From Sporichthya brevicatena (GTDB taxonomy: Bacteria > Actinomycetota > Actinomycetes > Sporichthyales > Sporichthyaceae): a DNA stretch of 64,000 nt. Under the pieces are notes generated by a model. That model saw only the letters and a list, made by a program, of their open reading frames with translations. It searched no databases and was not told the origin of the DNA. The stretch spans positions 172,891 to 236,890 of the forward strand of contig NZ_BAAAHE010000044.1 of NCBI RefSeq assembly GCF_039525035.1. The letters run 5' to 3'. Positions 1 to 64,000 of this stretch are shown in pieces; position 1 is the first letter of the stretch, and each line of letters starts with the position of its first letter. A program made the position numbers and the translations under genes.

Positions 1-1
1 G

Positions 2-2872
2 ATGGCGAGCGAGCCGGTCGAGCTGTGGGCGCGGATCGTGCGCGAGGGCAAGAAGGGCTGGGTTGCGGGCGAGCTGTCCTGGGGCCGTCTCGGGTCGCTG
101 GCGAGCCGCACCGCCTACCCCGAGGACCAGGTGCGCGTCCTGCACGACCTGCACGCCCTCTACCGGGCCCGCACCGGCGCCGGCTACGCCGAGCATCTCC
201 GCTACGGCGACGAGCGCTCCATCGAGCTCTCCGCCGTCACCTCCAGCGCCTTGCTCCCCCTGCTCCGCCAGGCGGTCCGGGCCGGGTTGCGCCTGATCCA
301 CCCGGACCTCGGCGACCTGCCTCCGATCGAAACCGCGGACCTGTGCCTCGACGTGACCGCGGCGTCCGCCGACGCCGACGCCGAAACCGGACTTGAGGTC
401 ACTCCCGTCCTGCGGACCGGGACCGGGTTCGGGGAGCTGACGCCGATCGCCTTCCTCGGCAGCGGATCCGGGGCCCTCGTGCGCTCGCGGGAGGACGAGG
501 ACCGCCTGCCCGGCAACCCCGCGGACTGGCCGATCCGCCTCGTCGAGCTCAGCTCCCCCGCCGCGCTCCCCCTGCGCCGCATGGTGTTCGCGGTCGAGCC
601 GCTCGCGGTGCCGGCGGCCCACCGGGACCGGTTCACCGACGAGTACCTCCCGCAACTGCGCCGCATCGCCGAGGTCGTCAGCTCCGACGGTTCGTTCACC
701 GTCCCCGAGGTCTCGCCGCCCGAGCTCGTGCTCCGCGCCGACTTCGGCGACGACCACGCGCTCGCGCTGTCCTGGCACTGGTCGTACCGGGTCGGCGACG
801 AGGAGCGGCGGCTCACGGTCAACTCCCCCGAGGGCGCGGCGTTCCGCGACCCCCAGGCCGAGGCCGCCCTGATGTCCGGTCTCGCCCCGGGCCTGAGCGC
901 CTACGGCCTGGGCCGCCCCGACGGTCCCGGCGTCGACTCCCCGCTCGAGCTCTCCGGCGTCGACACCATGCACTTCGCCACCGAGTGGCTCCCGCGGCTC
1001 ACCGAGCGGGACGACCTGCGGGTCGAGGTCGGCGGCACGCCCGTCGAGTACCGCGAGGCCGGCGACTCGCTGCGGATCGCGGTCTCCACCGCGGCGCTCG
1101 ACAACGACGGCGACTGGTACGACCTCGGCGTCTCCGTGACCGTCGACGGCGAGACCGTCCCGTTCCTGCAGCTGTTCGTCGCCCTCGCACAGGGCCGTTC
1201 GCACCTGCTGCTGCCGGGCGGCGCGTACTTCTCGCTGGAGAAGCCCGAGCTGATCGCCCTGCGCGCGTTGATCGACGAGGCCCGCCGGCTCGCGGACGCC
1301 CCGCCGGGCCAGCTGCGGATCAGCCGGTACCAGACCGGGCTCTGGGAGGAGCTCGCCGGCCTCGGCGACGTCAGCCACCAGACCCCGGCCTGGCAGGAGC
1401 ACGTGCAGGCGCTGCGCCGACTCGACGCCATCGGCAGCACCCCCGTCCCCGCCGGCGTCCACGCCGATCTGAGGCACTATCAGGTCGAAGGTTTCGAGTG
1501 GCTCGCGTTCCTCTGGGAGCACCGCCTCGGCGGAATCCTCGCCGACGACATGGGCCTGGGCAAGACACTGCAGTCGCTCGCGCTGATCGCGCACGCCCGT
1601 ACCACCGAGCCCGACGCACCGCCGTTCCTCATCGTCGCCCCGACCTCGGTCGTGTCGAACTGGGCGGCCGAGGCGGCGCGCTTCACCCCGGGCCTGCGGG
1701 TCGAGACCGTCACCGAGACGGCCGCGCGCTCCCGGCGCTCCAAGTCGGCCCCGCTGCACGAGAAGGCCGCGCGGGCCGACGTCGTCGTGACCTCCTACGC
1801 CCTGCTGCGCATCGACGCCGCGAGCTACCTGGAGCGGCCGTGGGCCGGACTCCTGCTCGACGAGGCGCAGTTCGTGAAGAACCGCAAGGCGCAGGTGCAC
1901 CGGGTCGCGCGGCACATCGACGCCCCGTTCAAGCTCGCCATCACCGGGACCCCGCTGGAGAACTCGGTGATGGAGCTGTGGGCACTGCTCTCCGTCGCAG
2001 CGCCCGGGCTCTTCCCGAACCCCGAGGCGTTCAAGGAGATCTACGCCGTCCCGATCGAGCGCAACGGCGACTCCGACCTGCTCGCCCGGCTGCGCCGCCG
2101 GATCCGTCCGCTGGTGAAACGGCGGACCAAGGAGGAGGTCGCCCCCGAGCTCCCGCCCAAGCAGGAGCAGGTCCTGTCGGTCCAGCTCGACCCGAAGCAC
2201 CGGAAGATCTACGATCTCACGCTCCAGCGGGAGCGTCAGAAGGTGCTCAAGCTGCTCGACGACCTCGACGGCAACCGCTTCGAGATCCTGCGCTCACTCA
2301 CCCTGCTCCGGCAGCTCAGCCTGCACCCCGGACTCACCGACGACGAGCACCTCGCGGTCCCGAACGCGAAGCTCGATTCCCTCCTCGAGCACGTCCAGTC
2401 CGTCGAGGGCACCGGGCACCGGACGCTGGTCTTCAGCCAGTTCACCCGCCTGCTGGACCTGATCGAGGCCCGGCTCGACGCGGAGGGCGTCGAGCACGTC
2501 CGGCTCGACGGGACGACCCGCCGGCGGGCCGAGGTGATCGAGCGCTTCAAGTCCGGCTCCGCATCGGTGTTCCTGATCAGCCTCAAAGCCGGCGGGTTCG
2601 GGCTGAACCTGACCGAGGCCGACTACTGCTTCCTGATGGACCCGTGGTGGAACCCGGCCGCGGAGCTGCAGGCGGTCGACCGCACGCACCGCATCGGGCA
2701 GACCCGCACCGTGCACGTCTACCGGCTGATCGCGGCCAACACGATCGAGGAACGGGTGCTCGATCTGCAGGCCCGCAAGGCGAAGCTGTTCGCCCGCGTC
2801 GTCGACGGCGGCGAGGGCGAGGGTTTCGGTCGCGCGCTCTCGGCCGAGGACATCCGCGGCCTGTTCACGTAG
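2..2872 (+). CDS. SNF2-family DEAD/DEAH helicase, probably 5'-truncated by the window edge
   Basis: ATP-dependent double-stranded DNA translocase of the bacterial SNF2/Rad54 type. The 956 visible residues hold an N-terminal SNF2-associated region (about 1-470), a helicase core with Walker A ADDMGLGKT near residue 513, Walker B LLLDEAQ near 620, and a C-terminal helicase lobe ending in the RTHRIGQ motif VI. The visible ATG is the second base of the window with no upstream sequence. Actinobacterial relatives usually exceed 1000 residues and carry a SWIM-type zinc finger at the N-terminus that is absent here, so the true start is probably outside. Some relatives sit beside a SWIM-finger gene instead, which is also outside the view. 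Specific cellular role is not known. Confidence 0.9.
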   Translation: MASEPVELWARIVREGKKGWVAGELSWGRLGSLASRTAYPEDQVRVLHDLHALYRARTGAGYAEHLRYGDERSIELSAVTSSALLPLLRQAVRAGLRLIHPDLGDLPPIETADLCLDVTAASADADAETGLEVTPVLRTGTGFGELTPIAFLGSGSGALVRSREDEDRLPGNPADWPIRLVELSSPAALPLRRMVFAVEPLAVPAAHRDRFTDEYLPQLRRIAEVVSSDGSFTVPEVSPPELVLRADFGDDHALALSWHWSYRVGDEERRLTVNSPEGAAFRDPQAEAALMSGLAPGLSAYGLGRPDGPGVDSPLELSGVDTMHFATEWLPRLTERDDLRVEVGGTPVEYREAGDSLRIAVSTAALDNDGDWYDLGVSVTVDGETVPFLQLFVALAQGRSHLLLPGGAYFSLEKPELIALRALIDEARRLADAPPGQLRISRYQTGLWEELAGLGDVSHQTPAWQEHVQALRRLDAIGSTPVPAGVHADLRHYQVEGFEWLAFLWEHRLGGILADDMGLGKTLQSLALIAHARTTEPDAPPFLIVAPTSVVSNWAAEAARFTPGLRVETVTETAARSRRSKSAPLHEKAARADVVVTSYALLRIDAASYLERPWAGLLLDEAQFVKNRKAQVHRVARHIDAPFKLAITGTPLENSVMELWALLSVAAPGLFPNPEAFKEIYAVPIERNGDSDLLARLRRRIRPLVKRRTKEEVAPELPPKQEQVLSVQLDPKHRKIYDLTLQRERQKVLKLLDDLDGNRFEILRSLTLLRQLSLHPGLTDDEHLAVPNAKLDSLLEHVQSVEGTGHRTLVFSQFTRLLDLIEARLDAEGVEHVRLDGTTRRRAEVIERFKSGSASVFLISLKAGGFGLNLTEADYCFLMDPWWNPAAELQAVDRTHRIGQTRTVHVYRLIAANTIEERVLDLQARKAKLFARVVDGGEGEGFGRALSAEDIRGLFT

Positions 2873-2920
2873 AGATCAAGCCGCTCGATTTCCGCCCGGC
2901 GCTGCGGTACAACACGTCCC

Positions 2921-3466
2921 ATGCCCACCATCGCGCAGCGTCGTCGCCTGGCCGGTCTGCTGACGGCCGTCTCGCTGGTCGCCGCCGGCGGCCTCGCCAC
3001 CGAAACGGTCGCCGCTCCCGCGGCGCCGCCGTCGGACACCAGCCCGAAGGTGAAGACCCGGAACCCGGCGAAGATCCCGCGGGTCGTCGACGCCCGGTTC
3101 GGCAAGCACAAGGCCTACGACCGGGTGGTGTTCGACCTGACCGGGAAGGCGTCGGGCTACAACGTCCGGTACGTCAGCACCCTGCGCCAGTGCGGCAGCG
3201 GGAAGAAGGTGACGATCCCCGGCAAGAAGTTCCTCAGCATCACCCTCGAGCCGGCGCAGGCCCACGACAACAAGGGCCGGGACGTCTACCGCGGGCCGGG
3301 CCAGAACTCCACGGCCAACCCCAAGCTCCCGACGCTGCGGAGCATGCGCATGCTGTGCGACTTCGAGGGCCAGGTCGCCTTCGGCCTCGGGCTGAAGCGC
3401 AAGGCCGGCTTCCGGGTCGGGACGCTCTCGAAGCCGACCCGGATCTACGTCGACGTCGCGCACTGA
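2921..3466 (+). CDS. secreted AMIN-like domain protein
   Basis: A 181-residue exported protein. Residues 1-32 form a signal peptide (basic MPTIAQRRR start, hydrophobic stretch, AAPA end). The rest, with the segment YDRVVFDLTG near residues 66-75 and RIYVDVAH at the very end, matches the AMIN-like fold seen in actinobacterial lipoproteins and peptidoglycan-associated proteins. AMIN domains usually tether proteins to the cell wall or septal peptidoglycan, so a wall-binding role is inferred. No lipobox Cys is present. It lies 48 bases downstream of the SNF2 gene and converges on ecm with a 21-base gap. A second AMIN-like protein lies at 7306-8202. Confidence 0.75.
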   Translation: MPTIAQRRRLAGLLTAVSLVAAGGLATETVAAPAAPPSDTSPKVKTRNPAKIPRVVDARFGKHKAYDRVVFDLTGKASGYNVRYVSTLRQCGSGKKVTIPGKKFLSITLEPAQAHDNKGRDVYRGPGQNSTANPKLPTLRSMRMLCDFEGQVAFGLGLKRKAGFRVGTLSKPTRIYVDVAH

Positions 3467-3487
3467 GCACGACGCCGCACGCCCGGC

Positions 3488-5509
3488 TCAGGTCAGCGGG
3501 TCGAGCCCGTTCGCCGCGCGGATGACGTCGACGATGCGCGCCATGATCTCGGTGAGGCCGTAGTCCTTCGGCGTGAACACCGCGGCGACGCCGGCCTCGC
3601 GGAGAGCCCGGGCGTCACCGTCGGGCACGATGCCGCCCACGATCACGGGGACGTCGGAAGCACCGGCGTCCCGCAGGCGGGCCAGGACGTCCGGGATCAG
3701 CTCCATGTGCGAGCCGGACAGGATCGACAGACCCACGCAGTGGACGTCCTCCTCGACGGCGGCGGCAACAATCTGAGCCGGCGTCAGGCGGATGCCCTGG
3801 TAGATGACCTCGAACCCGACGTCCCGGGCACGGACCGCGACCTGCTCGGCACCGTTGGAGTGACCGTCGAGGCCGGGCTTGCCGACGAGCAGACGCAGCC
3901 GGCGGCCGAGTTCGTCACCCGTCCGCTGCACGGCCGCGCGCACCTCGGCGATCGCGGCGCCGTCGGGCGCGGAACTCACGCCGGTGACCCCGGTCGGCGC
4001 GCGGTACTCGCCGAACTCCTCGCGCAGGGCACCGGACCACTCCCCCGTCGTGACGCCGGCGCGGACGCACTCGAGCGTCGCCGTCATCAGGTTGTCGTTG
4101 CTCTTCGCGACCTTGCGCAGGTTCTCCAGCGCGGCCGCGACCGCGTTGTCGTCGCGCTGTGCCTTCCAGGCCCGGACGCTCTCGATCGCCGCGGACTCCG
4201 CCGCGGGATCCGCGGTCTGGATCGCGGCGTCGAGGTCGGCGAGCAGCGGGTTCGGCTCGGTCTCGGTGAACGAGTTGACGCCGATGATCTTGTCCTCGCC
4301 GGTCTCGATGCGCTTGCGGCGCTCGGCGTGCGAGGCGACGAGGGCGGACTTCATGTAGCCGGACTCGACGGCCGCGACCGCCCCGCCGAGTTCGGCGATG
4401 CGGTCCATCTCCGCGTACGCGTCACGGACCAGCTGGTCGACCTTGGCCTCGACGACGACCGAGCCGTGAAACAGGTCGTCGTACTCGAGCAGGTCGGACT
4501 CGAACGCGAGGACCTGCTGGATCCGCAGCGACCACTGCTGGTCCCACGGCCGCGGGAGGCCGAGCGCCTCGTTCCACGCCGGCAGCTGGATGGCGCGGGC
4601 CCGGGCGTCCTTCGAGAGCGTCACGCCGAGCATCTCCAGCACGATGCGCTGGACGTTGTTCTCCGGCTGAGCCTCCGTCAGACCGAGCGAGTTCACCTGC
4701 ACGCCGTAGCGGAAACGCCGCTGCTTCGGGTCGGTCACCCCGTAGCGCTGCTCGGTGACCTCGTCCCACAGGCGCACGAACGCGCGCATCTTGCACATCT
4801 CCTCGACGAACCGCACACCGGCGTTCACGAAGAAGGAGATGCGGGCGACGACGTCACCGAACTTCTCGGCCGGCACCTGGCCCGAGTCGCGGACCGCGTC
4901 GAGGACCGCGATCGCGGTCGACATCGCGAAGGCGAGCTCCTGGACCGTGGTGGCCCCGGCCTCCTGCAGGTGGTAGCTGCAGATGTTGATCGGGTTCCAC
5001 TTGGGGACGTTCGTGACCGTGTACGCGATGGTGTCGACGGTCAGGCGCATCGAGGCGGCCGGCGGGAACACGTAGGTCCCGCGCGACAGGTACTCCTTGA
5101 TGATGTCGTTCTGGGTCGTCCCGGAGAGCTTGCGCAGCGTCTCGGCCGGGTCGGTGCCGGCGGCGATCGCCTGCTCCTCGGCGACCACCTGGTACATGGC
5201 GAGCAGCCACATCGCGGTGGCGTTGATCGTCATGGAGGTGTTCATGGAGTCGAGCGGGATGCCCTCGAAGAGCTGACGCATCTCACCCAGATGCGGGACG
5301 GGCACGCCGACCTTGCCGACCTCACCCCTGGCCAGGACGTGGTCGGGGTCGTACCCGGTCTGCGTCGGGAGGTCGAACGCCACCGACAGACCGGTCTGGC
5401 CCTTGGCGAGGTTGCTCCGGTACAGCGCGTTCGAGCCCGCCGCGGACGAGTGCCCCGCGTAGGTCCGAATCAGCCAAGGCTTGTCGCGGGTGCTGCCACC
5501 GTCTGCCAT
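3488..5509 (-). CDS. ecm: ethylmalonyl-CoA mutase (adenosylcobalamin-dependent)
   Basis: Converts (2R)-ethylmalonyl-CoA to methylsuccinyl-CoA in the ethylmalonyl-CoA pathway of acetate assimilation; MeaA is an older name. The 673-residue protein has the mutase TIM barrel (TYAGHSSA, LPTQTGYDPDH, TTQNDIIKEYLSRGTY) and a C-terminal B12-binding domain with the DxHxxG motif at Asp548 and His550. The LARGEVGKVG and KRRFRYGVQVN-type signatures favour Ecm over methylmalonyl-CoA mutase. The start chosen is the ATG at 5509 because GGAGG lies 7 bases before it; an in-frame upstream extension to 5593 has no family similarity. The rest of the pathway (ccr, mcd) is not in the window, but the adenosyltransferase at 8749-9333 could supply its cofactor. 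Confidence 0.93.
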   Translation of the reverse strand: MADGGSTRDKPWLIRTYAGHSSAAGSNALYRSNLAKGQTGLSVAFDLPTQTGYDPDHVLARGEVGKVGVPVPHLGEMRQLFEGIPLDSMNTSMTINATAMWLLAMYQVVAEEQAIAAGTDPAETLRKLSGTTQNDIIKEYLSRGTYVFPPAASMRLTVDTIAYTVTNVPKWNPINICSYHLQEAGATTVQELAFAMSTAIAVLDAVRDSGQVPAEKFGDVVARISFFVNAGVRFVEEMCKMRAFVRLWDEVTEQRYGVTDPKQRRFRYGVQVNSLGLTEAQPENNVQRIVLEMLGVTLSKDARARAIQLPAWNEALGLPRPWDQQWSLRIQQVLAFESDLLEYDDLFHGSVVVEAKVDQLVRDAYAEMDRIAELGGAVAAVESGYMKSALVASHAERRKRIETGEDKIIGVNSFTETEPNPLLADLDAAIQTADPAAESAAIESVRAWKAQRDDNAVAAALENLRKVAKSNDNLMTATLECVRAGVTTGEWSGALREEFGEYRAPTGVTGVSSAPDGAAIAEVRAAVQRTGDELGRRLRLLVGKPGLDGHSNGAEQVAVRARDVGFEVIYQGIRLTPAQIVAAAVEEDVHCVGLSILSGSHMELIPDVLARLRDAGASDVPVIVGGIVPDGDARALREAGVAAVFTPKDYGLTEIMARIVDVIRAANGLDPLT

Positions 5510-5572
5510 CGCGGCCCTCCAGTCTCGTGGGTGCGATGGTAACGACGCCGTAACCCGGGGCAGAATCCGACC

Positions 5573-5884
5573 GTGGGCTACGCCACGGAGCACATGGTGA
5601 TCGTCGCGGTCGTCCTCGGCGTGCTCGTTCTGGTCCTGCGCTGGGCCTTCTCACCCCGTCCGACGTCGCTGCTGGCACGCCGTCCGCGGACCGGGTCCGA
5701 GCACGACTACGGGCTGATGACGCCCCTCGCCGCGCCCCAGGACGCTGCGGAGGGCGCGCAGATCAGCTCACTGCTGGCCCGGTCGGGGATCCGCAGCCGG
5801 GTCGTCGAGACGCACGACGGACTGCGCGTCATGGTGTGGAACGACGACCTGCAACGCGCCCGCGAGTTGCTGCTGGGCTACTGA
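5573..5884 (+). CDS. small membrane-anchored DUF2007-like protein
   Basis: 103 residues from a GTG start. Residues 8-26 are a single hydrophobic helix (VIVAVVLGVLVLVLRWAF), followed by a cytosolic domain in which AAEGAQISSLLARSGIRSRV and the closing NDDLQRARELLLGY resemble the DUF2007 putative signal-transducing domain, a small ferredoxin-like fold that in other proteins follows a membrane segment. Function is unknown. It is divergent from ecm (63 bases apart) and converges with murA. The assignment rests on the pattern of the domain rather than on a catalytic motif. Confidence 0.65.
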   Translation: MGYATEHMVIVAVVLGVLVLVLRWAFSPRPTSLLARRPRTGSEHDYGLMTPLAAPQDAAEGAQISSLLARSGIRSRVVETHDGLRVMVWNDDLQRARELLLGY

Positions 5885-5920
5885 TCGACCGCGCTGCGCG
5901 ACCGATCCGCGTGAGCGAAC

Positions 5921-7201
5921 TCACTCGTGAAAGTGGTCCGGATCCGGCTCGCGGACGACCTGGGCGCCGAGGGAGTTGAGCTGCGCGACAAAGTCGGCGT
6001 ACCCGCGGTCGATGTGGTGGACGTCGGTCACGATCGTCTCGCCCTCGGCCACGAGGCCCGCGAGGACGAGACCCGCACCCGCACGGATGTCGTGCGACCG
6101 CACGGGCGCCCCGGACAGGTGCGGGCGGCCGCGGATGACCGCGTGGTGGCCGTCGGTCTTGATCTCGGCGCCGAGGCGAACCATCTCGTCGATGAACATG
6201 AACCGCGCCTCGAAGATGTTCTCGGTGACCATCGCGGCGCCCTCGGCGACGGTGTTGAGCGCGATGTAGGCCGGCTGCAGGTCGGTCGGGAAGCCCGGGT
6301 ACGGCAACGTCATGATGTCGACCGCCTCGGGGCGGCGGTTCATCTCGACGCGGAAGCCGTCGGGCATCCACTCGACGTCCGCGCCTGCGGTCACGAGCTT
6401 GTCGAGCGGGAGCTCCAGGTGATGGGGGTTCGCGTTCAGGATCGTGACGTCGCCGCGCGTCATCGCCGCCGCGACCGCCCAGGTGCCGGCGACGATGCGG
6501 TCGGGAACGGTGCGGTGCGAGGTCGGGCTCAGTGAGCCGGCCGGGACGCCCTCGATCTCGATCGTCGAGGTGCCGGCGCCGGAGACCTTCGCGCCCATCT
6601 GGATCAGCATGTCGGCGAGGTCGACGATCTCGGGTTCGCGCGCCGCGTTGTCGATGACCGTCGTGCCGTTGGCGAGCACCGCCGCCATGAGGATGTTCTC
6701 GGTGGCCCCGACGCTCGGGAAGTCCAGCCAGACCGACGCTCCGGTCAGTCCCTTCGGGGCCTCCGTGATGATGTAGCCGTGCTCGGACTCGCTCGTCGCG
6801 CCGAGCTTGGCCAGCCCGCCGATGTGCATGTCGAGCGCGCGCGAGCCGATGTTGTCACCGCCCGGCAGCGCGACCTTCGCGCGACCCAGCCGCGCGACCA
6901 GCGGACCGAGGACGCAGATCGAGGCCCGGAGCCGGCGCACCAGCTCGTACGGCGCCTCGTGCGAGAGCTCGGCCGGCACGTCGATCACCACGGTGCCGGG
7001 CCGCTGTTCGACCTCGCAGCCGAGGCGGCGCAGCAGCGCCGACATGAAGTCGATGTCGAGGATCTCCGGGACGTTCGTCAGCGTCGTGCGCCCCTCGGCG
7101 AGCAGCGCAGCCGCCATCAGCTTGAGGACGCTGTTCTTCGCGCCGTCGACGCGCACCTCGCCCGCCAGACGGGCCCCACCCGTAACCCGGAACCGTTCCA
7201 C
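5921..7201 (-). CDS. murA: UDP-N-acetylglucosamine 1-carboxyvinyltransferase with Asp at the fosfomycin-target position
   Basis: First committed step of peptidoglycan precursor synthesis: transfer of enolpyruvate from PEP to UDP-GlcNAc, in the cytosol. 426 residues, normal length, with the N-terminal [17 protein letters not shown] signature (Lys22-Asn23) and internal-repeat fold. The active-site loop reads [15 protein letters not shown], so the residue normally Cys115 in E. coli is Asp116. The same Cys-to-Asp change is known in mycobacterial and chlamydial MurA and makes the enzyme insensitive to fosfomycin, which alkylates that Cys. The GTG start at 7201 is supported by a TACGAT box (7208-7213) 6 bases upstream and no Shine-Dalgarno sequence, suggesting a leaderless transcript. 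Confidence 0.96.
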
Positions 7202-7207
7202 GCGTAG

Positions 7208-7213
7208 ATCGTA
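7208..7213 (-). promoter_or_regulatory. putative -10 box of a leaderless murA promoter
   Basis: TACGAT (minus strand) matches the actinobacterial TANNNT -10 pattern and ends 6 bases before the murA GTG, so transcription would begin at the start codon. No Shine-Dalgarno sequence is present between them. Confidence 0.5.
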
Positions 7214-7305
7214 GGGCGCGGCGCGTCAACCGGACGGGCGCTTCGCGCGTCTTGCGGGTGTCAGGAACCCCCTGCACCCCCTCGGCAGGCCCCCTGGAGG
7301 CCGAC

Positions 7306-8202
7306 ATGTTCCGTCGGAAGACGCCCCGCATCCGTTCCGTCCTGCTCTCCGTCGCCCTGCTGGCCGGCGCCTCGGCCACGTTGGCGGTGCCGTCCCTCGC
7401 CGACGCGGCGGGCGGGTCGAGCGGGACCAGCAAGCTCGTCGCGATCCGGACGGCCACCCATCCGGGCTACGACCGCCTGGTGTTCGAGTTCTCCGGGAAG
7501 CTGCCCTCGCACACGTTCGTGCAGTGGGCGCCCAGGATCGCCCACGACGGGTCCGGCGACACCGTGCCGGCGGCGGGTAACGCGTTCCTGCAGATCGGGC
7601 TGGGCGGCGTCACCGGGTACACGAAGAACTACGCCTCCACCTTCGGCCCCCTGCGCCGTTCCACCGGCAACCAGAACCTCAACGAGGTGGTCCACGCGGG
7701 TGAATTCGAGGGCATGGTCTCCTTCGGCGCGGCGCTGATGGCGCGCACCTCCTACAGCGTCCTGAAGCTGACGAAGCCCAGCCGCGTCGTCATCGACATC
7801 CGCAACGACTACGCGCGGACCCGCGTCCCGGTGTACTTCACGAATCAGGCCACCGCCGAGACCCGCTCCGTCTGGCGCGACGTGCCGGCCGGCGCCCCGG
7901 CCACCGGCGCGCTGCACCGCATGTTCGCCGGGCCGACGGCGGCCGAATCCGCGGCGGGCGTGGGCAACATGCTCTCGAAGGCCACCGGTTTCACGAACCT
8001 CTCGATCAGCAACGGGATTGCGCGCGTCCGCCTCACCGGCGGCTGCTCCGCCGGCGGCGGAGCGTTCAGCATCGCGAACCAGATCGACGCGACGCTCTCC
8101 CACTACCCGACCGTCCGCTGGGTGAAGATCTACTCGCCCACCGGCCAGACGGGCGCCCCGACCGGAAACTCGGACTCGCTCCCGACCTGCCTGGAGCCGT
8201 AG
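7306..8202 (+). CDS. secreted AMIN-like plus GerMN-domain protein
   Basis: 298 residues. The start at 7306 is chosen over an upstream in-frame codon at 7252 because GGAGG (7296-7300) lies 5 bases before it and the signal peptide then begins MFRRKTPRIR. After the signal peptide (about 1-33), residues about 40-180 form an AMIN-like domain (GYDRLVFEFSGKLP, KPSRVVIDIRNDY) and residues about 185-290 resemble a GerMN domain (VPVYFTNQ, LHRMFAGPTAAESAAGV, ISNGIARVRLTGGC). This pairing is seen in actinobacterial envelope proteins. Extracellular, possibly wall-associated; molecular role unknown. Its N-terminal domain is related to the protein at 2921-3466. Confidence 0.75.
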   Translation: MFRRKTPRIRSVLLSVALLAGASATLAVPSLADAAGGSSGTSKLVAIRTATHPGYDRLVFEFSGKLPSHTFVQWAPRIAHDGSGDTVPAAGNAFLQIGLGGVTGYTKNYASTFGPLRRSTGNQNLNEVVHAGEFEGMVSFGAALMARTSYSVLKLTKPSRVVIDIRNDYARTRVPVYFTNQATAETRSVWRDVPAGAPATGALHRMFAGPTAAESAAGVGNMLSKATGFTNLSISNGIARVRLTGGCSAGGGAFSIANQIDATLSHYPTVRWVKIYSPTGQTGAPTGNSDSLPTCLEP

Positions 8203-8205
8203 CGT
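8200..8205 (+). promoter_or_regulatory. putative -10 box, leaderless gene at 8212
   Basis: TAGCGT fits TANNNT and lies 6 bases before the ATG at 8212. Its first three bases are also the stop codon of the preceding gene, so the second gene could be transcribed from inside the end of the first as well as by readthrough. Confidence 0.4.
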
Positions 8206-8211
8206 TCGGCC

Positions 8212-8703
8212 ATGACGACCACACGACGCCTGTCCCTCGCCGCCGGTGTCTCCGCGGTCGGCCTGACGGTCACGCTGCTGCCGACGGCGGGCGCGACCGC
8301 CGCCTCGACGGCGGGCAGCGAGGGCGAGCAGGCGACCGTCGCCGCGGCGGGCAAGATCACGAAGCGCTGCACGAGCACGGTCCGCGGCCGCACGGCGCGC
8401 ATCCAGATCAAGGTCAACGTCGGCGCCAACGGCCGGGACGTCCAGGCGATCAGCCTGCGCATCACCGACAACGGCGAGACCGGGATCTACCGGAACAAGA
8501 AGATCAACATCAAGAAGCTCCGCCTGATCATCAAGGACCAGGACGGCAAGACCCAGCTGAGCCAGCTCGTCGCCCCGTCCTCCCCCGGCGGCTACGACAT
8601 CCCCGCCTCGGCGGGCGAGGGCGCGGGCCTGGTGCGCACGCGGGTCGAGTTCCGCTCCAGCGGCCACACCGTCGTCCGCAACTGCGCGATGGTCATCGAC
8701 TGA
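8212..8703 (+). CDS. small secreted protein of unknown function
   Basis: 163 residues with a signal peptide (MTTTRRLSLAAGVSAVGLTV, then an Ala-rich cleavage region ending about residue 30-40). The mature part has two Cys (KRCTSTV near residue 60 and RNCAMVID at the C-terminus) that could form a single disulfide tying the ends together, and a basic middle (YRNKKINIKKLRLIIKD). I do not recognise a family. It begins 9 bases after the AMIN/GerMN gene stop on the same strand and may be transcribed with it. Confidence 0.7.
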   Translation: MTTTRRLSLAAGVSAVGLTVTLLPTAGATAASTAGSEGEQATVAAAGKITKRCTSTVRGRTARIQIKVNVGANGRDVQAISLRITDNGETGIYRNKKINIKKLRLIIKDQDGKTQLSQLVAPSSPGGYDIPASAGEGAGLVRTRVEFRSSGHTVVRNCAMVID

Positions 8704-8735
8704 TCACCGGCCGGAGCCTGCGCGTGCTGCTCGCC

Positions 8736-8741
8736 TAGGCT
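8736..8741 (+). promoter_or_regulatory. putative -10 box, leaderless pduO
   Basis: TAGGCT fits TANNNT and ends 7 bases before the ATG at 8749. There is no Shine-Dalgarno sequence. Confidence 0.45.
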
Positions 8742-8748
8742 GCACCGC

Positions 8749-9333
8749 ATGGTCAACCTGACGCGGATCTACACCAAGACCGGCGACGACGGGACGACGG
8801 CGCTCGGCGACTTCAGCCGGACGTCGAAGAACGACCCCCGCCTGGCCGCCTACGCGGACTGCGACGAGGCGAACTCGGCGATCGGGGTCGCGATCGCGCT
8901 CGGCGACCTCGCGCCCGACCTGGTCGAGCTGCTGACCCGCATTCAGAACGACCTGTTCGACGTCGGCGCCGACCTGTGCAATCCGATCGTCGAGAACCCC
9001 GCCTACCCGCCGCTGCGGATCGGCGAGGCCGACATCGAGCGCCTCGAGGCCGCCTGCGACCGCTACAACGAGGATCTGCCGAAGCTGAAGAGCTTCATCC
9101 TGCCCGGCGGGACGAAGGGCGCCGCCCTCCTCCACGTCGCGCGTACCGTGACCCGCCGCGCCGAGCGCTCCGCCTGGGCCGCGTACGAGGCGCACCCGGA
9201 CAGCACCAGCAAACTCCCGGCGAAGTACCTCAACCGATTGAGCGACCTGCTGTTCATCCTCGGCCGCGTCGCGAATGTGACATCAGAGGGTGGGGACGGC
9301 GACGTCCTCTGGGTGCCCGGCGCCAACCGCTGA
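8749..9333 (+). CDS. pduO: PduO-type ATP:cob(I)alamin adenosyltransferase
   Basis: Transfers the adenosyl group of ATP to cob(I)alamin, giving adenosylcobalamin. 194 residues, typical PduO length. The N-terminal RIYTKTGDDGTTAL ATP-binding loop, the YADCDEANSAIG segment, the FILPGGTKGAALLHVARTV helix with RRAER, and the C-terminal YLNRLSDLLFILGR are all hallmark motifs of the family. The product is the cofactor of the ethylmalonyl-CoA mutase encoded 3 kb away, which gives a plausible metabolic link though the two are not an operon. I saw no cobalamin riboswitch upstream; the gene instead has a leaderless-type promoter. Confidence 0.93.
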   Translation: MVNLTRIYTKTGDDGTTALGDFSRTSKNDPRLAAYADCDEANSAIGVAIALGDLAPDLVELLTRIQNDLFDVGADLCNPIVENPAYPPLRIGEADIERLEAACDRYNEDLPKLKSFILPGGTKGAALLHVARTVTRRAERSAWAAYEAHPDSTSKLPAKYLNRLSDLLFILGRVANVTSEGGDGDVLWVPGANR

Positions 9334-9407
9334 GCACACGCGGCCGAGGAGAGCGCGAAACCCGGACGCCCCTGTTTAGTGCCTGTGAACCCGGGCACTG
9401 CGAATGA

Positions 9408-9821
9408 ATGCGTAGCAAACCGAACAAACACCGTTCCCCGAGTCCGACCCGCACCGTGGCCACGCGGGCCGCGGTGGCCGCCGGCGGCGCGCTCCTCGCC
9501 GTCGCCGCGAGCGCCGGCACCGCGTCCGCGACCACCGCCGCTCCCGCAGAAGAGCCCTGCACCGGCACCCCGCTGGACCTCGTGCTCTGCCCGGACTCGA
9601 CCGAGACCGAACCCCACTCTCCGGAGGAGACCACCCCGCCTCCGGGCGAGGACCCGACGACACCCCCGCCCGCCGATCCCGGCACTCCGCCGGCCGATCC
9701 GGGCACGCCGCCCCCGGCCGACCCCGGCACCCCGCCGGTCGACCCGGGCACGCCGCCGGCCGACCCGGGCACGCCGCCCCCGGCCGACCCGGGCACGGCA
9801 CCGCCGCCGCCCGGCATCTGA
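9408..9821 (+). CDS. secreted Pro-rich repeat protein
   Basis: 137 residues: a basic N-terminus (MRSKPNKHRSPSPTRT), a hydrophobic export segment to about residue 43, a short Cys-containing module PCTGTPLDLVLCPD, then a low-complexity tail of about 65 residues built from DPGTPP/PADPGTPP units. It looks like an unfolded wall-spanning or secreted protein. The N-terminal half is related to the small protein at 33019-33243, which has the same order of basic KPTRT-type start, signal peptide and CTGxP[LI]DxVL...C motif but no Pro tail. No function can be given. It converges on the DUF2550 gene. Confidence 0.6.
   Translation: MRSKPNKHRSPSPTRTVATRAAVAAGGALLAVAASAGTASATTAAPAEEPCTGTPLDLVLCPDSTETEPHSPEETTPPPGEDPTTPPPADPGTPPADPGTPPPADPGTPPVDPGTPPADPGTPPPADPGTAPPPPGI
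9661..9803 (+). repeat. in-frame DPGTPP tandem repeat
   Basis: Six to seven imperfect copies of an 18-24 base unit encoding DPGTPPA or DPGTPPPA inside the gene at 9408-9821. Units differ by synonymous changes and by one codon (Ala to Val in one unit), as expected for a repeat prone to slippage. It is a coding repeat, not a CRISPR. Confidence 0.85.
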
Positions 9822-9857
9822 CGCCAGAGACCAGTTCCAGGACCCACGCGGTCCGTC

Positions 9858-9880
9858 GCGGCCCGGCCGCGGCGGGCCGC
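9858..9880. terminator. GC hairpin between convergent genes
   Basis: An 8-base perfect inverted repeat (9858-9865 with 9873-9880) around a 7-base loop lies in the 79-base gap between the convergent genes ending at 9821 and 9901. No U-tract is present, as is common for actinobacterial terminators. It could serve both directions. Confidence 0.4.
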
Positions 9881-9900
9881 GCCTGCGTTGCGCGGCCGCG

Positions 9901-10332
9901 TCAGGCGACCATCGGGTCCTTCGGCGGGGCCGCCTCGACCCAGGAAAGAAAGCCCGTCATCGCGTCGTGGGTCATCGCGAGCTCGAGGGGCTCGGTGCCC
10001 AGCGCGCAGACCAGGACCACCGAGCCGACGGAGACCGTGTGGGTCTCGGCGGTGGTCGCGTCGCGCCGACTGCGCACGCGGAGCTGACGGCGGGTCAGAA
10101 CGTGCCGCGGCCGCCAGCGGAGGCTGAAGATGGGGAACCACTCGACGCGGTCCCCGTGGTACCGGCCGATCCCGTAGGACCAGCCCTCCCCGTCCGGATG
10201 ATCACCGAACCGGAGGCTGCAGGCGAACGTACCGACCGGGCGGGACAGCACCATCCGTCGCACGGTCAGGGCCAGCAGGGAGAGGCCCACAAAGGCGAGC
10301 AGGCCGATGACGATGTCGAGAAACAGCATCAT
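9901..10332 (-). CDS. DUF2550 family membrane protein
   Basis: 143 residues with one N-terminal transmembrane helix (about 3-25, LFLDIVIGLLAFVGLSLLAL) and a soluble domain containing GWSYGIGRYHGDRVEWFPIFSL and RWRPRHVLTRRQL, characteristic of actinobacterial DUF2550 proteins. This family is regularly found directly after atpC, as here (33 bases downstream on the same strand), so it is probably co-transcribed with the ATP synthase operon. Its molecular function is unknown. Two adjacent Met codons leave the start uncertain by one residue. Confidence 0.85.
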   Translation of the reverse strand: MMLFLDIVIGLLAFVGLSLLALTVRRMVLSRPVGTFACSLRFGDHPDGEGWSYGIGRYHGDRVEWFPIFSLRWRPRHVLTRRQLRVRSRRDATTAETHTVSVGSVVLVCALGTEPLELAMTHDAMTGFLSWVEAAPPKDPMVA

Positions 10333-10365
10333 CGGCCCTCCCCTGCCGTGCGGTGCCCTTGCGGG

Positions 10366-12208
<1,843 letters not shown>

Positions 12209-13153
12209 TTATTCGCTTCCTGCGGTCGCGTCGGCGAGCGCGTTCGCGCCACCCACGATTTCGCTGATTTCCTGGGTGATCTCGGCCTGCCGGGCCTGGT
12301 TGGCCGACCGGGTGAGGATGTCGACCAGTTCGTTCGCGTTGTCGGTCGCGGACTTCATCGCGCGGCGACGCGCAGCGAACTCCGAGGCCGCCGACGTGAG
12401 CAGCGCGTAGTAGAAGCGGCTCTCGACGTACCGCGGCAGCAGCGCGTCGAGCACCTCCTCCTCGTCGGGCTCGTAGTCGTACTGCGGGAGCGGGCCACCG
12501 CCCTGCGCAGCCGCGGCGGCAGCCGCCGCGGCGCTGCCCTCCTCGACCTCCTCGACCTCAAGCGGGAGGATGCGGCGCACCACGACCCGCTGGGTCAGCA
12601 TCGAGACGAACTCGGTGTAGACGAGGTGGATCTCGTCGACACCGCCCTCCTCGGTGGGGGTCTTGAAGGCCTCGATGACCACGTCGGCGATCGCCTTCGC
12701 GTCGTCGTAGGTCGGCCGGTCCGAGAACCCGCTCCACTCCCCCGCGAGGGCGCGGTTGCGGAACTTGTACCAGGTGACGCCCTTACGCCCGGAGACGTAG
12801 GGCACGACCTCGCTGCCCTCCTCGCGGAGCAGGCTCGTCAGAGCCTCGCCCTCGCGCAGGATGTTGGCGTTGAAGCCGCCCGCGAAGCCGCGGTCGGAGG
12901 TCAGCAGGACGACCGCGGAGCGGGTCGGGCTGGCCTTCTTCTCGGTGAGCAGCGGATGGTCGACGGTGCCGGCCTGGCTGACCAGGGCCGTGACCGCGCG
13001 CGTGATCGCACGGGCGTACGGCTGGGCCGCCACCGTGCGCTGCTGCGCCTTGATGATCCGGGACGAGGCAATGAGCTCCTGCGCCCGCGTGATCTTCGCG
13101 GTCGACTTAACCGACCGGATCCGCTGCCGGAAGATCCGGAGTTGAGCGCCCAT
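12209..13153 (-). CDS. atpG: F1 ATP synthase gamma subunit
   Basis: 314 residues; the rotating central shaft. N-terminal coiled-coil helix [20 protein letters not shown] and C-terminal helix with [20 protein letters not shown] are clear. An Ala-rich insert of about 20 residues ([20 protein letters not shown] region, near residues 195-215) is longer than in E. coli; an extra loop at this place is known in actinobacterial gamma subunits and in mycobacteria has been linked to suppression of ATP hydrolysis. Whether this poly-Ala loop does the same is inference. Starts 3 bases after atpA stops. Confidence 0.97.
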
Positions 13154-13156
13154 TCG

Positions 13157-14794
13157 TCAGGCCTTCTTCACCTTGGTGATCTTCTCCTGGTCGACGTCCT
13201 CGTCGTCCATCGCCGCCACCGCAGCCTCCTTGGCCAGCGACTGGCCCGAGGAGGTCGTGAAGCCCTTCTTGAACTCCGTGATGGCGTCGGCGAACACGGC
13301 GAGGTCCTCGTCGCTCAGGTTGCCGGTCTCGCGGATCGTGTCGAGGGTGCCCTTGTGCTTGAGGCTCAGGTAGTCGAGGAACTCCTCCTCGAAGCGGCGG
13401 ATGTCCGCGACCGGGACCTCGTCGAGCTGACCGGTGGTACCCGCCCAGATCGAGGCGACCTGACGGTCGATCGAGAACGGCGAGAACTGCGGCTGCTTGA
13501 GGAGCTCGATCATGCGGGCACCGCGCTCCAGCTGGGCGCGGGAGGCCGCGTCCAGGTCGGAGGCGAAGGCCGCGAACGCTTCCAGATCTCGGTACTGCGA
13601 CAGGGCCAGACGCAGCGTGCCGGCGACCTTCTTCATCGCCTTGACCTGCGCGGCACCACCGACGCGGGAGACCGAGACACCGACGTTGATGGCCGGGCGG
13701 ACACCCGCGTTGAACAGGTCCGACTCGAGGAAGCACTGGCCGTCGGTGATGGAGATGACGTTGGTCGGGATGTACGCCGACACGTCGTTGCCCTTGGTCT
13801 CGATGACCGGCAGACCCGTCATCGAACCGGCGCCCAGGTCGTCCGAGAGCTTCGCGCAACGCTCGAGGAGCCGCGAGTGCAGGTAGAAGACGTCGCCCGG
13901 GAAGGCCTCGCGGCCCGGCGGGCGGCGGAGCAGGAGGGAGACGGCGCGGTAGGCGTCGGCCTGCTTGCTCAGGTCGTCGAAGACGATGAGGACGTGCTTG
14001 CCCTGGTACATCCAGTGCTGGCCGATGGCCGAGCCGGTGTAGGGGGCGATGTACTTGAAGCCGGCCGGGTCGGACGCCGGGGCGGCGACGATCGTCGTGT
14101 ACTCCAGGGCGCCGTTGTCGGCGAGGACCTGGCGGATGTTGGCGATCGTCGAGCCCTTCTGGCCGACGGCGACGTAGATGCAGCGGACCTGCTTGGTCGG
14201 GTCGCCCGACTCCCAGTTGGCCTTCTGGTTCAGGATCGTGTCGACCGCGATGGTGGTCTTGCCCGTCTGGCGGTCACCGATGATCAGCTGGCGCTGGCCA
14301 CGGCCGATCGGGGTCATCGCGTCGATGGCCTTGATACCGGTCTGCAGCGGCTCGGTGACCGGCTGGCGCTGGACGACCGAGGGGGCCTGCAGCTCGAGGA
14401 TGCGGCGCTCGGTGGTCTCGACGGCGCCGAGGCCGTCGAGCGGGTTGCCGAGCGAGTCGACCACGCGACCGAGGTACGCGTCGCCGACCGGCACCGAGAG
14501 AACCTCACCGGTGCGGCGGACCGACTGGCCCTCCTCGATCTTCGAGAAGTCACCGAGGACGACGACGCCGATCTCGCGGACGTCGAGGTTCTGCGCCAGG
14601 CCGCGGGTGCCGTCCTCGAACTCGAGGATCTCGTTGGCCATCGTCGAGGGCAGGCCCTCGACGCGGGCGATGCCGTCACCACACTCGATGACCGTGCCGA
14701 CCTCGTCGCGGGTGGGGGCGTCGGGCGAGTAACCCGAGACGAAGCGCTCCAGCGCCTCCCGGATCTCGTCCGGCCGGATCGTCAGCTCCGCCAT
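13157..14794 (-). CDS. atpA: F1 ATP synthase alpha subunit
   Basis: 545 residues; non-catalytic nucleotide-binding subunit of the F1 head. Walker A GDRQTGKT lies at 173-180, and the arginine-finger region follows the conserved [16 protein letters not shown] segment. The C-terminus extends about 30 residues beyond the E. coli protein ([16 protein letters not shown]), as in other actinobacteria, where a C-terminal extension has been reported to repress ATPase activity in mycobacteria. Lies 61 bases downstream of atpH. Confidence 0.98.
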
Positions 14795-14855
14795 GTCCTT
14801 CGTCTCCCTGTTCCTGTTACTCGTTCAACCGGCGTTCGAATGGGGCTGCGAAAAA

Positions 14856-15674
14856 TCAGCGCTCGAAGCGCCGCTTGAGCCGGTCGAGCCGACCGGCGAT
14901 GGTTCCGTCGACGACCTCGTCGCCGACCTGGACGAACAGACCGCCCACGATCGACGGGTCGACCTCGGCCTTGACCTGGACGTCGTGGCCGTAGATCCCG
15001 GCCAGCGCGCGGGCCAGCCGGTCCTTCTCCTGCGGCTCCAGCGGAACCGCGGACCGCACCAGGGCGACGAGCTTGCGCCGGCGGTCCGAGACCGCCTTGC
15101 CGAGGTGCGCGATGTTGCGCTCGGGGGTACGGCCACGGGGGTGGCTCACGACCTGGCGCACCAGGCGGACGGTCGAGTCCTTCGCGCGCCCGCTGAGCAG
15201 ACCGGCGACGAGCTCACCCTTGCGGTCCGCGCCGACGGCCGGGTCCACCAGCGCGCCGCGCAGTCCCGGCTCCGCCTCGACGATGCGGCCGAAGCGGAAC
15301 AGCTCGTCCTCGACGTCGTCGAGCTCGCCGAGCGCCTCGGCCCGGGCGATCTCGGCCAGCACCGCGAGGTTCTCGAGGCCGTCGGCCATCTCGCTCGGGC
15401 GCGACCAGCGCTGCGCCGCGAGGGTCGTGACGACCTCGAGCGTCTCGCCGGACACCTTGCCGCTGAACAGGACCTGCGCGACCTCGCTCTTGGCCGAACC
15501 GGGCCGGCTGGGGTCGGACAGCGAGCGGCGGAGCATGTGCTCGGTGTCGACGACCTGCAGCACGGCGAACAGCTCGTCCGAGAGCCGGGCCAGGCCGTTG
15601 GCGTCGAGCCCGCGGCTGACCTGGTCGAACCGGTCGACGGCAGCCGCGAGGGCCGCCTTGGACGCACCCCTCAC
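14856..15674 (-). CDS. atpH: F1 ATP synthase delta subunit (long actinobacterial form)
   Basis: 272 residues, about 95 more than E. coli delta but usual for actinobacteria. Delta links the top of the F1 head to the peripheral stalk. The C-terminal signature KVDPSIVGGLFVQVGDEVVD (here AEVDPSIVGGLFVQVGDEV) is clear. The GTG start overlaps the preceding b-subunit stop by one base (TAGTG), so translation of b and delta is tightly coupled. In mycobacteria these two genes are fused into one b-delta protein; here they are separate but adjacent in the same order. Confidence 0.96.
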   Translation of the reverse strand: MRGASKAALAAAVDRFDQVSRGLDANGLARLSDELFAVLQVVDTEHMLRRSLSDPSRPGSAKSEVAQVLFSGKVSGETLEVVTTLAAQRWSRPSEMADGLENLAVLAEIARAEALGELDDVEDELFRFGRIVEAEPGLRGALVDPAVGADRKGELVAGLLSGRAKDSTVRLVRQVVSHPRGRTPERNIAHLGKAVSDRRRKLVALVRSAVPLEPQEKDRLARALAGIYGHDVQVKAEVDPSIVGGLFVQVGDEVVDGTIAGRLDRLKRRFER

Positions 15675-16282
15675 TAGAACAGCCCTCCCTGACCGGACTG
15701 GCCGGCCGTCTCTCCGGCCGGGGCCGAGGCCACCGGCGCGTTGGAGCTGGCGATCGAGCCGCCCTCGAGCTCGGACAGGAACCGGTCGTTGATCCGGCGC
15801 TGCACCGCGTCGTTCTGGAGCGCCTCGCGGACCTGCCGCTCGGCCAGCTCGACGGCCATGGAGGCGATCTCGGCCTGCAGGGTGCGCACCGCGCTGACCC
15901 GCTCGGCCTCGAGGGCCTCGGTGGCGCGGGCGGTGATCTCGTCCGCCCGGGCCTGCGCGGCGGCCGCCGCCTCCGACACGATCTGCTGGTTCTGCTCCCG
16001 AGCGTCGGCCCGCAGCTTCTCGGCCTCGGCACGAGCCTCGGCGACCGCGTTGTCGTACGCGGCCTGAGCCTCCGCCAGCTTCTGGCTGGCGGCCTCACTG
16101 TCGGCGAGCTGCTTGGCGATCCGCTCCTGCTGGGCCGACATCAGCTTCAGCACCACCGGCACGAGCCACTTCGCGAGGATCGCGACGATGACCACGAAGC
16201 CGATGAGCTCGATCGTGACGCCCTTGGCACCGCCCGAGGCCAGGATCAGGTCACTCGTGGGTGACGTTGTCACTGAATTCAT
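15674..16282 (-). CDS. atpF: FoF1 ATP synthase b-type subunit, second copy (longer)
   Basis: 202 residues. One transmembrane helix (about 24-46, IELIGFVVIVAILAKWLVPVV) is followed by a long coiled coil rich in Ala, Glu and Arg, then a Ser/Gly/Ala-rich tail (about 175-202) not seen in the first copy. It forms part of the peripheral stalk. The coiled coil shares IVxEAAAAAQARADEITA and AQAAYxNAxAxARAEA with the 165-residue copy just upstream, indicating ancestral duplication. It starts with an ATGA overlap with that copy and ends overlapping atpH, so all three are translationally coupled. By position it corresponds to the b half of the mycobacterial b-delta fusion. Confidence 0.93.
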   Translation of the reverse strand: MNSVTTSPTSDLILASGGAKGVTIELIGFVVIVAILAKWLVPVVLKLMSAQQERIAKQLADSEAASQKLAEAQAAYDNAVAEARAEAEKLRADAREQNQQIVSEAAAAAQARADEITARATEALEAERVSAVRTLQAEIASMAVELAERQVREALQNDAVQRRINDRFLSELEGGSIASSNAPVASAPAGETAGQSGQGGLF

Positions 16283-16776
16283 ACCTGCTCCCCCACGACC
16301 CGGCCGGCCAGCTGACCGGCGAGGGCGGAGACGTCGGACTGCAACGAAGCCAGCGCACGCTCGCGCTCCTCGGCCAGCTGAGCCCGGGTGGTCGCGGTGA
16401 TCTCGTCCGCCCGGGCCTGCGCCGCCGCGGCGGCCTCGTCGACGATCGCCTTGTGCTGCGCACGCGCCTCTTCGCGGAGGCGGTTCGCCTCGGCGCGAGC
16501 GTCGGCCATCGCGTTCTCGTAGGCCGCCTGGGCCTCGGCGAGTTTGCGCGTGGCCGCCTCGGTGTCCGACATCGATCCGGAGATCTTCGCCTGCCGCTCG
16601 GCCATGGCCTTGGCGACCGGCGGCACGATGAACTTCCAGACGACGAACAGGACGATCGCGAAGAGGACGAGCTCGACCAGCATGGTCGCGTTGGGGATCA
16701 GGAAGATGTCATCTTCCTCTTCCTCAATCCCCTCGGGGCTTTCCGAGGTGGCGATGCTGTAGGCGAGTCGCAGCAC
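16279..16776 (-). CDS. atpF: FoF1 ATP synthase b-type subunit, first copy (b'-like)
   Basis: 165 residues from a GTG start. An acidic N-terminus (ESPEGIEEEEDDIF) precedes the membrane helix (about 31-52, MLVELVLFAIVLFVVWKFIV) and the stalk coiled coil. Immediately follows atpE by 10 bases, the position of the mycobacterial b' gene. Together with the 202-residue copy it would form a heterodimeric b/b' stator, an arrangement known from photosynthetic bacteria and chloroplasts, instead of the usual b homodimer. The shorter C-terminus ends at LAGRVVGEQV. Confidence 0.93.
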   Translation of the reverse strand: MLRLAYSIATSESPEGIEEEEDDIFLIPNATMLVELVLFAIVLFVVWKFIVPPVAKAMAERQAKISGSMSDTEAATRKLAEAQAAYENAMADARAEANRLREEARAQHKAIVDEAAAAAQARADEITATTRAQLAEERERALASLQSDVSALAGQLAGRVVGEQV

Positions 16777-16786
16777 GGTGGGCTAC

Positions 16787-17053
16787 CTACTTACCGATGA
16801 CGAAGACGAACATCGCCATGAAGGCGAGGTTGATGAAGTACGCCGCCTCACACAGACCGACCGTCAGGAAGAAGATCGTGAACAGGCGGGACTGCGCCTC
16901 GGGCTGACGAGCGACACCGGAGATGGTCGCCGAGCCGGCGAGACCGTCACCGATGGCCGCGCCGATCGCGCCGCCGCCCAGTGCCAGGCCACCGCCGATA
17001 AGGCCGCCCGCGACCTTGATGGCCTCGGCCGAGAGCTCTGCATCGGTTGCCAT
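16787..17053 (-). CDS. atpE: Fo ATP synthase c subunit
   Basis: 88 residues forming a two-helix hairpin; the rotor ring proteolipid. The polar loop has Arg49-Gln50-Pro51 and the ion-binding carboxylate is Glu69 in VGLCEAAYF, consistent with proton coupling. The start at 17053 is the ATG that gives the standard N-terminus [17 protein letters not shown]; the same reading frame remains open upstream only as a shadow of atpB. This subunit is the target of diarylquinolines in mycobacteria. Confidence 0.97.
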
Positions 17054-17142
17054 GTACCTAATCCTTTGTGTGAGTGCTTGTCCCCGGGGGTCCGGGTACG
17101 TCTGAGGGGTTGACGGGTGAGGCTGGTCGTGCAGTCCGTGGG

Positions 17143-17955
17143 TCAGGCGTGCGCGAGTTCCTTCTCGCCGGGCGCCTTGTCGTGGCCGTCGCCGTGGCCG
17201 TCGCCGTGGCCGTCGCCGTGGTCGTCGTGCGCACCGTGGCTGGCCGCCATCCCGAAGTAGAGGATGGTCAGCAGGGCGAAGATGAAGGCCTGGATGACGC
17301 CGATGGCGAGGTCGAACAGCTTCCACGCGACGTTCGGCGCCCAGGCGACGTAGGTCGGCATCAGACCGATCAGGGCGATCATGATGCCGCCGGAGAAGAT
17401 GTTGCCGAACAGTCGCAAAGCGAGCGTGAACGGCTTGACGATCTCTTCGAGCACGTTCAGCGGCAGCAGCGCCTTGTAGGGCTGGGCCAGGTGCTTGTAG
17501 CTGCCGATGCCGTTGAGCCGGATGGCGTTCACGTGCACCCAGATGATCACGACCAGCGCGATCGAGTACGTCAGGTTCACGTCGGACGTGGCCGGCGGCA
17601 GCCACTCGTGGGCCGGGAGCAGCGCCACCCAGTTGCAGAACAGGATGAAGAAGAACAGCGTGACCGCGAGCGGCACCACGAACGGCGACGTCTTGCCCAG
17701 GGAGTTGTCGACCTCGCCCTGGACCCAGCCGACCACGGCCTCCCAGAGGAGCTGAATCTTGCTCGGGACGCCGCTGGTGGCGGTCCGGGCGAGCCAGAGG
17801 CCCATCAGGATCACGATGGCGCCACCGATGCAGGTGGTGGCGATCGTGTCGATGTGGAGCTCGACACCACCGATGGAGATCTTGTGGTGCTTGCCGACCT
17901 CGACATCGGCAGCCATCACCAGATCGGGGTTCACGGCGTCGGACAGCCGGATCAT
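17143..17955 (-). CDS. atpB: Fo ATP synthase a subunit with His/Asp-rich C-terminal tail
   Basis: 270 residues, membrane stator component that forms the proton half-channels. The essential Arg is Arg181 in [13 protein letters not shown], and several hydrophobic helices are visible. The last 25 or so residues are unusual: [21 protein letters not shown], a tandem GHGD-type repeat after the final helix (split here into short words only for description: HGAHDD, then three GHGD units, then HDK). Overlaps the atpI stop by 4 bases (ATGA). The tail could bind metal or buffer protons at the membrane face; that is inference. Confidence 0.95.
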
Positions 17956-18356
17956 CCGGAGCGCACCTCACGGTAGAGAACACCGGCGCTGCTGCCGATG
18001 ATCGTGAATTGGAAGAAAGCGAGCCCGAAGAGGACGGCGAGACCATCGGGCCGGAACGCGAACATGATGTAGCCGGCGATCAGGGTGACCAGCGCGAGGC
18101 GCTTCACCACCGCCGCCATGAACTTCTTCTTGTTGGGGTTCTCCTCGCCGGCGTTCTCGGCGGCGAACTTCGCGGTGGCGGAGACCACCATCGCGGTGTT
18201 CAGCCAGCCCAGCAGGAGGCCGACGCAGAGAAAGATGCCGATCTTGGTCTCGCCGACGGCGACGCAGAAGATCAGCCCGAGCAAGCCGACGACCGCGCCG
18301 AAGCGCACCGAGAACTTGTAGCTGGAACTGGCCTTCATCAGCCCGACGCGCTCCAT
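17952..18356 (-). CDS. atpI: AtpI-like small membrane protein of the ATP synthase operon
   Basis: About 134 residues with four predicted membrane helices ([70 protein letters not shown]). AtpI-type proteins help assemble the c-ring. The ATG at 18356 is preceded by GAGG; an alternative ATG at 18374 overlaps the stop of the upstream gene (TGATG) and a third lies at 18338, so the start is uncertain by a few residues. The stop overlaps the atpB start by 4 bases. Confidence 0.8.
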
Positions 18357-18373
18357 GCCACCTCGCTCTCTCA

Positions 18374-18613
18374 TCACTTGCTCGCCCTGAGGTAGTCCGA
18401 GACCCGCCGCCACGTGGCGAGAACTCCGAGAGCCAGGCCGAGCACCAGGCCGATCAGGATGAAAACCGGGGTCGTGTCCAACTGCGTATCGACGAGCCAC
18501 CCGAGGGCGCACCCACCGACGGCCGCGACCGCGTTCAACATCCCGATCCCAGCCAGCGCAAGCGCTGTCTCACGGATCGAACGTTGGTCTGGGGGATTTT
18601 CGTCGGAGGCCAC
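18374..18613 (-). CDS. atpZ: AtpZ-like two-helix protein
   Basis: 79 residues with two membrane helices (ALALAGIGMLNAVAAVGGCA and [19 protein letters not shown]) and the GWLVDTQLDTTPVFI connecting motif of the AtpZ/ATPase gene 1 family, which assists ATP synthase assembly or Mg transport with AtpI. The GTG at 18613 is chosen because AGGAGG lies 4 bases before it; an upstream GTG at 18637 would add eight residues. First gene of the ATP synthase operon. Confidence 0.75.
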   Translation of the reverse strand: MASDENPPDQRSIRETALALAGIGMLNAVAAVGGCALGWLVDTQLDTTPVFILIGLVLGLALGVLATWRRVSDYLRASK

Positions 18614-18677
18614 GCCGCCTCCTTCCGGGCACTGCACAAACGGGCGCCGGCAGGGGCTAGGCGTCCGTTCGGTGTGG

Positions 18678-18683
18678 AAACTA
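18678..18683 (-). promoter_or_regulatory. possible -10 box for the ATP synthase operon
   Basis: In the 113-base gap between wecA and atpZ the minus strand carries TAGTTT, a TANNNT match in one of the few AT-rich spots there. A clear -35 is not visible. If used, the leader would be about 55-60 bases. Confidence 0.25.
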
Positions 18684-18726
18684 CCACCCGTACGGAGGAG
18701 TTCCGGACGGTGGGTCCGCTGCTACG

Positions 18727-19848
18727 TCAGCGCGTCGGTTTTCCGGTCGGTGCACCGACCCGCTGGATGACCGGGAGACGGAGCAGGACGACCCCGACGA
18801 CCACCAGCAACGCCACCGCCACCAGGGCCCACGCCTGGGCGCTGACCAGGGACAAGGCCACGACGCCGAAGGCGATCAGGGCCGACCAGAAGTACATGAT
18901 GAGCACCGCCCCGCGGTGCGAGTGACCGATCTCCAGCAGGCGGTGGTGCAGGTGCTGCTTGTCCGGCGCGAACGGCGACCGGCCGGACATGGTGCGCCGG
19001 ATGATCGCGAGCACGAGGTCGAGGAACGGCGCCGCGATCGCCGCGAACGGCAGGATCAGCGGCAGCAGGGCAGGTGAGACGTCCTCGGACTCGACCGCGC
19101 CGAAGTCGATCTGCCCGGCGAAGCTCACCGTGGAGGCGGCCAGCACGAGCCCGATGAGCATCGAGCCGGAGTCCCCCATGAAGATCTTCGCCGGGTAGAA
19201 GTTGTGCGGCAGGAAGCCCAGACAGATGCCGGCGAGCAGGGCGGAGAACAGCGACGGCGAGATCGCGCGGTCGAACTGCTGCTCGATCGAGAGCAGGTAC
19301 GTGTAGCTGAAGAAGGCCAGGGCCGCGGTCAGCGCGATCCCGGCCAGCAGCCCGTCCAGGCCGTCGACGAAGTTCACGGCATTGACCGTCGCGACCACGA
19401 TGAGCACCGAGAGCAGGAACCCCGAGCTCGCGTCCAGGACGATCGTCGTGCCCGGCACCGGCAGGTAGGTCATCTGGATCCCGAGGACCACCATGACGCC
19501 GGCGGCCAGCACCTGCCCGGCGAGCTTGGTGACCGCGTCCAGGCCCCACTTGTCGTCGACCACCCCGAGCGCGCAGATGATCGTCGCCCCGGCGAGCAGG
19601 GCCCACGGGTCGTGCGAGTTCGCGAACAGCTCGCGGGACAGGAACGGGAGCTCGGCCGCCACCACCAGGCCGGCCGCGAGGCCGACCAGCATCGCCAGCC
19701 CGCCCATGCGAGGGGTCGGGACGGCGTGCACGTCCCGGTCGCGGACCTCCGCCATGACCCCACCGGCCAGGGCGGCCCGACGGACGACCCCGGTGGTCAG
19801 GTACGTGGCGGCGGCGGCAACCAGCATGGTGAGCAGGTACTCGCGCAC
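18727..19848 (-). CDS. wecA: WecA/TagO-type undecaprenyl-phosphate sugar-1-phosphate transferase
   Basis: 373 residues, about ten membrane helices. Members transfer GlcNAc-1-phosphate from UDP-GlcNAc to the polyprenyl phosphate carrier, starting cell-wall glycopolymer (arabinogalactan, teichoic acid or capsule) synthesis. Family motifs: DRDVHAVPTPRMGGLAM, the Asp pair in GVVDDKWGLD, NAVNFVDGLDGL, FMGDSGSM and the cytosolic HLHHRLLEIGHS loop. GTG start at 19848. Its location just upstream of the atp operon is conserved in actinobacteria. Which polymer it initiates cannot be told from this window. Confidence 0.9.
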   Translation of the reverse strand: MREYLLTMLVAAAATYLTTGVVRRAALAGGVMAEVRDRDVHAVPTPRMGGLAMLVGLAAGLVVAAELPFLSRELFANSHDPWALLAGATIICALGVVDDKWGLDAVTKLAGQVLAAGVMVVLGIQMTYLPVPGTTIVLDASSGFLLSVLIVVATVNAVNFVDGLDGLLAGIALTAALAFFSYTYLLSIEQQFDRAISPSLFSALLAGICLGFLPHNFYPAKIFMGDSGSMLIGLVLAASTVSFAGQIDFGAVESEDVSPALLPLILPFAAIAAPFLDLVLAIIRRTMSGRSPFAPDKQHLHHRLLEIGHSHRGAVLIMYFWSALIAFGVVALSLVSAQAWALVAVALLVVVGVVLLRLPVIQRVGAPTGKPTR

Positions 19849-19910
19849 GGCCCTATCGAATCAGTCGCGGCCGCGCGGCGCCGACGACGACCCGCTCGGA
19901 CGGGCGCGGC

Positions 19911-20531
19911 CTAGACGGCGGACGAGCCACGACGCCCGGCCGTCGACGCCGGGGCCAGGTGCTCGACCAGCGCCGCCAGGCCCTCGGCGAGCATGTCGGC
20001 GCACAGCCGGAACACGTGCAGGGGCGCTCCGAACGGGTCCGGGATGTCGTCGGCCGGCCGGCCGGGGCCGGGGCGCGGGGTCCGCAGCATCGCGACGCGG
20101 TCGACCAGCACCCGCGCCCGCGCGGCCGGGTCGGCCTCGGGCAGCGTGGCCGGGTACACGCGGCGCGCGAAGCGCGCGAACTCCCGGATCGTGAACGTGC
20201 GCCCGCCGGCGTAGGGGTCGAGCAGGCGCACCTGCTCGCGGTGCTCGCGGGTCGCGCCGAGGATCAGGTCGGCCTCGAGGACCTGGTCGGGGTTCAGCTC
20301 GCGGGCGACGAAGCGGCCCGCCTCGATCCCCCGCTCGGCGAGGACGGCCGCGGCGTGCGGCTCCATCCCGGCGCCGCTGTGCCCCCAGGTGCCCGCGCTC
20401 TCGCAGCGGAACACGCGGGGGTCGGTGCCGATGGCTGCTCTCAGCTGGGCGCCGAGAATCTTCTCGGCGAGCGGGGAACGGCACACGTTCCCGGTCGAGA
20501 CGATCAGGACGCTGAAACGCGTCGCGCTCAC
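19911..20531 (-). CDS. low-molecular-weight phosphatase-like protein lacking the catalytic Cys
   Basis: 206 residues. The fold-defining P-loop reads VSTGNVCRSP with Arg18 kept, but the nucleophile position (the first Cys of CxGNxCRS) is Ser12. The general-acid region IPDPFGAP with Asp165 is present. A Cys-to-Ser change in protein tyrosine phosphatases normally abolishes turnover while keeping phosphate binding, so this may be a pseudophosphatase or use another chemistry. From memory, homologues at this locus in Streptomyces share the STGN form, so it is unlikely to be a sequencing error. GTG start overlaps the upstream sua5 stop (GTGA). Confidence 0.8.
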   Translation of the reverse strand: MSATRFSVLIVSTGNVCRSPLAEKILGAQLRAAIGTDPRVFRCESAGTWGHSGAGMEPHAAAVLAERGIEAGRFVARELNPDQVLEADLILGATREHREQVRLLDPYAGGRTFTIREFARFARRVYPATLPEADPAARARVLVDRVAMLRTPRPGPGRPADDIPDPFGAPLHVFRLCADMLAEGLAALVEHLAPASTAGRRGSSAV

Positions 20532-21187
20532 GCGCCCGAGCCTGTGGCCAGCTCCACGTCGGCGACCACCGACCGGATGTCGTCGACGCTGATGTGACCC
20601 GCGCGCAGGATCCGCGGGCGGCTCCCGGTCACGTCCACGATCGTGGACGGGATGTTGTCGTCGGTGGGCCCGCCGTCGAGGTAGACCTCCACCGAGTCGC
20701 CGAGCTGCTCGCGCGCCTGCGCGACCGTCGTCGCCGGCGGGTAGCCGGTGCGGTTCGCGCTGCTGACGGCCATCGGGCCGGTGGCCTTGAGCAGGTCGAG
20801 CGCGACCGGGTGCAGCGGCATCCGGATCGCGACGGTCTGCGCGGAGTCGCCGAGGTCCCAGGCCAGCGAGGGCTGCTGGTGGCACACGATCGTGAGACCG
20901 CCGGGCCAGAACGCGTCGGCGAGCTCGCGGGCGGCGTCCGACAGGCGCGCGGCGATCCCGTCCAGCGTGCGCATCGTGCCGATCAGCACCGGGACGGGCA
21001 TGTCCCGCCCCCGACCCTTCGCGGCGAGCAGCGCCTCGACGGCCGACGGGGTGAACGCGTCCGCACCGAGTCCGTAGACCGTGTCGGTGGGCAGGACGAC
21101 GAGCTGACCGGCCCCGACGGCGGCACCGGCAGCGGCGAGACCCGCCGCCCGTGCATCGGGATCGGCGCAGTCGTAGGACTGCGGCAA
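20528..21187 (-). CDS. tsaC: L-threonylcarbamoyladenylate synthase (Sua5/TsaC type)
   Basis: Makes threonylcarbamoyl-AMP from Thr, bicarbonate and ATP for the t6A37 modification of ANN-decoding tRNAs. 219 residues with LPTDTVYGLGADAF, the KGRGRDMPVPVLI segment, SSANRTGYPPAT and the C-terminal STIVDV strand typical of the YrdC domain. Length fits the short form. Starts with TTG at 21187; no ATG or GTG is available that keeps the N-terminus. Lies in the prfA-prmC-tsaC cluster common in bacteria. Confidence 0.93.
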   Translation of the reverse strand: MPQSYDCADPDARAAGLAAAGAAVGAGQLVVLPTDTVYGLGADAFTPSAVEALLAAKGRGRDMPVPVLIGTMRTLDGIAARLSDAARELADAFWPGGLTIVCHQQPSLAWDLGDSAQTVAIRMPLHPVALDLLKATGPMAVSSANRTGYPPATTVAQAREQLGDSVEVYLDGGPTDDNIPSTIVDVTGSRPRILRAGHISVDDIRSVVADVELATGSGA

Positions 21188-21204
21188 GGGTCTTACCTCT
21201 CGCT

Positions 21205-21246
21205 GGTGGTTCGGGGACGGTGGTTCAGGGACGGTGGTTCAGGGAC
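21205..21246. repeat. three tandem 14-base units
   Basis: Three head-to-tail copies of GGTGGTTC[A/G]GGGAC at 21205-21218, 21219-21232 and 21233-21246 lie in the 170-base gap between prmC and tsaC. The first unit differs at one base. No protein is encoded there on either strand that I can support. Confidence 0.85.
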
Positions 21247-21357
21247 GGGCCGGGCGCTGCGCGCAACGCACACGACGAACGACGCAGGGGGCCACGCTAG
21301 ATCCCCTGACGGTGGCCTGCCAATGCGGGTGCACCGAATTCGTGACAGAAGACCGAA

Positions 21358-22227
21358 TCAGGCACGAATCGCGGTGACGAACCGGTCCCGTTCGGTGAGG
21401 TCCTGCTGACTGCGCACCTGCGTCCACCGCCCGGTCCGGGCGAAAACCTCGACCACGGCGGGCCCCTGGACGTCCGCGTGCTCCACCGCCACGCGACCAC
21501 CCGTGCGGAGCAGTCGACCGGCGGTGCGCTCGACCGCGCGCACGACGTCGAGTCCGTCGTCCCCGCCCCAGAGGGCGGCGGCGGGATCGTGGTCACGCGC
21601 CTCGACGGCCACGGATTCCCAAGCGTCCAAAGGAATGTACGGCGGATTCGAGACCACAAGATCCACTTCGCCGTCGAGTTCGGGCAGCGCGTCGGCGGCG
21701 TCGCCGGCGTGCAGCGTCACCCCGCTGCCGTCGAGGTTGCGCCGCGCCCAGGCGAGCGCGCCGGGGTCGAGCTCGACGGCGTGGACGACCAGGCCGGGGA
21801 CCTCCGTCGCCAACGCGAGCGCGATGGCGCCCGACCCGGTGCACAGGTCGACGGCGACCGAACCGGCCGGTAATGATCTTGCAACGTCAACCATCTGACC
21901 CACCATCACTTCAGTCTCGGGCCGCGGGACGAAGACCCCGGGACCGACCGCGAGACTGACGTGACGGAAATGGGCGACGCCGGTGAGGTGCTGCAGCGGG
22001 GTGCGCGCAGCCCGCGCCTCGATCAACGGCGCGTAGGCACCGGCGTCGATCTCGTCGAACCGGACAAGGTCGCGGCGCTCGACGCCGAGCACGTGCGCGG
22101 CCAGTTCCTCCGCGTCCGTCCGCGGCGACGCGACCCCCGCGGCCCGCAGCTGCTCGGTCGCGGCCGCGAGCGCCGCGCGGAGCGGCTGCCGCGTCACCGG
22201 CTCGGACGTCACCGGCTCAGTCGTCAC
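21358..22227 (-). CDS. prmC: release factor glutamine N5-methyltransferase
   Basis: Methylates the Gln of the GGQ motif of RF1 and RF2 with SAM. 289 residues: N-terminal helical domain (1-85), SAM-binding motif [15 protein letters not shown] (about 126-140) and the substrate Gln-binding NPPY at 194-197. Overlaps the end of prfA by 11 bases, so enzyme and substrate are co-expressed. The GTG start at 22227 lies in a short stretch of GTCACCGG repeats; later GTG codons are possible starts. Confidence 0.95.
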
Positions 22228-23281
22228 CGGCGAGGGCAGCGGCCTGGTCGCCCGCGATGACCGCGTCGATGACCGCGTCGAGGTCGCCGTCGAGGACCTG
22301 GTCGAGGTTGTAGGCCTTGAAGTTCACCCGGTGGTCGGAGATGCGGTTCTCCGGGAAGTTGTACGTGCGGATCCGCTCCGAGCGGTCGACCGTGCGGATC
22401 TGGCTCTTGCGCAGGTCCCCGGCCTCCTTGTCCGCCTCCTCCTGCGCGGCGGCCAGCAGCCGGGCCCGCAGGATGCGCATCGCCTGCTCCTTGTTCTGGA
22501 GCTGGCTCTTCTCGTTCTGGCAGGAGACGACGATCCCCGTCGGGATGTGTGTGAGGCGCACGGCCGAGTCGGTGGTGTTGACGCTCTGCCCGCCCGGGCC
22601 GGAGGAGCGGAAGACGTCGACGCGCAGGTCGTTCAGGTTCAGCTCGACGTCGACCTCCTCGGCCTCCGGGAGCACGAGCACGCCGGCGGCGGAGGTGTGG
22701 ATGCGGCCCTGGGACTCGGTCACGGGCACGCGCTGCACGCGGTGCACGCCGCCCTCGAACTTGAGGCGGTCCCAGACGCCCTCGGCGTCGGTCCCCCGCG
22801 TCTTGATCGCCACCGAGACGTCCTTGTAGCCGCCGAGGTCGGACTCGGTGGCGTCGAGGACCTCGGCCTTCCAACCGCGGCGTTCGGCGTACCGCAGGTA
22901 CATGCGCAGCAGGTCGCCGGCGAACAGCGCGGACTCCTGGCCACCCTCGCCGGCCTTGACCTCGAGGATGACGTCCTTGCCGTCGTTGGGGTCGCGGGGC
23001 AGCAGCAGCTGCCGCAGCTTTTCCCCCAGCTCCTCACGCCGCGCGGTCAGTTCCGGGATCTCGGCCTTGAAGGACTCGTCCTCGGCCGCGAGCTCCGTCG
23101 CCGCCGCGAGGTCGTCCCCGATCTGCTCCCACGCGCGGTGCGTCGCGACGATCGGGCCCAGCTCGGCGTACCGCCGGCCGAGCTTGCGCGCCGCGCCCGC
23201 GTCGGCGTGCACCGCCGGGTCGGCCAGCTTCTTCTCGAGCTCGGCGTACTCGTCGATCAGCTCCTGCACGGTCTCGAACAC
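22217..23281 (-). CDS. prfA: peptide chain release factor 1
   Basis: Terminates translation at UAA and UAG. 354 residues. The codon-recognition tripeptide PVT is at 186-188 and the catalytic GGQ at 230-232 within [14 protein letters not shown]. The GTG start at 23281 gives the family N-terminus [19 protein letters not shown] and has AGGAGG 8 bases upstream; an extension to 23317 has no support. Confidence 0.96.
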
Positions 23282-23319
23282 TGCTGGCCTCCTTCCGAAC
23301 GTCGGTCCCGAACACAAGA

Positions 23320-23357
23320 ACGCCGGCGAGGCGACCTCGTGGGTCGCCCGCCGGCGT
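23320..23357 (-). terminator. strong hairpin terminator after rpmE
   Basis: A long GC stem (23320-23328 with 23349-23357, continued by 23330-23336 with 23342-23348, one bulged base and a 5-base loop) is followed on the minus strand by TCTTGT. It lies 8 bases after rpmE and 38 bases before prfA, so it may end or attenuate the rho-rpmE transcript before prfA. Confidence 0.75.
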
Positions 23358-23365
23358 CAGGAGAG

Positions 23366-23575
23366 CTACTTCTTCTTGCCGAAGCGCTTCTCGAACCGGG
23401 CCACGCGGCCACCGGTGTCGAGGATCTTCTGCTTGCCCGTGTAGAAGGGGTGGCACTGCGAGCACACGTCGGCGTGGATGACGCCGTTCTTCGCGGTGCT
23501 GCGGGTGACGAACGTGGCGCCGCAGGTACAGGTGACCTCGGTCTTGCCGTACTGCGGGTGGATGTCGGGCTTCAC
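23366..23575 (-). CDS. rpmE: 50S ribosomal protein L31, zinc-binding (C+) form
   Basis: 69 residues, with four Cys (Cys16, Cys18, Cys38, Cys41: TCTCGATF and [12 protein letters not shown]) forming the zinc ribbon. Zinc-type L31 acts as a zinc reserve and is swapped for a Cys-less paralogue under zinc starvation in many actinobacteria; the paralogue is not in this window. Lies between rho and prfA, the usual order. Confidence 0.97.
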
Positions 23576-23713
23576 GACGCGCTCCTGATTCTCGTGGCTC
23601 CGGGTCGCCTCCGCTGGTCACGGGGGCGTGAACCGGAACCGGGTCAGTGTGCCAGGTCCTGGCGCACCCACCCAAACGCAGGTGCGCCTCCGGACATTCC
23701 GGGGGTGCGGGGA

Positions 23714-25726
23714 CTACTCGTCCCCGCCCTCCTCGCCCGGGGTCGTCTTCTGGACCTGCATGAGGAACTCGATGTTCGACTTGGTCTTCCGCAAGCGCTC
23801 GAGCAGCAGCTCGATGGCCTGCTGGTCGTCCAGGGCGGCGAGCACGCGGCGGAGCTTCCAGACGATCTGGAGCTCGTCCTTGCTCATCAGGATCTCTTCC
23901 TTGCGGGTGCCGGACGCGTCCACGTCCACCGCCGGGAAGATCCGCTTGTCGGCGAGCTTCCGGTCGAGCTTGAGCTCCATGTTCCCGGTGCCCTTGAACT
24001 CCTCGAAGATCACCTCGTCCATGCGGGACCCGGTCTCGACCAGGGCCGTGGCGAGGATCGTCAGGGAGCCACCGTTCTCGATGTTGCGCGCGGCGCCGAA
24101 GAACTTCTTCGGCGGGTAGAGCGCGGTCGAGTCGACACCGCCGGACAGGATCCGCCCGGAGGCCGGCGCGGCCAGGTTGTACGCCCGGCCCAGGCGGGTG
24201 ATCGAGTCGAGCAGCACGACGACGTCGTGACCGAGCTCGACCAGACGCTTGGCGCGCTCGATCGAGAGCTCCGCGACCGTCGTGTGGTCCTCGGCGGGGC
24301 GGTCGAAGGTGGAGGCGATGACCTCACCCTTCACCGACCGCTGCATGTCGGTGACCTCCTCGGGCCGCTCGTCGACGAGGACGACCATGAGGTGGCACTC
24401 CGGGTTGTTGCGGGTGATCGCGTTGGCGATCGCCTGCAGCACCATCGTCTTGCCGGCCTTGGGCGGGGAGACGATGAGACCGCGCTGGCCCTTGCCGATC
24501 GGCGCGACGAGGTCGATGACGCGGGTGGTCATCGAGTTGACGTCGTGCTCCAGACGCAGGCGCTCCTGCGGGTACAGCGGCGTGAGCTTGCCGAACTCGA
24601 CGCGCTCGCGCGCGGCGTCCGGCTCCATGCCGTTGACGGTGTCGAGGCGGACGAGCGCGTTGAACTTCTCGCGCCGCTCCCCGTCGCGGGGCTGCCGCAC
24701 CGCACCGGTGACGGCGTCACCCTTGCGCAGGCCGTACTTGCGGACCTGGGCGAGCGAGACGTAGACGTCGTTCGGGCCGGGCAGGTAGCCGCTGGTCCGC
24801 ACGAACGCGTAGTTGTCGAGGATGTCGAGGATCCCGGCGACGGGGATGAGGACGTCGTCCTCGCTGATCTCGATGTCGCCCGGCTCGTAGCCACCCGGGC
24901 CCCGGGTCCGGCCGCCGCGCTGACGGTCCCGGTACCGGCCGCGGCGCCGACGGCGACCGCCGCCCTCACCGTCGTCCTCGTCGTCGTCGCGCGGACCGTT
25001 GTCCCGGTCGCGCTGGTCGCGCGGACCGCGGTCGTCCCGCATGCGGTCGTCACGGGGGCCGCGGTCGTCCCGCGGGCCGCGGTCGTCGCGGGCGCCCCGG
25101 TCCTCGCGGGCGCCCCGGTCCTCGCGCTGACCCCGGTCCTCCCGGGGAGCACGGTCCTCGCGGGGGCCGCGGTTGTTCGGGCCCGAGCCGTCGGGGCGGT
25201 CGCTGCGGTTGCGCTGGCGGTCGCGCTGGCGCTCCCGGCGCTCACTGCGCTCGGTGGTGTCGGCGCCGGAGTCGGTGTCGGCGGCCGCCGCGTCACCGGA
25301 ACGTTCACCCGAACGGGTGTCGACGGCGTCGTCGGCGGGCGCGGTCGCGGGGCGCTGGGCCCGGCGCGAGGTCCGCGCGGGGGCCTCGGTGGTGTCCTCG
25401 GACTTGCTCTCCGGCTTGCTCTCCGGCTTGCTCTCCGGCTTGCTCTCCGGCTTGTTCTCGGACTTGCTCTCGGACTTGCTCTCGGACTTGCTGGGCGCGT
25501 CCGCGGGGGCCGTGGCCCCACCACCGGCGCGGCCCGCGGTGATCGCCTCGATGAGCTGGCTCTTGCGCATCCGGGCGGTGCCGGTGATGCCCATGCCCGC
25601 GGCCATGGCCTGCAGCTCCGAGAGCACCATGCCGTTCAGGCCCTCGCCACGGCGCCGGCGGGTCGTTCCGCCGCCGTCCCCCGACGACTCCGCCGTCGAG
25701 GAAGCGAGTTCTGTGGTTTCTGTCAC
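23714..25726 (-). CDS. rho: transcription termination factor Rho with long disordered N-terminal insertion
   Basis: 670 residues versus 419 in E. coli. Rho_N helical domain at about 33-66; residues 67-280 are an inserted low-complexity region, first Lys/Ser/Glu repeats ([12 protein letters not shown], then KPESKPES units, 79-110), then Arg/Asp-rich units of REDRG and RDDRG type (189-250); cold-shock RNA-binding domain from about 282; ATPase with P-loop SPPKAGKT at 420-427. Such inserts in actinobacterial Rho bind RNA and broaden termination on structured GC-rich transcripts. GTG start with AAGGA 9 bases upstream. The 188-base leader shows no clear riboswitch. Confidence 0.96.
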
Positions 25727-25914
25727 TGGGTCGTGTCCTTCCGGACCTCACGTCGCACGGGACGTGGCAGGTCGGTAACTGACGGAACGCACCACGGCGC
25801 CGGGAAATCCGATGTCAGGCAGGAACTCGGCGGACCAGCGCACGCTTCGGGAGGATCTTCACCCGGAGATTCGACCGGCAAGCGCCACAGATTCCGGCGC
25901 GCCTAGGTGCGGCC

Positions 25915-26838
25915 TCACGATAACACGGTGGCTCCGAGCGGGTCGACGGACAGGCGGTGGACACGCCAGCCCTCCCCCGCCAGTCCGGCCACCTTCTCCA
26001 CGGTGTCGCGCGTCGCCAGTGCGAGCACACTCGGCCCGGCCCCGGACACCGTCGCGGGCACTCCGTCCGCGCGCAGACGCTGAATCAGATCGAGGCTCGC
26101 CGGCATGGCGGGCCCGCGGTAGTCCTGGTGCAGTCGGTCCTCGGTGGCTACCAGGAGAAGCTCAGGATTGCGGGTGAGCGCCTCGACGAGCAGCGCCGCG
26201 CGGCCGGCGTTCGCCGCGGCGTCGGCGTGCGGGACGGTGCGCGGCAGCAGACCGCGGGCCTTGCGCGTCGACAGCTCCGTCGACGGCACGAACACCACCG
26301 GCGAGACCTCGGGCGACGCCTCGAGCCGGATCAGGTGCGGCCCGTCCGCCTCGGTCCACGCGAGCGTGAACCCGCCCGCGATCGCGGCCGCGACGTTGTC
26401 GGGGTGACCCTCGAGTTCGGTGGCCAGGCGGAGCAGCGCCACGTCGTCCATGCGCTGCTCACCGTCGACGCAGAGCGCGCGGGCCGCGACGATGCCGGCG
26501 ACGATCGCCGCGGAGCTCGAACCCATGCCCCGGCCGTGCGGGATCGCGTTGCGGCACGCGACGCGCAGCCCCGGCGGCGGACCGCCGAGCTTGGCGAAGC
26601 ACTCGTTCATGGCGCGGACGACCAGGTGCCGGCCGTCGCGATTGACGGTGTGCGCCCCCTCGCCCTCGACGGAGAGGGCGAGGCCGTCGGCCTGGACCTG
26701 CGCCTCCACGACGTCGTGCAACGTCAGCGCCAGGCCGAAGCAGTCGAACCCCGGGCCCAGGTTCGCGCTGCTGGCCGGGACGCGGACCCGGACGGCCTCG
26801 GAGCGGTAGGTCGGCGGCGACGAGAGTTGCTGCGACAA
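25915..26838 (-). CDS. thrB: homoserine kinase
   Basis: Phosphorylates homoserine with ATP in threonine synthesis. 307 residues of the GHMP kinase family: N-terminal VRVPASSANLGPGFDCFGLA and the phosphate loop PHGRGMGSSSAAIVAG, plus C-terminal VSGAGPSVLAL. The TTG start at 26838 follows the thrC stop by a single base; no upstream ATG or GTG exists in frame before thrC. Third gene of the hom-thrC-thrB operon. Confidence 0.95.
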   Translation of the reverse strand: MSQQLSSPPTYRSEAVRVRVPASSANLGPGFDCFGLALTLHDVVEAQVQADGLALSVEGEGAHTVNRDGRHLVVRAMNECFAKLGGPPPGLRVACRNAIPHGRGMGSSSAAIVAGIVAARALCVDGEQRMDDVALLRLATELEGHPDNVAAAIAGGFTLAWTEADGPHLIRLEASPEVSPVVFVPSTELSTRKARGLLPRTVPHADAAANAGRAALLVEALTRNPELLLVATEDRLHQDYRGPAMPASLDLIQRLRADGVPATVSGAGPSVLALATRDTVEKVAGLAGEGWRVHRLSVDPLGATVLS

Positions 26839-26839
26839 G

Positions 26840-27925
26840 TCAGGCCAGACCGAGCTTCTCGGCCGCCGCGGCGGCGTCGATCGGCACGGTGACGGGCGCG
26901 GGTGCCCCCGCGATCGCCCACTCCGGGTCCTTCAACCCGTTGCCGGTGACGGTGCAGACGACCTGCTGACCGGCCGGGAGCCAGTCGTTCTCACGCGCCA
27001 TGAGCAGGCCGGCGACGCTGGCCGCGGAGGCCGGCTCGACGAAGACACCCTCGCGGGAGGCGAGCAGTCGATAGGCGGCAAGGATCTGACGGTCCGTCAC
27101 TGCCTCGATGCGGCCGCCGGATTCGTCACGCGCAGCCAGGGCGGAGTCCCAGGAGGCGGGGTTGCCGATGCGGATCGCGGTCGCGATCGTCTGCGGCTGC
27201 TTCACGACCTCGCCGGTGACCAGCGGCGCCGCGCCGGCGGCCTGGAAGCCGAGCATCCGCGGGCGACGGGTGGCCGGGCCGTCGGCCTCGTACTCGGTGT
27301 AGCCCTTCCAGTACGCGGTGATGTTGCCGGCGTTGCCGACCGGCAGCACGTGCACGTCGGGGGCGTCGCCGAGCGCGTCGACGATCTCGAACGCGGCGCT
27401 CTTCTGGCCCTCGAGCCGGAACGGGTTCACCGAGTTCACCAGCGCGACCGGGTAGTGCTCGGAGAGGTCGCGGGCCAGCGTGAGGCAGTCGTCGAAGTTG
27501 CCGTCGACCTGCAGGATCCGCGAGCCGTGGACGAGGGCCTGGCTCATCTTGCCGAGCGCGATCTTGCCCTGCGGGACGAGGACGGCGCAGACCATGCCGG
27601 CGCGCACCGCGTACGCGGCGGCGCTCGCGCTGGTGTTGCCGGTCGAGGCGCAGATGACCGCCTTCGCGCCCTCCTCCGCGGCCTTGGAGATCGCCATCGT
27701 CATGCCGCGGTCCTTGAAGGACCCGGTCGGGTTGGCGCCCTCGACCTTGAGGTGGACCTCGCAGCCGGTCATCTCCGAGAGCACCGGCGCGGGCACGAGC
27801 GGCGTGCCGCCCTCCCGCAGCGTGACGATCGGCGTCGCGTCGGTGACCGGCATCCGGTCGCGGTACTCGGTGATGACCCCACGCCACTGGTGGGTCATGG
27901 CCCCGCGGATCGAATCAGTGCTCAC
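26840..27925 (-). CDS. thrC: threonine synthase
   Basis: PLP enzyme converting O-phosphohomoserine to threonine. 361 residues, the short actinobacterial type. The PLP Schiff-base Lys is Lys71 in [11 protein letters not shown]; the phosphate-binding loop [15 protein letters not shown] is clear. GTG start overlaps the hom stop by 4 bases (GTGA). Confidence 0.95.
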
Positions 27926-29226
27926 GACTCGAGATCTCCTTCGACCCGCATCACGCTGGCAACAGCCCGGACGGCATCCATGGTCCGCAGGTGCGCGACC
28001 GTCGCGGCCAGGGCCGAGTCCGGGGCGCGGTGGGTGACCACGACGAGGGTCGCGTCGTCGGCGTGGCCGTGCTGACGAACCGTCTGGATCGAGACGCCGT
28101 GCTCGGCGAACGCGGCGGCCACCTGCGCCAGCACGCCGGGCTTCTCGGCCACGTCGAGGCAGATGTAGTACCGGGTGATCGTCTCGCCCATCGGCCGCAC
28201 CGCGAGCTGCGCGTAGGCCGACTCCCCCGGCCCGCGGCCGCCGACGACCTTGTGCCGCGCGACGGCGACGAGGTCGCCGAGGACGGCGCTCGCCGTCGGG
28301 CCGCCACCGGCGCCGCGGCCGTAGAACATGACCTGACCGGCCGCCTCGGCCTCGACGAACACCGCGTTGAATGCGTCGCCGACCCCGGCGAGGGGGTGGG
28401 AGCGCGGAATCATTGCCGGGTGCACCCGCACGCCGATCGTCGAGCCGTCCGGGGAGAGCTCGCAGATCGCGAGGAGCTTGATGACCGAGTTCATGTCGCG
28501 CGCGCTCGCGACGTCGGCGGCGCTGACCTCGGTGATGCCTTCGCGGTAGACGTCGGCCGCCGTCACGCGGCTGTGGAACGCGAGGCTGGCGAGGATCGCC
28601 GCCTTGGCCGCGGCGTCGAAGCCCTCGACGTCCGCGGAGGGGTCGGCCTCGGCGTAGCCGAGCGCACTCGCCTCCTCCAGCGCCTCGGTGAAGCCGGCGC
28701 CGGTCTCGTGCATCCGCGACAGGATGAAGTTGGTGGTGCCGTTGACGATGCCGAGCACGCGGTGGACCTGGTCCCCCACCATCGACTCGCGCAGCGGGCG
28801 CAGCAGCGGGATCGCCCCGGCGACCGCCGCCTCGTAGTAGAGGTCCACGCCGTGCTTCTCGGCGGCGGCGTACAGCGTCGCGCCGTCCTCGGCGAGCAGC
28901 GCCTTGTTCGCGCTGACCACGGACGCGCCGTGCTCCATCGCCGACAGGATCAGCGAGCGCGCGGGCTCGATCCCGCCGATGACCTCGACCACCACGTCAC
29001 AGCCGCGGGTGACCAGCTCGGCGGAGTCGGTCGTGAACAGCGACTCGGGGACGCCGAGCTCGGCCGCCTTCTCTGGGATGCGCTTGGCGCGCCGGACGGC
29101 GATGCCGACCAGCTCCAACGGGGCACCCACCCGCTGCGTGAGGTCGTCGGCCTGCGTCTGGAGCTGCCGGACCACCTCGGTGCCGACCACTCCGCAGCCG
29201 AGAAGTCCTACTCGGATCGGGGCCAT
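27922..29226 (-). CDS. hom: homoserine dehydrogenase with ACT domain
   Basis: Reduces aspartate semialdehyde to homoserine. 434 residues from the ATG at 29226: NAD(P)-binding [13 protein letters not shown] at the N-terminus, catalytic domain with [11 protein letters not shown] and the Lys/Asp catalytic region [21 protein letters not shown], and a C-terminal ACT domain ([20 protein letters not shown], about 350-425) for feedback control by threonine. An upstream ATG at 29259 is possible; 29226 is preferred because it gives the family N-terminus [12 protein letters not shown], though GGAGG is only 2-3 bases away. Follows lysA. Confidence 0.95.
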
Positions 29227-29303
29227 CACCTCCCCGCCCTTGCGGCGTTGCGCACTCATGTCGGGGATTCTTCCATCCGGACCGGCGAGCACCGGGCCCG
29301 CGC

Positions 29304-30704
29304 TCACCCGACGTCCAGTCGGGCCAGGTCCTCGTCGGTCTCCCGGCGGACGATCACGCGGGCCTCGCCGTCGCGCACGGCGACGACCGGGGGCCGGCCC
29401 AGCAGGTTGTAGTTGCTGGCCATCGACCGGCAGTAGGCCCCGGTCGCGGCGACGGCGACCAGGTCCCCGGGCGCGATGTCGGCCGGCAGGTAGAGGTCCC
29501 GGACGACGATGTCGCCGCTCTCGCAGTGCTTGCCGACCAGCCGCGACAGCGCCGGCGGGGCGTCCGAGGCGCGGGAGACGAGCGCTGCGGTGTAGCTGGC
29601 GTCGTACAGCGCGGTCCGGATGTTGTCGCTCATCCCGCCGTCGACGGAGACGTAGGCGCGGGTCGCTCCCCCGCTGACGGCGACCGGCTTGACCGTCCCG
29701 ACCTCGTAGAGGGTCACCGTGCCGGGGCCGGCGATCGCGCGGCCGGGCTCGACCGACAGCCGCGGCACCGCCAGACCGGCGCTCGCGCAGGCCCGCTCGA
29801 CGATCGCGACCAGCGACTTCGCCATGGCGGCGACGTCGGCCGGGTCGTCGTCGGAGGTGTAGGCGATGCCCAGCCCGCCGCCGAGGTCGAGCTCGGGCAG
29901 CTCGACGCCGTGCTCGTCCCGGATCGCCGAGGCCAGCCCGACCAGGCGGGAGGCGGCGACCTCGAAGCCGTCGGTGTCGAAGATCTGGGAGCCGATGTGC
30001 GAGTGCAGCCCGATCAGCTCCAGCGACGGGAGCATCAGGATGCGGCGGACCGCCTCGGCCGCCGCGCCGCCGGCGAGGGAGAACCCGAACTTCTGGTCCT
30101 CGTGGGCGGTGGCGATGAACTCGTGGGTGTGCGCCTCGACCCCGACCGTCACGCGGACCTGGACGCGGGCGCGGACGCCGCGCTCGCGGGCGACGTCGGC
30201 CAGGCGCACGATCTCGGCGAAGGAGTCGACGACGATCCGGCCGACCCCGGCGTCCAGGGCCGTCGCGAGCTCGGCGGTGGACTTGTTGTTGCCGTGGAAG
30301 GCGATGCGCTCGGTCGGGAATCCGGCACGGAGCGCGATCGCGAGCTCGCCGGAGCTGCAGACGTCGAGCCCGAGCCCCTCCTCCGCGACCCAGCGCGCCA
30401 CCGCGCTGCAGAGGAAGGCCTTGCCCGCGTAGAAAACATCGGAGCCGGCGAAGGACTCGGCGTACGCGCGGGCCCGGGACCGGAAGTCGGACTCGTCCAG
30501 CAGGTAGGCGGGGGTGCCGAACTCGGCCGCGAGGTCACGGACGTCGAGACCGGCGAGGGTGCAGACCCCGTCGTCCCGGCGGCGGAAGTTCTGCGGCCAG
30601 ACCAGCGGGTCGAGGGCGTTGAGGTCCTCCGGCGCGGCCGCGACCCCGTCGGCGTGCAGGACCTCGGCGTGCCGCGGCCCCGCGGGGTGCGCGGAGCGGC
30701 TCAT
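29304..30704 (-). CDS. lysA: diaminopimelate decarboxylase
   Basis: Last step of lysine synthesis, PLP-dependent. 466 residues; the PLP Lys is Lys95 in FYAGKAFLC, and [12 protein letters not shown] near residue 390 holds the Cys/Glu substrate residues. The glycine-rich phosphate-binding [12 protein letters not shown] is present. An N-terminal extension of about 45 residues relative to E. coli is usual in actinobacteria. Starts 4 bases after argS stops. Confidence 0.95.
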
Positions 30705-30708
30705 GCGT

Positions 30709-32370
30709 TCACATCCGTTCCGGGGCGGAGACGCCGAGCATCGCGAGGCCGTTGGAGATCACCGTGCGCGTGGCGTCGTTGAGCCACAGGCGCGCCTTGT
30801 GCAGGTCGGAGATCTCCTCCTCCCCGCGGGGCAGGATCCGGCACCCGTCGTAGAACCGGTGATAGACGCCGGCGAGCTCCTCCAGGTACCGCGCGATCCG
30901 GTGCGGCTCGCGCAGCTCGGCGGCGGACGCGACGACCCGCGGGAAGTCGCCGAGCACCGCGAGCAGCCGCGCCTCGCGGTCGTCGGCGAGCAGCTCGGGG
31001 CGGAAGGACTCCGGCGCCGACCAGTCGATGCCGAGGTCCCGGGCGTTGGCGGCGACGCGGAAGGTCCGCGCGGCCACGTACTGGACGTAGTAGACCGGGT
31101 TCTCCGGCGCCTGCCGGGTGATCTCCTCGACGTCGATCGTCAACTGGCTGTCGGTCGAGGACCGGGCGAGCGTGTAGCGGGCGGCGTCGACGCCGACCAG
31201 GTCGACGAGGTCGTCGAGCGTGACGATCGTGCCCGCCCGCTTCGACATCTTCAGTTCCTGGCCACCCTGCAGCAGCTTGACCAGCTGCCCGATCAGGACG
31301 AGCACCGAGGTGTCCGGGTCGTCGCCGGCGCAGGCCGCGAGCGCCCGGAGCCGGCCGATGTAGCCGTGGTGGTCGGCGCCGAGCATGTAGATGCAGGTGT
31401 CGAAGCCACGGCCGCGCTTGTCGAGGTAGTACGCCGCGTCGGCGGCGAAGTAGGTCTTCTCCCCGTCGGCCTTGACCAGGACCCGGTCCTTGTCGTCGCC
31501 GAAGTCGGTGGTCCGCAGCCAGACCGCGCCGTCCTGGTCGTAGACGTGGCCCTGCTCGCGCAGGGTCGCGATCGCCAGATCGACCCGGCCGGACTCATGC
31601 AGGCTCCGCTCGGAGAACCAGACGTCGTAGTGGACGCCGAACTTCTCCAGGCTGGCCGCGATCTCGGCGAGCATCAGCCGGTAGCCACGCTCCCGGAACT
31701 CCGGCAGCGCCTCCTCGTCCGGGGCGTCGGCCAGGTGCGGGGCGGCCTCGAGGATCTTGGCGGCGATGTCGGCGATGTACTGCCCGCCGTAGCCGTCCTC
31801 GGGCGCCGGGAGCCCGCGGCCCGCCGCCACCAGGGACTGCGCGAACTTCTCCATCTGCACGCCGGCGTCGTTGATGTAGTACTCGCTCGCGACGTCGGCG
31901 CCCGCCGCCTCCAGGATCCGGCGCAGGCTGTCACCGACCGCCGCCCACCGCGTGTGTCCGAGGTGCACCGGGCCGGTCGGGTTCGCGGAGACGAACTCCA
32001 GGTTGACCCGCTGCTTGCGCAGGGCCTCGGACCGGCCGTAGGCGGTCCCGGCCAGCACGATCTGGTACGCGAGCCGGCCGGCCGCGCCCGAGTCGAGGGT
32101 GATGTTGAGGAAGCCCGGGCCGGCGACGTCGACCCGCTCGATGCCCGAGGCGCGGCGCAGGTGCTTGGCGAGGATCTCGCCGATCTCGCGCGGGGGCTTG
32201 CGGGCCGGCTTGGCCAGCTGCATGGCGACGTTGGTGGCGTAGTCCCCGTGCTCCCGGGTCTTGGTCCGCTCGACGTGGACCTCCCGGGGGACCTCAGCCT
32301 CAAGTTCACCGGCCTGCACCGCGGTGTACACGGCGATCTGGACGGCGTCAGCAAGCTCGGCGGGAGTCAC
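30709..32370 (-). CDS. argS: arginyl-tRNA synthetase
   Basis: 553 residues, class I enzyme. HIGH signature appears as HLGH in [14 protein letters not shown], and the KMSKS loop as KMSKRAG. The N-terminal Add1 domain and the C-terminal anticodon-binding domain (DALRV-type helices, here [21 protein letters not shown]) are complete. GTG start at 32370 chosen because residues before it are Arg/Ser junk overlapping the response regulator; the start lies 10 bases after that gene. A tRNA-Arg gene lies 1.5 kb away at 33889-33960. Confidence 0.95.
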
Positions 32371-32380
32371 CCGCGGAAGC

Positions 32381-32824
32381 CTAGTGGCCCGTCGAGGTCC
32401 GCTCTTCCGACTTCCGCGCCGGCTCGGCCGGGAGCGGCGGACGGACGGTGGCGCCCGCCACACGCCGGATCGTCGCGACGAGGTCCTGCGGCGCAAAAGG
32501 CTTGGTCAGGACGGCGTCGATGCCGATCTCGTCCGCCCGAACCCGGTCCCGCGGCGTCGCGGCGGCGGTGATCAGGACGAGCGGGATGTGTCGACTGTGT
32601 TCCGCCTCACGCAGCCGCGCGGCGGCCGTCAGTCCGTCGAGGGCCGGCATCACGAGGTCGAGCGTGATGACGTCCGGCGGGTTCGTGCGGACCATCGTCA
32701 GGCACTCCCGACCGTCAGCCGCCTGCTCGACCTCGAACCCCTCCAGCTCGAGGTTCAGGCGAATGAGGCGCCGCACGGGCTCGTCGTCGTCGACGACAAG
32801 CACGCGGAGGGTGGGTGTCCGCAC
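32381..32824 (-). CDS. stand-alone CheY-like response regulator
   Basis: 147 residues, a receiver domain with no output domain. Phospho-acceptor Asp56 ([10 protein letters not shown]), acidic pair Asp12-Asp13, Thr86 and Lys108 (LTKPF) are all present, so it should be phosphorylatable. The tail (about 120-147, [14 protein letters not shown]) is disordered. No histidine kinase is nearby. The GTG start at 32824 is supported by a TAGTCT box 6 bases upstream (leaderless). Directly precedes argS, suggesting co-transcription; its partner is unknown. Confidence 0.9.
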
Positions 32825-32830
32825 TCTCGG

Positions 32831-32836
32831 AGACTA
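32831..32836 (-). promoter_or_regulatory. putative -10 box, leaderless response-regulator/argS transcript
   Basis: TAGTCT on the minus strand fits TANNNT and ends 6 bases before the GTG at 32824; no Shine-Dalgarno sequence lies between. Confidence 0.5.
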
Positions 32837-33018
32837 TCGACGGCCGCACCGCCGTACGGGTGTTTTGCCCGATTTATGAGAACGGTGCGTTCTACGGAAA
32901 AGCTGCAGGGACATCCTGGAAAAACCCGGACAGTCCCGGCAGTATCCCCGCAAGGACCGTCGCGCCCCCGCCACGGCCCTGTTTCCCCGTACGCAACATC
33001 TCTCCCACGGAGTGGCTC

Positions 33019-33243
33019 ATGCAGAGCAACAGCCCCGGTCGCCACCGCAAGCCCACCCGGACCGCCAAGTTCGCCGCCCGCACCGCCCTCACGGCCGGCG
33101 CCGCTTTCACTGCAGTCCTGGTCTCCGGTGGCGCCGCCACCGCCGCGACCCCCGACACCCAGCCCCAGTACCCCCTCCCCTGCACGGGGTACCCGATCGA
33201 CTCGGTCCTCAAGGCGATCGCCGGCTCCTACTGCGGCAGCTGA
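33019..33243 (+). CDS. small secreted protein with CTGxPIDxVL motif
   Basis: 74 residues. Start MQSNSPGRHRKPTRTAKFAA is basic, followed by a hydrophobic export helix ending in AATAAT near residue 43. The mature peptide is only about 30 residues: QPQYPLPCTGYPIDSVLKAI then GSYCGS, with two Cys that could form one disulfide. The HRKPTR start resembles exported actinobacterial wall-active proteins. Related to the N-terminal half of the protein at 9408-9821 by the shared motif. A strong terminator follows at 33273-33302, so it is probably a single-gene transcript. Function unknown. Confidence 0.65.
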   Translation: MQSNSPGRHRKPTRTAKFAARTALTAGAAFTAVLVSGGAATAATPDTQPQYPLPCTGYPIDSVLKAIAGSYCGS

Positions 33244-33272
33244 CCCTCAGCCCGGAGTTTGTAGTTCACGCC

Positions 33273-33302
33273 AAAGACCCCCGGTTTCGACCGGGGGTCT
33301 TT
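33273..33302 (+). terminator. perfect 12-bp hairpin terminator
   Basis: AAAGACCCCCGG pairs exactly with CCGGGGGTCTTT across a TTTCGA loop, 30 bases after the stop of the small secreted gene. The right arm ends in TTT, the clearest intrinsic terminator in the window. Confidence 0.9.
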
Positions 33303-33398
33303 GCGTGTCCGGACCCCCCGGCCCGGGCTTGGCCCGCCCTTGATTGATGCCGGTCGTCTCCGCGCGTGTGCTGGAGGGAGGTCGGCAAGGGAGGTCTC

Positions 33399-33854
33399 AT
33401 GGCTGGTCGTCACCGTCGCGCCGTCGTCGCCACCACCTCGGCGGCGCTGCTGATCGGAGGCCTCGCGGTCGTCGCCGCTCCCCCGGCCTCGGCCGCCTCC
33501 CGCGTGACGTTCTGCTTCACCTGGGAGGGCAACGGCACCGACGGCGTCCAGCGGTCCGGGACCCCGTACGTCGACGAACCGGTGTACCTCGTCCGCGTCG
33601 TGAACGGGAAGAAGCGGACGCTGCGCTCGGGTCGGACCGACCGCCGAGGTTGCGGCGAGTTCCGCACCCCGCGCAACGTGCGCGTCTTCGTCCGGGCGGC
33701 GACCGAGATCGGCCACACGAAGACCGGAGGTACCGCCGTCGACTTCTGGTCCGGCCGAACCCCCTCCGTCGCCCCCGGCGACTCTCCCGCCGTCCGCCGC
33801 GCCACCGTCACCAATCGAGGCAGCATCAGCGCGATCAGCCAACCGCGGCGGTAG
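33399..33854 (+). CDS. secreted protein of unknown function
   Basis: 151 residues. ATG at 33399 has GGGAGG 4 bases upstream; an upstream in-frame codon at 33366 is less likely. Signal peptide MAGRHRRAVVATTSAALLIG to about residue 34 (PASAAS cleavage region). The mature domain has two Cys (VTFCFTW and RRGCGEFRT) and looks like a beta-sandwich (VYLVRVVNGKKRTLRSGRTD, VRVFVRAATEIG). No family recognised. Converges on tRNA-Arg, 34 bases away. Confidence 0.65.
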   Translation: MAGRHRRAVVATTSAALLIGGLAVVAAPPASAASRVTFCFTWEGNGTDGVQRSGTPYVDEPVYLVRVVNGKKRTLRSGRTDRRGCGEFRTPRNVRVFVRAATEIGHTKTGGTAVDFWSGRTPSVAPGDSPAVRRATVTNRGSISAISQPRR

Positions 33855-33888
33855 ATCGTTCGGCGCATCGGCGCCAAGGAAGAGTGTG

Positions 33889-33960
33889 TGCCCCCGGCAG
33901 GATTCGAACCTGCGCACCCGGCTCCGGAGGCCGATGCTCTATCCCCTGAGCTACGGGGGC
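33889..33960 (-). tRNA. tRNA-Arg(CCG)
   Basis: 72 bases on the minus strand forming a full cloverleaf: acceptor GCCCCCG/CGGGGGC, D-arm GCTC/GAGC, anticodon stem TCGGC/GCCGG with loop CTCCGGA (anticodon CCG, reading CGG), T-arm GCAGG-TTCGAAT-CCTGC and discriminator A. The 3' CCA is not encoded. It reads a codon heavily used in this GC-rich genome. Confidence 0.95.
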
Positions 33961-34212
33961 TCGGGAACCCGGAGAGGTTATCGCACGCGTCGCGGTGGTC
34001 CGCGCGGGCTCGGCCGTGAACGACACGACACTGGCGCGGCGGCTCGGGAGGGAGGAGGCTGACGCCGCGGCCGATCTCGACCGCGCCACGAACGGTCGCC
34101 CGAGCCGGTTTCGAAGTCCTCCGGGTGCGCCGGTATCACCGCCGCGGTTCCTGCCCGTCGCGGCGCGGCGCACCTTGCTCGGACCGACCGTCACCCACGA
34201 GTGAGGGTCCTC

Positions 34213-35052
34213 ATGAGACGCACTGCCGCTCTGACGACCGCCGCGCTGATCGCGCTGACGGCGTGTTCCAACGACGATGACGACGACCTCGAGAGTCTCG
34301 TGCCCGCTGCGGCGGACAGTCCCGTCGCAGCCGGGCCCCCCGCCGGCGACGGGCCCAGCCAGACGCTCGGAAACGGCAAGGTCTGGACGTACGTCACCTC
34401 AGCCGCCGGCCAGCCCGTCGAGGTGGGCGTCCGCTTCTCGGCCACCGCGTTGGAAGGCCTGGCCTCGGACACGCACGGGGATCTGCACCCGGTCGCGATG
34501 GTCCTCAACTTCCCGACCGACGCCGCGACCGGCGTGCTCGACCACGTCGAGCTCTACTGGAATCCGCAGGGCCACGAACCGCCGGGCGTGTGGGACAAGG
34601 CCCACTTCGACTACCACTTCTACCTGACCGACGAAGCCGCGGTGCGGGAGATCGTGCCCACCGCACCGGACTTCGCCGCGAAGGCGGCGAGAATCCCGGA
34701 CGCGAAGTACATCGCCGCCGACTTCGTCGCCCCGCCCGGGACCGCGGTCGAGAACACGATCCCCGGTATGGGCCTGCACTGGTTGGACGGCACCGAGCCG
34801 CCGGTGCCCGGGCAGTACACCTTCACCGAGACGATGATTCACGGCTCGTACGACGGAGCCGTCACCTTCATCGAACCGATGATCACGCGCGAGTGGTTGC
34901 TGACGAAGCCCACGTTGAACGAGGCGATCAAGCAACCGCAGGCCTACCAGCGCACCGGCCTCTGGCCGACGACCTACAGCGTCCGGTTCGACTCCGCGAC
35001 GAACGAGTACTCCGTCGCCCTCGGCGGCTTCGTCCAGCGCACATCGTCCTGA
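34213..35052 (+). CDS. secreted lipoprotein, DUF5602/TTHB210-like
   Basis: 279 residues. The ATG at 34213 is preceded by GAGGG at 6 bases; a GTG at 34201 is an alternative. Signal peptide MRRTAALTTAALIALTACSN has the lipobox LTAC, so Cys18 should be acylated. An acidic linker (NDDDDD) follows. The mature domain contains HFDYHFYL, KYIAADFVAPPGTAVENTIP and GMGLHWLDGTEP, with many His/Asp, resembling proteins of the DUF5602 (TTHB210-like) group, of unknown function. Family name is from memory of the pattern. Confidence 0.7.
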   Translation: MRRTAALTTAALIALTACSNDDDDDLESLVPAAADSPVAAGPPAGDGPSQTLGNGKVWTYVTSAAGQPVEVGVRFSATALEGLASDTHGDLHPVAMVLNFPTDAATGVLDHVELYWNPQGHEPPGVWDKAHFDYHFYLTDEAAVREIVPTAPDFAAKAARIPDAKYIAADFVAPPGTAVENTIPGMGLHWLDGTEPPVPGQYTFTETMIHGSYDGAVTFIEPMITREWLLTKPTLNEAIKQPQAYQRTGLWPTTYSVRFDSATNEYSVALGGFVQRTSS

Positions 35053-35088
35053 GCCGTCGCCGCGTCGCCCGCGGCGTCCGACGTCAAG

Positions 35089-35132
35089 AAGGGGTGACAC
35101 CCCTTACTCCGTAGTAAGGGGTGTCACCCTTT
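35089..35132. terminator. large dyad, possible bidirectional terminator
   Basis: Near-perfect inverted repeat of about 18 bases (arms 35090-35108 and 35113-35131, loop CCGT). Each arm is itself close to a palindrome (AAGGGGTGACACCCCTT), so the site can fold as one long hairpin or as two small ones. It lies 37 bases after the lipoprotein gene and before the DUF222/HNH gene. Confidence 0.6.
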
Positions 35133-35141
35133 CTTCACACG

Positions 35142-35174
35142 ACCTGCACTGGAGATGACATCTCTTGTGCAGGT
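35142..35174. repeat. 33-base dyad upstream of the DUF222/HNH gene
   Basis: ACCTGCAC (35142-35149) pairs with GTGCAGGT (35167-35174) and GAGATG (35152-35157) with CATCTC (35159-35164), separated by a 2-base internal loop and one central base. It lies only 10 bases after the dyad at 35089-35132. It resembles an operator or recombination site rather than a terminator. Confidence 0.6.
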
Positions 35175-35266
35175 GCCGGTGGTGCTGATGAGGCGTCAGA
35201 GACGTTGCCGGGCTGGGTGATCCGGCGAAAACAGACTGTCGGTGGTGCCGTCTAGGTTCATCAGTG

Positions 35267-37003
35267 ATGACGGGGACATCGACAACAGCAGGGATACCCA
35301 CGCCGAGCGCGTGGGGCATCTCGTTGGGCATCGCACCCAGCAAGGCCGAGCGCGCGTCGATGACCGGGGCCGAGTCGGTCGCGCTGTTGCGCGCCGCTCA
35401 GCGGCAACTGAACGCCGCCCACGCGGTCTGGTTGGGCCTGGTGGCCGAGGTCGGATCCCGGGGGCTGGATTCCGCGGACGAGATCGTGCGCCTGGCGGCC
35501 CCGGACCGGTGGGGTGGGGACGAGGTCCGCACCGCGTTGCGGATCTCCGCGTACTCGGGCAACGAACTGCTCGACTTCGCCTGGGCCGTCGTGCGCCGCT
35601 TCCCGCGCCTGCACGCCGCGATGGCCGCGGGCGAGTTGAGCATCGAACGGGCCCGGGTGATCCATTTCTGGGTCCGGGACATGAGCGACGAGCACGCCAA
35701 CACCGTGATCGACGAGGTCCTCGGGCACTGCTCGATCGACGCCGACCGCCCGTGGACCAGTGAGCAGATCGGGGCCCGGTGCCGCACACTCGGCATCCAG
35801 CTCGATCCGGACTGGGCCCAACGCCGATTTGAAGAGGCTCACCGGGAGCGGCGGGTGATCTCCTGGCGCAACGAGGACGGCACCGCCACCCTCGCCGCGC
35901 AGAACCAGGACCCCGCCCGGGTCGCTGCCGCGATCGCCCGAGTCCGCAAGCTGGCTGATGATGCGAAGCGGGACGGTGATCCGCGGCCGGTGGATCACCT
36001 GCGCTCGGAGATCGCGCTCAACCTGCTCGACGGCACCTACGCCGACCTCACCGACGACCAGATCCTGGCCCACCTCGCCACCACCCGCCCCACCGACGAC
36101 GAGACGGACGAGACGGCCGACACCGACCAGACTGACGCGCGCGAAGAGCCCGAGCCGGAGCCGGCGCCCGCACCGCAGCCCGAGCCGGAGGCGGAGCCCG
36201 AGCCGGTGGCGGTGGCGCGGTCCCCGCACCGCGGGGTGCAGCTGACCGCGAAGGTCTCCACCCTGCTCGGGATGGACCGCGACCCCGCCGAGCTCGCCGG
36301 GCAGGGACCGATCCACGCCGAGTACGCCCGCAACCTCGCGAAGCAACTCTCGGCCGGGCAGTGGCGGTTCGCGGTCACCGGCCCCGACGGGTACGCGGTC
36401 TCCTCCGGACTGGTCACCGCGCGGCCGACCGGCTGGGAGCGGCGCCGGGCGGACGACCACGGCATCGTCGACCTGCTCATCCCCGCCGACCTGCTGGCCG
36501 CGCTCCTGGACGGCACGCTCACCAGCCCCGCACTCAAGCCCTGGTGGCCGGTACTGGAGGACATCGCCGACCACACCGCCACCGCGCCCACCGAGGACGA
36601 GGAGGCCGGGGACGAGGAGACCGGGGCCAAGGACGCCCGCCGCCGCTTCCCCCGCCAAGGACTACGCCGGGACACCCACCTGCGCATGACGACCTGCCAA
36701 GGCCCCGGCTGCCGCCTCCCCGCCGCCCGGTCCGAGATCGACCACACCCTCGACCACGCCCGCGGGGGCCTCACCCTCGCCGGGAACCTCGGACCCCTGT
36801 GCGAGCACGACCACGACCTCAAGACCAAAGGCGGCTGGCAACTCCTCCGGCTGTCCGACCGCAAGGTCCGCTGGATCACCCGCCTCGGCGCCGTCTACGA
36901 CGTCGAAATCCCACCCCTGATCGAGCCCGACCGGCCCGGCCGAGCCAGAGCACCCGGGGACCGACCACAACCCCGCCCCGCACCCGACGAGCCAGCAGCC
37001 TGA
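35267..37003 (+). CDS. DUF222 and HNH endonuclease domain protein (13E12-like)
   Basis: 578 residues. N-terminal DUF222 region (about 30-330, with LLRAAQRQLNAAHAVWLGLV and GELSIERARVIHFW), an acidic/Pro linker (about 280-325, EPEPEPAPAPQPEPE), and a C-terminal HNH nuclease domain: CQGPGCRLPAARSEIDHTLD, then NLGPLCEHDHDLKTKGG, with zinc Cys and the catalytic His. The family is abundant and repeated in actinobacterial genomes (13E12 repeats in M. tuberculosis) and is thought to be mobile, but its biological role is unknown. Only one copy is in this window. ATG at 35267 or GTG at 35264. Confidence 0.9.
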   Translation: MTGTSTTAGIPTPSAWGISLGIAPSKAERASMTGAESVALLRAAQRQLNAAHAVWLGLVAEVGSRGLDSADEIVRLAAPDRWGGDEVRTALRISAYSGNELLDFAWAVVRRFPRLHAAMAAGELSIERARVIHFWVRDMSDEHANTVIDEVLGHCSIDADRPWTSEQIGARCRTLGIQLDPDWAQRRFEEAHRERRVISWRNEDGTATLAAQNQDPARVAAAIARVRKLADDAKRDGDPRPVDHLRSEIALNLLDGTYADLTDDQILAHLATTRPTDDETDETADTDQTDAREEPEPEPAPAPQPEPEAEPEPVAVARSPHRGVQLTAKVSTLLGMDRDPAELAGQGPIHAEYARNLAKQLSAGQWRFAVTGPDGYAVSSGLVTARPTGWERRRADDHGIVDLLIPADLLAALLDGTLTSPALKPWWPVLEDIADHTATAPTEDEEAGDEETGAKDARRRFPRQGLRRDTHLRMTTCQGPGCRLPAARSEIDHTLDHARGGLTLAGNLGPLCEHDHDLKTKGGWQLLRLSDRKVRWITRLGAVYDVEIPPLIEPDRPGRARAPGDRPQPRPAPDEPAA

Positions 37004-37054
37004 GGCTCCCGGGGCGATGGCGGACGCCGGCGGCCGGGATCCAGCCCGGAGGAC

Positions 37055-38665
37055 TCAGCCCGTGAGCGCGCGGTCGAGGATCGGGCCGACGTCGACGGAG
37101 CCGGGGAGCATGCCGTAGGTGTGACCACCCCCGCCGAGGCGGGAGGCGCAGAAGGCGTCGGCGACGGCGGGCGGGGCGTGGCGGACCAGGAGACTCCCCT
37201 GCAGCGCCAGGCACAGATCGGCGACGACGCGGCGGGCGGCGAATTCGGCGTCGCCCTCGGTCAGGCCGGCGAGGCGGGAGCGGGTCTCGGACAGGTGGGC
37301 GTCGAGGCGACGGTCCGCGCCGGCAGCGAGGTCGCACTCGGCGAGGAACGCCGGCAGGCACTCGGGCTCGCGGGTCAGGGCCCGCAGGACGTCGAGGGCG
37401 GCGACGTTGCCGGAGCCCTCCCAGATCGAGTTCAGCGGGGCGTCGCGGTAGATCCGCGGCAGGCCCGACTCCTCGATGTACCCGTTGCCGCCCAGGCACT
37501 CGAGCGCCTCGGCCGCGTGACCCGGCGCGCGCTTGCACACCCAGTACTTGGCCACCGCGGTCGCCAGGCGCCGGAAGGCGTTCGCGCCCTCCGCCCCGGC
37601 CGCACCCTCGTCGTACGAGCGGGCGACGCGCATCGCGAGCACCGTCGCCGCCTCGGACTCGACGGCGAGGTCCGCGAGCACGTTCCGCATCGCCGACTGC
37701 TCGACCAGCGGACGTCCGAAAGCCGAGCGGTGCCGCGCGTGGTGAACGGCCTGCGTCAGACCGGCGCGCATCGTCGCCGACGAGGAGATCAGGCAGTCGA
37801 GGCGGGTGTGGTTGACCATCTCGATGATCGTCGGGATCCCGCGGCCCTCGACGCCGACCATCCGGGCCGGGACGCGGTCGAACTCGACCTCCGAACTCGG
37901 CAGGCTCCGCGTCCCGAGCTTGTCCTTCAGCCGCTGCACGCGGAAGCCCGGGGCCGTGCGCTCGATGAAGAAGCACGAGACACCCGCAGCCGTCTGAGCG
38001 AGCGTCAGAAACGCGTCACAGCTGGGGTACGAGCAGAACCACTTGTGCCCGGTGATCTCCCACCAGCCGTCGCCGATCGGCTCCGCGCGGGTGGTGGACG
38101 CGCGCAGGTCGGACCCGCCCTGTTTCTCCGTCATCGCCATGCCCATGAGCGCGCCGTCGGCGTAGCTCGTGGACGTCAGACGGGGCTCCCACTCCGCGGC
38201 GATCTCCGGCTGCCGCCGCAACGCCGGCACGCCCGCGTACGTCATCGACACCGGGCACAGGACGCCCATGTCGAGTTCGATCCACATGCGCAGCAGCGCC
38301 GCGCGGACCACGTGGGCACCCGGACCCGGCGAACGCCACGGCAGGGACGTGATCTCGCGCTCGACGGCCTGCCCGAGCAGCCAGTGCCACGACGGGTCGA
38401 GCTCGACGGTGTCGACGCGGTTGCCGTAGCGGTCGTGCGTGTGCAGCACCGGCTCGTGGCGCTCCGCCCGCTCGGCGTGCTCCTGGGCCTCGGCGCTGCC
38501 CGCCGCCGCGCCCGCCGAGAGCAGCCGCTCGGTCCCCCACTCCCCGCCCTCGCGGGCGATCGCCTCGACCAAGGCCGGGTCGCCGGCGTAGAGGTTGTGC
38601 CCCACCAGCGGCGGGACCTGGTTGAGAACGTCGTGGGTGGAACGGGACCGGTCGAGCGTCGTCAC
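37055..38665 (-). CDS. AidB-type acyl-CoA dehydrogenase family flavoprotein
   Basis: 536 residues. The N-terminal NQVPPLVGHNLYAGDPALVE, the segment CPVSMTYAGVPALRR, GMAMTEKQGGSDLRASTTRA and RLKDKLGTRSLPSSEVEF match AidB, the E. coli adaptive-response flavoprotein that shields DNA from alkylation, more closely than ordinary acyl-CoA dehydrogenases. Substrate is uncertain; some AidB-like proteins act as isovaleryl-CoA dehydrogenases. GTG at 38665 has AGAGG upstream, and residues before it in the open frame are out-of-context Arg/Ser sequence. Confidence 0.88.
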   Translation of the reverse strand: MTTLDRSRSTHDVLNQVPPLVGHNLYAGDPALVEAIAREGGEWGTERLLSAGAAAGSAEAQEHAERAERHEPVLHTHDRYGNRVDTVELDPSWHWLLGQAVEREITSLPWRSPGPGAHVVRAALLRMWIELDMGVLCPVSMTYAGVPALRRQPEIAAEWEPRLTSTSYADGALMGMAMTEKQGGSDLRASTTRAEPIGDGWWEITGHKWFCSYPSCDAFLTLAQTAAGVSCFFIERTAPGFRVQRLKDKLGTRSLPSSEVEFDRVPARMVGVEGRGIPTIIEMVNHTRLDCLISSSATMRAGLTQAVHHARHRSAFGRPLVEQSAMRNVLADLAVESEAATVLAMRVARSYDEGAAGAEGANAFRRLATAVAKYWVCKRAPGHAAEALECLGGNGYIEESGLPRIYRDAPLNSIWEGSGNVAALDVLRALTREPECLPAFLAECDLAAGADRRLDAHLSETRSRLAGLTEGDAEFAARRVVADLCLALQGSLLVRHAPPAVADAFCASRLGGGGHTYGMLPGSVDVGPILDRALTG

Positions 38666-38705
38666 GGCGAGCCTCTCGGGTCGGGAGAGCGTACTCGCCG
38701 GTAAC

Positions 38706-39020
38706 TTAGCTCGCGTCCTCGGCGGTGTCCACGAGATCGGCCCAGTCGTCGTTCTTCTCCAGGAAACGCCGCACGTAGGGGCAGGTCGCGCGGATGCGCA
38801 GCCCGTCCTCCCGCGTCGTGTCCAGCGCCGCGCGGACGAGGACGCCCGCGAGTCCCTGCCCGGAGAACGCGTCGTCGACCTCGGTGTGGACGAACGTCCG
38901 GTGGCCGGTCTCCTCGGTGTACTCGGCCACGCCGGCAAGCTTGCCGTCGACGTGGATCTCGAACCGCCCCTCCTGCGGGGCGTTGCGAACGGTGACGTCC
39001 GGGCTGCTCTGCTCGCTCAT
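38706..39020 (-). CDS. small GNAT-type N-acetyltransferase
   Basis: 104 residues, short GCN5-related fold of the N-acetyltransferase CG (YjdJ-like) type: RFEIHVDGKLAGVAEYTEE, HTEVDDAFSGQGLAGVLVRA with the acetyl-CoA pyrophosphate loop GQGLAG, and ATCPYVRRFLEKN at the end. Substrate unknown. Divergent from the pirin gene with 42 bases between starts. A GTG three bases earlier is also possible. Confidence 0.87.
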   Translation of the reverse strand: MSEQSSPDVTVRNAPQEGRFEIHVDGKLAGVAEYTEETGHRTFVHTEVDDAFSGQGLAGVLVRAALDTTREDGLRIRATCPYVRRFLEKNDDWADLVDTAEDAS

Positions 39021-39050
39021 CACCGCAGGCTACCCACGCCTCGCGCGGGC

Positions 39051-39056
39051 TACGCT
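39051..39056 (+). promoter_or_regulatory. putative -10 box, leaderless pirin gene
   Basis: TACGCT fits TANNNT and ends 6 bases before the ATG at 39063, with no Shine-Dalgarno sequence. Confidence 0.45.
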
Positions 39057-39062
39057 GCGGCG

Positions 39063-39992
39063 ATGACTGAACCTGTCGTACTGGGCCAGCGCGAGGTGCC
39101 GCTCGGCGGACCGCGCGACATGACGGTGCGACGGGCCCTCCCCCAGCGGTCGCGGTCGCTGATCGGTGCCTGGTGCTTCGTCGACCACTACGGACCCGAC
39201 GACGTCGCGGTCACCGGCGGCATGGTGCTGCCGGGCCATCCGCACACCGGGCTGCAGACCGTCTCCTGGCTGTTCGCCGGCGAACTCGAGCACCGCGACA
39301 CCTCCGGCGCCCACCAGGTCGTCCGCCCCGGGGAGGTCAACCTCATGACGGCGGGCTCCGGCATCGCCCACTCGGAGTTCTCGACGCCGAACACCTCGTT
39401 GCTGCACGGCGCCCAGTTGTGGGTGGCACTGCCTGAGTCCCATCGCAACACCGAGCGCCGACTCGACCACTACGCCCCGACGCCGTTCGACGTCGACGGC
39501 GCGCGCGTCAACGTCTTCCTCGGCGCGCTGTTCGGGACCAGCTCGCCGGTGCCCACGTTCACGGCTCTCACCGGCGCCGAGGTCGTCCTGCCGGCCGGCG
39601 CGACGCTGGAGATCCCCGTCCCGCGCACGCACGAGCACGGCCTGCTCTGCGACACCGGCACCGTCACCGCGGAGGCGCCGGGTGGGACCGTCACGGCGAC
39701 GCGCGGCGAGATCGCCTTCGTGCCCACGGGCGCCGACGGGATCCGCGTCCGCGCCGGCAACGTGCCCACCCGGTTCCTGGTCCTCGGCGGCGAGCCGTTC
39801 GGGGAGCAGATCGTGATGTGGTGGAACTTCGTCGGCCGCAGCCACGAGGAGATCGTCGAGTTCCGTGAGGAGTGGCAGCGCCAGCACGCCCACCCGACGG
39901 ACGACGGCCGGTTCGGCCGTTTCCCCGCCGCGTGGACGCACACGCTCCCCGCCCCGGAGTTGCCGAACGTGCGGATGCGCCTCCGCGGCTGA
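39063..39992 (+). CDS. pirin family bicupin protein
   Basis: 309 residues. The N-terminal cupin carries the metal ligands HPHTGLQTVSWLFAGELEHRD (shown here as HPHTG and ELEHRD: three His and one Glu) and MTAGSGIAHSE. Some pirins are quercetin dioxygenases; others are regulators or oxidative-stress proteins. The C-terminal cupin ends with VMWWNFVGRSHEEIVEFRE, typical of the family. Exact role here unknown. Followed by the MoxR gene after 49 bases. Confidence 0.92.
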   Translation: MTEPVVLGQREVPLGGPRDMTVRRALPQRSRSLIGAWCFVDHYGPDDVAVTGGMVLPGHPHTGLQTVSWLFAGELEHRDTSGAHQVVRPGEVNLMTAGSGIAHSEFSTPNTSLLHGAQLWVALPESHRNTERRLDHYAPTPFDVDGARVNVFLGALFGTSSPVPTFTALTGAEVVLPAGATLEIPVPRTHEHGLLCDTGTVTAEAPGGTVTATRGEIAFVPTGADGIRVRAGNVPTRFLVLGGEPFGEQIVMWWNFVGRSHEEIVEFREEWQRQHAHPTDDGRFGRFPAAWTHTLPAPELPNVRMRLRG

Positions 39993-40041
39993 CGTCGTTG
40001 GGTACCGTGCGGACAGCCCCGCTGCCCGAGAAGGAGAACGT

Positions 40042-40905
40042 GTGATCGACCAGTCCCGCCGGGATGCGATCGCGGCCAAGGTGGTCGGACGCACGCGCGA
40101 ACTCGACCTCGTGCTCGCCGCCGTGAGCGCCGGCCGCGACATCCTGCTCGAAGGCCCGCCCGGCACGGGCAAGTCGACGCTGTTGCGGGCGATCACCGCG
40201 AACTGGGGCGTTCCGTTCGTCCTGGTCGAGGGCAACGCCGAGCTCACCGCGGCCCGCCTGGTCGGCCACCACAACCCGGCGCGGGTCCTCAAGGAGGACT
40301 ACAGCGCGGACAACTTCGTCGCCGGTCCGCTGCTCGAAGCCATGCAGGGCGGCGGCTTCCTCTACATCGAGGAGTTCAACCGGGCTCCCGAGGACACGGT
40401 GAACGTCCTCCTCGCCGCCATGGCGGAACGTCAGATCGCCGTCCCGCGCGTGGGTCTGATCACCGCCAAGGACACCTTCCGCGTCGTCGCCTCGATGAAC
40501 CCGTACGACTCGGTCGGCACCGCCCGGATCTCCGACTCGGTCTACGACCGCTGGTGCCGCCTCGCGGTCGGCTACCAGGACGCCGCCGAGGAGGAGGCGA
40601 TCGTCGCCACCCGCACCGGGTGCACCGACGACCGCCTCGTTGCCGACGCCGTCGCGATCACGCGCGCCACCCGCGGGCACAAGGAACTGCGGCGCGGGTC
40701 GTCCGTGCGCGGGGCGATCGACCTGACCGCGATCGCGTCCGAACTCACCGGCCTGGCCACCGGCACCGACGCCGAGGAGGCGCATCGCAACCGCGTCCTC
40801 GACGCCGCGTTGCTCGCGCTGTCCGCCCGTATCTCGCTCGACGAGGCCAGCGACCGTACCCCCGAGGACGTCATCCGGGACATCTGGGAGCGCCATTTTT
40901 TCTGA
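40042..40905 (+). CDS. MoxR-type AAA+ ATPase
   Basis: 287 residues from a GTG start with AAGGAG 6 bases upstream. Walker A GPPGTGKS at 38-45, Walker B/ Glu segment FLYIEEFNRAPED, sensor and arginine finger regions in ASMNPYDSVGTARISDSVYDR. MoxR ATPases act as chaperones that activate partner proteins, usually with a VWA-domain protein encoded next to them, as here. The gene ends CAT TTT TTC TGA; the Ts form a canonical -1 slippery heptamer and the downstream VWA frame continues exactly in the -1 frame. Confidence 0.93.
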   Translation: MIDQSRRDAIAAKVVGRTRELDLVLAAVSAGRDILLEGPPGTGKSTLLRAITANWGVPFVLVEGNAELTAARLVGHHNPARVLKEDYSADNFVAGPLLEAMQGGGFLYIEEFNRAPEDTVNVLLAAMAERQIAVPRVGLITAKDTFRVVASMNPYDSVGTARISDSVYDRWCRLAVGYQDAAEEEAIVATRTGCTDDRLVADAVAITRATRGHKELRRGSSVRGAIDLTAIASELTGLATGTDAEEAHRNRVLDAALLALSARISLDEASDRTPEDVIRDIWERHFF

Positions 40906-40925
40906 GGGCCCGGCGCAGCCCGGGC
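40896..40925 (+). promoter_or_regulatory. candidate -1 ribosomal frameshift signal at the MoxR/VWA junction
   Basis: T TTT TTC at 40896-40902 (zero-frame codons TTT TTC), immediately followed by the MoxR stop TGA, a 5-base spacer and a 6-bp GC hairpin (40908-40913 with 40920-40925, loop CGCAGC). A purine run GGGAG lies 5 bases upstream of the heptamer. Slippage by -1 would read CTG AGG and join MoxR to the VWA protein. A six-T run is striking in DNA this GC-rich. Confidence 0.45.
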
Positions 40926-41933
40926 GGTAACAGCGTTCTCCTCGACGACCCCGACGGCTTCCCCTCCGACAACCCGCTGCGGGAAGGGCTCGCACCGTTG
41001 CGGCGTCGGCCCAAGAAGCTGACGGAGATGCCGTCGCTGTTCGGCGGCGGTGGGCCGCCGTTGGTGCTCGACCTCGGCGCGGACCGCGACGCCGAGACCG
41101 GCGGCCCTCCCCCGCCGGGGTCGCAGCGCACCGTCGTCACCGCGCAGGCGGGTTCCTGGCGGGATGTCGGCGACCTGCTCGAGGAACGGGAGCCGGACCC
41201 GGAGATCGATCGGATGGCCCGTCAGATCTCGCGCAACCTGGCGCTGCGCCGGACCTGGCGGGACGCCGACGTGGCCGCGGGCTCGGGCCGGCCGATCTCG
41301 GTGCCGTACCACTACCGCTCCGACGAGATCGACCTCGACCGAACGCTGGAGGTCCTCACCGAGCGCCCCGTGCCCGAGGACACGGACATCATCGTGCGCG
41401 AGTCGGTGCGCCGCAGCATCGACGTCGTGCTCATGGTCGACGTCTCCGGGTCGATGCGCGGCGAGAAGGTGCGGGTGGCCGCCGCGACCGTCGCCGCCCT
41501 GTCCAGCGCCCTCTCCGGCCCGGGCGCCGGGCACCGCCTCGCCCTCGTCGGGTTCTGGTCGGACGCCGCACTCCTGGAGCCGCTGACCGGCAACACCTCC
41601 CCCGTCGTCCTGCTCGACCGCCTGCTGCGGATCCCCGCGCGCGGACTGACGAACGTCCACTTCGCCCTCACCGTCGGCGACGCGGTGCTGAAGACCTCGG
41701 GCGCCCGCCGGCAGGTCGGCGTGCTGCTCACCGACGCCGTGCACAACGCCGGGCCCGACCCACGGGACGTCGCCCGCCGGTTCCGGGAACTGCACGTCCT
41801 GCTGCAGACCGACGGCGAGCACGACCGCGACCTCGGCCGGGACATCGCCAAGCTCGGCAAGGGCATGACCGCCCCGATCCGGACCCATCGCGACGTCGCC
41901 CCGGCTCTGAACCGGGTACTGGGCCGGGGCTGA
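40902..41933 (+). CDS. VWA-domain partner of the MoxR ATPase (start unresolved)
   Basis: About 343 residues if counted from the CTG at 40902. C-terminal von Willebrand factor A domain from about residue 165 with the MIDAS motif DVSGSM, followed by FWSDAALLEPL and LTNVHFALTVGD. Codon bias is fully coding from directly after the MoxR stop, yet no ATG or GTG occurs there: options are a CTG at 40902 overlapping the stop (CTGA), a TTG at 40998 with AAGGG upstream, an ATG at 41028, or expression as a -1 frameshift product of the MoxR gene. Such VWA proteins bind metal and cooperate with MoxR in assembling or activating another complex. Confidence 0.85.
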   Translation: MRARRSPGGNSVLLDDPDGFPSDNPLREGLAPLRRRPKKLTEMPSLFGGGGPPLVLDLGADRDAETGGPPPPGSQRTVVTAQAGSWRDVGDLLEEREPDPEIDRMARQISRNLALRRTWRDADVAAGSGRPISVPYHYRSDEIDLDRTLEVLTERPVPEDTDIIVRESVRRSIDVVLMVDVSGSMRGEKVRVAAATVAALSSALSGPGAGHRLALVGFWSDAALLEPLTGNTSPVVLLDRLLRIPARGLTNVHFALTVGDAVLKTSGARRQVGVLLTDAVHNAGPDPRDVARRFRELHVLLQTDGEHDRDLGRDIAKLGKGMTAPIRTHRDVAPALNRVLGRG

Positions 41934-41944
41934 CGCGGCGTCGG

Positions 41945-43027
41945 TCAGAGCGCGTGCATGAGCTCCACGAGCCGCGGCAGCTGACCGCCGAGGACGCGGG
42001 CGGTCTCCTCAGGCGCGTAGGTGGTGCCGGTGACGTCGCCGAGGACGATGTGCTCCAGCCCCACCTCCGCGTACGGCTTGAGCCGGGCGGCGATCTCGTC
42101 GGCGTTGCCGAACCAGGCGAGTTCCTCGACGAGCTCGACCGGGATGCGCTTGGCCGTCTCGCGCAGGGCCTTCGGGTCCAGCTCGTGCGGAATCAGGTCG
42201 ATCTGGCCACGGCAGTTCGGACCGCCGGGGTGCTCGACGCCGTAGCGGTCCCACACGTACGCCGGCAGGTAGTACGCGATCAGCTTGACGACCGGCACGT
42301 CCTCCAGCACACCGAGCACGGAGTCCCGGGAGTCACCGAAGATGACGGCCGGGACCATCGACGCCGTCGGTGCCGGGCGGCCGGCGCGCTCGGCGGCCTC
42401 GCGCACCGCCTGATACTGCGCCGCGTACTCCTCCGGCGGGCTGGGCAACGGCAGCCAGCCGTCGGCGTAACGGCCCGTCAGCTCCAGCATCCGCGGCATC
42501 TTCGCCGCGACCCAGACCTCGGGCACGCCCTTCGGACCCGAGCGGTCCAGACCGATGCGACCCGAACCGCTCGGCATGTTGCCGGTGTCGAGCAGCGAGC
42601 GGATGTCGCGCAGCGCCGCCTCGAGCCGGTCGACCGGACGCTTGTAGTCGTAGCCGTAGGGCACGAGCGACTCGGCCTCACCCGAGCCCAGACCGAGGAC
42701 GAACCCGCCCCGGCAGGCGTCGTTCACGGTCAGGGCGGCGCGGGCCAGGTCCGGCCCGGCACGGCGGACGGCGTCGGTGACGGACAGCCCGAAGCGCAGG
42801 TCCGTGCCACCGCCGAGGGCGGCCGCCACGCAGAACGGGTCGAGGAACGCGTCCGGGTCGGGCAGCGCGGAGGCGGCCGGGAACTCGGACCACAGGGCCG
42901 GGTGGGTCAGGCCCATCATGTGGTCGAGCACCCAGACGTCGTCGACCCCGAGCGCCTCTGCGCCGCGGAGGGCCATCTCGTTGAGCGCGATCGAGTGGAC
43001 GGTCGGCAGCAGCAGTCCGAGCTTCAC
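41945..43027 (-). CDS. LLM-class flavin/F420-dependent oxidoreductase
   Basis: 360 residues, luciferase-like monooxygenase fold: VWVLDHMMGL near residues 32-40, [33 protein letters not shown] and RYADGWLPLPSPPEEY. Members use FMN or coenzyme F420 to oxidise or reduce small organic substrates; the substrate is not predictable. GTG start overlaps the upstream stop by 4 bases (GTGA). Last gene of a three-gene operon with the PEP-mobile-domain protein and the CrtC/lipocalin-like protein. Confidence 0.88.
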   Translation of the reverse strand: MKLGLLLPTVHSIALNEMALRGAEALGVDDVWVLDHMMGLTHPALWSEFPAASALPDPDAFLDPFCVAAALGGGTDLRFGLSVTDAVRRAGPDLARAALTVNDACRGGFVLGLGSGEAESLVPYGYDYKRPVDRLEAALRDIRSLLDTGNMPSGSGRIGLDRSGPKGVPEVWVAAKMPRMLELTGRYADGWLPLPSPPEEYAAQYQAVREAAERAGRPAPTASMVPAVIFGDSRDSVLGVLEDVPVVKLIAYYLPAYVWDRYGVEHPGGPNCRGQIDLIPHELDPKALRETAKRIPVELVEELAWFGNADEIAARLKPYAEVGLEHIVLGDVTGTTYAPEETARVLGGQLPRLVELMHAL

Positions 43028-44613
43028 GAAGTTCTCCCGAGGAGTTCGACGGTGCCGGCGTTCCCGTCGACGCGGATGCGATCGCCGGTACGCAGGGTGT
43101 GCATGGCCGTGCGGGTGTTGACCACGCACGGGATTCCGAGCTCGCGGGCGACGACCGCGGTGTGGCTCATCAGGCCGCCGATGTCGGAGACCAGGCCGCC
43201 GGACAGGAACATCAGCGACGCCCACGCCGGGTCGGTGTGACGGGCAATCAGGATGTCGCCGTCCTCGATGTCGGCCCCGGCGGGGTCCTCGAGGACGAGC
43301 GCTCGACCCTCGACCACACCGGGGCTCGCGCCGATGCCGGTGATGGTGCCCGCCGTCGCCTCTGGCGCCGGGGCCGGCTCGGGCTCCCCCACCCAGAACT
43401 CGGGCAGGTCGAGCGTGCGGTACTTCTCGTACGCCGCCCGACGCTCGGCGACCAGCTCCATGGCGTGCGCCGGCCAGCCGGTCCGCAGCTCGTCGAGGGT
43501 GAAGAAGAAGATGTCCTCGCGGTCGAGCAGGCGGCCGTCCGCGACGGCCAGCTCACCGAGCCGACGGGCCGCCATGCGGGTCACGTCAACGCCCTGCAGG
43601 AACGCCACCTTGCCGACGCCGCGCAGGGGCAGGTACGTGCCGGCGAGCTTCAGCGCGGTGCGGGCCAGCGGCTTGCGCGCGGCCGACGTCGCGGCCAGCA
43701 GCTTCGCCTCCAACTCGTGCCGCCGCCGCTGCTGGGCCGCTTCGACGGCCTCGGGGTTCTCGGACTCCGGCTGCGCCGCGTAGGCCTCGACCAGCTTGTG
43801 CACCGGCGTCGGGTTCTCACGCCACGTCGTGATCGAGATGTCGCCCTCGCGCGGGCCGTGGTAGCCGTAGTCCGCGACGAACCGCTCGACCGGCAGTCGG
43901 CCGCGCGAGCACGCCCACAGGTCGCGCACCATCGCCGTCTCCTCGTGCCCGCCGTGTCCTCCGGCGAGGTCCTGCGGCGTGAGGTCGGTGCCGGCGCAGA
44001 TCTTGGCGAGCAGGTCGTACACCGGCTGCACCGCGCCGAGCGTGAGCACCGTGTGGTGGTAGATGACCTGCCGGAACTCGTCCGCGCCGGTGATCAGCAG
44101 CGCCCGGGCCCCGGCCTCGTCGAGACCGTCGACGCGCGCGACCGCGTCGGACCACACGCCCTGCATGCGGGTCCGGCTGGCGCGGATCGCCTTCGGGCCA
44201 CGCACCCACGGGACGCCGGCCCGGACCGCGACGCGCGGGTAGTACCGCCGCTGCGGCCGTGAGACGTAGTCCGGCGGGACGAACGTGAAGATCTGACGTG
44301 CCATCGCATCGCCGCTGGTGCCGGGGATCCGGTCGGCCCAGGCGCAGAGGATGTCCAACTGCAGCGCGATCCGGCCGTAGAACGCGGAGAACAGCCGGTC
44401 CTCCGACGCCGTCGGCACGGCGGTCTCGTCCCGGTTCAGCGCACCCAGGGTGTGGAACGCGCGGCGCAGGCCCTCCTCACCGGCGGGGCCCCAGATCGAC
44501 CAGCCCAGCGGCGTCTGCACACCGGGCACCGCCTCACCGACGTTGGTCGTCGTCCAGGACGAACCCGGCCGCGACCGACCGTGGAGCGGGTCCTCGACTC
44601 GCGGGCTCGTCAT
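43024..44613 (-). CDS. PEP-utilising mobile-domain protein lacking an ATP-grasp domain
   Basis: 529 residues. The C-terminal domain (about 440-529) is the swivelling phosphohistidine domain of PEP synthase, PPDK and rifampin phosphotransferase, with His484 in GGLMSHTAVVAREL. Residues 1-430 resemble the helical substrate-binding region of rifampin phosphotransferase (NVGEAVPGVQTPLGWSIWGP, RRYYPRVAVRAGVPW). The N-terminal ATP-grasp domain that would phosphorylate the His is missing, and no separate ATP-grasp gene lies nearby. It might use a kinase in trans or another phosphoryl donor. ATG overlaps the upstream stop (ATGA), so this is the middle gene of the operon. Confidence 0.85.
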   Translation of the reverse strand: MTSPRVEDPLHGRSRPGSSWTTTNVGEAVPGVQTPLGWSIWGPAGEEGLRRAFHTLGALNRDETAVPTASEDRLFSAFYGRIALQLDILCAWADRIPGTSGDAMARQIFTFVPPDYVSRPQRRYYPRVAVRAGVPWVRGPKAIRASRTRMQGVWSDAVARVDGLDEAGARALLITGADEFRQVIYHHTVLTLGAVQPVYDLLAKICAGTDLTPQDLAGGHGGHEETAMVRDLWACSRGRLPVERFVADYGYHGPREGDISITTWRENPTPVHKLVEAYAAQPESENPEAVEAAQQRRRHELEAKLLAATSAARKPLARTALKLAGTYLPLRGVGKVAFLQGVDVTRMAARRLGELAVADGRLLDREDIFFFTLDELRTGWPAHAMELVAERRAAYEKYRTLDLPEFWVGEPEPAPAPEATAGTITGIGASPGVVEGRALVLEDPAGADIEDGDILIARHTDPAWASLMFLSGGLVSDIGGLMSHTAVVARELGIPCVVNTRTAMHTLRTGDRIRVDGNAGTVELLGRTS

Positions 44614-45608
44614 CGGGCGGCGCCCAGGTTCTCGCGCTGGTGACGGCGGATCACGTTGATGTCGAACCAGTCCTGGTTCTCGCCCCACCCGTGCTCGCCG
44701 TCGATCTCCCACTCGGCCAGGCACCACTGCATGTGCCAGAGGCTGTGCCACTTCAGGCAGTTGCGGACGCGCGAGACGGCACGCATCTCGCGACCGTGCT
44801 CGTCCTCCAGGAGCAGCTCGACGCGCCGCGGACGGCCGTCCGGCTCCCGCTCCAGCACGACGCGCCGGCCACCGGTGATCTGCCCGAGCTTGCCGTCCTG
44901 GACGAAGTGGCCGTAGCCGATGCGGTCGACCGAACTCGCGGTGACCGGGGCGGTCGGGTCGGGCCGCGCCGAGGTGACCGCGAACGACGTCCGCTCCGAC
45001 GCCCAGCCGTAGTCGAATCCGCCGCCGGACTGGTTGCGCGCCGGGCCCGGACGCAGGCCGCGCGAGTGGTCACGGAACGCGTGGCAGTCGACCGGGATCG
45101 TCTCGCCGCGCAGGGTGATCGTGCCGGTGACCGAGCCGAGCTGCTCGTAGTGCACCGAGCCCCAGACCTCGAAGCCGTCGGCGTCGCTGTTCGAGTAGTG
45201 CAGGTTCGGCGGGTGGTACGCGCCCTCCCACAGCAGGTCGAGCTGCATCTCGTCGCCGGCGTAGCCGAGCTTGTACCGCTTGAGCGGTTCGAGCAGCTCG
45301 CAGCTCATCCCGTTGCCCAGCCGGAAGTTGAACATGTCCGTGTCCGGCGCCATCGGGTTGAAGTGGTACCACTCCGAGAACAGGCAGTTGTGGGTCTCCG
45401 TGCCGACCGCGTCCCACAGCGCGACCCCGGCGGAGGTCAGCTTCATGTTGGGCCGGTGCCAGACGTAGAAGTACCCGTTGATGTCCAGCTCGGGGACCAT
45501 GAAGGTGAACAGGCCGGACTCGTTCCAGAACGGGTCCTCCGGGCGCGGATGGTGCGCCCAGGAGTCGTCCTCGGGAACGATCTCGCGGGTGCGGTCGGCA
45601 GTGGTCAT
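44610..45608 (-). CDS. lipocalin/CrtC-like protein of unknown function (DUF7064/7065 type)
   Basis: 332 residues. Two repeated beta-rich halves: FWNESGLFTFMVPELDINGY and LTLRGETIPVDCHAFRDHSRG (VDCHAFRDHSRGLRPG is characteristic), then FDYGWASERTSFAV, and the C-terminal LWHMQWCLAEWEIDGEHGWG. This resembles the hydroxyneurosporene synthase/CrtC/AttH fold of proteins acting on isoprenoids or lipids. Family number is from memory. First gene of the operon, 76 bases from the divergent TetR gene. Aromatic-rich composition suggests a hydrophobic pocket. Confidence 0.75.
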   Translation of the reverse strand: MTTADRTREIVPEDDSWAHHPRPEDPFWNESGLFTFMVPELDINGYFYVWHRPNMKLTSAGVALWDAVGTETHNCLFSEWYHFNPMAPDTDMFNFRLGNGMSCELLEPLKRYKLGYAGDEMQLDLLWEGAYHPPNLHYSNSDADGFEVWGSVHYEQLGSVTGTITLRGETIPVDCHAFRDHSRGLRPGPARNQSGGGFDYGWASERTSFAVTSARPDPTAPVTASSVDRIGYGHFVQDGKLGQITGGRRVVLEREPDGRPRRVELLLEDEHGREMRAVSRVRNCLKWHSLWHMQWCLAEWEIDGEHGWGENQDWFDINVIRRHQRENLGAAR

Positions 45609-45634
45609 GTCGCGGGCACCGAGTCTTTCTGCGG

Positions 45635-45661
45635 GATTTATTTACGCTGTATCAATAAATC
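45635..45661. promoter_or_regulatory. AT-rich inverted repeat, likely TetR operator
   Basis: GATTTATT (45635-45642) pairs with AATAAATC (45654-45661) across 11 bases, in the 76-base divergent gap between the lipocalin-like gene and the TetR gene. The site also carries TTGATA and TAAATA-like promoter hexamers for the operon. Placement is ideal for the adjacent repressor to control both directions. Confidence 0.65.
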
Positions 45662-45684
45662 TGTTCGTACCGTAGGCTCGGAGT

Positions 45685-46266
45685 GTGACGGTGTCAACGA
45701 CGGGTTCGCGCCGGCCGCGGGGACGCCCCAAGAAGGTCACCGTGGCCGAGATCGCCGACGCCGCGTTGACCCTCCTCGACGGCGAGGGTCTCGACGCCGT
45801 GAGCTTCCGCCGGGTTGCGGCCGAGCTCGGCGTCAGCCACATGACGTTGTACAGCTACCTCGACTCGAAAGAGGCGCTGCTCGACGTGATGGTCGGACGG
45901 GCGCTGGAGGTCCCGGAGCTGACGCACCCTCAGGGCGATTGGGCACAGAGCCTGCGCGAGGTCCTGGTCGAGATCCACGACGCCCTGGTCGCCCGGCCGG
46001 GGATCGCCCAGCTGATCATCACCACCTCCCTCGACGGGCCGTGGGTGATCGCGGTCCGCGACCGCCTGGTCGGCCTGCTGCGCCCGGCCGGCTTCACCCG
46101 CGCCCAGTCCGTCGACGCGATCAGCGTGCTGGTCAACTACGTCCTCGGGACCGCCCTCGTCGAGGCGAGTCGCGGAAGTGGCGCCTCGCCCCGCGCGTTC
46201 ACCACGGGCCTCGACCTGCTCATCGACGGCCTCCGTCGCCGGGTTGAGGACTCCGCGTCGGGCTGA
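45685..46266 (+). CDS. TetR-family transcriptional regulator
   Basis: 193 residues from a GTG start. N-terminal DNA-binding domain at about 18-66 (VTVAEIADAALTLLDGEG, then VSFRRVAAELGVSHMTLYSY, SKEALLDVMVGRAL). Preceded by a basic arm (GSRRPRGRPKK) as in repressors that also touch the minor groove. The ligand-binding half is about 75-185. Divergent from the LLM operon across an inverted repeat, so it probably represses that operon and itself until an effector binds. A thioesterase gene follows 26 bases downstream. Confidence 0.93.
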   Translation: MTVSTTGSRRPRGRPKKVTVAEIADAALTLLDGEGLDAVSFRRVAAELGVSHMTLYSYLDSKEALLDVMVGRALEVPELTHPQGDWAQSLREVLVEIHDALVARPGIAQLIITTSLDGPWVIAVRDRLVGLLRPAGFTRAQSVDAISVLVNYVLGTALVEASRGSGASPRAFTTGLDLLIDGLRRRVEDSASG

Positions 46267-46278
46267 GCAGGGGCTGGG

Positions 46279-46284
46279 TAATCT
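46279..46284 (+). promoter_or_regulatory. possible -10 box before the thioesterase gene
   Basis: TAATCT fits TANNNT and ends 8 bases before the ATG at 46293. It could start a near-leaderless transcript, or the gene may instead be read through from the TetR gene. Confidence 0.3.
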
Positions 46285-46292
46285 TCGACCCC

Positions 46293-47111
46293 ATGACCTT
46301 CGCCGAGGCCACCGCCGTCTCCGCCACCGGCCCCGGCCGCTACACCGCCGAGCTGACCCCGTACTGGAGCGCCTTCGGCAACCCGAACGGCGGTTACCTG
46401 GCGGCGATCACCGCGCGGGCCGCGCTGGCCGAGACCGGGCGCGAGCACCCCCAGTCCGTCTCCACGACGTTCTTCAAGGCCTCCCGCCCGGGACCGGCCG
46501 AGCTCGAGGTGACCGTCAACGGCACGGGCCGCACGCTGTCCAACGCGCGGGTGCTGCTCCGGCAGAACGGCGTCATGATCCTGGAGTCGACGGTCGTCTG
46601 CACCGACACCCCGACCGACGACGTGCCGGCGGACCCGTCCGCCCTCCCGGTCGACGAGAGCCGGTGCGCGGCGCCGGGCATCCGTCCCGGTACCGGTCCC
46701 TCGATCCTCGACAGCGTCTCGGTCCGCTACCCCCCGGGTTTCGGGCCCCGCGACGTCGTGAGCCCGGAGCGCCCCGACGCCGTCGTGACGGCCTGGGTCC
46801 GCCTGCTCACCGGCGAGGACCCCGACCCGTTCGTCGCGATCGTGGCGGCCGACGCCCTGGTCCCGACGCCGTTCCAGCTCGGCTACGTCGGCTGGTCGCC
46901 GACGGTCTCGATGACCTGGCACCTGCGCACGCGGCCGGCCCCCGGCCCGCTCGCCGTCACGGTGTCCGCCGGGCAGGTGACGCCCGCGGACGGGTGGTTC
47001 GACGAGCGCGCCGTCGTGCGCGACAGCGCCGGCCGGACCGTCGCCCACGCCTGGCAGATCGCGCGCCTGACGAAGGGAATGCCCGAGGCAGCGCCGGAGG
47101 GGTCGGCCTAG
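46293..47111 (+). CDS. acyl-CoA thioesterase-like double-hotdog protein
   Basis: 272 residues. N-terminal half has WSAFGNPNGGYLAAITARAA, the hotdog helix signature of TesB-like/4HBT_3 thioesterases, and SVSTTFFKASRPGPAELEV. The C-terminal half repeats the fold (PFQLGYVGWSPTVSMTWHLR). Predicted to hydrolyse acyl-CoA; acyl chain unknown. Stop codon shares CTAG with the convergent membrane gene. Confidence 0.85.
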   Translation: MTFAEATAVSATGPGRYTAELTPYWSAFGNPNGGYLAAITARAALAETGREHPQSVSTTFFKASRPGPAELEVTVNGTGRTLSNARVLLRQNGVMILESTVVCTDTPTDDVPADPSALPVDESRCAAPGIRPGTGPSILDSVSVRYPPGFGPRDVVSPERPDAVVTAWVRLLTGEDPDPFVAIVAADALVPTPFQLGYVGWSPTVSMTWHLRTRPAPGPLAVTVSAGQVTPADGWFDERAVVRDSAGRTVAHAWQIARLTKGMPEAAPEGSA

Positions 47112-47827
47112 GCCGGCACCGGCTCCACGGCCGGCGTCGCCGCCGCGGTGCGCGCCTCCGCCTGCGCGGCCAGCAGGGCACAGAACGCCATGGCCGCCAT
47201 CCAGCCGCCGAACGTGAACAGCGGGATCCAGTACGAGATCACGCCGTGGTACGCGAACGGGCCGGAGTGGAAGAACAGCAGCACCACGCCCGGCAGGAGC
47301 AGCAGCGCCACCCACACGCAGACGTAGCCGAGCCAGCGCGGGTAGACCGGCCGGGCCGAGCGGTCCCCCAGCACGGCGGCGCCGATCGCCAGCGCCTGGG
47401 TCGAGAACACCGGTGCGGTCAGGAACGCCATGAACCATCCGACGTCGTGCAGCAGCTGCAGGCTCTCGCCGGAGCGCTCCGGCCGGAACGCGGCGGCGGT
47501 GAGGAAGACCGCGAACAGCGTCAGGAGGACGAAGGTCGTGGTGCCGGTGACGGCGAACAGCGCGGTCAGCACCGGACGCGGACCCTCGAAGCGCAGCATC
47601 TGCACACTGACCACCGCCACGACCGCGGCCCACCCGACGACCGCGACGAGCAGGATCAGCAGGCCGGCGCGGATGCGGTCCGGGTCGCCGTAGAACGCGG
47701 CGAACTCGTCGGTCGTCCAGTTCGCGTCCGGCGGCACGAAGTAGTCGGCGATGAGGAACGCCGGCGGGATCATCAGCACCCCGATGAGGCCGGCCAGCGC
47801 ACACGCGATCTGACTCCGTGTATTCAT
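47108..47827 (-). CDS. six-helix membrane protein of unknown function
   Basis: 239 residues, six predicted transmembrane helices (about 12-33, 62-84, 95-118, 135-157, 167-189, 200-222). The periplasmic loop after helix 1 has FVPPDANWTTDEFAAFYGDP. No motif known to me; DUF4386-like proteins have a similar layout, but this is a weak suggestion. ATG at 47827 preferred over an upstream in-frame start at 47851 because it begins the signal-anchor helix. Its stop codon overlaps the thioesterase stop on the other strand. Confidence 0.75.
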   Translation of the reverse strand: MNTRSQIACALAGLIGVLMIPPAFLIADYFVPPDANWTTDEFAAFYGDPDRIRAGLLILLVAVVGWAAVVAVVSVQMLRFEGPRPVLTALFAVTGTTTFVLLTLFAVFLTAAAFRPERSGESLQLLHDVGWFMAFLTAPVFSTQALAIGAAVLGDRSARPVYPRWLGYVCVWVALLLLPGVVLLFFHSGPFAYHGVISYWIPLFTFGGWMAAMAFCALLAAQAEARTAAATPAVEPVPA

Positions 47828-47878
47828 GGCCGGCACGCTAGCGGCCCACACCCGTCGCGGGGAACCTCTGATTCGCCG

Positions 47879-50800
47879 TCAGCGGAAGTCGCGCGAACGG
47901 GTGCCGACGGCCATCTCGAGGCGGACGAAGTTCTCCGCGACCAGGCTGATGACCCCCTCGGAGCGCTCCAGGCGGCCGCGGATGACCAGCGCCGCGGAGT
48001 CGCGCGCGATCCGCCGGTGCCGGGCCCACGCCCCCGGGGAGCAGATGACGTTGAGCATCCCGGTCTCGTCCTCGAGGTTGAGGAAGATCGTCCCCGCCGC
48101 GGTCTGCGGCTGCTGACGATGCGTCACCACACCGGCGACCCGGACCTTCGAGCGGTCCGGCGTCGAGGCGAGGGCGGAGATCGGGAGGATGTCGGGGTTC
48201 AGGTGCGTCCGCATGTTCTCCATCGGGTGCCCGTCCGGGGTGATGCCGGTGGCCCACAGGTCGGCCATCGTCAGCTCGACCTGCTCCAGCTCCGGCAGCC
48301 GCGGGGCGCGGTGCCCGACCACCGTGCCGGCGATCTGGTCCGGCCCGGTCTGCGCGACGGCCCCCGCCGCCCACAGCGCCTCCCGGCGCGCGAGCCCGAG
48401 ACTGTCGAACGCCCCCGCGGTGGAGAGCGCCTCGATGTGGGCCGCGCCGGCCTGCGTCCGCCGCGCGAAGTCGGCGAGGTCGGCGTACGGGCCGTTCGCG
48501 CGCCGCTCGGCCTCGATCCGCTCGGCGAGGTCGTCACCGATCGAGCGGACCCCGGAGAGTCCGAGCCGGATCGCGGCCCTCCCCCAGGACGTCTCCGGCT
48601 CGTGGTTCCCCGGCCCGGCCGGCTCCAGGCTCGCCCCCGCGGCGGAGAGGTTGACGTCCGGCCGCAGCACCTCGACCCCGTGGCGGCGCGCGTCGGCGAC
48701 CAGCGACTGCGGTGAGTAGAACCCCATCGGCTGCGCGTTGAGCAGCGCGGCACAGAACGCGGCCGGGTACCGCAGCTTCTGCCACGAGCTGGCGTAGACC
48801 AGCAGCGCGAAGCTGATCGAGTGGCTCTCGGCGAAGCCGAAGTTCGCGAACGCCGCGATCAGGTTGAAGATCGTGTCCGCGGTCTCGCCGGTGATGCCGT
48901 GCGTCCGGCGCATGCCCTCGTAGAGCTCCGCGCGCAGTTCGGCGACGCGCTCCGGGGACCGCTTCGACCCGACCGCGCGGCGGACCCGGTCGGCCTGCTC
49001 GGGGGTGCAACCGGCGGCGTCGACCACCATCTGCATGAGCTGTTCCTGGAACATCGGGACGCCGAGCGTGCGCCGCAGGCAGTTCTCCAGCGACGGGTGC
49101 GGGTAGGTGATCGGCTCCTTGCCCGCCCGGCGGCGGATGAACGGGTGCACCGACCCGCCCTGGATCGGCCCCGGCCGGATCAGCGCGATCTCCAGCACGA
49201 GGTCGTAGAAGCAGCGCGGCCGCAGGCGCGGCAGCGTCGCCATCTGCGCCCGGGACTCGACCTGGAACACCCCGACCGAGTCCGCCCGGCAGAGCATCTC
49301 GTAGACCTCGGGGTCCTCCTTCGGCATCGACTGGAGCGTCCACTCCGTGCCGTGGAAGTCGCGGATCAGGTCGAAGCAGCCGTGCAGCGCCGAGAGCATC
49401 CCGAGTCCGAGCAGGTCGAACTTGACGAGGTTGACCAGCGGCGAGGCGCAGTCGTCCTTGTCCCACTGGATGACGGTGCGGTTCTCCATCCGCGCCCACT
49501 CGACCGGGACGACCTCGACCACCGGGCGGTCGCAGATCACCATCCCCCCGGAGTGGATGCCCAGGTGCCGCGGGAACTTCGCCACCTGCCCGGCCAGTTC
49601 GAGCACGTCCGCCGGCATGTCGTCGGTGTCGGCCATGTCGCCGCTGTAGCGGTGCACCTCCTTGGCGAAGGCGTCCTGGGCACCGGTCGAGTACCCGAGC
49701 GCCTTGGCCATGTCCCGCACCGCCGAGCGCGGCCGGTAGGAGATGACGTTCGCGACCTGCGCCGCGTGCTTGCGCCCGTAGCGGGAGTAGACGTGCTGGA
49801 TGACCTCCTCCCGGCGGCCGGACTCGATGTCGATGTCGATGTCCGGCGGCTCGCCGCGTTCCGGGGAGAGGAAGCGTTCGAAGAGCAGTTGGTAGTAGAC
49901 GGCGTCGACGGCGGTGATGCCGAGCGCGTAACAGACCGCGGAGTTCGCCGCCGAGCCCCGGCCCTGGCAGAGGATGTTCCGGCTGCGCGCGAAGTCGACG
50001 ATCTCGTGGACGATGAGGAAGTAGCCCGGGAAGTCCAGCTTCTCGATCATCGCGAGCTCGTGGTCGATCTGCGCCCACGCCCCCGGCTGGGTCTCCGCCT
50101 CCCGCGGGCCGTAGCGCTCCCGGGCCCCGCGGTAGGTGAGTTCGCGCAGCCAGCTCATCGCGGTGTGCCCCGCCGGGACCGGGAAGTCCGGCAGCCGCGG
50201 CCGGATCAGCGAGAGGTTGAACGCGCACTCCTGCCCGAGGGCGTGCGCAGCCGCGACCGCGCCGGGGTACCGCGCGAACCGTGCCGCCATCTCCGCCCCG
50301 GAGTGCAGGTGCGCGGTCCCGGCCGCGGGCAGCCAGCCGGCCAGCTCGTCGAGACTGCGCCGGGCCCGCACGGCCGCGAGGGCGGTGGCGAGCCGGCGCC
50401 GCTCCGGGGTCGCGTAGTGGACGTTGCCGGTCGCGACGGCCGGGAGCCGGAACCGCCGGGCCAGGCCGGCGAGCGCGTCGAGCCGCGCGTCGTCGTCGGG
50501 GTAGCCGTGGGCGGTGAGTTCGATGGCGACGTGGTCCCGACCGAACAGGGCGACGAGCCGGTCGAGCTCGCGCGCCGCCGCCTCCTCGCCGCCGTGCGGC
50601 CCCTTCCTCGTCAGCGCCGCCGGTACCGCGCCCTTCCGGCACCCGGTGAGGATCAGCCAGTGCCCGTCGGCCGCGGCCGCGACCTCCTCGAGGTGATGGA
50701 TCGGGCGGCCCTTCTCCCCACCCCGCGCGTGACCTTCGCTGATCACGGTGGACAGGCGGGCGTACCCGTCCGGGTCCCGCGCGAGGACGAGCAGATGCGT

Positions 50801-51253
50801 CCCCTCCGGGTCCGGGACGCCGTTCTGAGCCTTCGTCAGACCGAGCGAGAGCTCCGAGCCGAAGATCGTCGACAGCCCGTGCCTCTCCGCCGCCTCCGCG
50901 AACCGGACGACGCCGTAGAACCCGTCGTGATCGGTGATCGCGAGCCCGGTCAGCCCGAGCCGCACCGCCTCCTCGACCAGCTCCTCCGGGTGGCTCGCCC
51001 CGTCGAGGAAGCTGAAGTTCGAGTGCGCGTGCAGCTCGGCGTAGGGCACGACGTCGGTCGCGCGCTCGATCTCCTTCGGCCGGTACGGGGCCCGCCGGTA
51101 GCTCCCCGGCCGCTCCACCTCCGGCCCGAACGCCAGCTTCTGCCCGTTGGGGGCCCGGTTCTCGGGGGGCCGGTTCTCCCCGTTCGGCGGGAACTTCCCG
51201 GAGAGCCGCTTCTCCAGCTCCCGCCACGGCATCGGCGGGTTCTCCCACCCCAT
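47879..51253 (-). CDS. dnaE2: error-prone DNA polymerase III alpha (DnaE2/ImuC)
   Basis: 1124 residues. PHP domain at the N-terminus (AELHAHSNFSFLDGASH, AITDHDGFYG), polymerase palm with catalytic acids in PPDIDIDIESGRREEVIQ (about 465-485), tandem helix-hairpin-helix, and an OB-fold near the end (RVAGVVTHRQQPQTAAGTIF). DnaE2 is the catalytic polymerase of the SOS mutasome with ImuB and ImuA'. It lacks its own LexA box; it is downstream of imuB by 106 bases, across a long inverted repeat. SD GGAGG lies about 8 bases before the ATG. Confidence 0.95.
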   Translation of the reverse strand: MGWENPPMPWRELEKRLSGKFPPNGENRPPENRAPNGQKLAFGPEVERPGSYRRAPYRPKEIERATDVVPYAELHAHSNFSFLDGASHPEELVEEAVRLGLTGLAITDHDGFYGVVRFAEAAERHGLSTIFGSELSLGLTKAQNGVPDPEGTHLLVLARDPDGYARLSTVISEGHARGGEKGRPIHHLEEVAAAADGHWLILTGCRKGAVPAALTRKGPHGGEEAAARELDRLVALFGRDHVAIELTAHGYPDDDARLDALAGLARRFRLPAVATGNVHYATPERRRLATALAAVRARRSLDELAGWLPAAGTAHLHSGAEMAARFARYPGAVAAAHALGQECAFNLSLIRPRLPDFPVPAGHTAMSWLRELTYRGARERYGPREAETQPGAWAQIDHELAMIEKLDFPGYFLIVHEIVDFARSRNILCQGRGSAANSAVCYALGITAVDAVYYQLLFERFLSPERGEPPDIDIDIESGRREEVIQHVYSRYGRKHAAQVANVISYRPRSAVRDMAKALGYSTGAQDAFAKEVHRYSGDMADTDDMPADVLELAGQVAKFPRHLGIHSGGMVICDRPVVEVVPVEWARMENRTVIQWDKDDCASPLVNLVKFDLLGLGMLSALHGCFDLIRDFHGTEWTLQSMPKEDPEVYEMLCRADSVGVFQVESRAQMATLPRLRPRCFYDLVLEIALIRPGPIQGGSVHPFIRRRAGKEPITYPHPSLENCLRRTLGVPMFQEQLMQMVVDAAGCTPEQADRVRRAVGSKRSPERVAELRAELYEGMRRTHGITGETADTIFNLIAAFANFGFAESHSISFALLVYASSWQKLRYPAAFCAALLNAQPMGFYSPQSLVADARRHGVEVLRPDVNLSAAGASLEPAGPGNHEPETSWGRAAIRLGLSGVRSIGDDLAERIEAERRANGPYADLADFARRTQAGAAHIEALSTAGAFDSLGLARREALWAAGAVAQTGPDQIAGTVVGHRAPRLPELEQVELTMADLWATGITPDGHPMENMRTHLNPDILPISALASTPDRSKVRVAGVVTHRQQPQTAAGTIFLNLEDETGMLNVICSPGAWARHRRIARDSAALVIRGRLERSEGVISLVAENFVRLEMAVGTRSRDFR

Positions 51254-51270
51254 CTACCCCCGCCTCCCCT

Positions 51271-51350
51271 CTGCGGGATGACGTCCCTGGGGAGCCCTTG
51301 TCGGCCCGCAGGAGGGCTGACACTCACCACTGCGGGACGTCATCCCGCAG
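51271..51350. repeat. 17-bp perfect inverted repeat between imuB and dnaE2
   Basis: CTGCGGGATGACGTCCC (51271-51287) is the exact reverse complement of 51334-51350, with a 46-base spacer that holds a second 6-bp stem (51293-51298 with 51313-51318). In imuB-dnaE2 mRNA it would form a large stem-loop just before the dnaE2 ribosome-binding site. Confidence 0.8.
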
Positions 51351-51359
51351 GAGGAAGGG

Positions 51360-52946
51360 CTAGTCATAGACGGCCTCGACGAACCAGCGGCCGCCCTGGC
51401 TGATCAGCAGCCAGCCGGTGCCGTCGGCGGTGGCGACCTGGACGCGGACCTTCACCGCGCCGCCGTCGATCCGGGCGCCGTCGACCCGGGAGGCGTCCCA
51501 CCACCGCTCCTCGGCGGGCCAGGGACCGGCCCAGGACAGCACGGGCCGCGGGGACTCCTCGCCCACACGGAGCTTCGCGGGCGGGGCGGAGATCGCGTAG
51601 CGGGAGCTGATCGCGACCGGGAGCCCGCCGTCGTCGACGAGCTGGGCCGGGACCGGGGAGGGCGGGACCAGGGCCGGGCTCGGGGCGGGGATCCGGCCGG
51701 GCCACGGACCGGTCTCCTCGGCCTCGCGCTCGAGCGGGCCGCGCGGGTCGCCCCACGCGACGTAGCGGATCCGCTCCCCCGGGCCCCGGCCGCCGGCCAG
51801 CACCGCGGTGAGGACGGCCGGCTGGCCGAGCATCCCCTGCACCCGGGCCAACGCCCGGCCGGCGCGCTCAGCCGCCTCGGCGTCGGCGCCGTGCGTCCAG
51901 AACCCCAGTTGGTCGCCCCCGTGCGGGATGACCTCGTCCGGCGTCAGGCGCAGGACGGCGATGCCACCGCGCGGCCGGTGCTTGACCTGACGTGCCGTCA
52001 GCCATCCGTCGAGCTGCCAGCGGACGCGTTCGGCGATCGCGGCGGCGTCCAGCACGCCCTCGTAGCGCCAAATGCGTTCGTGGCGTTCGCCGGTCTCGGT
52101 CTCGGCCTCCACCACGAGCCGGGTGCAGCCCAGGCCGACCGCGGTCAGCCGCGCGTGCAGCTGATCGGCGAGCGGACGGGCAGCGAAGGCGGCGCGCTCC
52201 ACCTGCTCGGCAGGCGGATCCAGGTGGGTGGTGACGACGAGGTCCGGCGGCGGGGTCCGCCCGTCCGGGGGCAGGGGGTCCTCGCCCCGGGCCAACCGGT
52301 GGGCGAAGCCGCCGTCGGCCCCGAACCGGGCCGTGACGTCGGCCGGGGGCAGGCCGGCGAAGTCGCCCAGCGTCCGCAGGCCGAGCCGGCGGAGCAGGTC
52401 GGCGAGGTCGGGCCGGTCGAGGACGTCGACCGGATAGGGGGCGAGGAACTCCGGGGTCTGCCCCGCCGGGACGATCCGGCCGACCCGGGCGGCCAGGGCG
52501 GCGGCGAACGCGCCCTCGGCGACCCCGGCCCGGCACAGATCACCGGGGCCGGCCGCGGAGGCCTCGTCGGCCAGGCGCGCGGCGGCCGCCTCGTCGCCCC
52601 CGAAGTACCGGGCCGGACCGCGGGCGGCCACCGTGCACAGCCCCGGCCGGACGATCTCGACCCCCGGCGCCAGCGACTCGACGGCGACGACGATCGGCTC
52701 GAACGCGCGGGACTCCTCGGCGAGGTCGCGGGCGAGAATCGCCAGGTCAGGGCAGCGGTACTGCGCCTCGCGCCGCCGCAACCCGCGGCGCACCCCGGCC
52801 TCCCGGGCCGAGGCCGTGCAGGCGAGGACGCGCCCGGCGGCGAGCACCGCGGCGGGGGCCGCCGGGTCCAGCCCCGCGGCCGCGGCGGCGGTCACCACCG
52901 GCCAGTCCGGCGACCAGATCGCGATCGTCCGCGCCGCACGTCCCAT
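51360..52946 (-). CDS. imuB: ImuB, catalytically inactive Y-family polymerase homologue
   Basis: 528 residues. Y-family fold but with the catalytic carboxylates replaced: N-terminal AIWSPDWPVVTAAAAAG instead of the DxD loop, and GVEIVRPGLCT in place of the SIDEA motif. ImuB serves as the scaffold that links DnaE2, the beta clamp and ImuA'. C-terminal region (about 350-528) is the ImuB-specific extension. ATG at 52946 sits 11 bases from a perfect LexA box, so the gene is SOS-induced. Confidence 0.92.
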   Translation of the reverse strand: MGRAARTIAIWSPDWPVVTAAAAAGLDPAAPAAVLAAGRVLACTASAREAGVRRGLRRREAQYRCPDLAILARDLAEESRAFEPIVVAVESLAPGVEIVRPGLCTVAARGPARYFGGDEAAAARLADEASAAGPGDLCRAGVAEGAFAAALAARVGRIVPAGQTPEFLAPYPVDVLDRPDLADLLRRLGLRTLGDFAGLPPADVTARFGADGGFAHRLARGEDPLPPDGRTPPPDLVVTTHLDPPAEQVERAAFAARPLADQLHARLTAVGLGCTRLVVEAETETGERHERIWRYEGVLDAAAIAERVRWQLDGWLTARQVKHRPRGGIAVLRLTPDEVIPHGGDQLGFWTHGADAEAAERAGRALARVQGMLGQPAVLTAVLAGGRGPGERIRYVAWGDPRGPLEREAEETGPWPGRIPAPSPALVPPSPVPAQLVDDGGLPVAISSRYAISAPPAKLRVGEESPRPVLSWAGPWPAEERWWDASRVDGARIDGGAVKVRVQVATADGTGWLLISQGGRWFVEAVYD

Positions 52947-52956
52947 GCGTCGATGT

Positions 52957-52972
52957 TCGAACGCATGTTCGA
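52957..52972. promoter_or_regulatory. SOS box (LexA operator) of imuB
   Basis: TCGAAC-GCAT-GTTCGA, a perfect actinobacterial LexA box, centred about 18 bases upstream of the imuB ATG and about 119 bases upstream of the divergent FHA-like gene. Confidence 0.92.
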
Positions 52973-53083
52973 ACAAGTCAAGCGGTTCGGCGAGTCGTGA
53001 CGCGCCGCGCAGTGGCCACACGCCGGAACCTCGCCCTAAGGTGACCGACACTTGGGCCCAAACCGGGCGCATCCGGAGGTGTC

Positions 53084-53779
53084 GTGTTGGGCGATCGTCG
53101 ACTGGTCGTGGTCGAACGCATCGACGACGTGCTGCACACCCTCGCCACCCGAGGCATGCATCCCGGTGAGTCGGTGACCGTCGGCCGCGCCGCCGAGCTC
53201 CCGATCGGGCACACCCACGACGCCCGGATCTCCCGACTGGCCCTCACGGTGACGTGCACCGAGGACGGCTGGGCCTTCGAGTCCACGAACCGCAACGGGG
53301 TGCTCATCCACCCCTGGGGCCAGCCCCCGCGGTACGCCCAGCGCGAGGAGACGACCGCGGCGCCCCGGGTCGCCCTGCGCATCGTCGGCTCGATCGTCCG
53401 CGAGCACTGGGTGCTCCTTGAGGACGACACCCGGCTGGCCTCGGCCCGCCCCGGCCGCGCGAACTCCCCCGGCGGCCTTCCCGGCGACCCGACGCACGCC
53501 GAGCTGGAGGCCCTGCGCCTGCTGTTCCCCGACCTGCTCGAGTGGCCCCCGCTGCTGACGGAGTGGCCCCCCGGCATCGAGCAGGTCGCGCGGGAGCTGC
53601 GCGTCACCACCGAGACGCTCATGCGCCACCTCGACGAGGTCCGCAACCGCGCGGTCGCCCTCGGCCTGCCGCCGGAGGTCACGATCGCCGACCCCGAGTA
53701 CGTCCACCTGCTCGTCCAGGCCGGCTGGCTGCGTCCGGAGCTGTTCCCGGAGTCCGGAGCTCCCTCCCCCGGCCACTGA
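53084..53779 (+). CDS. FHA-like protein with C-terminal helix-turn-helix-like segment
   Basis: 231 residues from a GTG start with GGAGGT upstream. N-terminal half (about 25-110) resembles a degenerate FHA phosphothreonine-binding domain: VGRAAELPIG, DARISRLALTV and NRNGVLIHP supply the G-R, S-R and N-G positions. The second half (about 130-205) is helical: PPGIEQVARELRVTTETLMR looks like a helix-turn-helix. It stands on the opposite strand between imuB and imuA', sharing the imuB LexA box in its upstream region. Function unknown; involvement in the SOS response is inference from position. Confidence 0.7.
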   Translation: MLGDRRLVVVERIDDVLHTLATRGMHPGESVTVGRAAELPIGHTHDARISRLALTVTCTEDGWAFESTNRNGVLIHPWGQPPRYAQREETTAAPRVALRIVGSIVREHWVLLEDDTRLASARPGRANSPGGLPGDPTHAELEALRLLFPDLLEWPPLLTEWPPGIEQVARELRVTTETLMRHLDEVRNRAVALGLPPEVTIADPEYVHLLVQAGWLRPELFPESGAPSPGH

Positions 53780-53800
53780 CCCTCACCCGGCCACTGGTTC

Positions 53801-54586
53801 TCACCCGGCCACCTCGACCGGCGGGGCGAAGGCCGCCTCCAGGGCCGCGGGCGCACCGTCGGCGGCCGGGAGCCACAACTCGGCGCTGCGCGGCCGACCA
53901 CCCGCGGTGCCGCGGCCGGCGGCGGAGACCAGGAGCCGGCGCGCGCTCAGCCGGCCGTGCCCATTCCCGAGGCCCTCCCACCGCGAGTGGACGGGGGTGA
54001 GCCGTACCTGGGCACCCGGCCACGGGCCGAGCGAGACCAGGACGGTCCCGTGGTGGCGGGCCCGGGCGGTCAGCGCCCGCGCCTCGGCCGGGGCCAGGTC
54101 CGCGGGCGGCCGGGCGACGACGAGGTCGAAGCCGTCCAGCAGCGCCCCGACCGCGCGGGCCCAGTTCTGCCCCGGCGCGGGGACCAGCGCAAACCGACTC
54201 AGGTCGATGCCCACCTCGGCGGCCGCGGCGAGCCCGAGCCCGGGCGCCCCGACCAGCACGCACCACGACCCCGCGGCCGAGGCCTCCGCGAGCAGCGCCA
54301 GTGCCAGCGAGCAGCCGCCGGCTCCGGGCCGCTCACCGAACCCGCTCGACTCGCCCCGGCCGGCCGCGCCGGACCGGCGACCCCGCGGCCCGACCGGGAC
54401 CACGTCCTCGCGGACCCCGATCTCGACGGCGCTCCCGCGCCGCAGTCCACCACCCGGGAACAGCGGCCGCAGCGCCGCTGCGACCGGCAGCACGCCACTC
54501 GTCGCCGGCGCCTCCGCGGCGACGCGCACCGCTCCGGGTTGCGCCCGCTCGAGCAGGGCCCGCAGGTCGGCGACGGTGGCACTCAC
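53801..54586 (-). CDS. imuA': ImuA'-like mutasome accessory protein
   Basis: 261 residues. RecA-like fold without a good Walker A; segments SWCVLVGAPGLGLAAAAEVG and LDGFDLVVARPPADLAPAEA match actinobacterial ImuA'. In mycobacteria ImuA' binds ImuB and is needed for damage-induced mutagenesis. GTG at 54586 chosen; the frame also has a GTG at 54604, but that lies inside the LexA box. SOS-induced by the box at 54597-54612. Separated from imuB by the FHA-like gene. Confidence 0.82.
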   Translation of the reverse strand: MSATVADLRALLERAQPGAVRVAAEAPATSGVLPVAAALRPLFPGGGLRRGSAVEIGVREDVVPVGPRGRRSGAAGRGESSGFGERPGAGGCSLALALLAEASAAGSWCVLVGAPGLGLAAAAEVGIDLSRFALVPAPGQNWARAVGALLDGFDLVVARPPADLAPAEARALTARARHHGTVLVSLGPWPGAQVRLTPVHSRWEGLGNGHGRLSARRLLVSAAGRGTAGGRPRSAELWLPAADGAPAALEAAFAPPVEVAG

Positions 54587-54596
54587 TCCACCATTG

Positions 54597-54612
54597 TCGA
54601 ACACATGTTCGA
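54597..54612. promoter_or_regulatory. SOS box (LexA operator) of imuA'
   Basis: TCGAAC-ACAT-GTTCGA, a second perfect LexA box ending 10 bases before the imuA' GTG. The spacing matches that of imuB. Confidence 0.92.
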
Positions 54613-54640
54613 CCAGTGCAACCGGAACCCTCGGTCCGGG

Positions 54641-55159
54641 TCAGTCCACGAGGTGGACGTCCTCGAACCAGCCCTGCCGCTCCCGGTAGAACTCGACCCC
54701 GGTGCCGTTGGGGTCCCGGATGTACAGGCTGTTGTGGACCCCGCGGTCGGGGCCGAGGTAGTCGACGCCCGCCTCGTCGAGCTTCGCCCGGATCTCGTCG
54801 AAGCGCTCGGGCGTGACGGACAGCGCGATGTGCTGGACGTTGCCGAGCGTCTCGGTGAACTCGGGGTGCTCGTGGCCGGGGAAGTCGAAGAACCCGAGCA
54901 GGGTCCGGTTGCCGAGGTCGAAGAAGAAGTGGCTCGACCCGGCGTAGTCCCGGTTCTCCACGAGTTCCACCAGCGGGAAGCCGAGGAACTCGGAGTAGAA
55001 GCGGATGGTCTCCTCGACGTCGCGGCAGATCAGGGCGAGGTGGTGGATCCCGCCCGTCGGCGGCGCCGGCCGCTCCGCCCGGGGGCGGACGTACTTGGCC
55101 TTCAACTCCTCGCGACGGGCGCGGACCGCCTCAAGTTCGGCACCTTCGGGCTGCGGCAT
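54641..55159 (-). CDS. VOC/glyoxalase superfamily protein
   Basis: 172 residues. One VOC module with HHLALICRDVEETIRFYSEF, a metal His, GNVQHIALSVTPERFDEIRA with the second His and the closing DPNGTGVEFYRE with Glu. These three residues fit the metal triad of ring-cleaving dioxygenases and glyoxalases. Substrate unknown. ATG at 55159 with AGGAGC upstream; residues before it have no support. Related genes often act in aromatic or sterol breakdown, but no pathway neighbours prove this. Confidence 0.88.
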   Translation of the reverse strand: MPQPEGAELEAVRARREELKAKYVRPRAERPAPPTGGIHHLALICRDVEETIRFYSEFLGFPLVELVENRDYAGSSHFFFDLGNRTLLGFFDFPGHEHPEFTETLGNVQHIALSVTPERFDEIRAKLDEAGVDYLGPDRGVHNSLYIRDPNGTGVEFYRERQGWFEDVHLVD

Positions 55160-55412
55160 CGGAAGCTCCTGACCTGACGTTCGACCGGCGGGGTCCAGCA
55201 CACCGTGCTTCCGACGCCAGGTCCAGCCACCGGCGGCCCGATTTTTCCGGGTACGTCCCCGTGAAATCAGACGTTCGGCTGACTCAAGGCCGGTCGACCG
55301 GCGGATTTCCCCTCCCCAGGAAACCGGTTTGGATGCGCGCCCGTCTCAGTTGGGGAGCGGCACGACCCGCAGTACACCGCCTGCACCGGCGACCCTTTGC
55401 ACGGAGGACGAG

Positions 55413-55622
55413 ATGCACACCTGCTCCTGGTTCAGCTCGAACGAGCACCCGGAGTGCGGCGCCCCGGCGCCCCACCAGGTCACCGTGACCACCCCCCTCT
55501 ACCGCGCGACGATGTGGTTCTGCACCGAGCACAAGCTCCTGCAGGAGGCCAACTTCGCGCGGCGCATCCCCGGTCAGCGTCGGTCCGTTCTCACCTCGAC
55601 CACGACCGGCCCCACCAACTGA
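55413..55622 (+). CDS. tiny Cys/His-rich protein
   Basis: 69 residues from an ATG with GGAGG 5-6 bases upstream. Cys and His are placed as MHTCSW, EHPECGAPAPHQ and MWFCTEHK, giving a C-x10-C...C-x2-H-like set that could bind one zinc. The C-terminal half is basic (FARRIPGQRR). I do not recognise the family. It has a 253-base upstream region (55160-55412) containing a short AT-rich spot (CGATTTTTCCGG) but no structure I can name. Confidence 0.6.
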   Translation: MHTCSWFSSNEHPECGAPAPHQVTVTTPLYRATMWFCTEHKLLQEANFARRIPGQRRSVLTSTTTGPTN

Positions 55623-55635
55623 CGGAGAATCAGAG

Positions 55636-56571
55636 TCAGAGCTCCGGAGCCAGTGACGCGAAGAACGTGACCGTTCGCGCGATGCCGGCGGCCGGGTCGG
55701 GCCCGACACCGAAGGGCACCGCCCACAGCTCGGTGGCGCCGGCGTCGCGCAGTTCGGTCAGCCGGCGGAGCACGGTCTCCTCCGGCCCGTAGATCGTCTG
55801 GTCCACGACGCCGGACGACCCCTCGCGGTCGTACTGGGCGCGGTAGTTGTCGAGGGTGTCGTAGCGGGCGAACGTTGCCAGCGCGGCCGCACGGCCGGCG
55901 TCGACGTCGTCGCACACCGCCACCGGGACGCCGACGACGATCCGGGGCGCGGGCCGACCCGCCGCCTCCGCCGCCTTCGCCAGCCCGGGCGCGATCTGCT
56001 CACCGATCCCCCGCGCTCCCGTCATCCAGGTGACGGTGCCGTCGGCGTACGTCCCGGCGACCTCGACCATCCTCGGCCCGAGCGCCGCGACGAGGATCGA
56101 CGGCGCCGTCGAGCCGACGACGGTGAAGCTCGCCTCGACGTTGTAGAACCGGCCGGTGTGGCTCACCTCGCCGGTGCTCAGCAGCGCAGTGAGCACCTGC
56201 AGGTACTCGCGCATGTGGGCCGCCGGGCTGGCGTACTCCAGGCCGAGCGCGGTCTCGATGACCGGGCGGTGCGAGCTGCCGATCCCCAGCGTGAACCGCC
56301 CGCCGCACAACGACTGCACGGTCGCGGCCGTCTGCGCGAGGGCGTGCGGGTGGCGCGGGTAGGTCGGCACGACCCCGATCCCGAGTTCGATCGACCGGGT
56401 CTGCGTGCCGGCGACCGCGATCGCCGCGAGGGTGTCGGTGCCCCGGGCGACGTGGGTGGTCCAGACGGCCGGGAAACCCGCCTCCTCCGCCGTCTGCGCG
56501 TCCGCGGCGATCTGGATCGGGGGAACCGGCGCGCCCAGCACGTCACCCCCGACGTTCATGGCGATCCGCAT
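55636..56571 (-). CDS. LLM-class F420-dependent oxidoreductase
   Basis: 311 residues, similar in fold to the LLM enzyme at 41945-43027 but not closely alike. AWTTHVARGTDTLAAIAVAG, the SIELGIGVVPTYPRHPHALA beta strand and RFTLGIGSSHRPVIE are typical of actinobacterial F420-binding LLM proteins. Substrate unknown. Downstream of serS on the same strand, with 55 bases between serS and this gene; ATG with GGAGAGG upstream. Confidence 0.88.
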   Translation of the reverse strand: MRIAMNVGGDVLGAPVPPIQIAADAQTAEEAGFPAVWTTHVARGTDTLAAIAVAGTQTRSIELGIGVVPTYPRHPHALAQTAATVQSLCGGRFTLGIGSSHRPVIETALGLEYASPAAHMREYLQVLTALLSTGEVSHTGRFYNVEASFTVVGSTAPSILVAALGPRMVEVAGTYADGTVTWMTGARGIGEQIAPGLAKAAEAAGRPAPRIVVGVPVAVCDDVDAGRAAALATFARYDTLDNYRAQYDREGSSGVVDQTIYGPEETVLRRLTELRDAGATELWAVPFGVGPDPAAGIARTVTFFASLAPEL

Positions 56572-56626
56572 GCCGTCACCCCTCTCCCGGTCGAGAATTC
56601 CGTGAGGACCCGTCAGGACACGAACG

Positions 56627-57928
56627 TCACGAGACGGGCGTGCCGTCGGCCGCCAGGGCGGAGAACCCGAGGTAGGGCACGAGCGCCTTCGGCATCTGCA
56701 CCGACCCGTCGGGCTGCTGGTAGTTCTCCAGGATCGCGGCCAGCGTCCGGCCGATCGGCAGACCCGAGCCGTTCAGGGTCGCGGCCGGCTGGCGCGTGTT
56801 GTCCGCGCCGCGGACGCGGATCCCGGCCCGGCGGGCCTGGAACGTCCCGCAGTCCGAGCAGGACGAGATCTCGCGGTAGCGGTCCTGGCTCGGCAGCCAG
56901 ACCTCGAGGTCGTAGGTCAGCTGGGCGGAGAAGCCCATGTCGCCCGCGGCGAGGCGGACGACGCGGTAGGGCAGCTCGAGCTCCGCGAGGCACGCCTCCG
57001 CGTGAGACACCATCAGTTCCAGCTCGGCGTTCGACGTCTCCGCCGTGCAGATCCGGACCAGCTCAACCTTCGAGAACTGGTGCAGCCGGAGGATGCCGCG
57101 GGTGTCGCGGCCGTAGGACCCGGCCTCCGAGCGGTAGCAGGCCGTGTGGGCCGTGTAGGCCAGCGGCAGGGCGGACGCGTCGAGGATCTCGTTCGCGTGC
57201 AGGTTGGTCAGCGGCACCTCGGCGGTCGGGATCAGGAACAGCTCCCGGTCGCCGGCCGCGGTCGCGAACAGGTCCGCCTCGAACTTGGGCAGCTGGCCCG
57301 TGCCGGTCATCGTCTCGCGGGTGACCAGCGTCGGCAGCGAGAACTCGGTGTAACCGTGGCGGCGGGTGTGCAGGTCGAGGAACAGCGTCGCGATCGCGCG
57401 CTCCAGGGCGGCACCGGCGCCCCGGGCGACGGCGAACCGCGGGCCCGAGAGCTTGGTCGCGCGGCCGAAGTCGAGGATCCCGAGCGCCTCGCCCAGGTCC
57501 ACGTGGTCGCGCACCTCGGTCTCGAAGCTCGGCGGCGTCCCCACGCGGCGGACCTCGACGGCGTCGTCCTCGCTGAGCCCGTCCGGGGCGTCGAGCGAGG
57601 GCAGGTTCGGGATGCCGAGCATCAGCTCGTGGAGCTCGGCGCTGAGGCGGTCGGCCTCCTCCTCGGTCTCGCGGACCCGGTCCTTGAGCGTCCGCGCCTG
57701 CTCCTTGAGCGCCTCGACCGCGTCCCGGTCGGCCCCGGACTTGGCGGCCTTGCCGACCTCGCCCGCGATGCGCTTGGACTCCGCGCGCATCTCGTCCCCG
57801 GTGCGGATCGCGGCGTTCCGGGCCGCCAGGAGGTCGGCGATGGGGGTCAGGTCCAGGACGTAGCCCCGGCGGGCCAGGGCCGCGACCGCCGCGTCCCCGA
57901 GGGAGATCAACTCACGCGCATCATGCAT
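56627..57928 (-). CDS. serS: seryl-tRNA synthetase
   Basis: 433 residues, class II enzyme. N-terminal antiparallel coiled coil (about 25-105, residues [20 protein letters not shown]) contacts the long variable arm of tRNA-Ser. Motif 2 is [21 protein letters not shown]; motif 3 is [18 protein letters not shown]. The TAGGTT box 6 bases before the ATG and lack of a Shine-Dalgarno sequence indicate a leaderless transcript. No T-box is visible. Confidence 0.96.
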
Positions 57929-57934
57929 GCGCCG

Positions 57935-57940
57935 AACCTA
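57935..57940 (-). promoter_or_regulatory. putative -10 box, leaderless serS
   Basis: TAGGTT on the minus strand fits TANNNT and ends 6 bases before the serS ATG. The same TAGGTTCGGC string precedes the HerA-like gene at 63925. Confidence 0.5.
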
Positions 57941-58068
57941 GCCCTCCGCGGAAATTCGGCGATGCATTCGGGTGTTGCACGGCACACGCAGTCAATGCTG
58001 ACCGGTGGCGGCGGGTCCCGGACGGGCCGCTAAGCTACTGGCGAGTCACTTACCGTTCGGAGGCAGCC

Positions 58069-59295
<1,227 letters not shown>

Positions 59296-59332
59296 CCCCG
59301 GTACGGACTGCCGAGAAGGAATTGTTGAACCC

Positions 59333-61546
59333 ATGACGCTGCAGGACACGATCGGCACGTTCAAGATCGCCAAGGACGACGACGGGATCGTCACCCTGAC
59401 GATGGACGACCCCGCCGGCTCGGCGAACACCATGAGCCAGGACTTCCAGACCTCGCTCGGTCAGGTGGTCGACGCGCTCGAGGCCGAGTACAAGGCCGAC
59501 AAGAACTCGATCAAGGGCATCGTCCTTGCGTCGGCGAAGAAGACCTTCTTCGCCGGCGGCAACCTCGGCGAGATCCTCGCCGCGTCGCCGGAGCGCGCCG
59601 CGGCCTGGACCGCCGAGGTCGACGAGATGAAGCGCAACATGCGCCGGCTCGAGCTCCTGCCCGTGCCGAAGGTCGCGGCCATCAACGGCGCCGCCCTCGG
59701 CGGTGGCTACGAGATGTGCCTGATCATGAACCGTCGCATCGCCCTCAACGCGCGCGGCAGCCAGATCGGCCTCCCCGAGGTCAGCCTCGGCCTGCTCCCC
59801 GGCGCCGGCGGCGTCGTGCGCAGCACCCGCCTGCTCGGCATCCAGGACGCGCTCCTGAACGTCCTGCTCCAGGGCCAGCGGTACTCCCCCGCGCAGGCAC
59901 TGGAGAAGGGCCTGATCGACCAGGTCGTCGACACGCCCGAGGAGCTGATCGCGGCGGCGAAGACCTGGATCAAGGAGAACCCCAACAGCGGCGTGCAGCC
60001 GTGGGACGCCAAGGGCTTCAAGATTCCCGGCGGCGGCCCGAACAACCCCGGCTTCGCCGCGAACCTGCCGGCGTTCCCGGCGACCCTGCGCAAGCAGATC
60101 AAGGGCGCCCCGATGCCGGCGCCGCGCAACATCCTCGCCGCCGCGATCGAGGGGGCGCAGGTCGACCTCGACACCGCGCTGAAGATCGAGACGCAGTACT
60201 TCATCGACGTGGCCACCAGCCAGGTCGCGAAGAACATGATCCAGGCGTTCTTCTTCGACCTGCAGTACGTCAACTCCGGCGGCGCCCGTCCGCAGGGGTA
60301 CGACACGTACAAGGCGAAGAAGGTCGCCGTCCTCGGTGCCGGGATGATGGGCGCCGGCATCGCGTACGTCTGCGCGAAGGCCGGCATCGAGGTCGTCCTC
60401 AAGGACGTCTCGCTCGAGGCTGCTCAGAAGGGCAAGGCGTACTCGGAGAAGATCGTCGGCAAGTCCGTCTCCCGCGGCAAGATGACGCAGGAGCAGGCCG
60501 ACGCCTTCCTCGCGCTGATCACCCCGACCGAGAAGGCCGAGGACGTCGCCGGCGCCGACCTCGTCATCGAGGCCGTCTTCGAGTCCGTCGAGCTCAAGCA
60601 CAAGGTCTTCGGGGAGATCGAGAGCCTGGTCGCCCCGGACGCGGTCCTCGGCTCGAACACCTCCAGCCTGCCGATCACCGGCCTGGCCAAGGGTGTGCAG
60701 CGCCCGCAGGACTTCATCGGTCTGCACTTCTTCTCGCCGGTCGACAAGATGCCGCTGCTGGAGATCATCGCCGGCGAGCAGACCTCCGACGCCACGCTGG
60801 CGAAGGCGCTCGACCTCGCGAAGCAGATCAAGAAGACGCCGATCGTCGTCAACGACTCCCCCGGCTTCTTCACCAGCCGCGTCATCGGCACCTACCTCAA
60901 CGAGGCGCTGGCGATGGTCGGCGAGGGCATCGACCCGCAGACCATCGAGCAGGCCTGCCTGCAGGCCGGCTACCCGGTCGGCGCGCTCGCGCTGTCCGAC
61001 GAGCTGACGCTCACGCTGATGCGCAAGATCCGCGAGGCGAACAAGGACAACTCGGTGATGGGCGGCCACGGCCACCCCGCCGACGCGGTCGTCGACAAGA
61101 TGATCGACGAGCTCGACCGCCCCTCCCGCGCCGCCGGCAAGGGCTTCTACGACTACGAGAACGGCCAGAAGGCCGGCATCTCACAGGTCGTCCGCGAGGC
61201 CTTCGACACCGGCCGCGAGAAGGTCGTCGGCACCGAGGTCCTGCGCGAGATGCAGGAGCGGATGCTGTTCATCGAGTCCATCGAGACGATCCGGTGCTTC
61301 GACGAGGGTGTCCTGCGCTCCGACGCCGAGGCCAACATCGGCTCGATCATGGGCATCGGCACGCCGCCGTGGACCGGTGGCGTCATGCAGTACATCAAGG
61401 GCTACACCAACGCGGCGGGCGAGACCGGCCCGGCGGCGTTCGTGGCCCGTGCCCAGGAGCTGGCCGCCACGTACGGCGAGCGTTTCGAGCCGCCGGCGTC
61501 GCTGGTCGAGGCGTCCAAGCAGGGCAAGGCCCGCCTCGAGGGCTGA
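59333..61546 (+). CDS. fadB: bifunctional enoyl-CoA hydratase / 3-hydroxyacyl-CoA dehydrogenase
   Basis: 737 residues. N-terminal crotonase domain (about 1-200) with NGAALGGGYEMCL and the Glu-bearing LPEVSLGLLPGAGG; then the NAD-binding dehydrogenase (KKVAVLGAGMMGAGIAYVCA near 330) and its C-terminal domain with SNTSSLPITGLA, GLHFFSPVDKMPLLEII and NDSPGFFTSRV. With FadA it forms the beta-oxidation complex. The start is the ATG at 59333; the SD AAGGA is 13 bases away, rather far. Confidence 0.95.
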   Translation: MTLQDTIGTFKIAKDDDGIVTLTMDDPAGSANTMSQDFQTSLGQVVDALEAEYKADKNSIKGIVLASAKKTFFAGGNLGEILAASPERAAAWTAEVDEMKRNMRRLELLPVPKVAAINGAALGGGYEMCLIMNRRIALNARGSQIGLPEVSLGLLPGAGGVVRSTRLLGIQDALLNVLLQGQRYSPAQALEKGLIDQVVDTPEELIAAAKTWIKENPNSGVQPWDAKGFKIPGGGPNNPGFAANLPAFPATLRKQIKGAPMPAPRNILAAAIEGAQVDLDTALKIETQYFIDVATSQVAKNMIQAFFFDLQYVNSGGARPQGYDTYKAKKVAVLGAGMMGAGIAYVCAKAGIEVVLKDVSLEAAQKGKAYSEKIVGKSVSRGKMTQEQADAFLALITPTEKAEDVAGADLVIEAVFESVELKHKVFGEIESLVAPDAVLGSNTSSLPITGLAKGVQRPQDFIGLHFFSPVDKMPLLEIIAGEQTSDATLAKALDLAKQIKKTPIVVNDSPGFFTSRVIGTYLNEALAMVGEGIDPQTIEQACLQAGYPVGALALSDELTLTLMRKIREANKDNSVMGGHGHPADAVVDKMIDELDRPSRAAGKGFYDYENGQKAGISQVVREAFDTGREKVVGTEVLREMQERMLFIESIETIRCFDEGVLRSDAEANIGSIMGIGTPPWTGGVMQYIKGYTNAAGETGPAAFVARAQELAATYGERFEPPASLVEASKQGKARLEG

Positions 61547-61560
61547 TCCTCCACGCTGAA

Positions 61561-61598
61561 AGACTGATGGCCTCGCCTCCGGGCGGGGCCATCAGTCT
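61561..61598 (+). terminator. long hairpin between fadB and the downstream hydratase gene
   Basis: AGACTGATGGCC (61561-61572) pairs with 61587-61598, continued by inner GC pairs (one G-T), loop TCCG; about 17 pairs. No U-tract follows. It lies 14 bases after fadB and 22 bases before the next gene, so it may attenuate or stabilise the fad transcript. Confidence 0.65.
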
Positions 61599-61619
61599 GT
61601 GTACGTGGAAGGAACTTGC

Positions 61620-62387
61620 GTGAGCGACGAGCCCCTGGTCCTGGCCAGCACCACCGACGGTGTCGCCACGGTGACGCTGAACTCCCCCGGCAACCGCAAC
61701 GCGCTGTCGGTGGCCATGCTGACCGCGCTGACCGAGGCGATGGACGCGGTCGAGGCCGACGACGCCGCCCGCGTCGTCAAGCTCACGCACAACGGCCCGG
61801 TGTTCTCCGCGGGCATGGACCTCAAGGAGGCCGTCGTCGTCGGCCTCGAGTCGACCTCGGGCCTGATCCTGAAGCTGCTCCGGCAGCTGGTGACGCTGTC
61901 CAAGCCGGTCGTGGTCCGCCTCGACGGACCGGTGCGCGCCGGCGGTCTCGGCATCGTCGGCGCCGCCGACGTCGTGATCTCCAACGACACCGTGTCGTTC
62001 GCGTTCAGCGAGGCCCGCATCGGCGTCGCGCCGGCGATCATCTCGCTGACGACGCTGCCGAAGATGGACCCGCGCCTCGCCCACCGCTGGTGCCTGTCCG
62101 GCGAGACGTTCACCGCGGCGCAGGCGGCCGCCGCGGGCCTGATCTCCGAGGCCGTCCCGTCGGCCGAGCTCGACGCCGCGGTCGACGGCGTCATCGCGCA
62201 GCTCAAGCTCGCGTCCCCGCAGGGCCTCGCCGAGACGAAGAAGCTCCTCGGTCGCGACATCGCCGACCTGATCGACGCGAAGGGCGAGGCCATCGCCAAG
62301 CTCTCCGCCGGGCTCTTCGACACCGAGGAGGCCAAGGAGGGCATGCAGGCGTTCATCGAGAAGCGCAAGCCCCGCTGGCAGGTCTGA
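61620..62387 (+). CDS. enoyl-CoA hydratase/isomerase family protein
   Basis: 255 residues, single crotonase domain: VATVTLNSPGNRNALSVAML, the oxyanion-hole FSAGMDLKEAV and GGLGIVGAADVVISN, and FAFSEARIGVAPAIISL. In place of the usual catalytic Glu pair the sites read RLDGPVRAGG and EARIGVAP; Glu in SEARIG is kept, so hydratase activity is possible. GTG with AAGGA 7 bases upstream. Follows fadB, separated by the hairpin. Confidence 0.88.
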   Translation: MSDEPLVLASTTDGVATVTLNSPGNRNALSVAMLTALTEAMDAVEADDAARVVKLTHNGPVFSAGMDLKEAVVVGLESTSGLILKLLRQLVTLSKPVVVRLDGPVRAGGLGIVGAADVVISNDTVSFAFSEARIGVAPAIISLTTLPKMDPRLAHRWCLSGETFTAAQAAAAGLISEAVPSAELDAAVDGVIAQLKLASPQGLAETKKLLGRDIADLIDAKGEAIAKLSAGLFDTEEAKEGMQAFIEKRKPRWQV

Positions 62388-62389
62388 GG

Positions 62390-63925
62390 TCAGCGCTTCT
62401 TCTTCAGCATCCCGAACACGCCCTTGACGACCGTGTTCATCATGCTGCGCCCCTCGCGGCTCTTCAGGTAGTCGACGACCGCGCTGTCGCTCTTGCCGGG
62501 CTTGCTGCGCTTGCCGGACTCCTTCGGTTCCGCCTTGTCGGCCGGCGGGGCGGCGGGCGGCGCGGTCGCCGCCGCGACCTTCGCCTCGAGAAGCTCGCGG
62601 GCCGACTCGCGGTCGATCTCCTCCGCGTAGCGGGCCCACAGCTGCGAGGCCTTGGCCGCGTTGGTCACGGAGTCGGTCGGGATCGCGGCCATCAGGGAGG
62701 TCGGCGGGCAGAGCTTGGTCCACACCACCGGGGTGGGTGCGCCCCGCTCGGACAGAATCGTGATCATGGCCTCGCCCGTCCCGAGCTGGGTGAGGTCCTC
62801 CTCGAGGTCGTAGTCGCTCGTCTTCGGGTACGTCGTCACCGCGGCCTTGAGCGCCTTCGCGTCGCGCGGCGTGAAGGCCCGCAGCGCGTGCTGCACCCGG
62901 TTGCCGAGCTGCGCCAGGATCTCGCCGGGCACGTCGTCGGGCAGCTGCGTCACGAAGAAGACGCCGACGCCCTTCGAGCGGATCAGGCGCACGGTCTGCG
63001 CGACCTGGTCGAGGAACTCCTTCGACGCGTCGGCGAAGAGCAGGTGCGCCTCGTCGAAGAAGAAGACCAGCTTCGGCTTGTCGAGGTCCCCGACCTCGGG
63101 CAGGGCCTCGAACAGCTCGGCCAGCAGCCACATGAGGAACGTCGAGAACAGCTTCGGCTTGTCCGCGACGGCCGCGAGCTCCAGGCAGCTGATGATGCCC
63201 TTGCCGTCCGGCGTCGTGCGCATCAGGTCCGCGACCTCGAGCTCGGGCTCGCCGAAGAACGCCTCGCCGCCCTGCGCCTCGAGCTCGACCAGCTTGCGCA
63301 GCAGCACGCCCGCGGTCTGCGTCGACAGACCGCCGATCGTCTTGAGCTCGGCCTTCCCCTCGTCGCTGACGAGGTACTGCAGCGTCGCCCGCAGGTCCGC
63401 GAGGTCGAGCAGCGCGAGTTCCTTCTGCTCGGCGTAGGCGAACACCAGCGTCAGCGACGACGCCTGCGTCTCGTTGCAGCCGAGCACCTTCGCGAGCAAC
63501 TGCGGGCCGAAGCTCGCCATCGTCGCGCGCACCGGCACGCCCGGCCCGAGACCGCCGAGGGCGAGGAACTCGACCGGGTACCCCGTCGGCGTCCACTCGA
63601 CCCCGAGCTCGGTCACCCGCGACTTCACCTTGTCGTTCTCCTCGCCGGGGGCCGAGAGCCCGGCGAGGTCGCCCTTCATGTCGGCGGCGAACACCGGCAC
63701 CCCGATCGCCGAGAGCTGCTCCGCGAGCAGCTGCAGCGTCTTGGTCTTCCCGGTGCCCGTCGCCCCGGCGATCAGCCCGTGCCGGTTCGCCATCGCGGCC
63801 GGCAGCCGCACCGTCGCCCCCGGGTGCGTCGTCCCCCCGAGCATCCCGCGCCCGAGCTCGAGCGCCGGTCCGGAGGAGGTGTACGCGGCCGCGATGCGCG
63901 CGGCGAAGTCTTCGGTCTCGGCCAT
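62390..63925 (-). CDS. HerA-like ATPase (DUF853 family)
   Basis: 511 residues. P-loop GATGTGKTKT near residues 53-62 and Walker B KLVFFFDEAHLLF (about 290-302) followed by FVTQLPDDVPGEI. The DUF853 family resembles the HerA/FtsK motor class. Role unknown in actinobacteria; DNA processing is inferred from HerA. C-terminal about 60 residues are Ala/Pro/Lys-rich (PPAAPPADKAEPKESGKRSK). Ends 2 bases from the convergent hydratase stop. Leaderless-type promoter. Confidence 0.92.
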   Translation of the reverse strand: MAETEDFAARIAAAYTSSGPALELGRGMLGGTTHPGATVRLPAAMANRHGLIAGATGTGKTKTLQLLAEQLSAIGVPVFAADMKGDLAGLSAPGEENDKVKSRVTELGVEWTPTGYPVEFLALGGLGPGVPVRATMASFGPQLLAKVLGCNETQASSLTLVFAYAEQKELALLDLADLRATLQYLVSDEGKAELKTIGGLSTQTAGVLLRKLVELEAQGGEAFFGEPELEVADLMRTTPDGKGIISCLELAAVADKPKLFSTFLMWLLAELFEALPEVGDLDKPKLVFFFDEAHLLFADASKEFLDQVAQTVRLIRSKGVGVFFVTQLPDDVPGEILAQLGNRVQHALRAFTPRDAKALKAAVTTYPKTSDYDLEEDLTQLGTGEAMITILSERGAPTPVVWTKLCPPTSLMAAIPTDSVTNAAKASQLWARYAEEIDRESARELLEAKVAAATAPPAAPPADKAEPKESGKRSKPGKSDSAVVDYLKSREGRSMMNTVVKGVFGMLKKKR

Positions 63926-63931
63926 GAGCCG

Positions 63932-63937
63932 AACCTA
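63932..63937 (-). promoter_or_regulatory. putative -10 box, leaderless HerA-like gene
   Basis: TAGGTT on the minus strand fits TANNNT and ends 6 bases before the ATG at 63925. The last 63 bases of the window beyond it are C-rich and hold no feature I can support. Confidence 0.5.
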
Positions 63938-64000
63938 GTGCAGCCCCACCCCGCCCCCGCCGCACCGTCACCACCGTCCCCCGCCCCGGCCCCCGGCCCC

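Follow-up and report, generated by a model that had tools for sequence, protein, structure and literature searches.

What becomes of a low molecular weight (LMW) phosphatase when its catalytic cysteine is replaced by serine? This question is raised by a gene of Sporichthya brevicatena that lies in a stretch of 64,000 nucleotides, referred to here as the window. The protein could be a decayed enzyme, an enzyme with an altered mechanism, or a fold put to another use, and the answer depends on how widely the substitution is shared, how often it arose and what has been conserved around it.

The gene and its neighbourhood

The 206-residue product matches the LMWPc family (PF01451) with 69.9 bits (E 3.5e-19; Pfam cut-off 23.2), and an NCBIfam search with it returned no equivalog above cut-off. 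A preliminary description, made from the sequence alone, had read a P-loop with Ser12 beside retained Arg18, Ser19 and Asp165, a GTG start overlapping tsaC, and a prfA-prmC-tsaC-wecA-atp setting, and all of this was confirmed. The translation runs VLIV-S12-T-G-N-V-C17-R18-S19-P around the substituted position, and the start of the gene shares four bases with the stop of tsaC on the same strand. The order of genes in the window is rho, prfA, prmC, tsaC, the LMW gene, a WecA-type gene and the atp genes, with the expected domains of each product present (Table 1). Identification as an arsenate reductase of the thioredoxin type (ArsC) was rejected: Ser12 replaces the N-terminal nucleophilic Cys, and the NCBIfam ArsC models reach 20 of 174.3 bits. 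The same genome (G000) holds three further LMWPc matches, namely a PtpA-type protein with Cys (L001), an ArsC-like protein (L002) and a Cys relative located elsewhere (L004).

Table 1. Positions in the window of the LMW-phosphatase-like gene, its motifs and the adjoining genes
Feature	Position	Strand	Remarks
LMW-phosphatase-like gene	19911..20531	minus	206 aa; GTG start 20529-20531, TAG stop 19911-19913
P-loop STGNVCRSP, residues 12-20	20472..20498	minus	Ser12 codon TCG, plus-strand 20496-20498
Acid-loop Asp165-Pro166	20034..20039	minus	kept
tsaC (Sua5/YciO/YrdC, PF01300)	20528..21187	minus	4-base overlap with the start of the LMW gene
Glycosyl transferase family 4 gene, WecA-type	18727..19848	minus	next downstream of the LMW gene
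prmC (PrmC_N and methyltransferase domain)	21358..22227	minus
prfA-type release factor (PCRF and RF-1)	22217..23317	minus

Some features of the surrounding genes deserve separate mention. In Rho (23714-25726), Rho_N is separated from the RNA-binding domain by a long insert of Arg/Asp-rich repeats, and the atp cluster contains two ATP-synt_B (b-type subunit) genes in tandem (15674-16282 and 16279-16776). ATP synthase subunit a (17143-17955) scores 256 and 244 bits against genomes of other families (G010 and G015) versus 28 bits against G003, which belongs to the window's family, and G003 also provides the best match, at 613 bits, of the WecA-type protein near the atp genes. Either the window's genome or G003 may carry atp genes that replaced the original ones.

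Distribution and origin of the serine form

Of 393 genomes of the class that were surveyed, 178 contain matches at E values of 1e-30 or less, and 208 loci were inspected, comprising the strongest matches and 60 further regions, a subset of all matches. tsaC lies directly upstream on the same strand in 76 of the 208, a count that includes several loci per genome. Among these 76 (duplicates included), 51 encode Ser, all within STGNVCRSP, and 25 encode Cys. Away from tsaC, 131 of 132 loci have Cys, and the remaining one, listed as 'F', is the misparsed ArsC-like L002. Removal of identical sequences and of rows below 120 bits left a distinct set in which Ser12 is present in 44/44 members of one clade, and Cys in all 19 other tsaC-linked and all 124 unlinked relatives. 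The 44 Ser sequences derive from five genomes of the window's family and, for the other 39, from one Streptomyces-like genus (g19); Ser rows among the 208 loci are limited to these two groups, and the Ser form occurs in all five genomes of the window's order. Since the tsaC-linked genes of other actinomycete families carry Cys at position 12, Ser is a derived, lineage-specific state. The preliminary description had asked whether Ser12 is conserved among actinobacterial homologues and had counted homologues with Cys against its reading. Conservation is complete inside the Ser clade, where no distinct sequence has Cys, but does not extend to other families at the same locus, which supply the 25 linked Cys loci.

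Two P-loop patterns, with Ser written as TCN or AGY, were also scanned over 396 genomes of the phylum. They matched 2 and 10 genomes, respectively, always at this P-loop, and these are the window's genome and 11 genomes of g19, which by a count made by eye are all the g19 genomes in that sample. Reversed patterns, used as a control, gave no match in one scan and a single match in the other. A P-loop pattern open to either Ser or Cys was matched by 146 of 147 genomes of the order to which G021, a g19 genome, belongs. Among the matches listed, which cover 81 g19 genomes, at least 80 genomes have exactly one Ser row and 55 of the 81 have an additional Cys P-loop row. Given these separate Cys genes, and the PtpA-type gene of the window's genome, cellular phosphatase activity need not have been lost.

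Family f117 belongs to the same order as g19, and its Cys matches were considered as a possible conflict with fixation of Ser; this was dropped, as all 14 are PtpA-type and none has tsaC in the flanks retrieved. In eight genomes (seven of f117 and one of f116) a tsaC-linked LMW gene was not found, and only weak matches of PtpA strength (52-67 bits) were obtained. A DNA search found no Streptomyces-like Ser gene on plasmids. The plasmid-borne Streptomyces relatives retrieved (3 of 35 matching records; L264, L265 and L266) all have Cys12, with His replacing Cys17; their P-loop reads CTGN[LV]HRS and two of the three adjoin a tyrosine autokinase gene. Separately, a record labelled Vibrio cholerae (L038; contig WNZI01000020.1, 3001-3510) encodes an LMW phosphatase relative of actinobacterial type, and may be mislabelled or contaminated.

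The second Ser genus is probably Streptomyces. Against 8dy7 and 7vpd, RpoB of G021 reaches 2071 and 2069 bits, respectively, compared with about 1711 for the next group, and the genus name depends on the source of these two structures, which we take to be Streptomyces. In a locus of this genus (L226) the LMW gene again overlaps tsaC and is followed by glyA, while in the window it is directly followed by the WecA-type gene. In S. coelicolor, TsaC is SCO5362 according to PMC4932002, and PMC3224560 places SCO5362 among prioritised orphans; judging from gene order, the counterpart of the window protein is probably SCO5363, the gene after it. Among open-licence papers, no published study of this LMW protein was found.

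The Ser rows, 44 in all, form one clade (99/94) with a single change of state in a gene tree built from 127 rows, and in a tree of 54 rows built without the P-loop columns they remain one clade (93/90). The gene trees thus support a single replacement of Cys12 by Ser, dating from an ancestor shared by the window's family and the Streptomyces-like genus; relatives retain a Cys enzyme at this locus. Several independent events are rejected, as both trees show one change. At the species level, a concatenated tree of Rho, AtpB, WecA, PrmC, PrfA and TsaC from 11 genomes, a weak test, leaves the two Ser families unresolved, and a constraint that groups them costs 0.47 log units (p-AU 0.47).

The codon history and substitution rates also speak to maintenance of the residue. 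The Ser12 codon must have switched between TCN and AGY at least twice (17 Ser rows), with TCN-coded g19 rows near the base of the clade and AGY-coded rows within it on both trees. Two bases must change in each switch, with Cys or Thr as the intermediate, and Ser is what remains. By the Nei-Gojobori method, dN/dS lies between 0.20 and 0.26 inside the window's genus, and for g19 the median of 741 pairs is 0.185; the value is higher (0.42-0.55) between the two genera of the window's family. A decaying gene, a sequencing error or chance would have the loss of the nucleophile itself as the only point in its favour; the same loop in 44 distinct sequences that form one clade with dN/dS of about 0.2 refutes this explanation, leaving it a negligible probability.

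The pocket and its probable role

All ten pocket columns tested (12-19, 165 and 166) are invariant in the Ser clade, versus 54 of 200 columns overall (hypergeometric 1e-6, indicative only because the rows are related). Together with the single origin, the low dN/dS and the persistence of Ser through changes of codon class, this bears out the earlier view of a P-loop that is altered but conserved rather than decayed. Outside the loop, W49 and H51 are each present in 44/44 Ser sequences, compared with 11/19 and 5/19 tsaC-linked Cys rows, which suggests one fixed ligand for the Ser proteins. Phe74 is shared by 62 of 63 Ser and linked Cys rows. Besides Ser12, the sole clean difference within the P-loop is Val16, found in 44/44 Ser sequences where the linked Cys proteins have Ile or Leu. 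An AF2 model of the window protein, computed from an alignment of 82 rows, has a mean pLDDT of 92.8 and adopts the LMW-PTP fold, with Z of about 22 to YwlE and others; for 4etn, 148 residues superpose at 1.7 A (Z 22.5). The closest folds are those of YwlE, Thermus TT1001 and other LMW-PTPs, tied within one Z.

PTP mutants in which the catalytic Cys is changed to Ser bind substrate without turning it over and are classically inactive. By this analogy, and from the sequence and model, we consider it fairly probable that the window protein is a lineage-fixed, catalytically impaired LMW phosphatase, i.e. a bacterial pseudophosphatase, most likely acting as a binder of a phospho-ligand and hence as a natural 'substrate trap'. 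The conserved phosphatase fold and the lost nucleophile are the traits of such a protein. The predicted fold is intact, and so are the acid loop and the phosphate-binding P-loop, Arg18 included. Ser12 would be unable to act as the usual thiol nucleophile, so that turnover would be lost or very slow. The protein would then bind one particular phosphorylated ligand, probably a phosphorylated residue of a partner protein, and either shield or sense it. Between the two roles offered by the preliminary description, phospho-binding is most likely and appears sound by analogy; a 'novel catalytic' role has no direct support. Two observations sit less easily with a pure binder: Asp165 is not obviously needed for binding, yet it is invariant, and conservation this strict might also reflect the needs of the fold or of a protein contact. 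The higher dN/dS between the two genera of the window's family likewise weighs against the favoured reading.

Another reading is that the protein serves as a scaffold or as a partner of, for example, TsaC, and has lost phosphate binding, the P-loop being kept for folding. tsaC adjoins the LMW gene in all 51 Ser loci (duplicates included) and overlaps it in both the window and L226. However, the phosphate-site residues N15, R18, S19, D165 and P166 are all invariant, and Cys relatives are also tsaC-linked, so the linkage does not track Ser; a scaffold is on balance unlikely. If Ser12, Cys17 or water took the place of Cys12, the protein could still be an active phosphatase, which would fit with the invariance (44/44) of the acid loop and Cys17. 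But Cys17 is equally invariant in relatives with Cys12 (143/143) and is therefore not a compensating change, and this, along with the inactivity of the Cys-to-Ser mutants, makes retained activity highly improbable.

At this locus a bacterial LMW-PTP relative has lost its nucleophile a single time, and the loss has become fixed throughout a large genus that is probably Streptomyces. If the protein is indeed a phospho-binding pseudophosphatase, these tractable laboratory organisms would offer a natural substrate trap from which the phospho-ligand could be fished out directly. The protein also bears on which arginine- and tyrosine-phosphorylation proteins are used by actinobacteria; according to PMC9604228, an arginine phosphatase had been identified in neither M. 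smegmatis nor M. tuberculosis.

Comparison with known systems

The window protein shares its Pfam family, fold, P-loop Arg and Ser and DP acid loop with the LMW protein-tyrosine phosphatases (PF01451), such as PtpA and Wzb, and differs from them in that the catalytic Cys of C(X)4CR(S/T) is Ser12 throughout the 44-member clade.

Within this family, the arginine phosphatase YwlE and its S. aureus counterpart PtpB provide the top PDB sequence match (4pic) and some of the closest fold matches (4etn and 4kk4, tied with others within one Z). Relative to YwlE, the window protein has some 40 additional residues ahead of the DP loop. The title of 4KK4 is 'YwlE arginine phosphatase - C7S mutant with phosphorylated active site serine'. 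The same substitution, together with the retained Asp165, would fit a protein in which Ser12 is a phosphoryl acceptor that takes phosphate from a high-energy phospho-residue such as phospho-Arg and keeps it, either turning over once as an enzyme or persisting as a phospho-Ser12 signal. In S. aureus the gene order is NWMN_2020-ptpB-glyA (PMC8001253), and ptpB thus just precedes glyA, as does the LMW gene in the Streptomyces-like locus, although not in the window. The tsaC linkage, plus the glyA linkage in relatives, hints at the YwlE/PtpB lineage. On the other hand, T11 of PtpB and YwlE, which confers phospho-Arg specificity (PMC8001253), corresponds to Val16 here and to Ile or Leu in the linked Cys relatives. 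An arginine phosphatase was set aside on this ground, with Val16 in 44/44, and an acceptor role is rather unlikely. A search for arginine kinases (PF00217) gave matches in 0/20 genomes, and in 0/14 controls, so that it carries no weight for or against. In the boldest form of the acceptor reading, the protein would be a natural YwlE-C7S: a phosphoramidate or another activated phospho-residue would donate its phosphate to Ser12, which would retain it as stable phosphoserine. In streptomycetes an ancient phosphatase would then have become a signalling switch that receives phosphate, at a locus resembling that of the Firmicutes arginine phosphatase. This is a slender prospect.

Away from tsaC, the closest Cys relatives, at about 35-45% identity, are Wzb-like partners of actinobacterial tyrosine kinases ('low molecular weight phosphatase family protein'), which differ in having Cys12 and in not lying beside tsaC. 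A Wzc-like kinase is found in the flank of 32/132 unlinked loci versus 0/76 tsaC-linked ones, a rough contrast since flank lengths differ between the groups. These kinases hint at phospho-Tyr, and argue against the acceptor role.

The favoured reading, a phospho-binding pseudophosphatase, has its nearest parallels in the eukaryotic pseudophosphatases of the STYX type and in laboratory Cys-to-Ser substrate traps, which keep an intact PTP pocket without the nucleophile. Those proteins belong to another PTP class and are eukaryotic or engineered, whereas the window protein is a natural bacterial relative of the LMW-PTPs.

What the first reader, a model, noticed from the sequence alone, without database searches (positions are those of the whole stretch)
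40886..40925. Possible programmed -1 frameshift fusing MoxR ATPase to its VWA partner
The MoxR gene ends CAT TTT TTC TGA. T TTT TTC is a canonical -1 heptamer in the correct phase, followed by a 5-base spacer and a 6-bp GC hairpin, with GGGAG 5 bases upstream: the layout of the dnaX signal. The VWA reading frame is exactly -1, its codon bias is strong from the first codon after the MoxR stop, and it has no ATG or GTG near its beginning. A run of six T is rare in this GC-rich DNA. Slippage would give a MoxR-VWA fusion protein in a fixed ratio to free MoxR. A rare CTG start (CTGA overlap), a TTG at 40998 or a homopolymer sequencing error are the competing explanations.
Basis: partly seen in the sequence, partly recalled or inferred. 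Interest (0 to 1): 0.75.

Follow-up and report, generated by a model that had tools for sequence, protein, structure and literature searches.

The report
Conserved frameshift fusing MoxR to VWA
A slippery stretch of six T's at the end of a MoxR motor-protein gene, kept almost unchanged in some thirty related bacteria, very probably makes a fraction of ribosomes slip back one base and so produce MoxR fused to its partner VWA protein; a sister branch of the same family has a conserved in-frame stop codon at the homologous place instead.

Summary
T TTT TTC (40896-40902) is in phase, is the only T6 in the 64-kb window, and is followed after 5 nt by a perfect 6-bp GC hairpin. In 33 motif-matched loci (window genus, Pseudonocardia, Actinomycetospora, Nocardia) VWA is always in the -1 frame and TTTTTTC is kept in 32; Phe elsewhere in these genes is TTC 308, TTT 0. 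The window's CTG is mostly CTC there, and no canonical start is shared. Synonymous-site conservation peaks on slip site and hairpin; stem codons are fixed, loop codons free. The frameshift product aligns without a break with natural single-ORF MoxR-VWA fusions. Unexpectedly, a sister clade (37 loci) has MoxR and VWA in one frame split by one UGA, always GGT-UGA-AGR, with no shared start codon and mostly no tRNA-Sec. All 22 tested holders of this family carry the mycofactocin maturase MftC, several within 2-9 kb. Best reading: programmed -1 frameshifting makes free MoxR plus a minor MoxR-VWA fusion, as chlD does for AAA+/VWA chelatases. No earlier report was found in open-access papers. No experiment shows the fusion yet.

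The parts
40042..40905 (+). MoxR-class AAA+ ATPase, zero frame, 287 aa plus TGA stop
   Evidence: Pfam AAA_5 2.1e-23 and AAA_3 2.4e-14; NCBIfam GvpN and MadB_ATPase below their cut-offs
40030..40036 (+). Shine-Dalgarno GAAGGAG of the MoxR gene, 5 nt before GTG 40042
   Evidence: read from sequence
40153..40179 (+). Walker A motif GPPGTGKST of MoxR
   Evidence: translation
40886..40890 (+). GGGAG, possible Shine-Dalgarno-like stimulator; also the Trp-Glu codons of MoxR
   Evidence: present in the -1 clade but explained by the protein
40896..40902 (+). slippery heptamer T TTT TTC
   Evidence: 32 of 33 relatives identical; only T6 in the window
40903..40905 (+). zero-frame UGA stop of MoxR, directly after the heptamer
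   Evidence: same in the 3 genomes of the genus
40908..40925 (+). stimulatory hairpin, 6-bp stem GCCCGG/CCGGGC, 6-nt loop, 5-nt spacer from the heptamer
   Evidence: a perfect stem in all 35 -1 loci; stem codons fixed and loop codons free
40902..41933 (+). VWA-domain coding region in the -1 frame (343 codons plus stop), reached by the frameshift
   Evidence: Pfam VWA_2 2.2e-10, VWA 4.6e-9; no canonical start near its beginning; aligns across the junction with natural fusions
41439..41456 (+). MIDAS motif start DVSGSM of the VWA domain
   Evidence: translation

Best explanation
Programmed -1 ribosomal frameshifting. Ribosomes translate MoxR to CAT TTT TTC; most stop at the adjacent UGA and release free MoxR (31.0 kDa). 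A fraction, stalled by the hairpin, slip back one base with the Phe tRNAs re-pairing on TTT TTT and continue at CTG AGG GCC into VWA, giving a 630-aa MoxR-VWA fusion (68.0 kDa, junction IWERHFF-LRARRSPGG). Shown by sequence: conservation of heptamer and hairpin, absence of a shared start codon, protein-like conservation of the -1 frame from the slip onward, natural single-ORF fusions as homologues. Inferred: the tandem slip itself, its efficiency, and the purpose. Proposed purpose: to supply MoxR rings with a minority of VWA-bearing subunits, as chlD frameshifting does for chelatases and as NorQ6:NorD1 stoichiometry suggests; the client is probably a mycofactocin-linked enzyme.
For: 33 of 33 motif-matched loci have VWA at -1; TTTTTTC in 32; Phe elsewhere TTC 308, TTT 0; all 32 T6 in 202 kb are the slip sites. 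CTG of the window is CTC in 29 of 33. Several loci have in-frame stops 11-41 codons upstream of the slip, and in L004, L023 and L035 no canonical start before the conserved PLRRxPK motif. Codon-position differences before TTG 40998: 1/2/7 for L002 vs L003. Synonymous conservation over the whole MoxR-VWA frame peaks at slip plus hairpin, z 4.5. Perfect 6-12 bp stem in all 35, with different sequences in the window genus, Pseudonocardia, L069 and Patulibacter. Gap-free junction alignment with fusions. Tree: the -1 loci form one clade, support 97. One NorD per NorQ hexamer (PMC9976466).
Against: No protein or reporter data. L014 has TTTTTCC and Patulibacter L011 CTATTTTCC, which allow only a P-site Phe slip on T_TTT. 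The window hairpin alone is ordinary under synonymous shuffling (P 0.26). Within Pseudonocardia the stem hardly varies, so there is little within-clade covariation. Part of the conserved region is dual-coding until the zero-frame stop.
Confidence: 0.9

Rival explanations
1. VWA starts on its own at CTG 40902 (CTGA overlap) by translational coupling, with GGGAG as its Shine-Dalgarno sequence; the T run is incidental.
For: CTG is present in all three genomes of the window genus and in L035; GGGAG lies 11 nt upstream.
Against: The codon is CTC in 29 of 33 loci, yet the heptamer is kept in 32. A CTG start does not explain T6 or the hairpin conservation.
Confidence: 0.04
2. Transcriptional slippage on the T6 run makes a subset of mRNAs of altered length that encode the fusion.
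For: The run is T6, and T8 in L069.
Against: T6 is short for RNA polymerase slippage (general knowledge; PMC3711429 cites Tn with n over 8). A fixed downstream hairpin, stem conserved and loop free, fits ribosomal slippage better.
Confidence: 0.05
3. VWA is translated from a downstream start (TTG 40998 or ATG 41028) or from a GTG inside moxR (40554); the -1 register is coincidence.
For: Those codons exist in the VWA frame.
Against: They are not shared: relatives' first canonical start is 20-107 codons after the slip (L069 apart), several have stops 11-41 codons upstream, and the region before 40998 is conserved as protein.
Confidence: 0.02
4. Sequencing error or a decayed gene: the true T count is different and MoxR-VWA is one ordinary ORF.
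For: Single-ORF fusions exist in relatives.
Against: The same T run and -1 register recur in over 30 separately sequenced genomes, including isolates.
Confidence: 0.01

Closest known systems
chlD (magnesium/cobalt chelatase) -1 programmed frameshifting (PMC3711429, PMC9227772)
   Same: An AAA+ ATPase alone and an AAA+-VWA fusion from one gene by -1 frameshifting at a homopolymer slip site; annotated as two adjacent genes; relatives with a single-ORF fusion exist.
   Different: chlD uses A-rich runs and has no strongly conserved structure; here the run is T6 with a conserved GC hairpin. The proteins are a different MoxR/VWA family (BchD-ChlD and Cob-chelat-sub models far below cut-off).
E. coli dnaX -1 frameshift signal
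   Same: Layout: SD-like element, X_XXY_YYZ heptamer, short spacer, GC hairpin, nearby stop.
   Different: In dnaX frameshifting makes the shorter product; here it makes the longer fusion. T TTT TTC instead of A AAA AAG; the SD-like element is not independently supported here.
NorQ/NorD and other MoxR AAA+/VWA chaperone pairs (PMC9976466, PMC13036017)
   Same: MoxR AAA+ plus VWA with MIDAS; one VWA partner per AAA+ hexamer would need excess MoxR, which frameshifting supplies.
   Different: NorQ and NorD are separate proteins; here the VWA part is predicted to be covalently fused to a MoxR subunit.
NCBIfam MadB_ATPase NF047784
   Same: MoxR matches residues 87-261 (1.7e-20).
   Different: 73 bits against a cut-off of 475, so not a member.

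Membership tests
Programmed -1 ribosomal frameshift site | X_XXY_YYZ heptamer in the zero-frame phase | tested here: met
   T TTT TTC 40896-40902
Programmed -1 ribosomal frameshift site | slip site under purifying selection beyond protein coding | tested here: met
   32 of 33 loci; Phe elsewhere TTC 308, TTT 0; top synonymous-conservation windows
Programmed -1 ribosomal frameshift site | stimulatory structure about 5-8 nt downstream | tested here: met
   perfect 6-12 bp stem in 35 of 35 loci, starting 2-7 nt after the heptamer (5 nt in the window, 6 in most); stem codons fixed, loop free; single-genome P 0.005-0.38
Programmed -1 ribosomal frameshift site | upstream Shine-Dalgarno-like stimulator | tested here: inconclusive
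   GGGAG present in nearly all but fixed by Trp-Glu in the protein
Programmed -1 ribosomal frameshift site | -1 frame coding directly after the slip, without its own start | tested here: met
Programmed -1 ribosomal frameshift site | trans-frame protein observed | not testable with these tools
   needs proteomics or a reporter
chlD/bchD chelatase frameshift family | AAA+ domain followed by VWA domain with -1 frameshift between | tested here: met
chlD/bchD chelatase frameshift family | sequence membership in ChlD/BchD | tested here: not met
   MoxR 26.1 bits against BchD-ChlD cut-off 499.55; VWA 26.1 against Cob-chelat-sub 779.45
chlD/bchD chelatase frameshift family | A-run slip site | tested here: not met
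   T6 run
MoxR AAA+/VWA pair | Walker A AAA_5/AAA_3 protein next to a VWA protein with MIDAS | tested here: met
   Pfam hits, motifs in translations
Mycofactocin-associated gene | host genome has mycofactocin maturase MftC | tested here: met
   22 of 22 holders over cut-off, window genome included at G000:C7:406977; within genus g38, 3 of 3 holders and 0 of 5 non-holders
Mycofactocin-associated gene | adjacent to mycofactocin genes in the window itself | tested here: not met
   window neighbours are a pirin, an AidB-like dehydrogenase and a luciferase-like monooxygenase; adjacency is seen in relatives

The most novel reading that the evidence does not exclude
One mycofactocin-linked MoxR-VWA family, ancestrally a single-ORF fusion, has twice independently acquired a recoding signal at the MoxR/VWA junction: a T_TTT_TTC -1 frameshift with hairpin in the Sporichthya-like/Pseudonocardia clade, and a conserved GGU-UGA-AGR stop-codon readthrough in the f4 (Mycobacteriaceae-like)/f19 clade. 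In both, free MoxR and a minor MoxR-VWA fusion come from one mRNA, so the ratio itself is what selection keeps.
Probability: 0.6. Interest if true: 0.9.

Novelty: new variant of a known kind. Interest (0 to 1): 0.78.

Why it matters
Well-supported bacterial frameshift genes outside insertion sequences, phages, dnaX and prfB are few. This adds one with a U-run slip site in high-GC actinobacteria. It suggests that AAA+/VWA machines repeatedly use recoding to set the ratio of plain to VWA-bearing subunits, and ties such a machine to mycofactocin, whose accessory proteins are little known. Annotation pipelines call two genes and, in at least one plasmid record, start VWA too late, so the fusion is invisible in databases. 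The sister clade's fixed GGU-UGA-AGR site is a ready test case for natural stop-codon readthrough in actinobacteria.

Tried and rejected
CTG start: rejected, CTC in most relatives. TTG 40998 / ATG 41028 / upstream GTG starts: rejected, not shared, with in-frame stops in several relatives. Sequencing error: rejected by recurrence in over 30 genomes. Selenocysteine for the sister clade's UGA: unlikely, tRNA-Sec over cut-off in 3 of 20 UGA genomes, two of them marginal. GGGAG as independent evidence: dropped, protein-coding constraint. Hairpin of the window alone as evidence: dropped (P 0.26). Membership in MadB, GvpN or chelatase families: all below cut-off. Plasmid search gave only two Rhodococcus hits, both UGA type. 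No structure prediction was run: the fusion cannot be given as one unshifted translation. Earlier work: no open-access paper found joining MoxR with frameshifting or with mycofactocin in this sense; subscription papers were not searchable.

Full report
The observation. The MoxR gene (GTG 40042, with GAAGGAG just upstream) ends CAT TTT TTC TGA; the heptamer T TTT TTC lies at 40896-40902 in the zero-frame phase for a tandem -1 slip, GGGAG ends 5 nt before it, and a perfect 6-bp stem GCCCGG-CGCAGC-CCGGGC (40908-40925) begins 5 nt after it. The VWA frame is -1 and open to 41933. T6 occurs once and A6 never in the 71.5% GC window. Pfam gives AAA_5/AAA_3 for MoxR and VWA_2/VWA for the second protein.

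Relatives keep the signal. A scan of GTDB genomes and the window's own genus gave 33 loci with a matching junction (window genus, Pseudonocardia, Actinomycetospora, Nocardia alni; VWA 54-97% identical). In all of them VWA is in the -1 frame; TTTTTTC is identical in 32 and TTTTTCC in one MAG. Elsewhere in the same MoxR and VWA genes Phe is TTC 308 times and TTT never, and the only T6 runs on the coding strand in 202 kb of these loci are the 32 slip sites. A further locus from an f4 genome (L069) has CATTTTTTTTGA with its own 7-bp hairpin. Patulibacter (L011), a more distant actinobacterium, keeps the -1 register and a 7-bp hairpin but only T_TTT.

Start-codon rivals fail. The window's CTG is CTC in 29 of 33 loci. 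In the -1 clade the first ATG/GTG/TTG after the slip lies 20 to 107 codons on (2 in L069) and is not shared. L004, L023, L033, L035 and L069 have in-frame stops 11 to 41 codons upstream of the slip. In L004, L023 and L035 no canonical start exists before the conserved PLRRxPK motif. Between the window and its nearest relative, differences in the 93 nt before TTG 40998 fall 1/2/7 on codon positions 1/2/3 of the VWA frame, so that stretch is translated.

Selection at the nucleotide level. Across the 33 -1 sequences used for this test, the windows with the highest synonymous conservation in the 624-codon fused frame lie on the slip site and hairpin (z up to 4.5). The stem codons are identical in every sequence compared (observed 1.00, expected 0.40-0.48) while the loop codons vary as expected (0.50 and 0.42 against 0.40 and 0.43). 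Single-genome hairpins are not rare under synonymous shuffling (P 0.005-0.38; window 0.26), but a perfect stem occurs in 35 of 35 loci and with different sequences in the window genus, Pseudonocardia, L069 and Patulibacter.

The product. Reading zero frame through TTT TTC and then the -1 frame gives IWERHFF-LRARRSPGG in the window and IWENHFF-LxPRRAAPGPHRLDVDN in Pseudonocardia. This aligns without a break at the junction with single-ORF MoxR-VWA fusions such as L057 (814-codon open frame), and, more loosely, L058 and others from family f58; L059/L068 is also fused across the junction although its VWA part is broken further on. The predicted fusion is 630 aa, 68.0 kDa, against 31.0 kDa for free MoxR.

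An unexpected sister clade. The context is GGT-TGA-AGA (26) or GGT-TGA-AGG (11) without exception, though elsewhere in these genes GGT is 332 of 1798 Gly codons and AGA+AGG 124 of 2590 Arg codons. No start codon downstream is shared, protein similarity continues on both sides, and the UGA is again the peak of synonymous conservation (z 4.3). tRNA-Sec is over cut-off in 3 of 20 such genomes, two of them marginally, so selenocysteine is unlikely. UGA readthrough is the simplest reading; reinitiation at non-canonical codons is not excluded. Two Rhodococcus plasmids carry the same site, annotated as separate MoxR and VWA genes; in one the annotated VWA start lies about 145 nt after the UGA, cutting off the conserved KPLRRRPK region. 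On a maximum-likelihood tree the -1 loci form one clade (97) and the UGA loci another (99), with fusions outside and one fusion as sister of the -1 clade (quick method, long branches present). The ancestral state was therefore probably a plain fusion, with two separate gains of recoding.

Context. Relatives' pairs lie beside mycofactocin-coupled short-chain dehydrogenases, MftD, or an NDMA-dependent alcohol dehydrogenase. The SDR and related matches (33 of 37 UGA loci, 23 of 36 -1 loci) rest on tblastn to a few queries; those confirmed above a curated cut-off are. All 22 tested holders of this MoxR-VWA family, recoded or fused, have MftC over cut-off; within genus g38 it is 3 of 3 holders against 0 of 5 non-holders. 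MftC lies roughly 2-9 kb from VWA in six genomes (coordinates). In the window genome MftC is on another contig (C7), and the window neighbours are not mycofactocin genes, so the link is by co-occurrence there.

How it probably works. Free MoxR is the main product; a minority of ribosomes make MoxR-VWA. In NorQ/NorD one VWA protein binds a hexamer of MoxR-class subunits (PMC9976466), so a system that makes VWA only as a fusion needs excess plain MoxR, and a recoding site delivers that ratio from one mRNA. The chlD chelatase gene does the same with an A-run slip (PMC3711429, PMC9227772). That the fusion joins mixed rings, and that the client is a mycofactocin-dependent enzyme, is inference.

Known or new. 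The mechanism is of a known kind; the gene family, the T-run signal with conserved hairpin, and the parallel UGA site were not found in the open-access papers searched. Subscription papers and databases of recoded genes could not be searched.

Noticed in passing
L008, L009, L046-L052, L054, L070-L098 (junction near position 1510-1535 in the oriented loci); L102:5986-5994; L103:5608-5616: Sister clade of the same MoxR-VWA family with MoxR and VWA in one frame split by an invariant GGT-TGA-AG(A/G); likely UGA readthrough, 37 of 37 loci, no shared start codon.
   Followed up: partly
L011:2975-3060 (Patulibacter minatonensis): -1 register and a 7-bp hairpin kept, but the slip site is CTATTTTCC, which allows only a P-site slip on T_TTT.
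   Followed up: partly
L069:1490-1530 (f4 genome G998): -1 type with T8 (CATTTTTTTTGA) and its own 7-bp hairpin, in a genome that also has a UGA-type copy (G998:C50:101556-102560).
   Followed up: partly
L103:5700-5760 (Rhodococcus ruber plasmid pmega_1): Annotated VWA start (ATG 5758) lies well downstream of conserved coding sequence that follows the UGA, so the recorded protein is probably truncated.
   Followed up: partly
G000:C7:393012-393686 (L006) and G000:C7:406977-407990: The genome's second, distant MoxR/VWA pair lies about 14 kb from the mycofactocin maturase gene mftC.
   Followed up: no
L059 and L068 (G743:C76): MoxR-VWA fused in frame across the junction, but the VWA part is split by a further frame break and moxR also changes frame; assembly errors or decay.
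   Followed up: no
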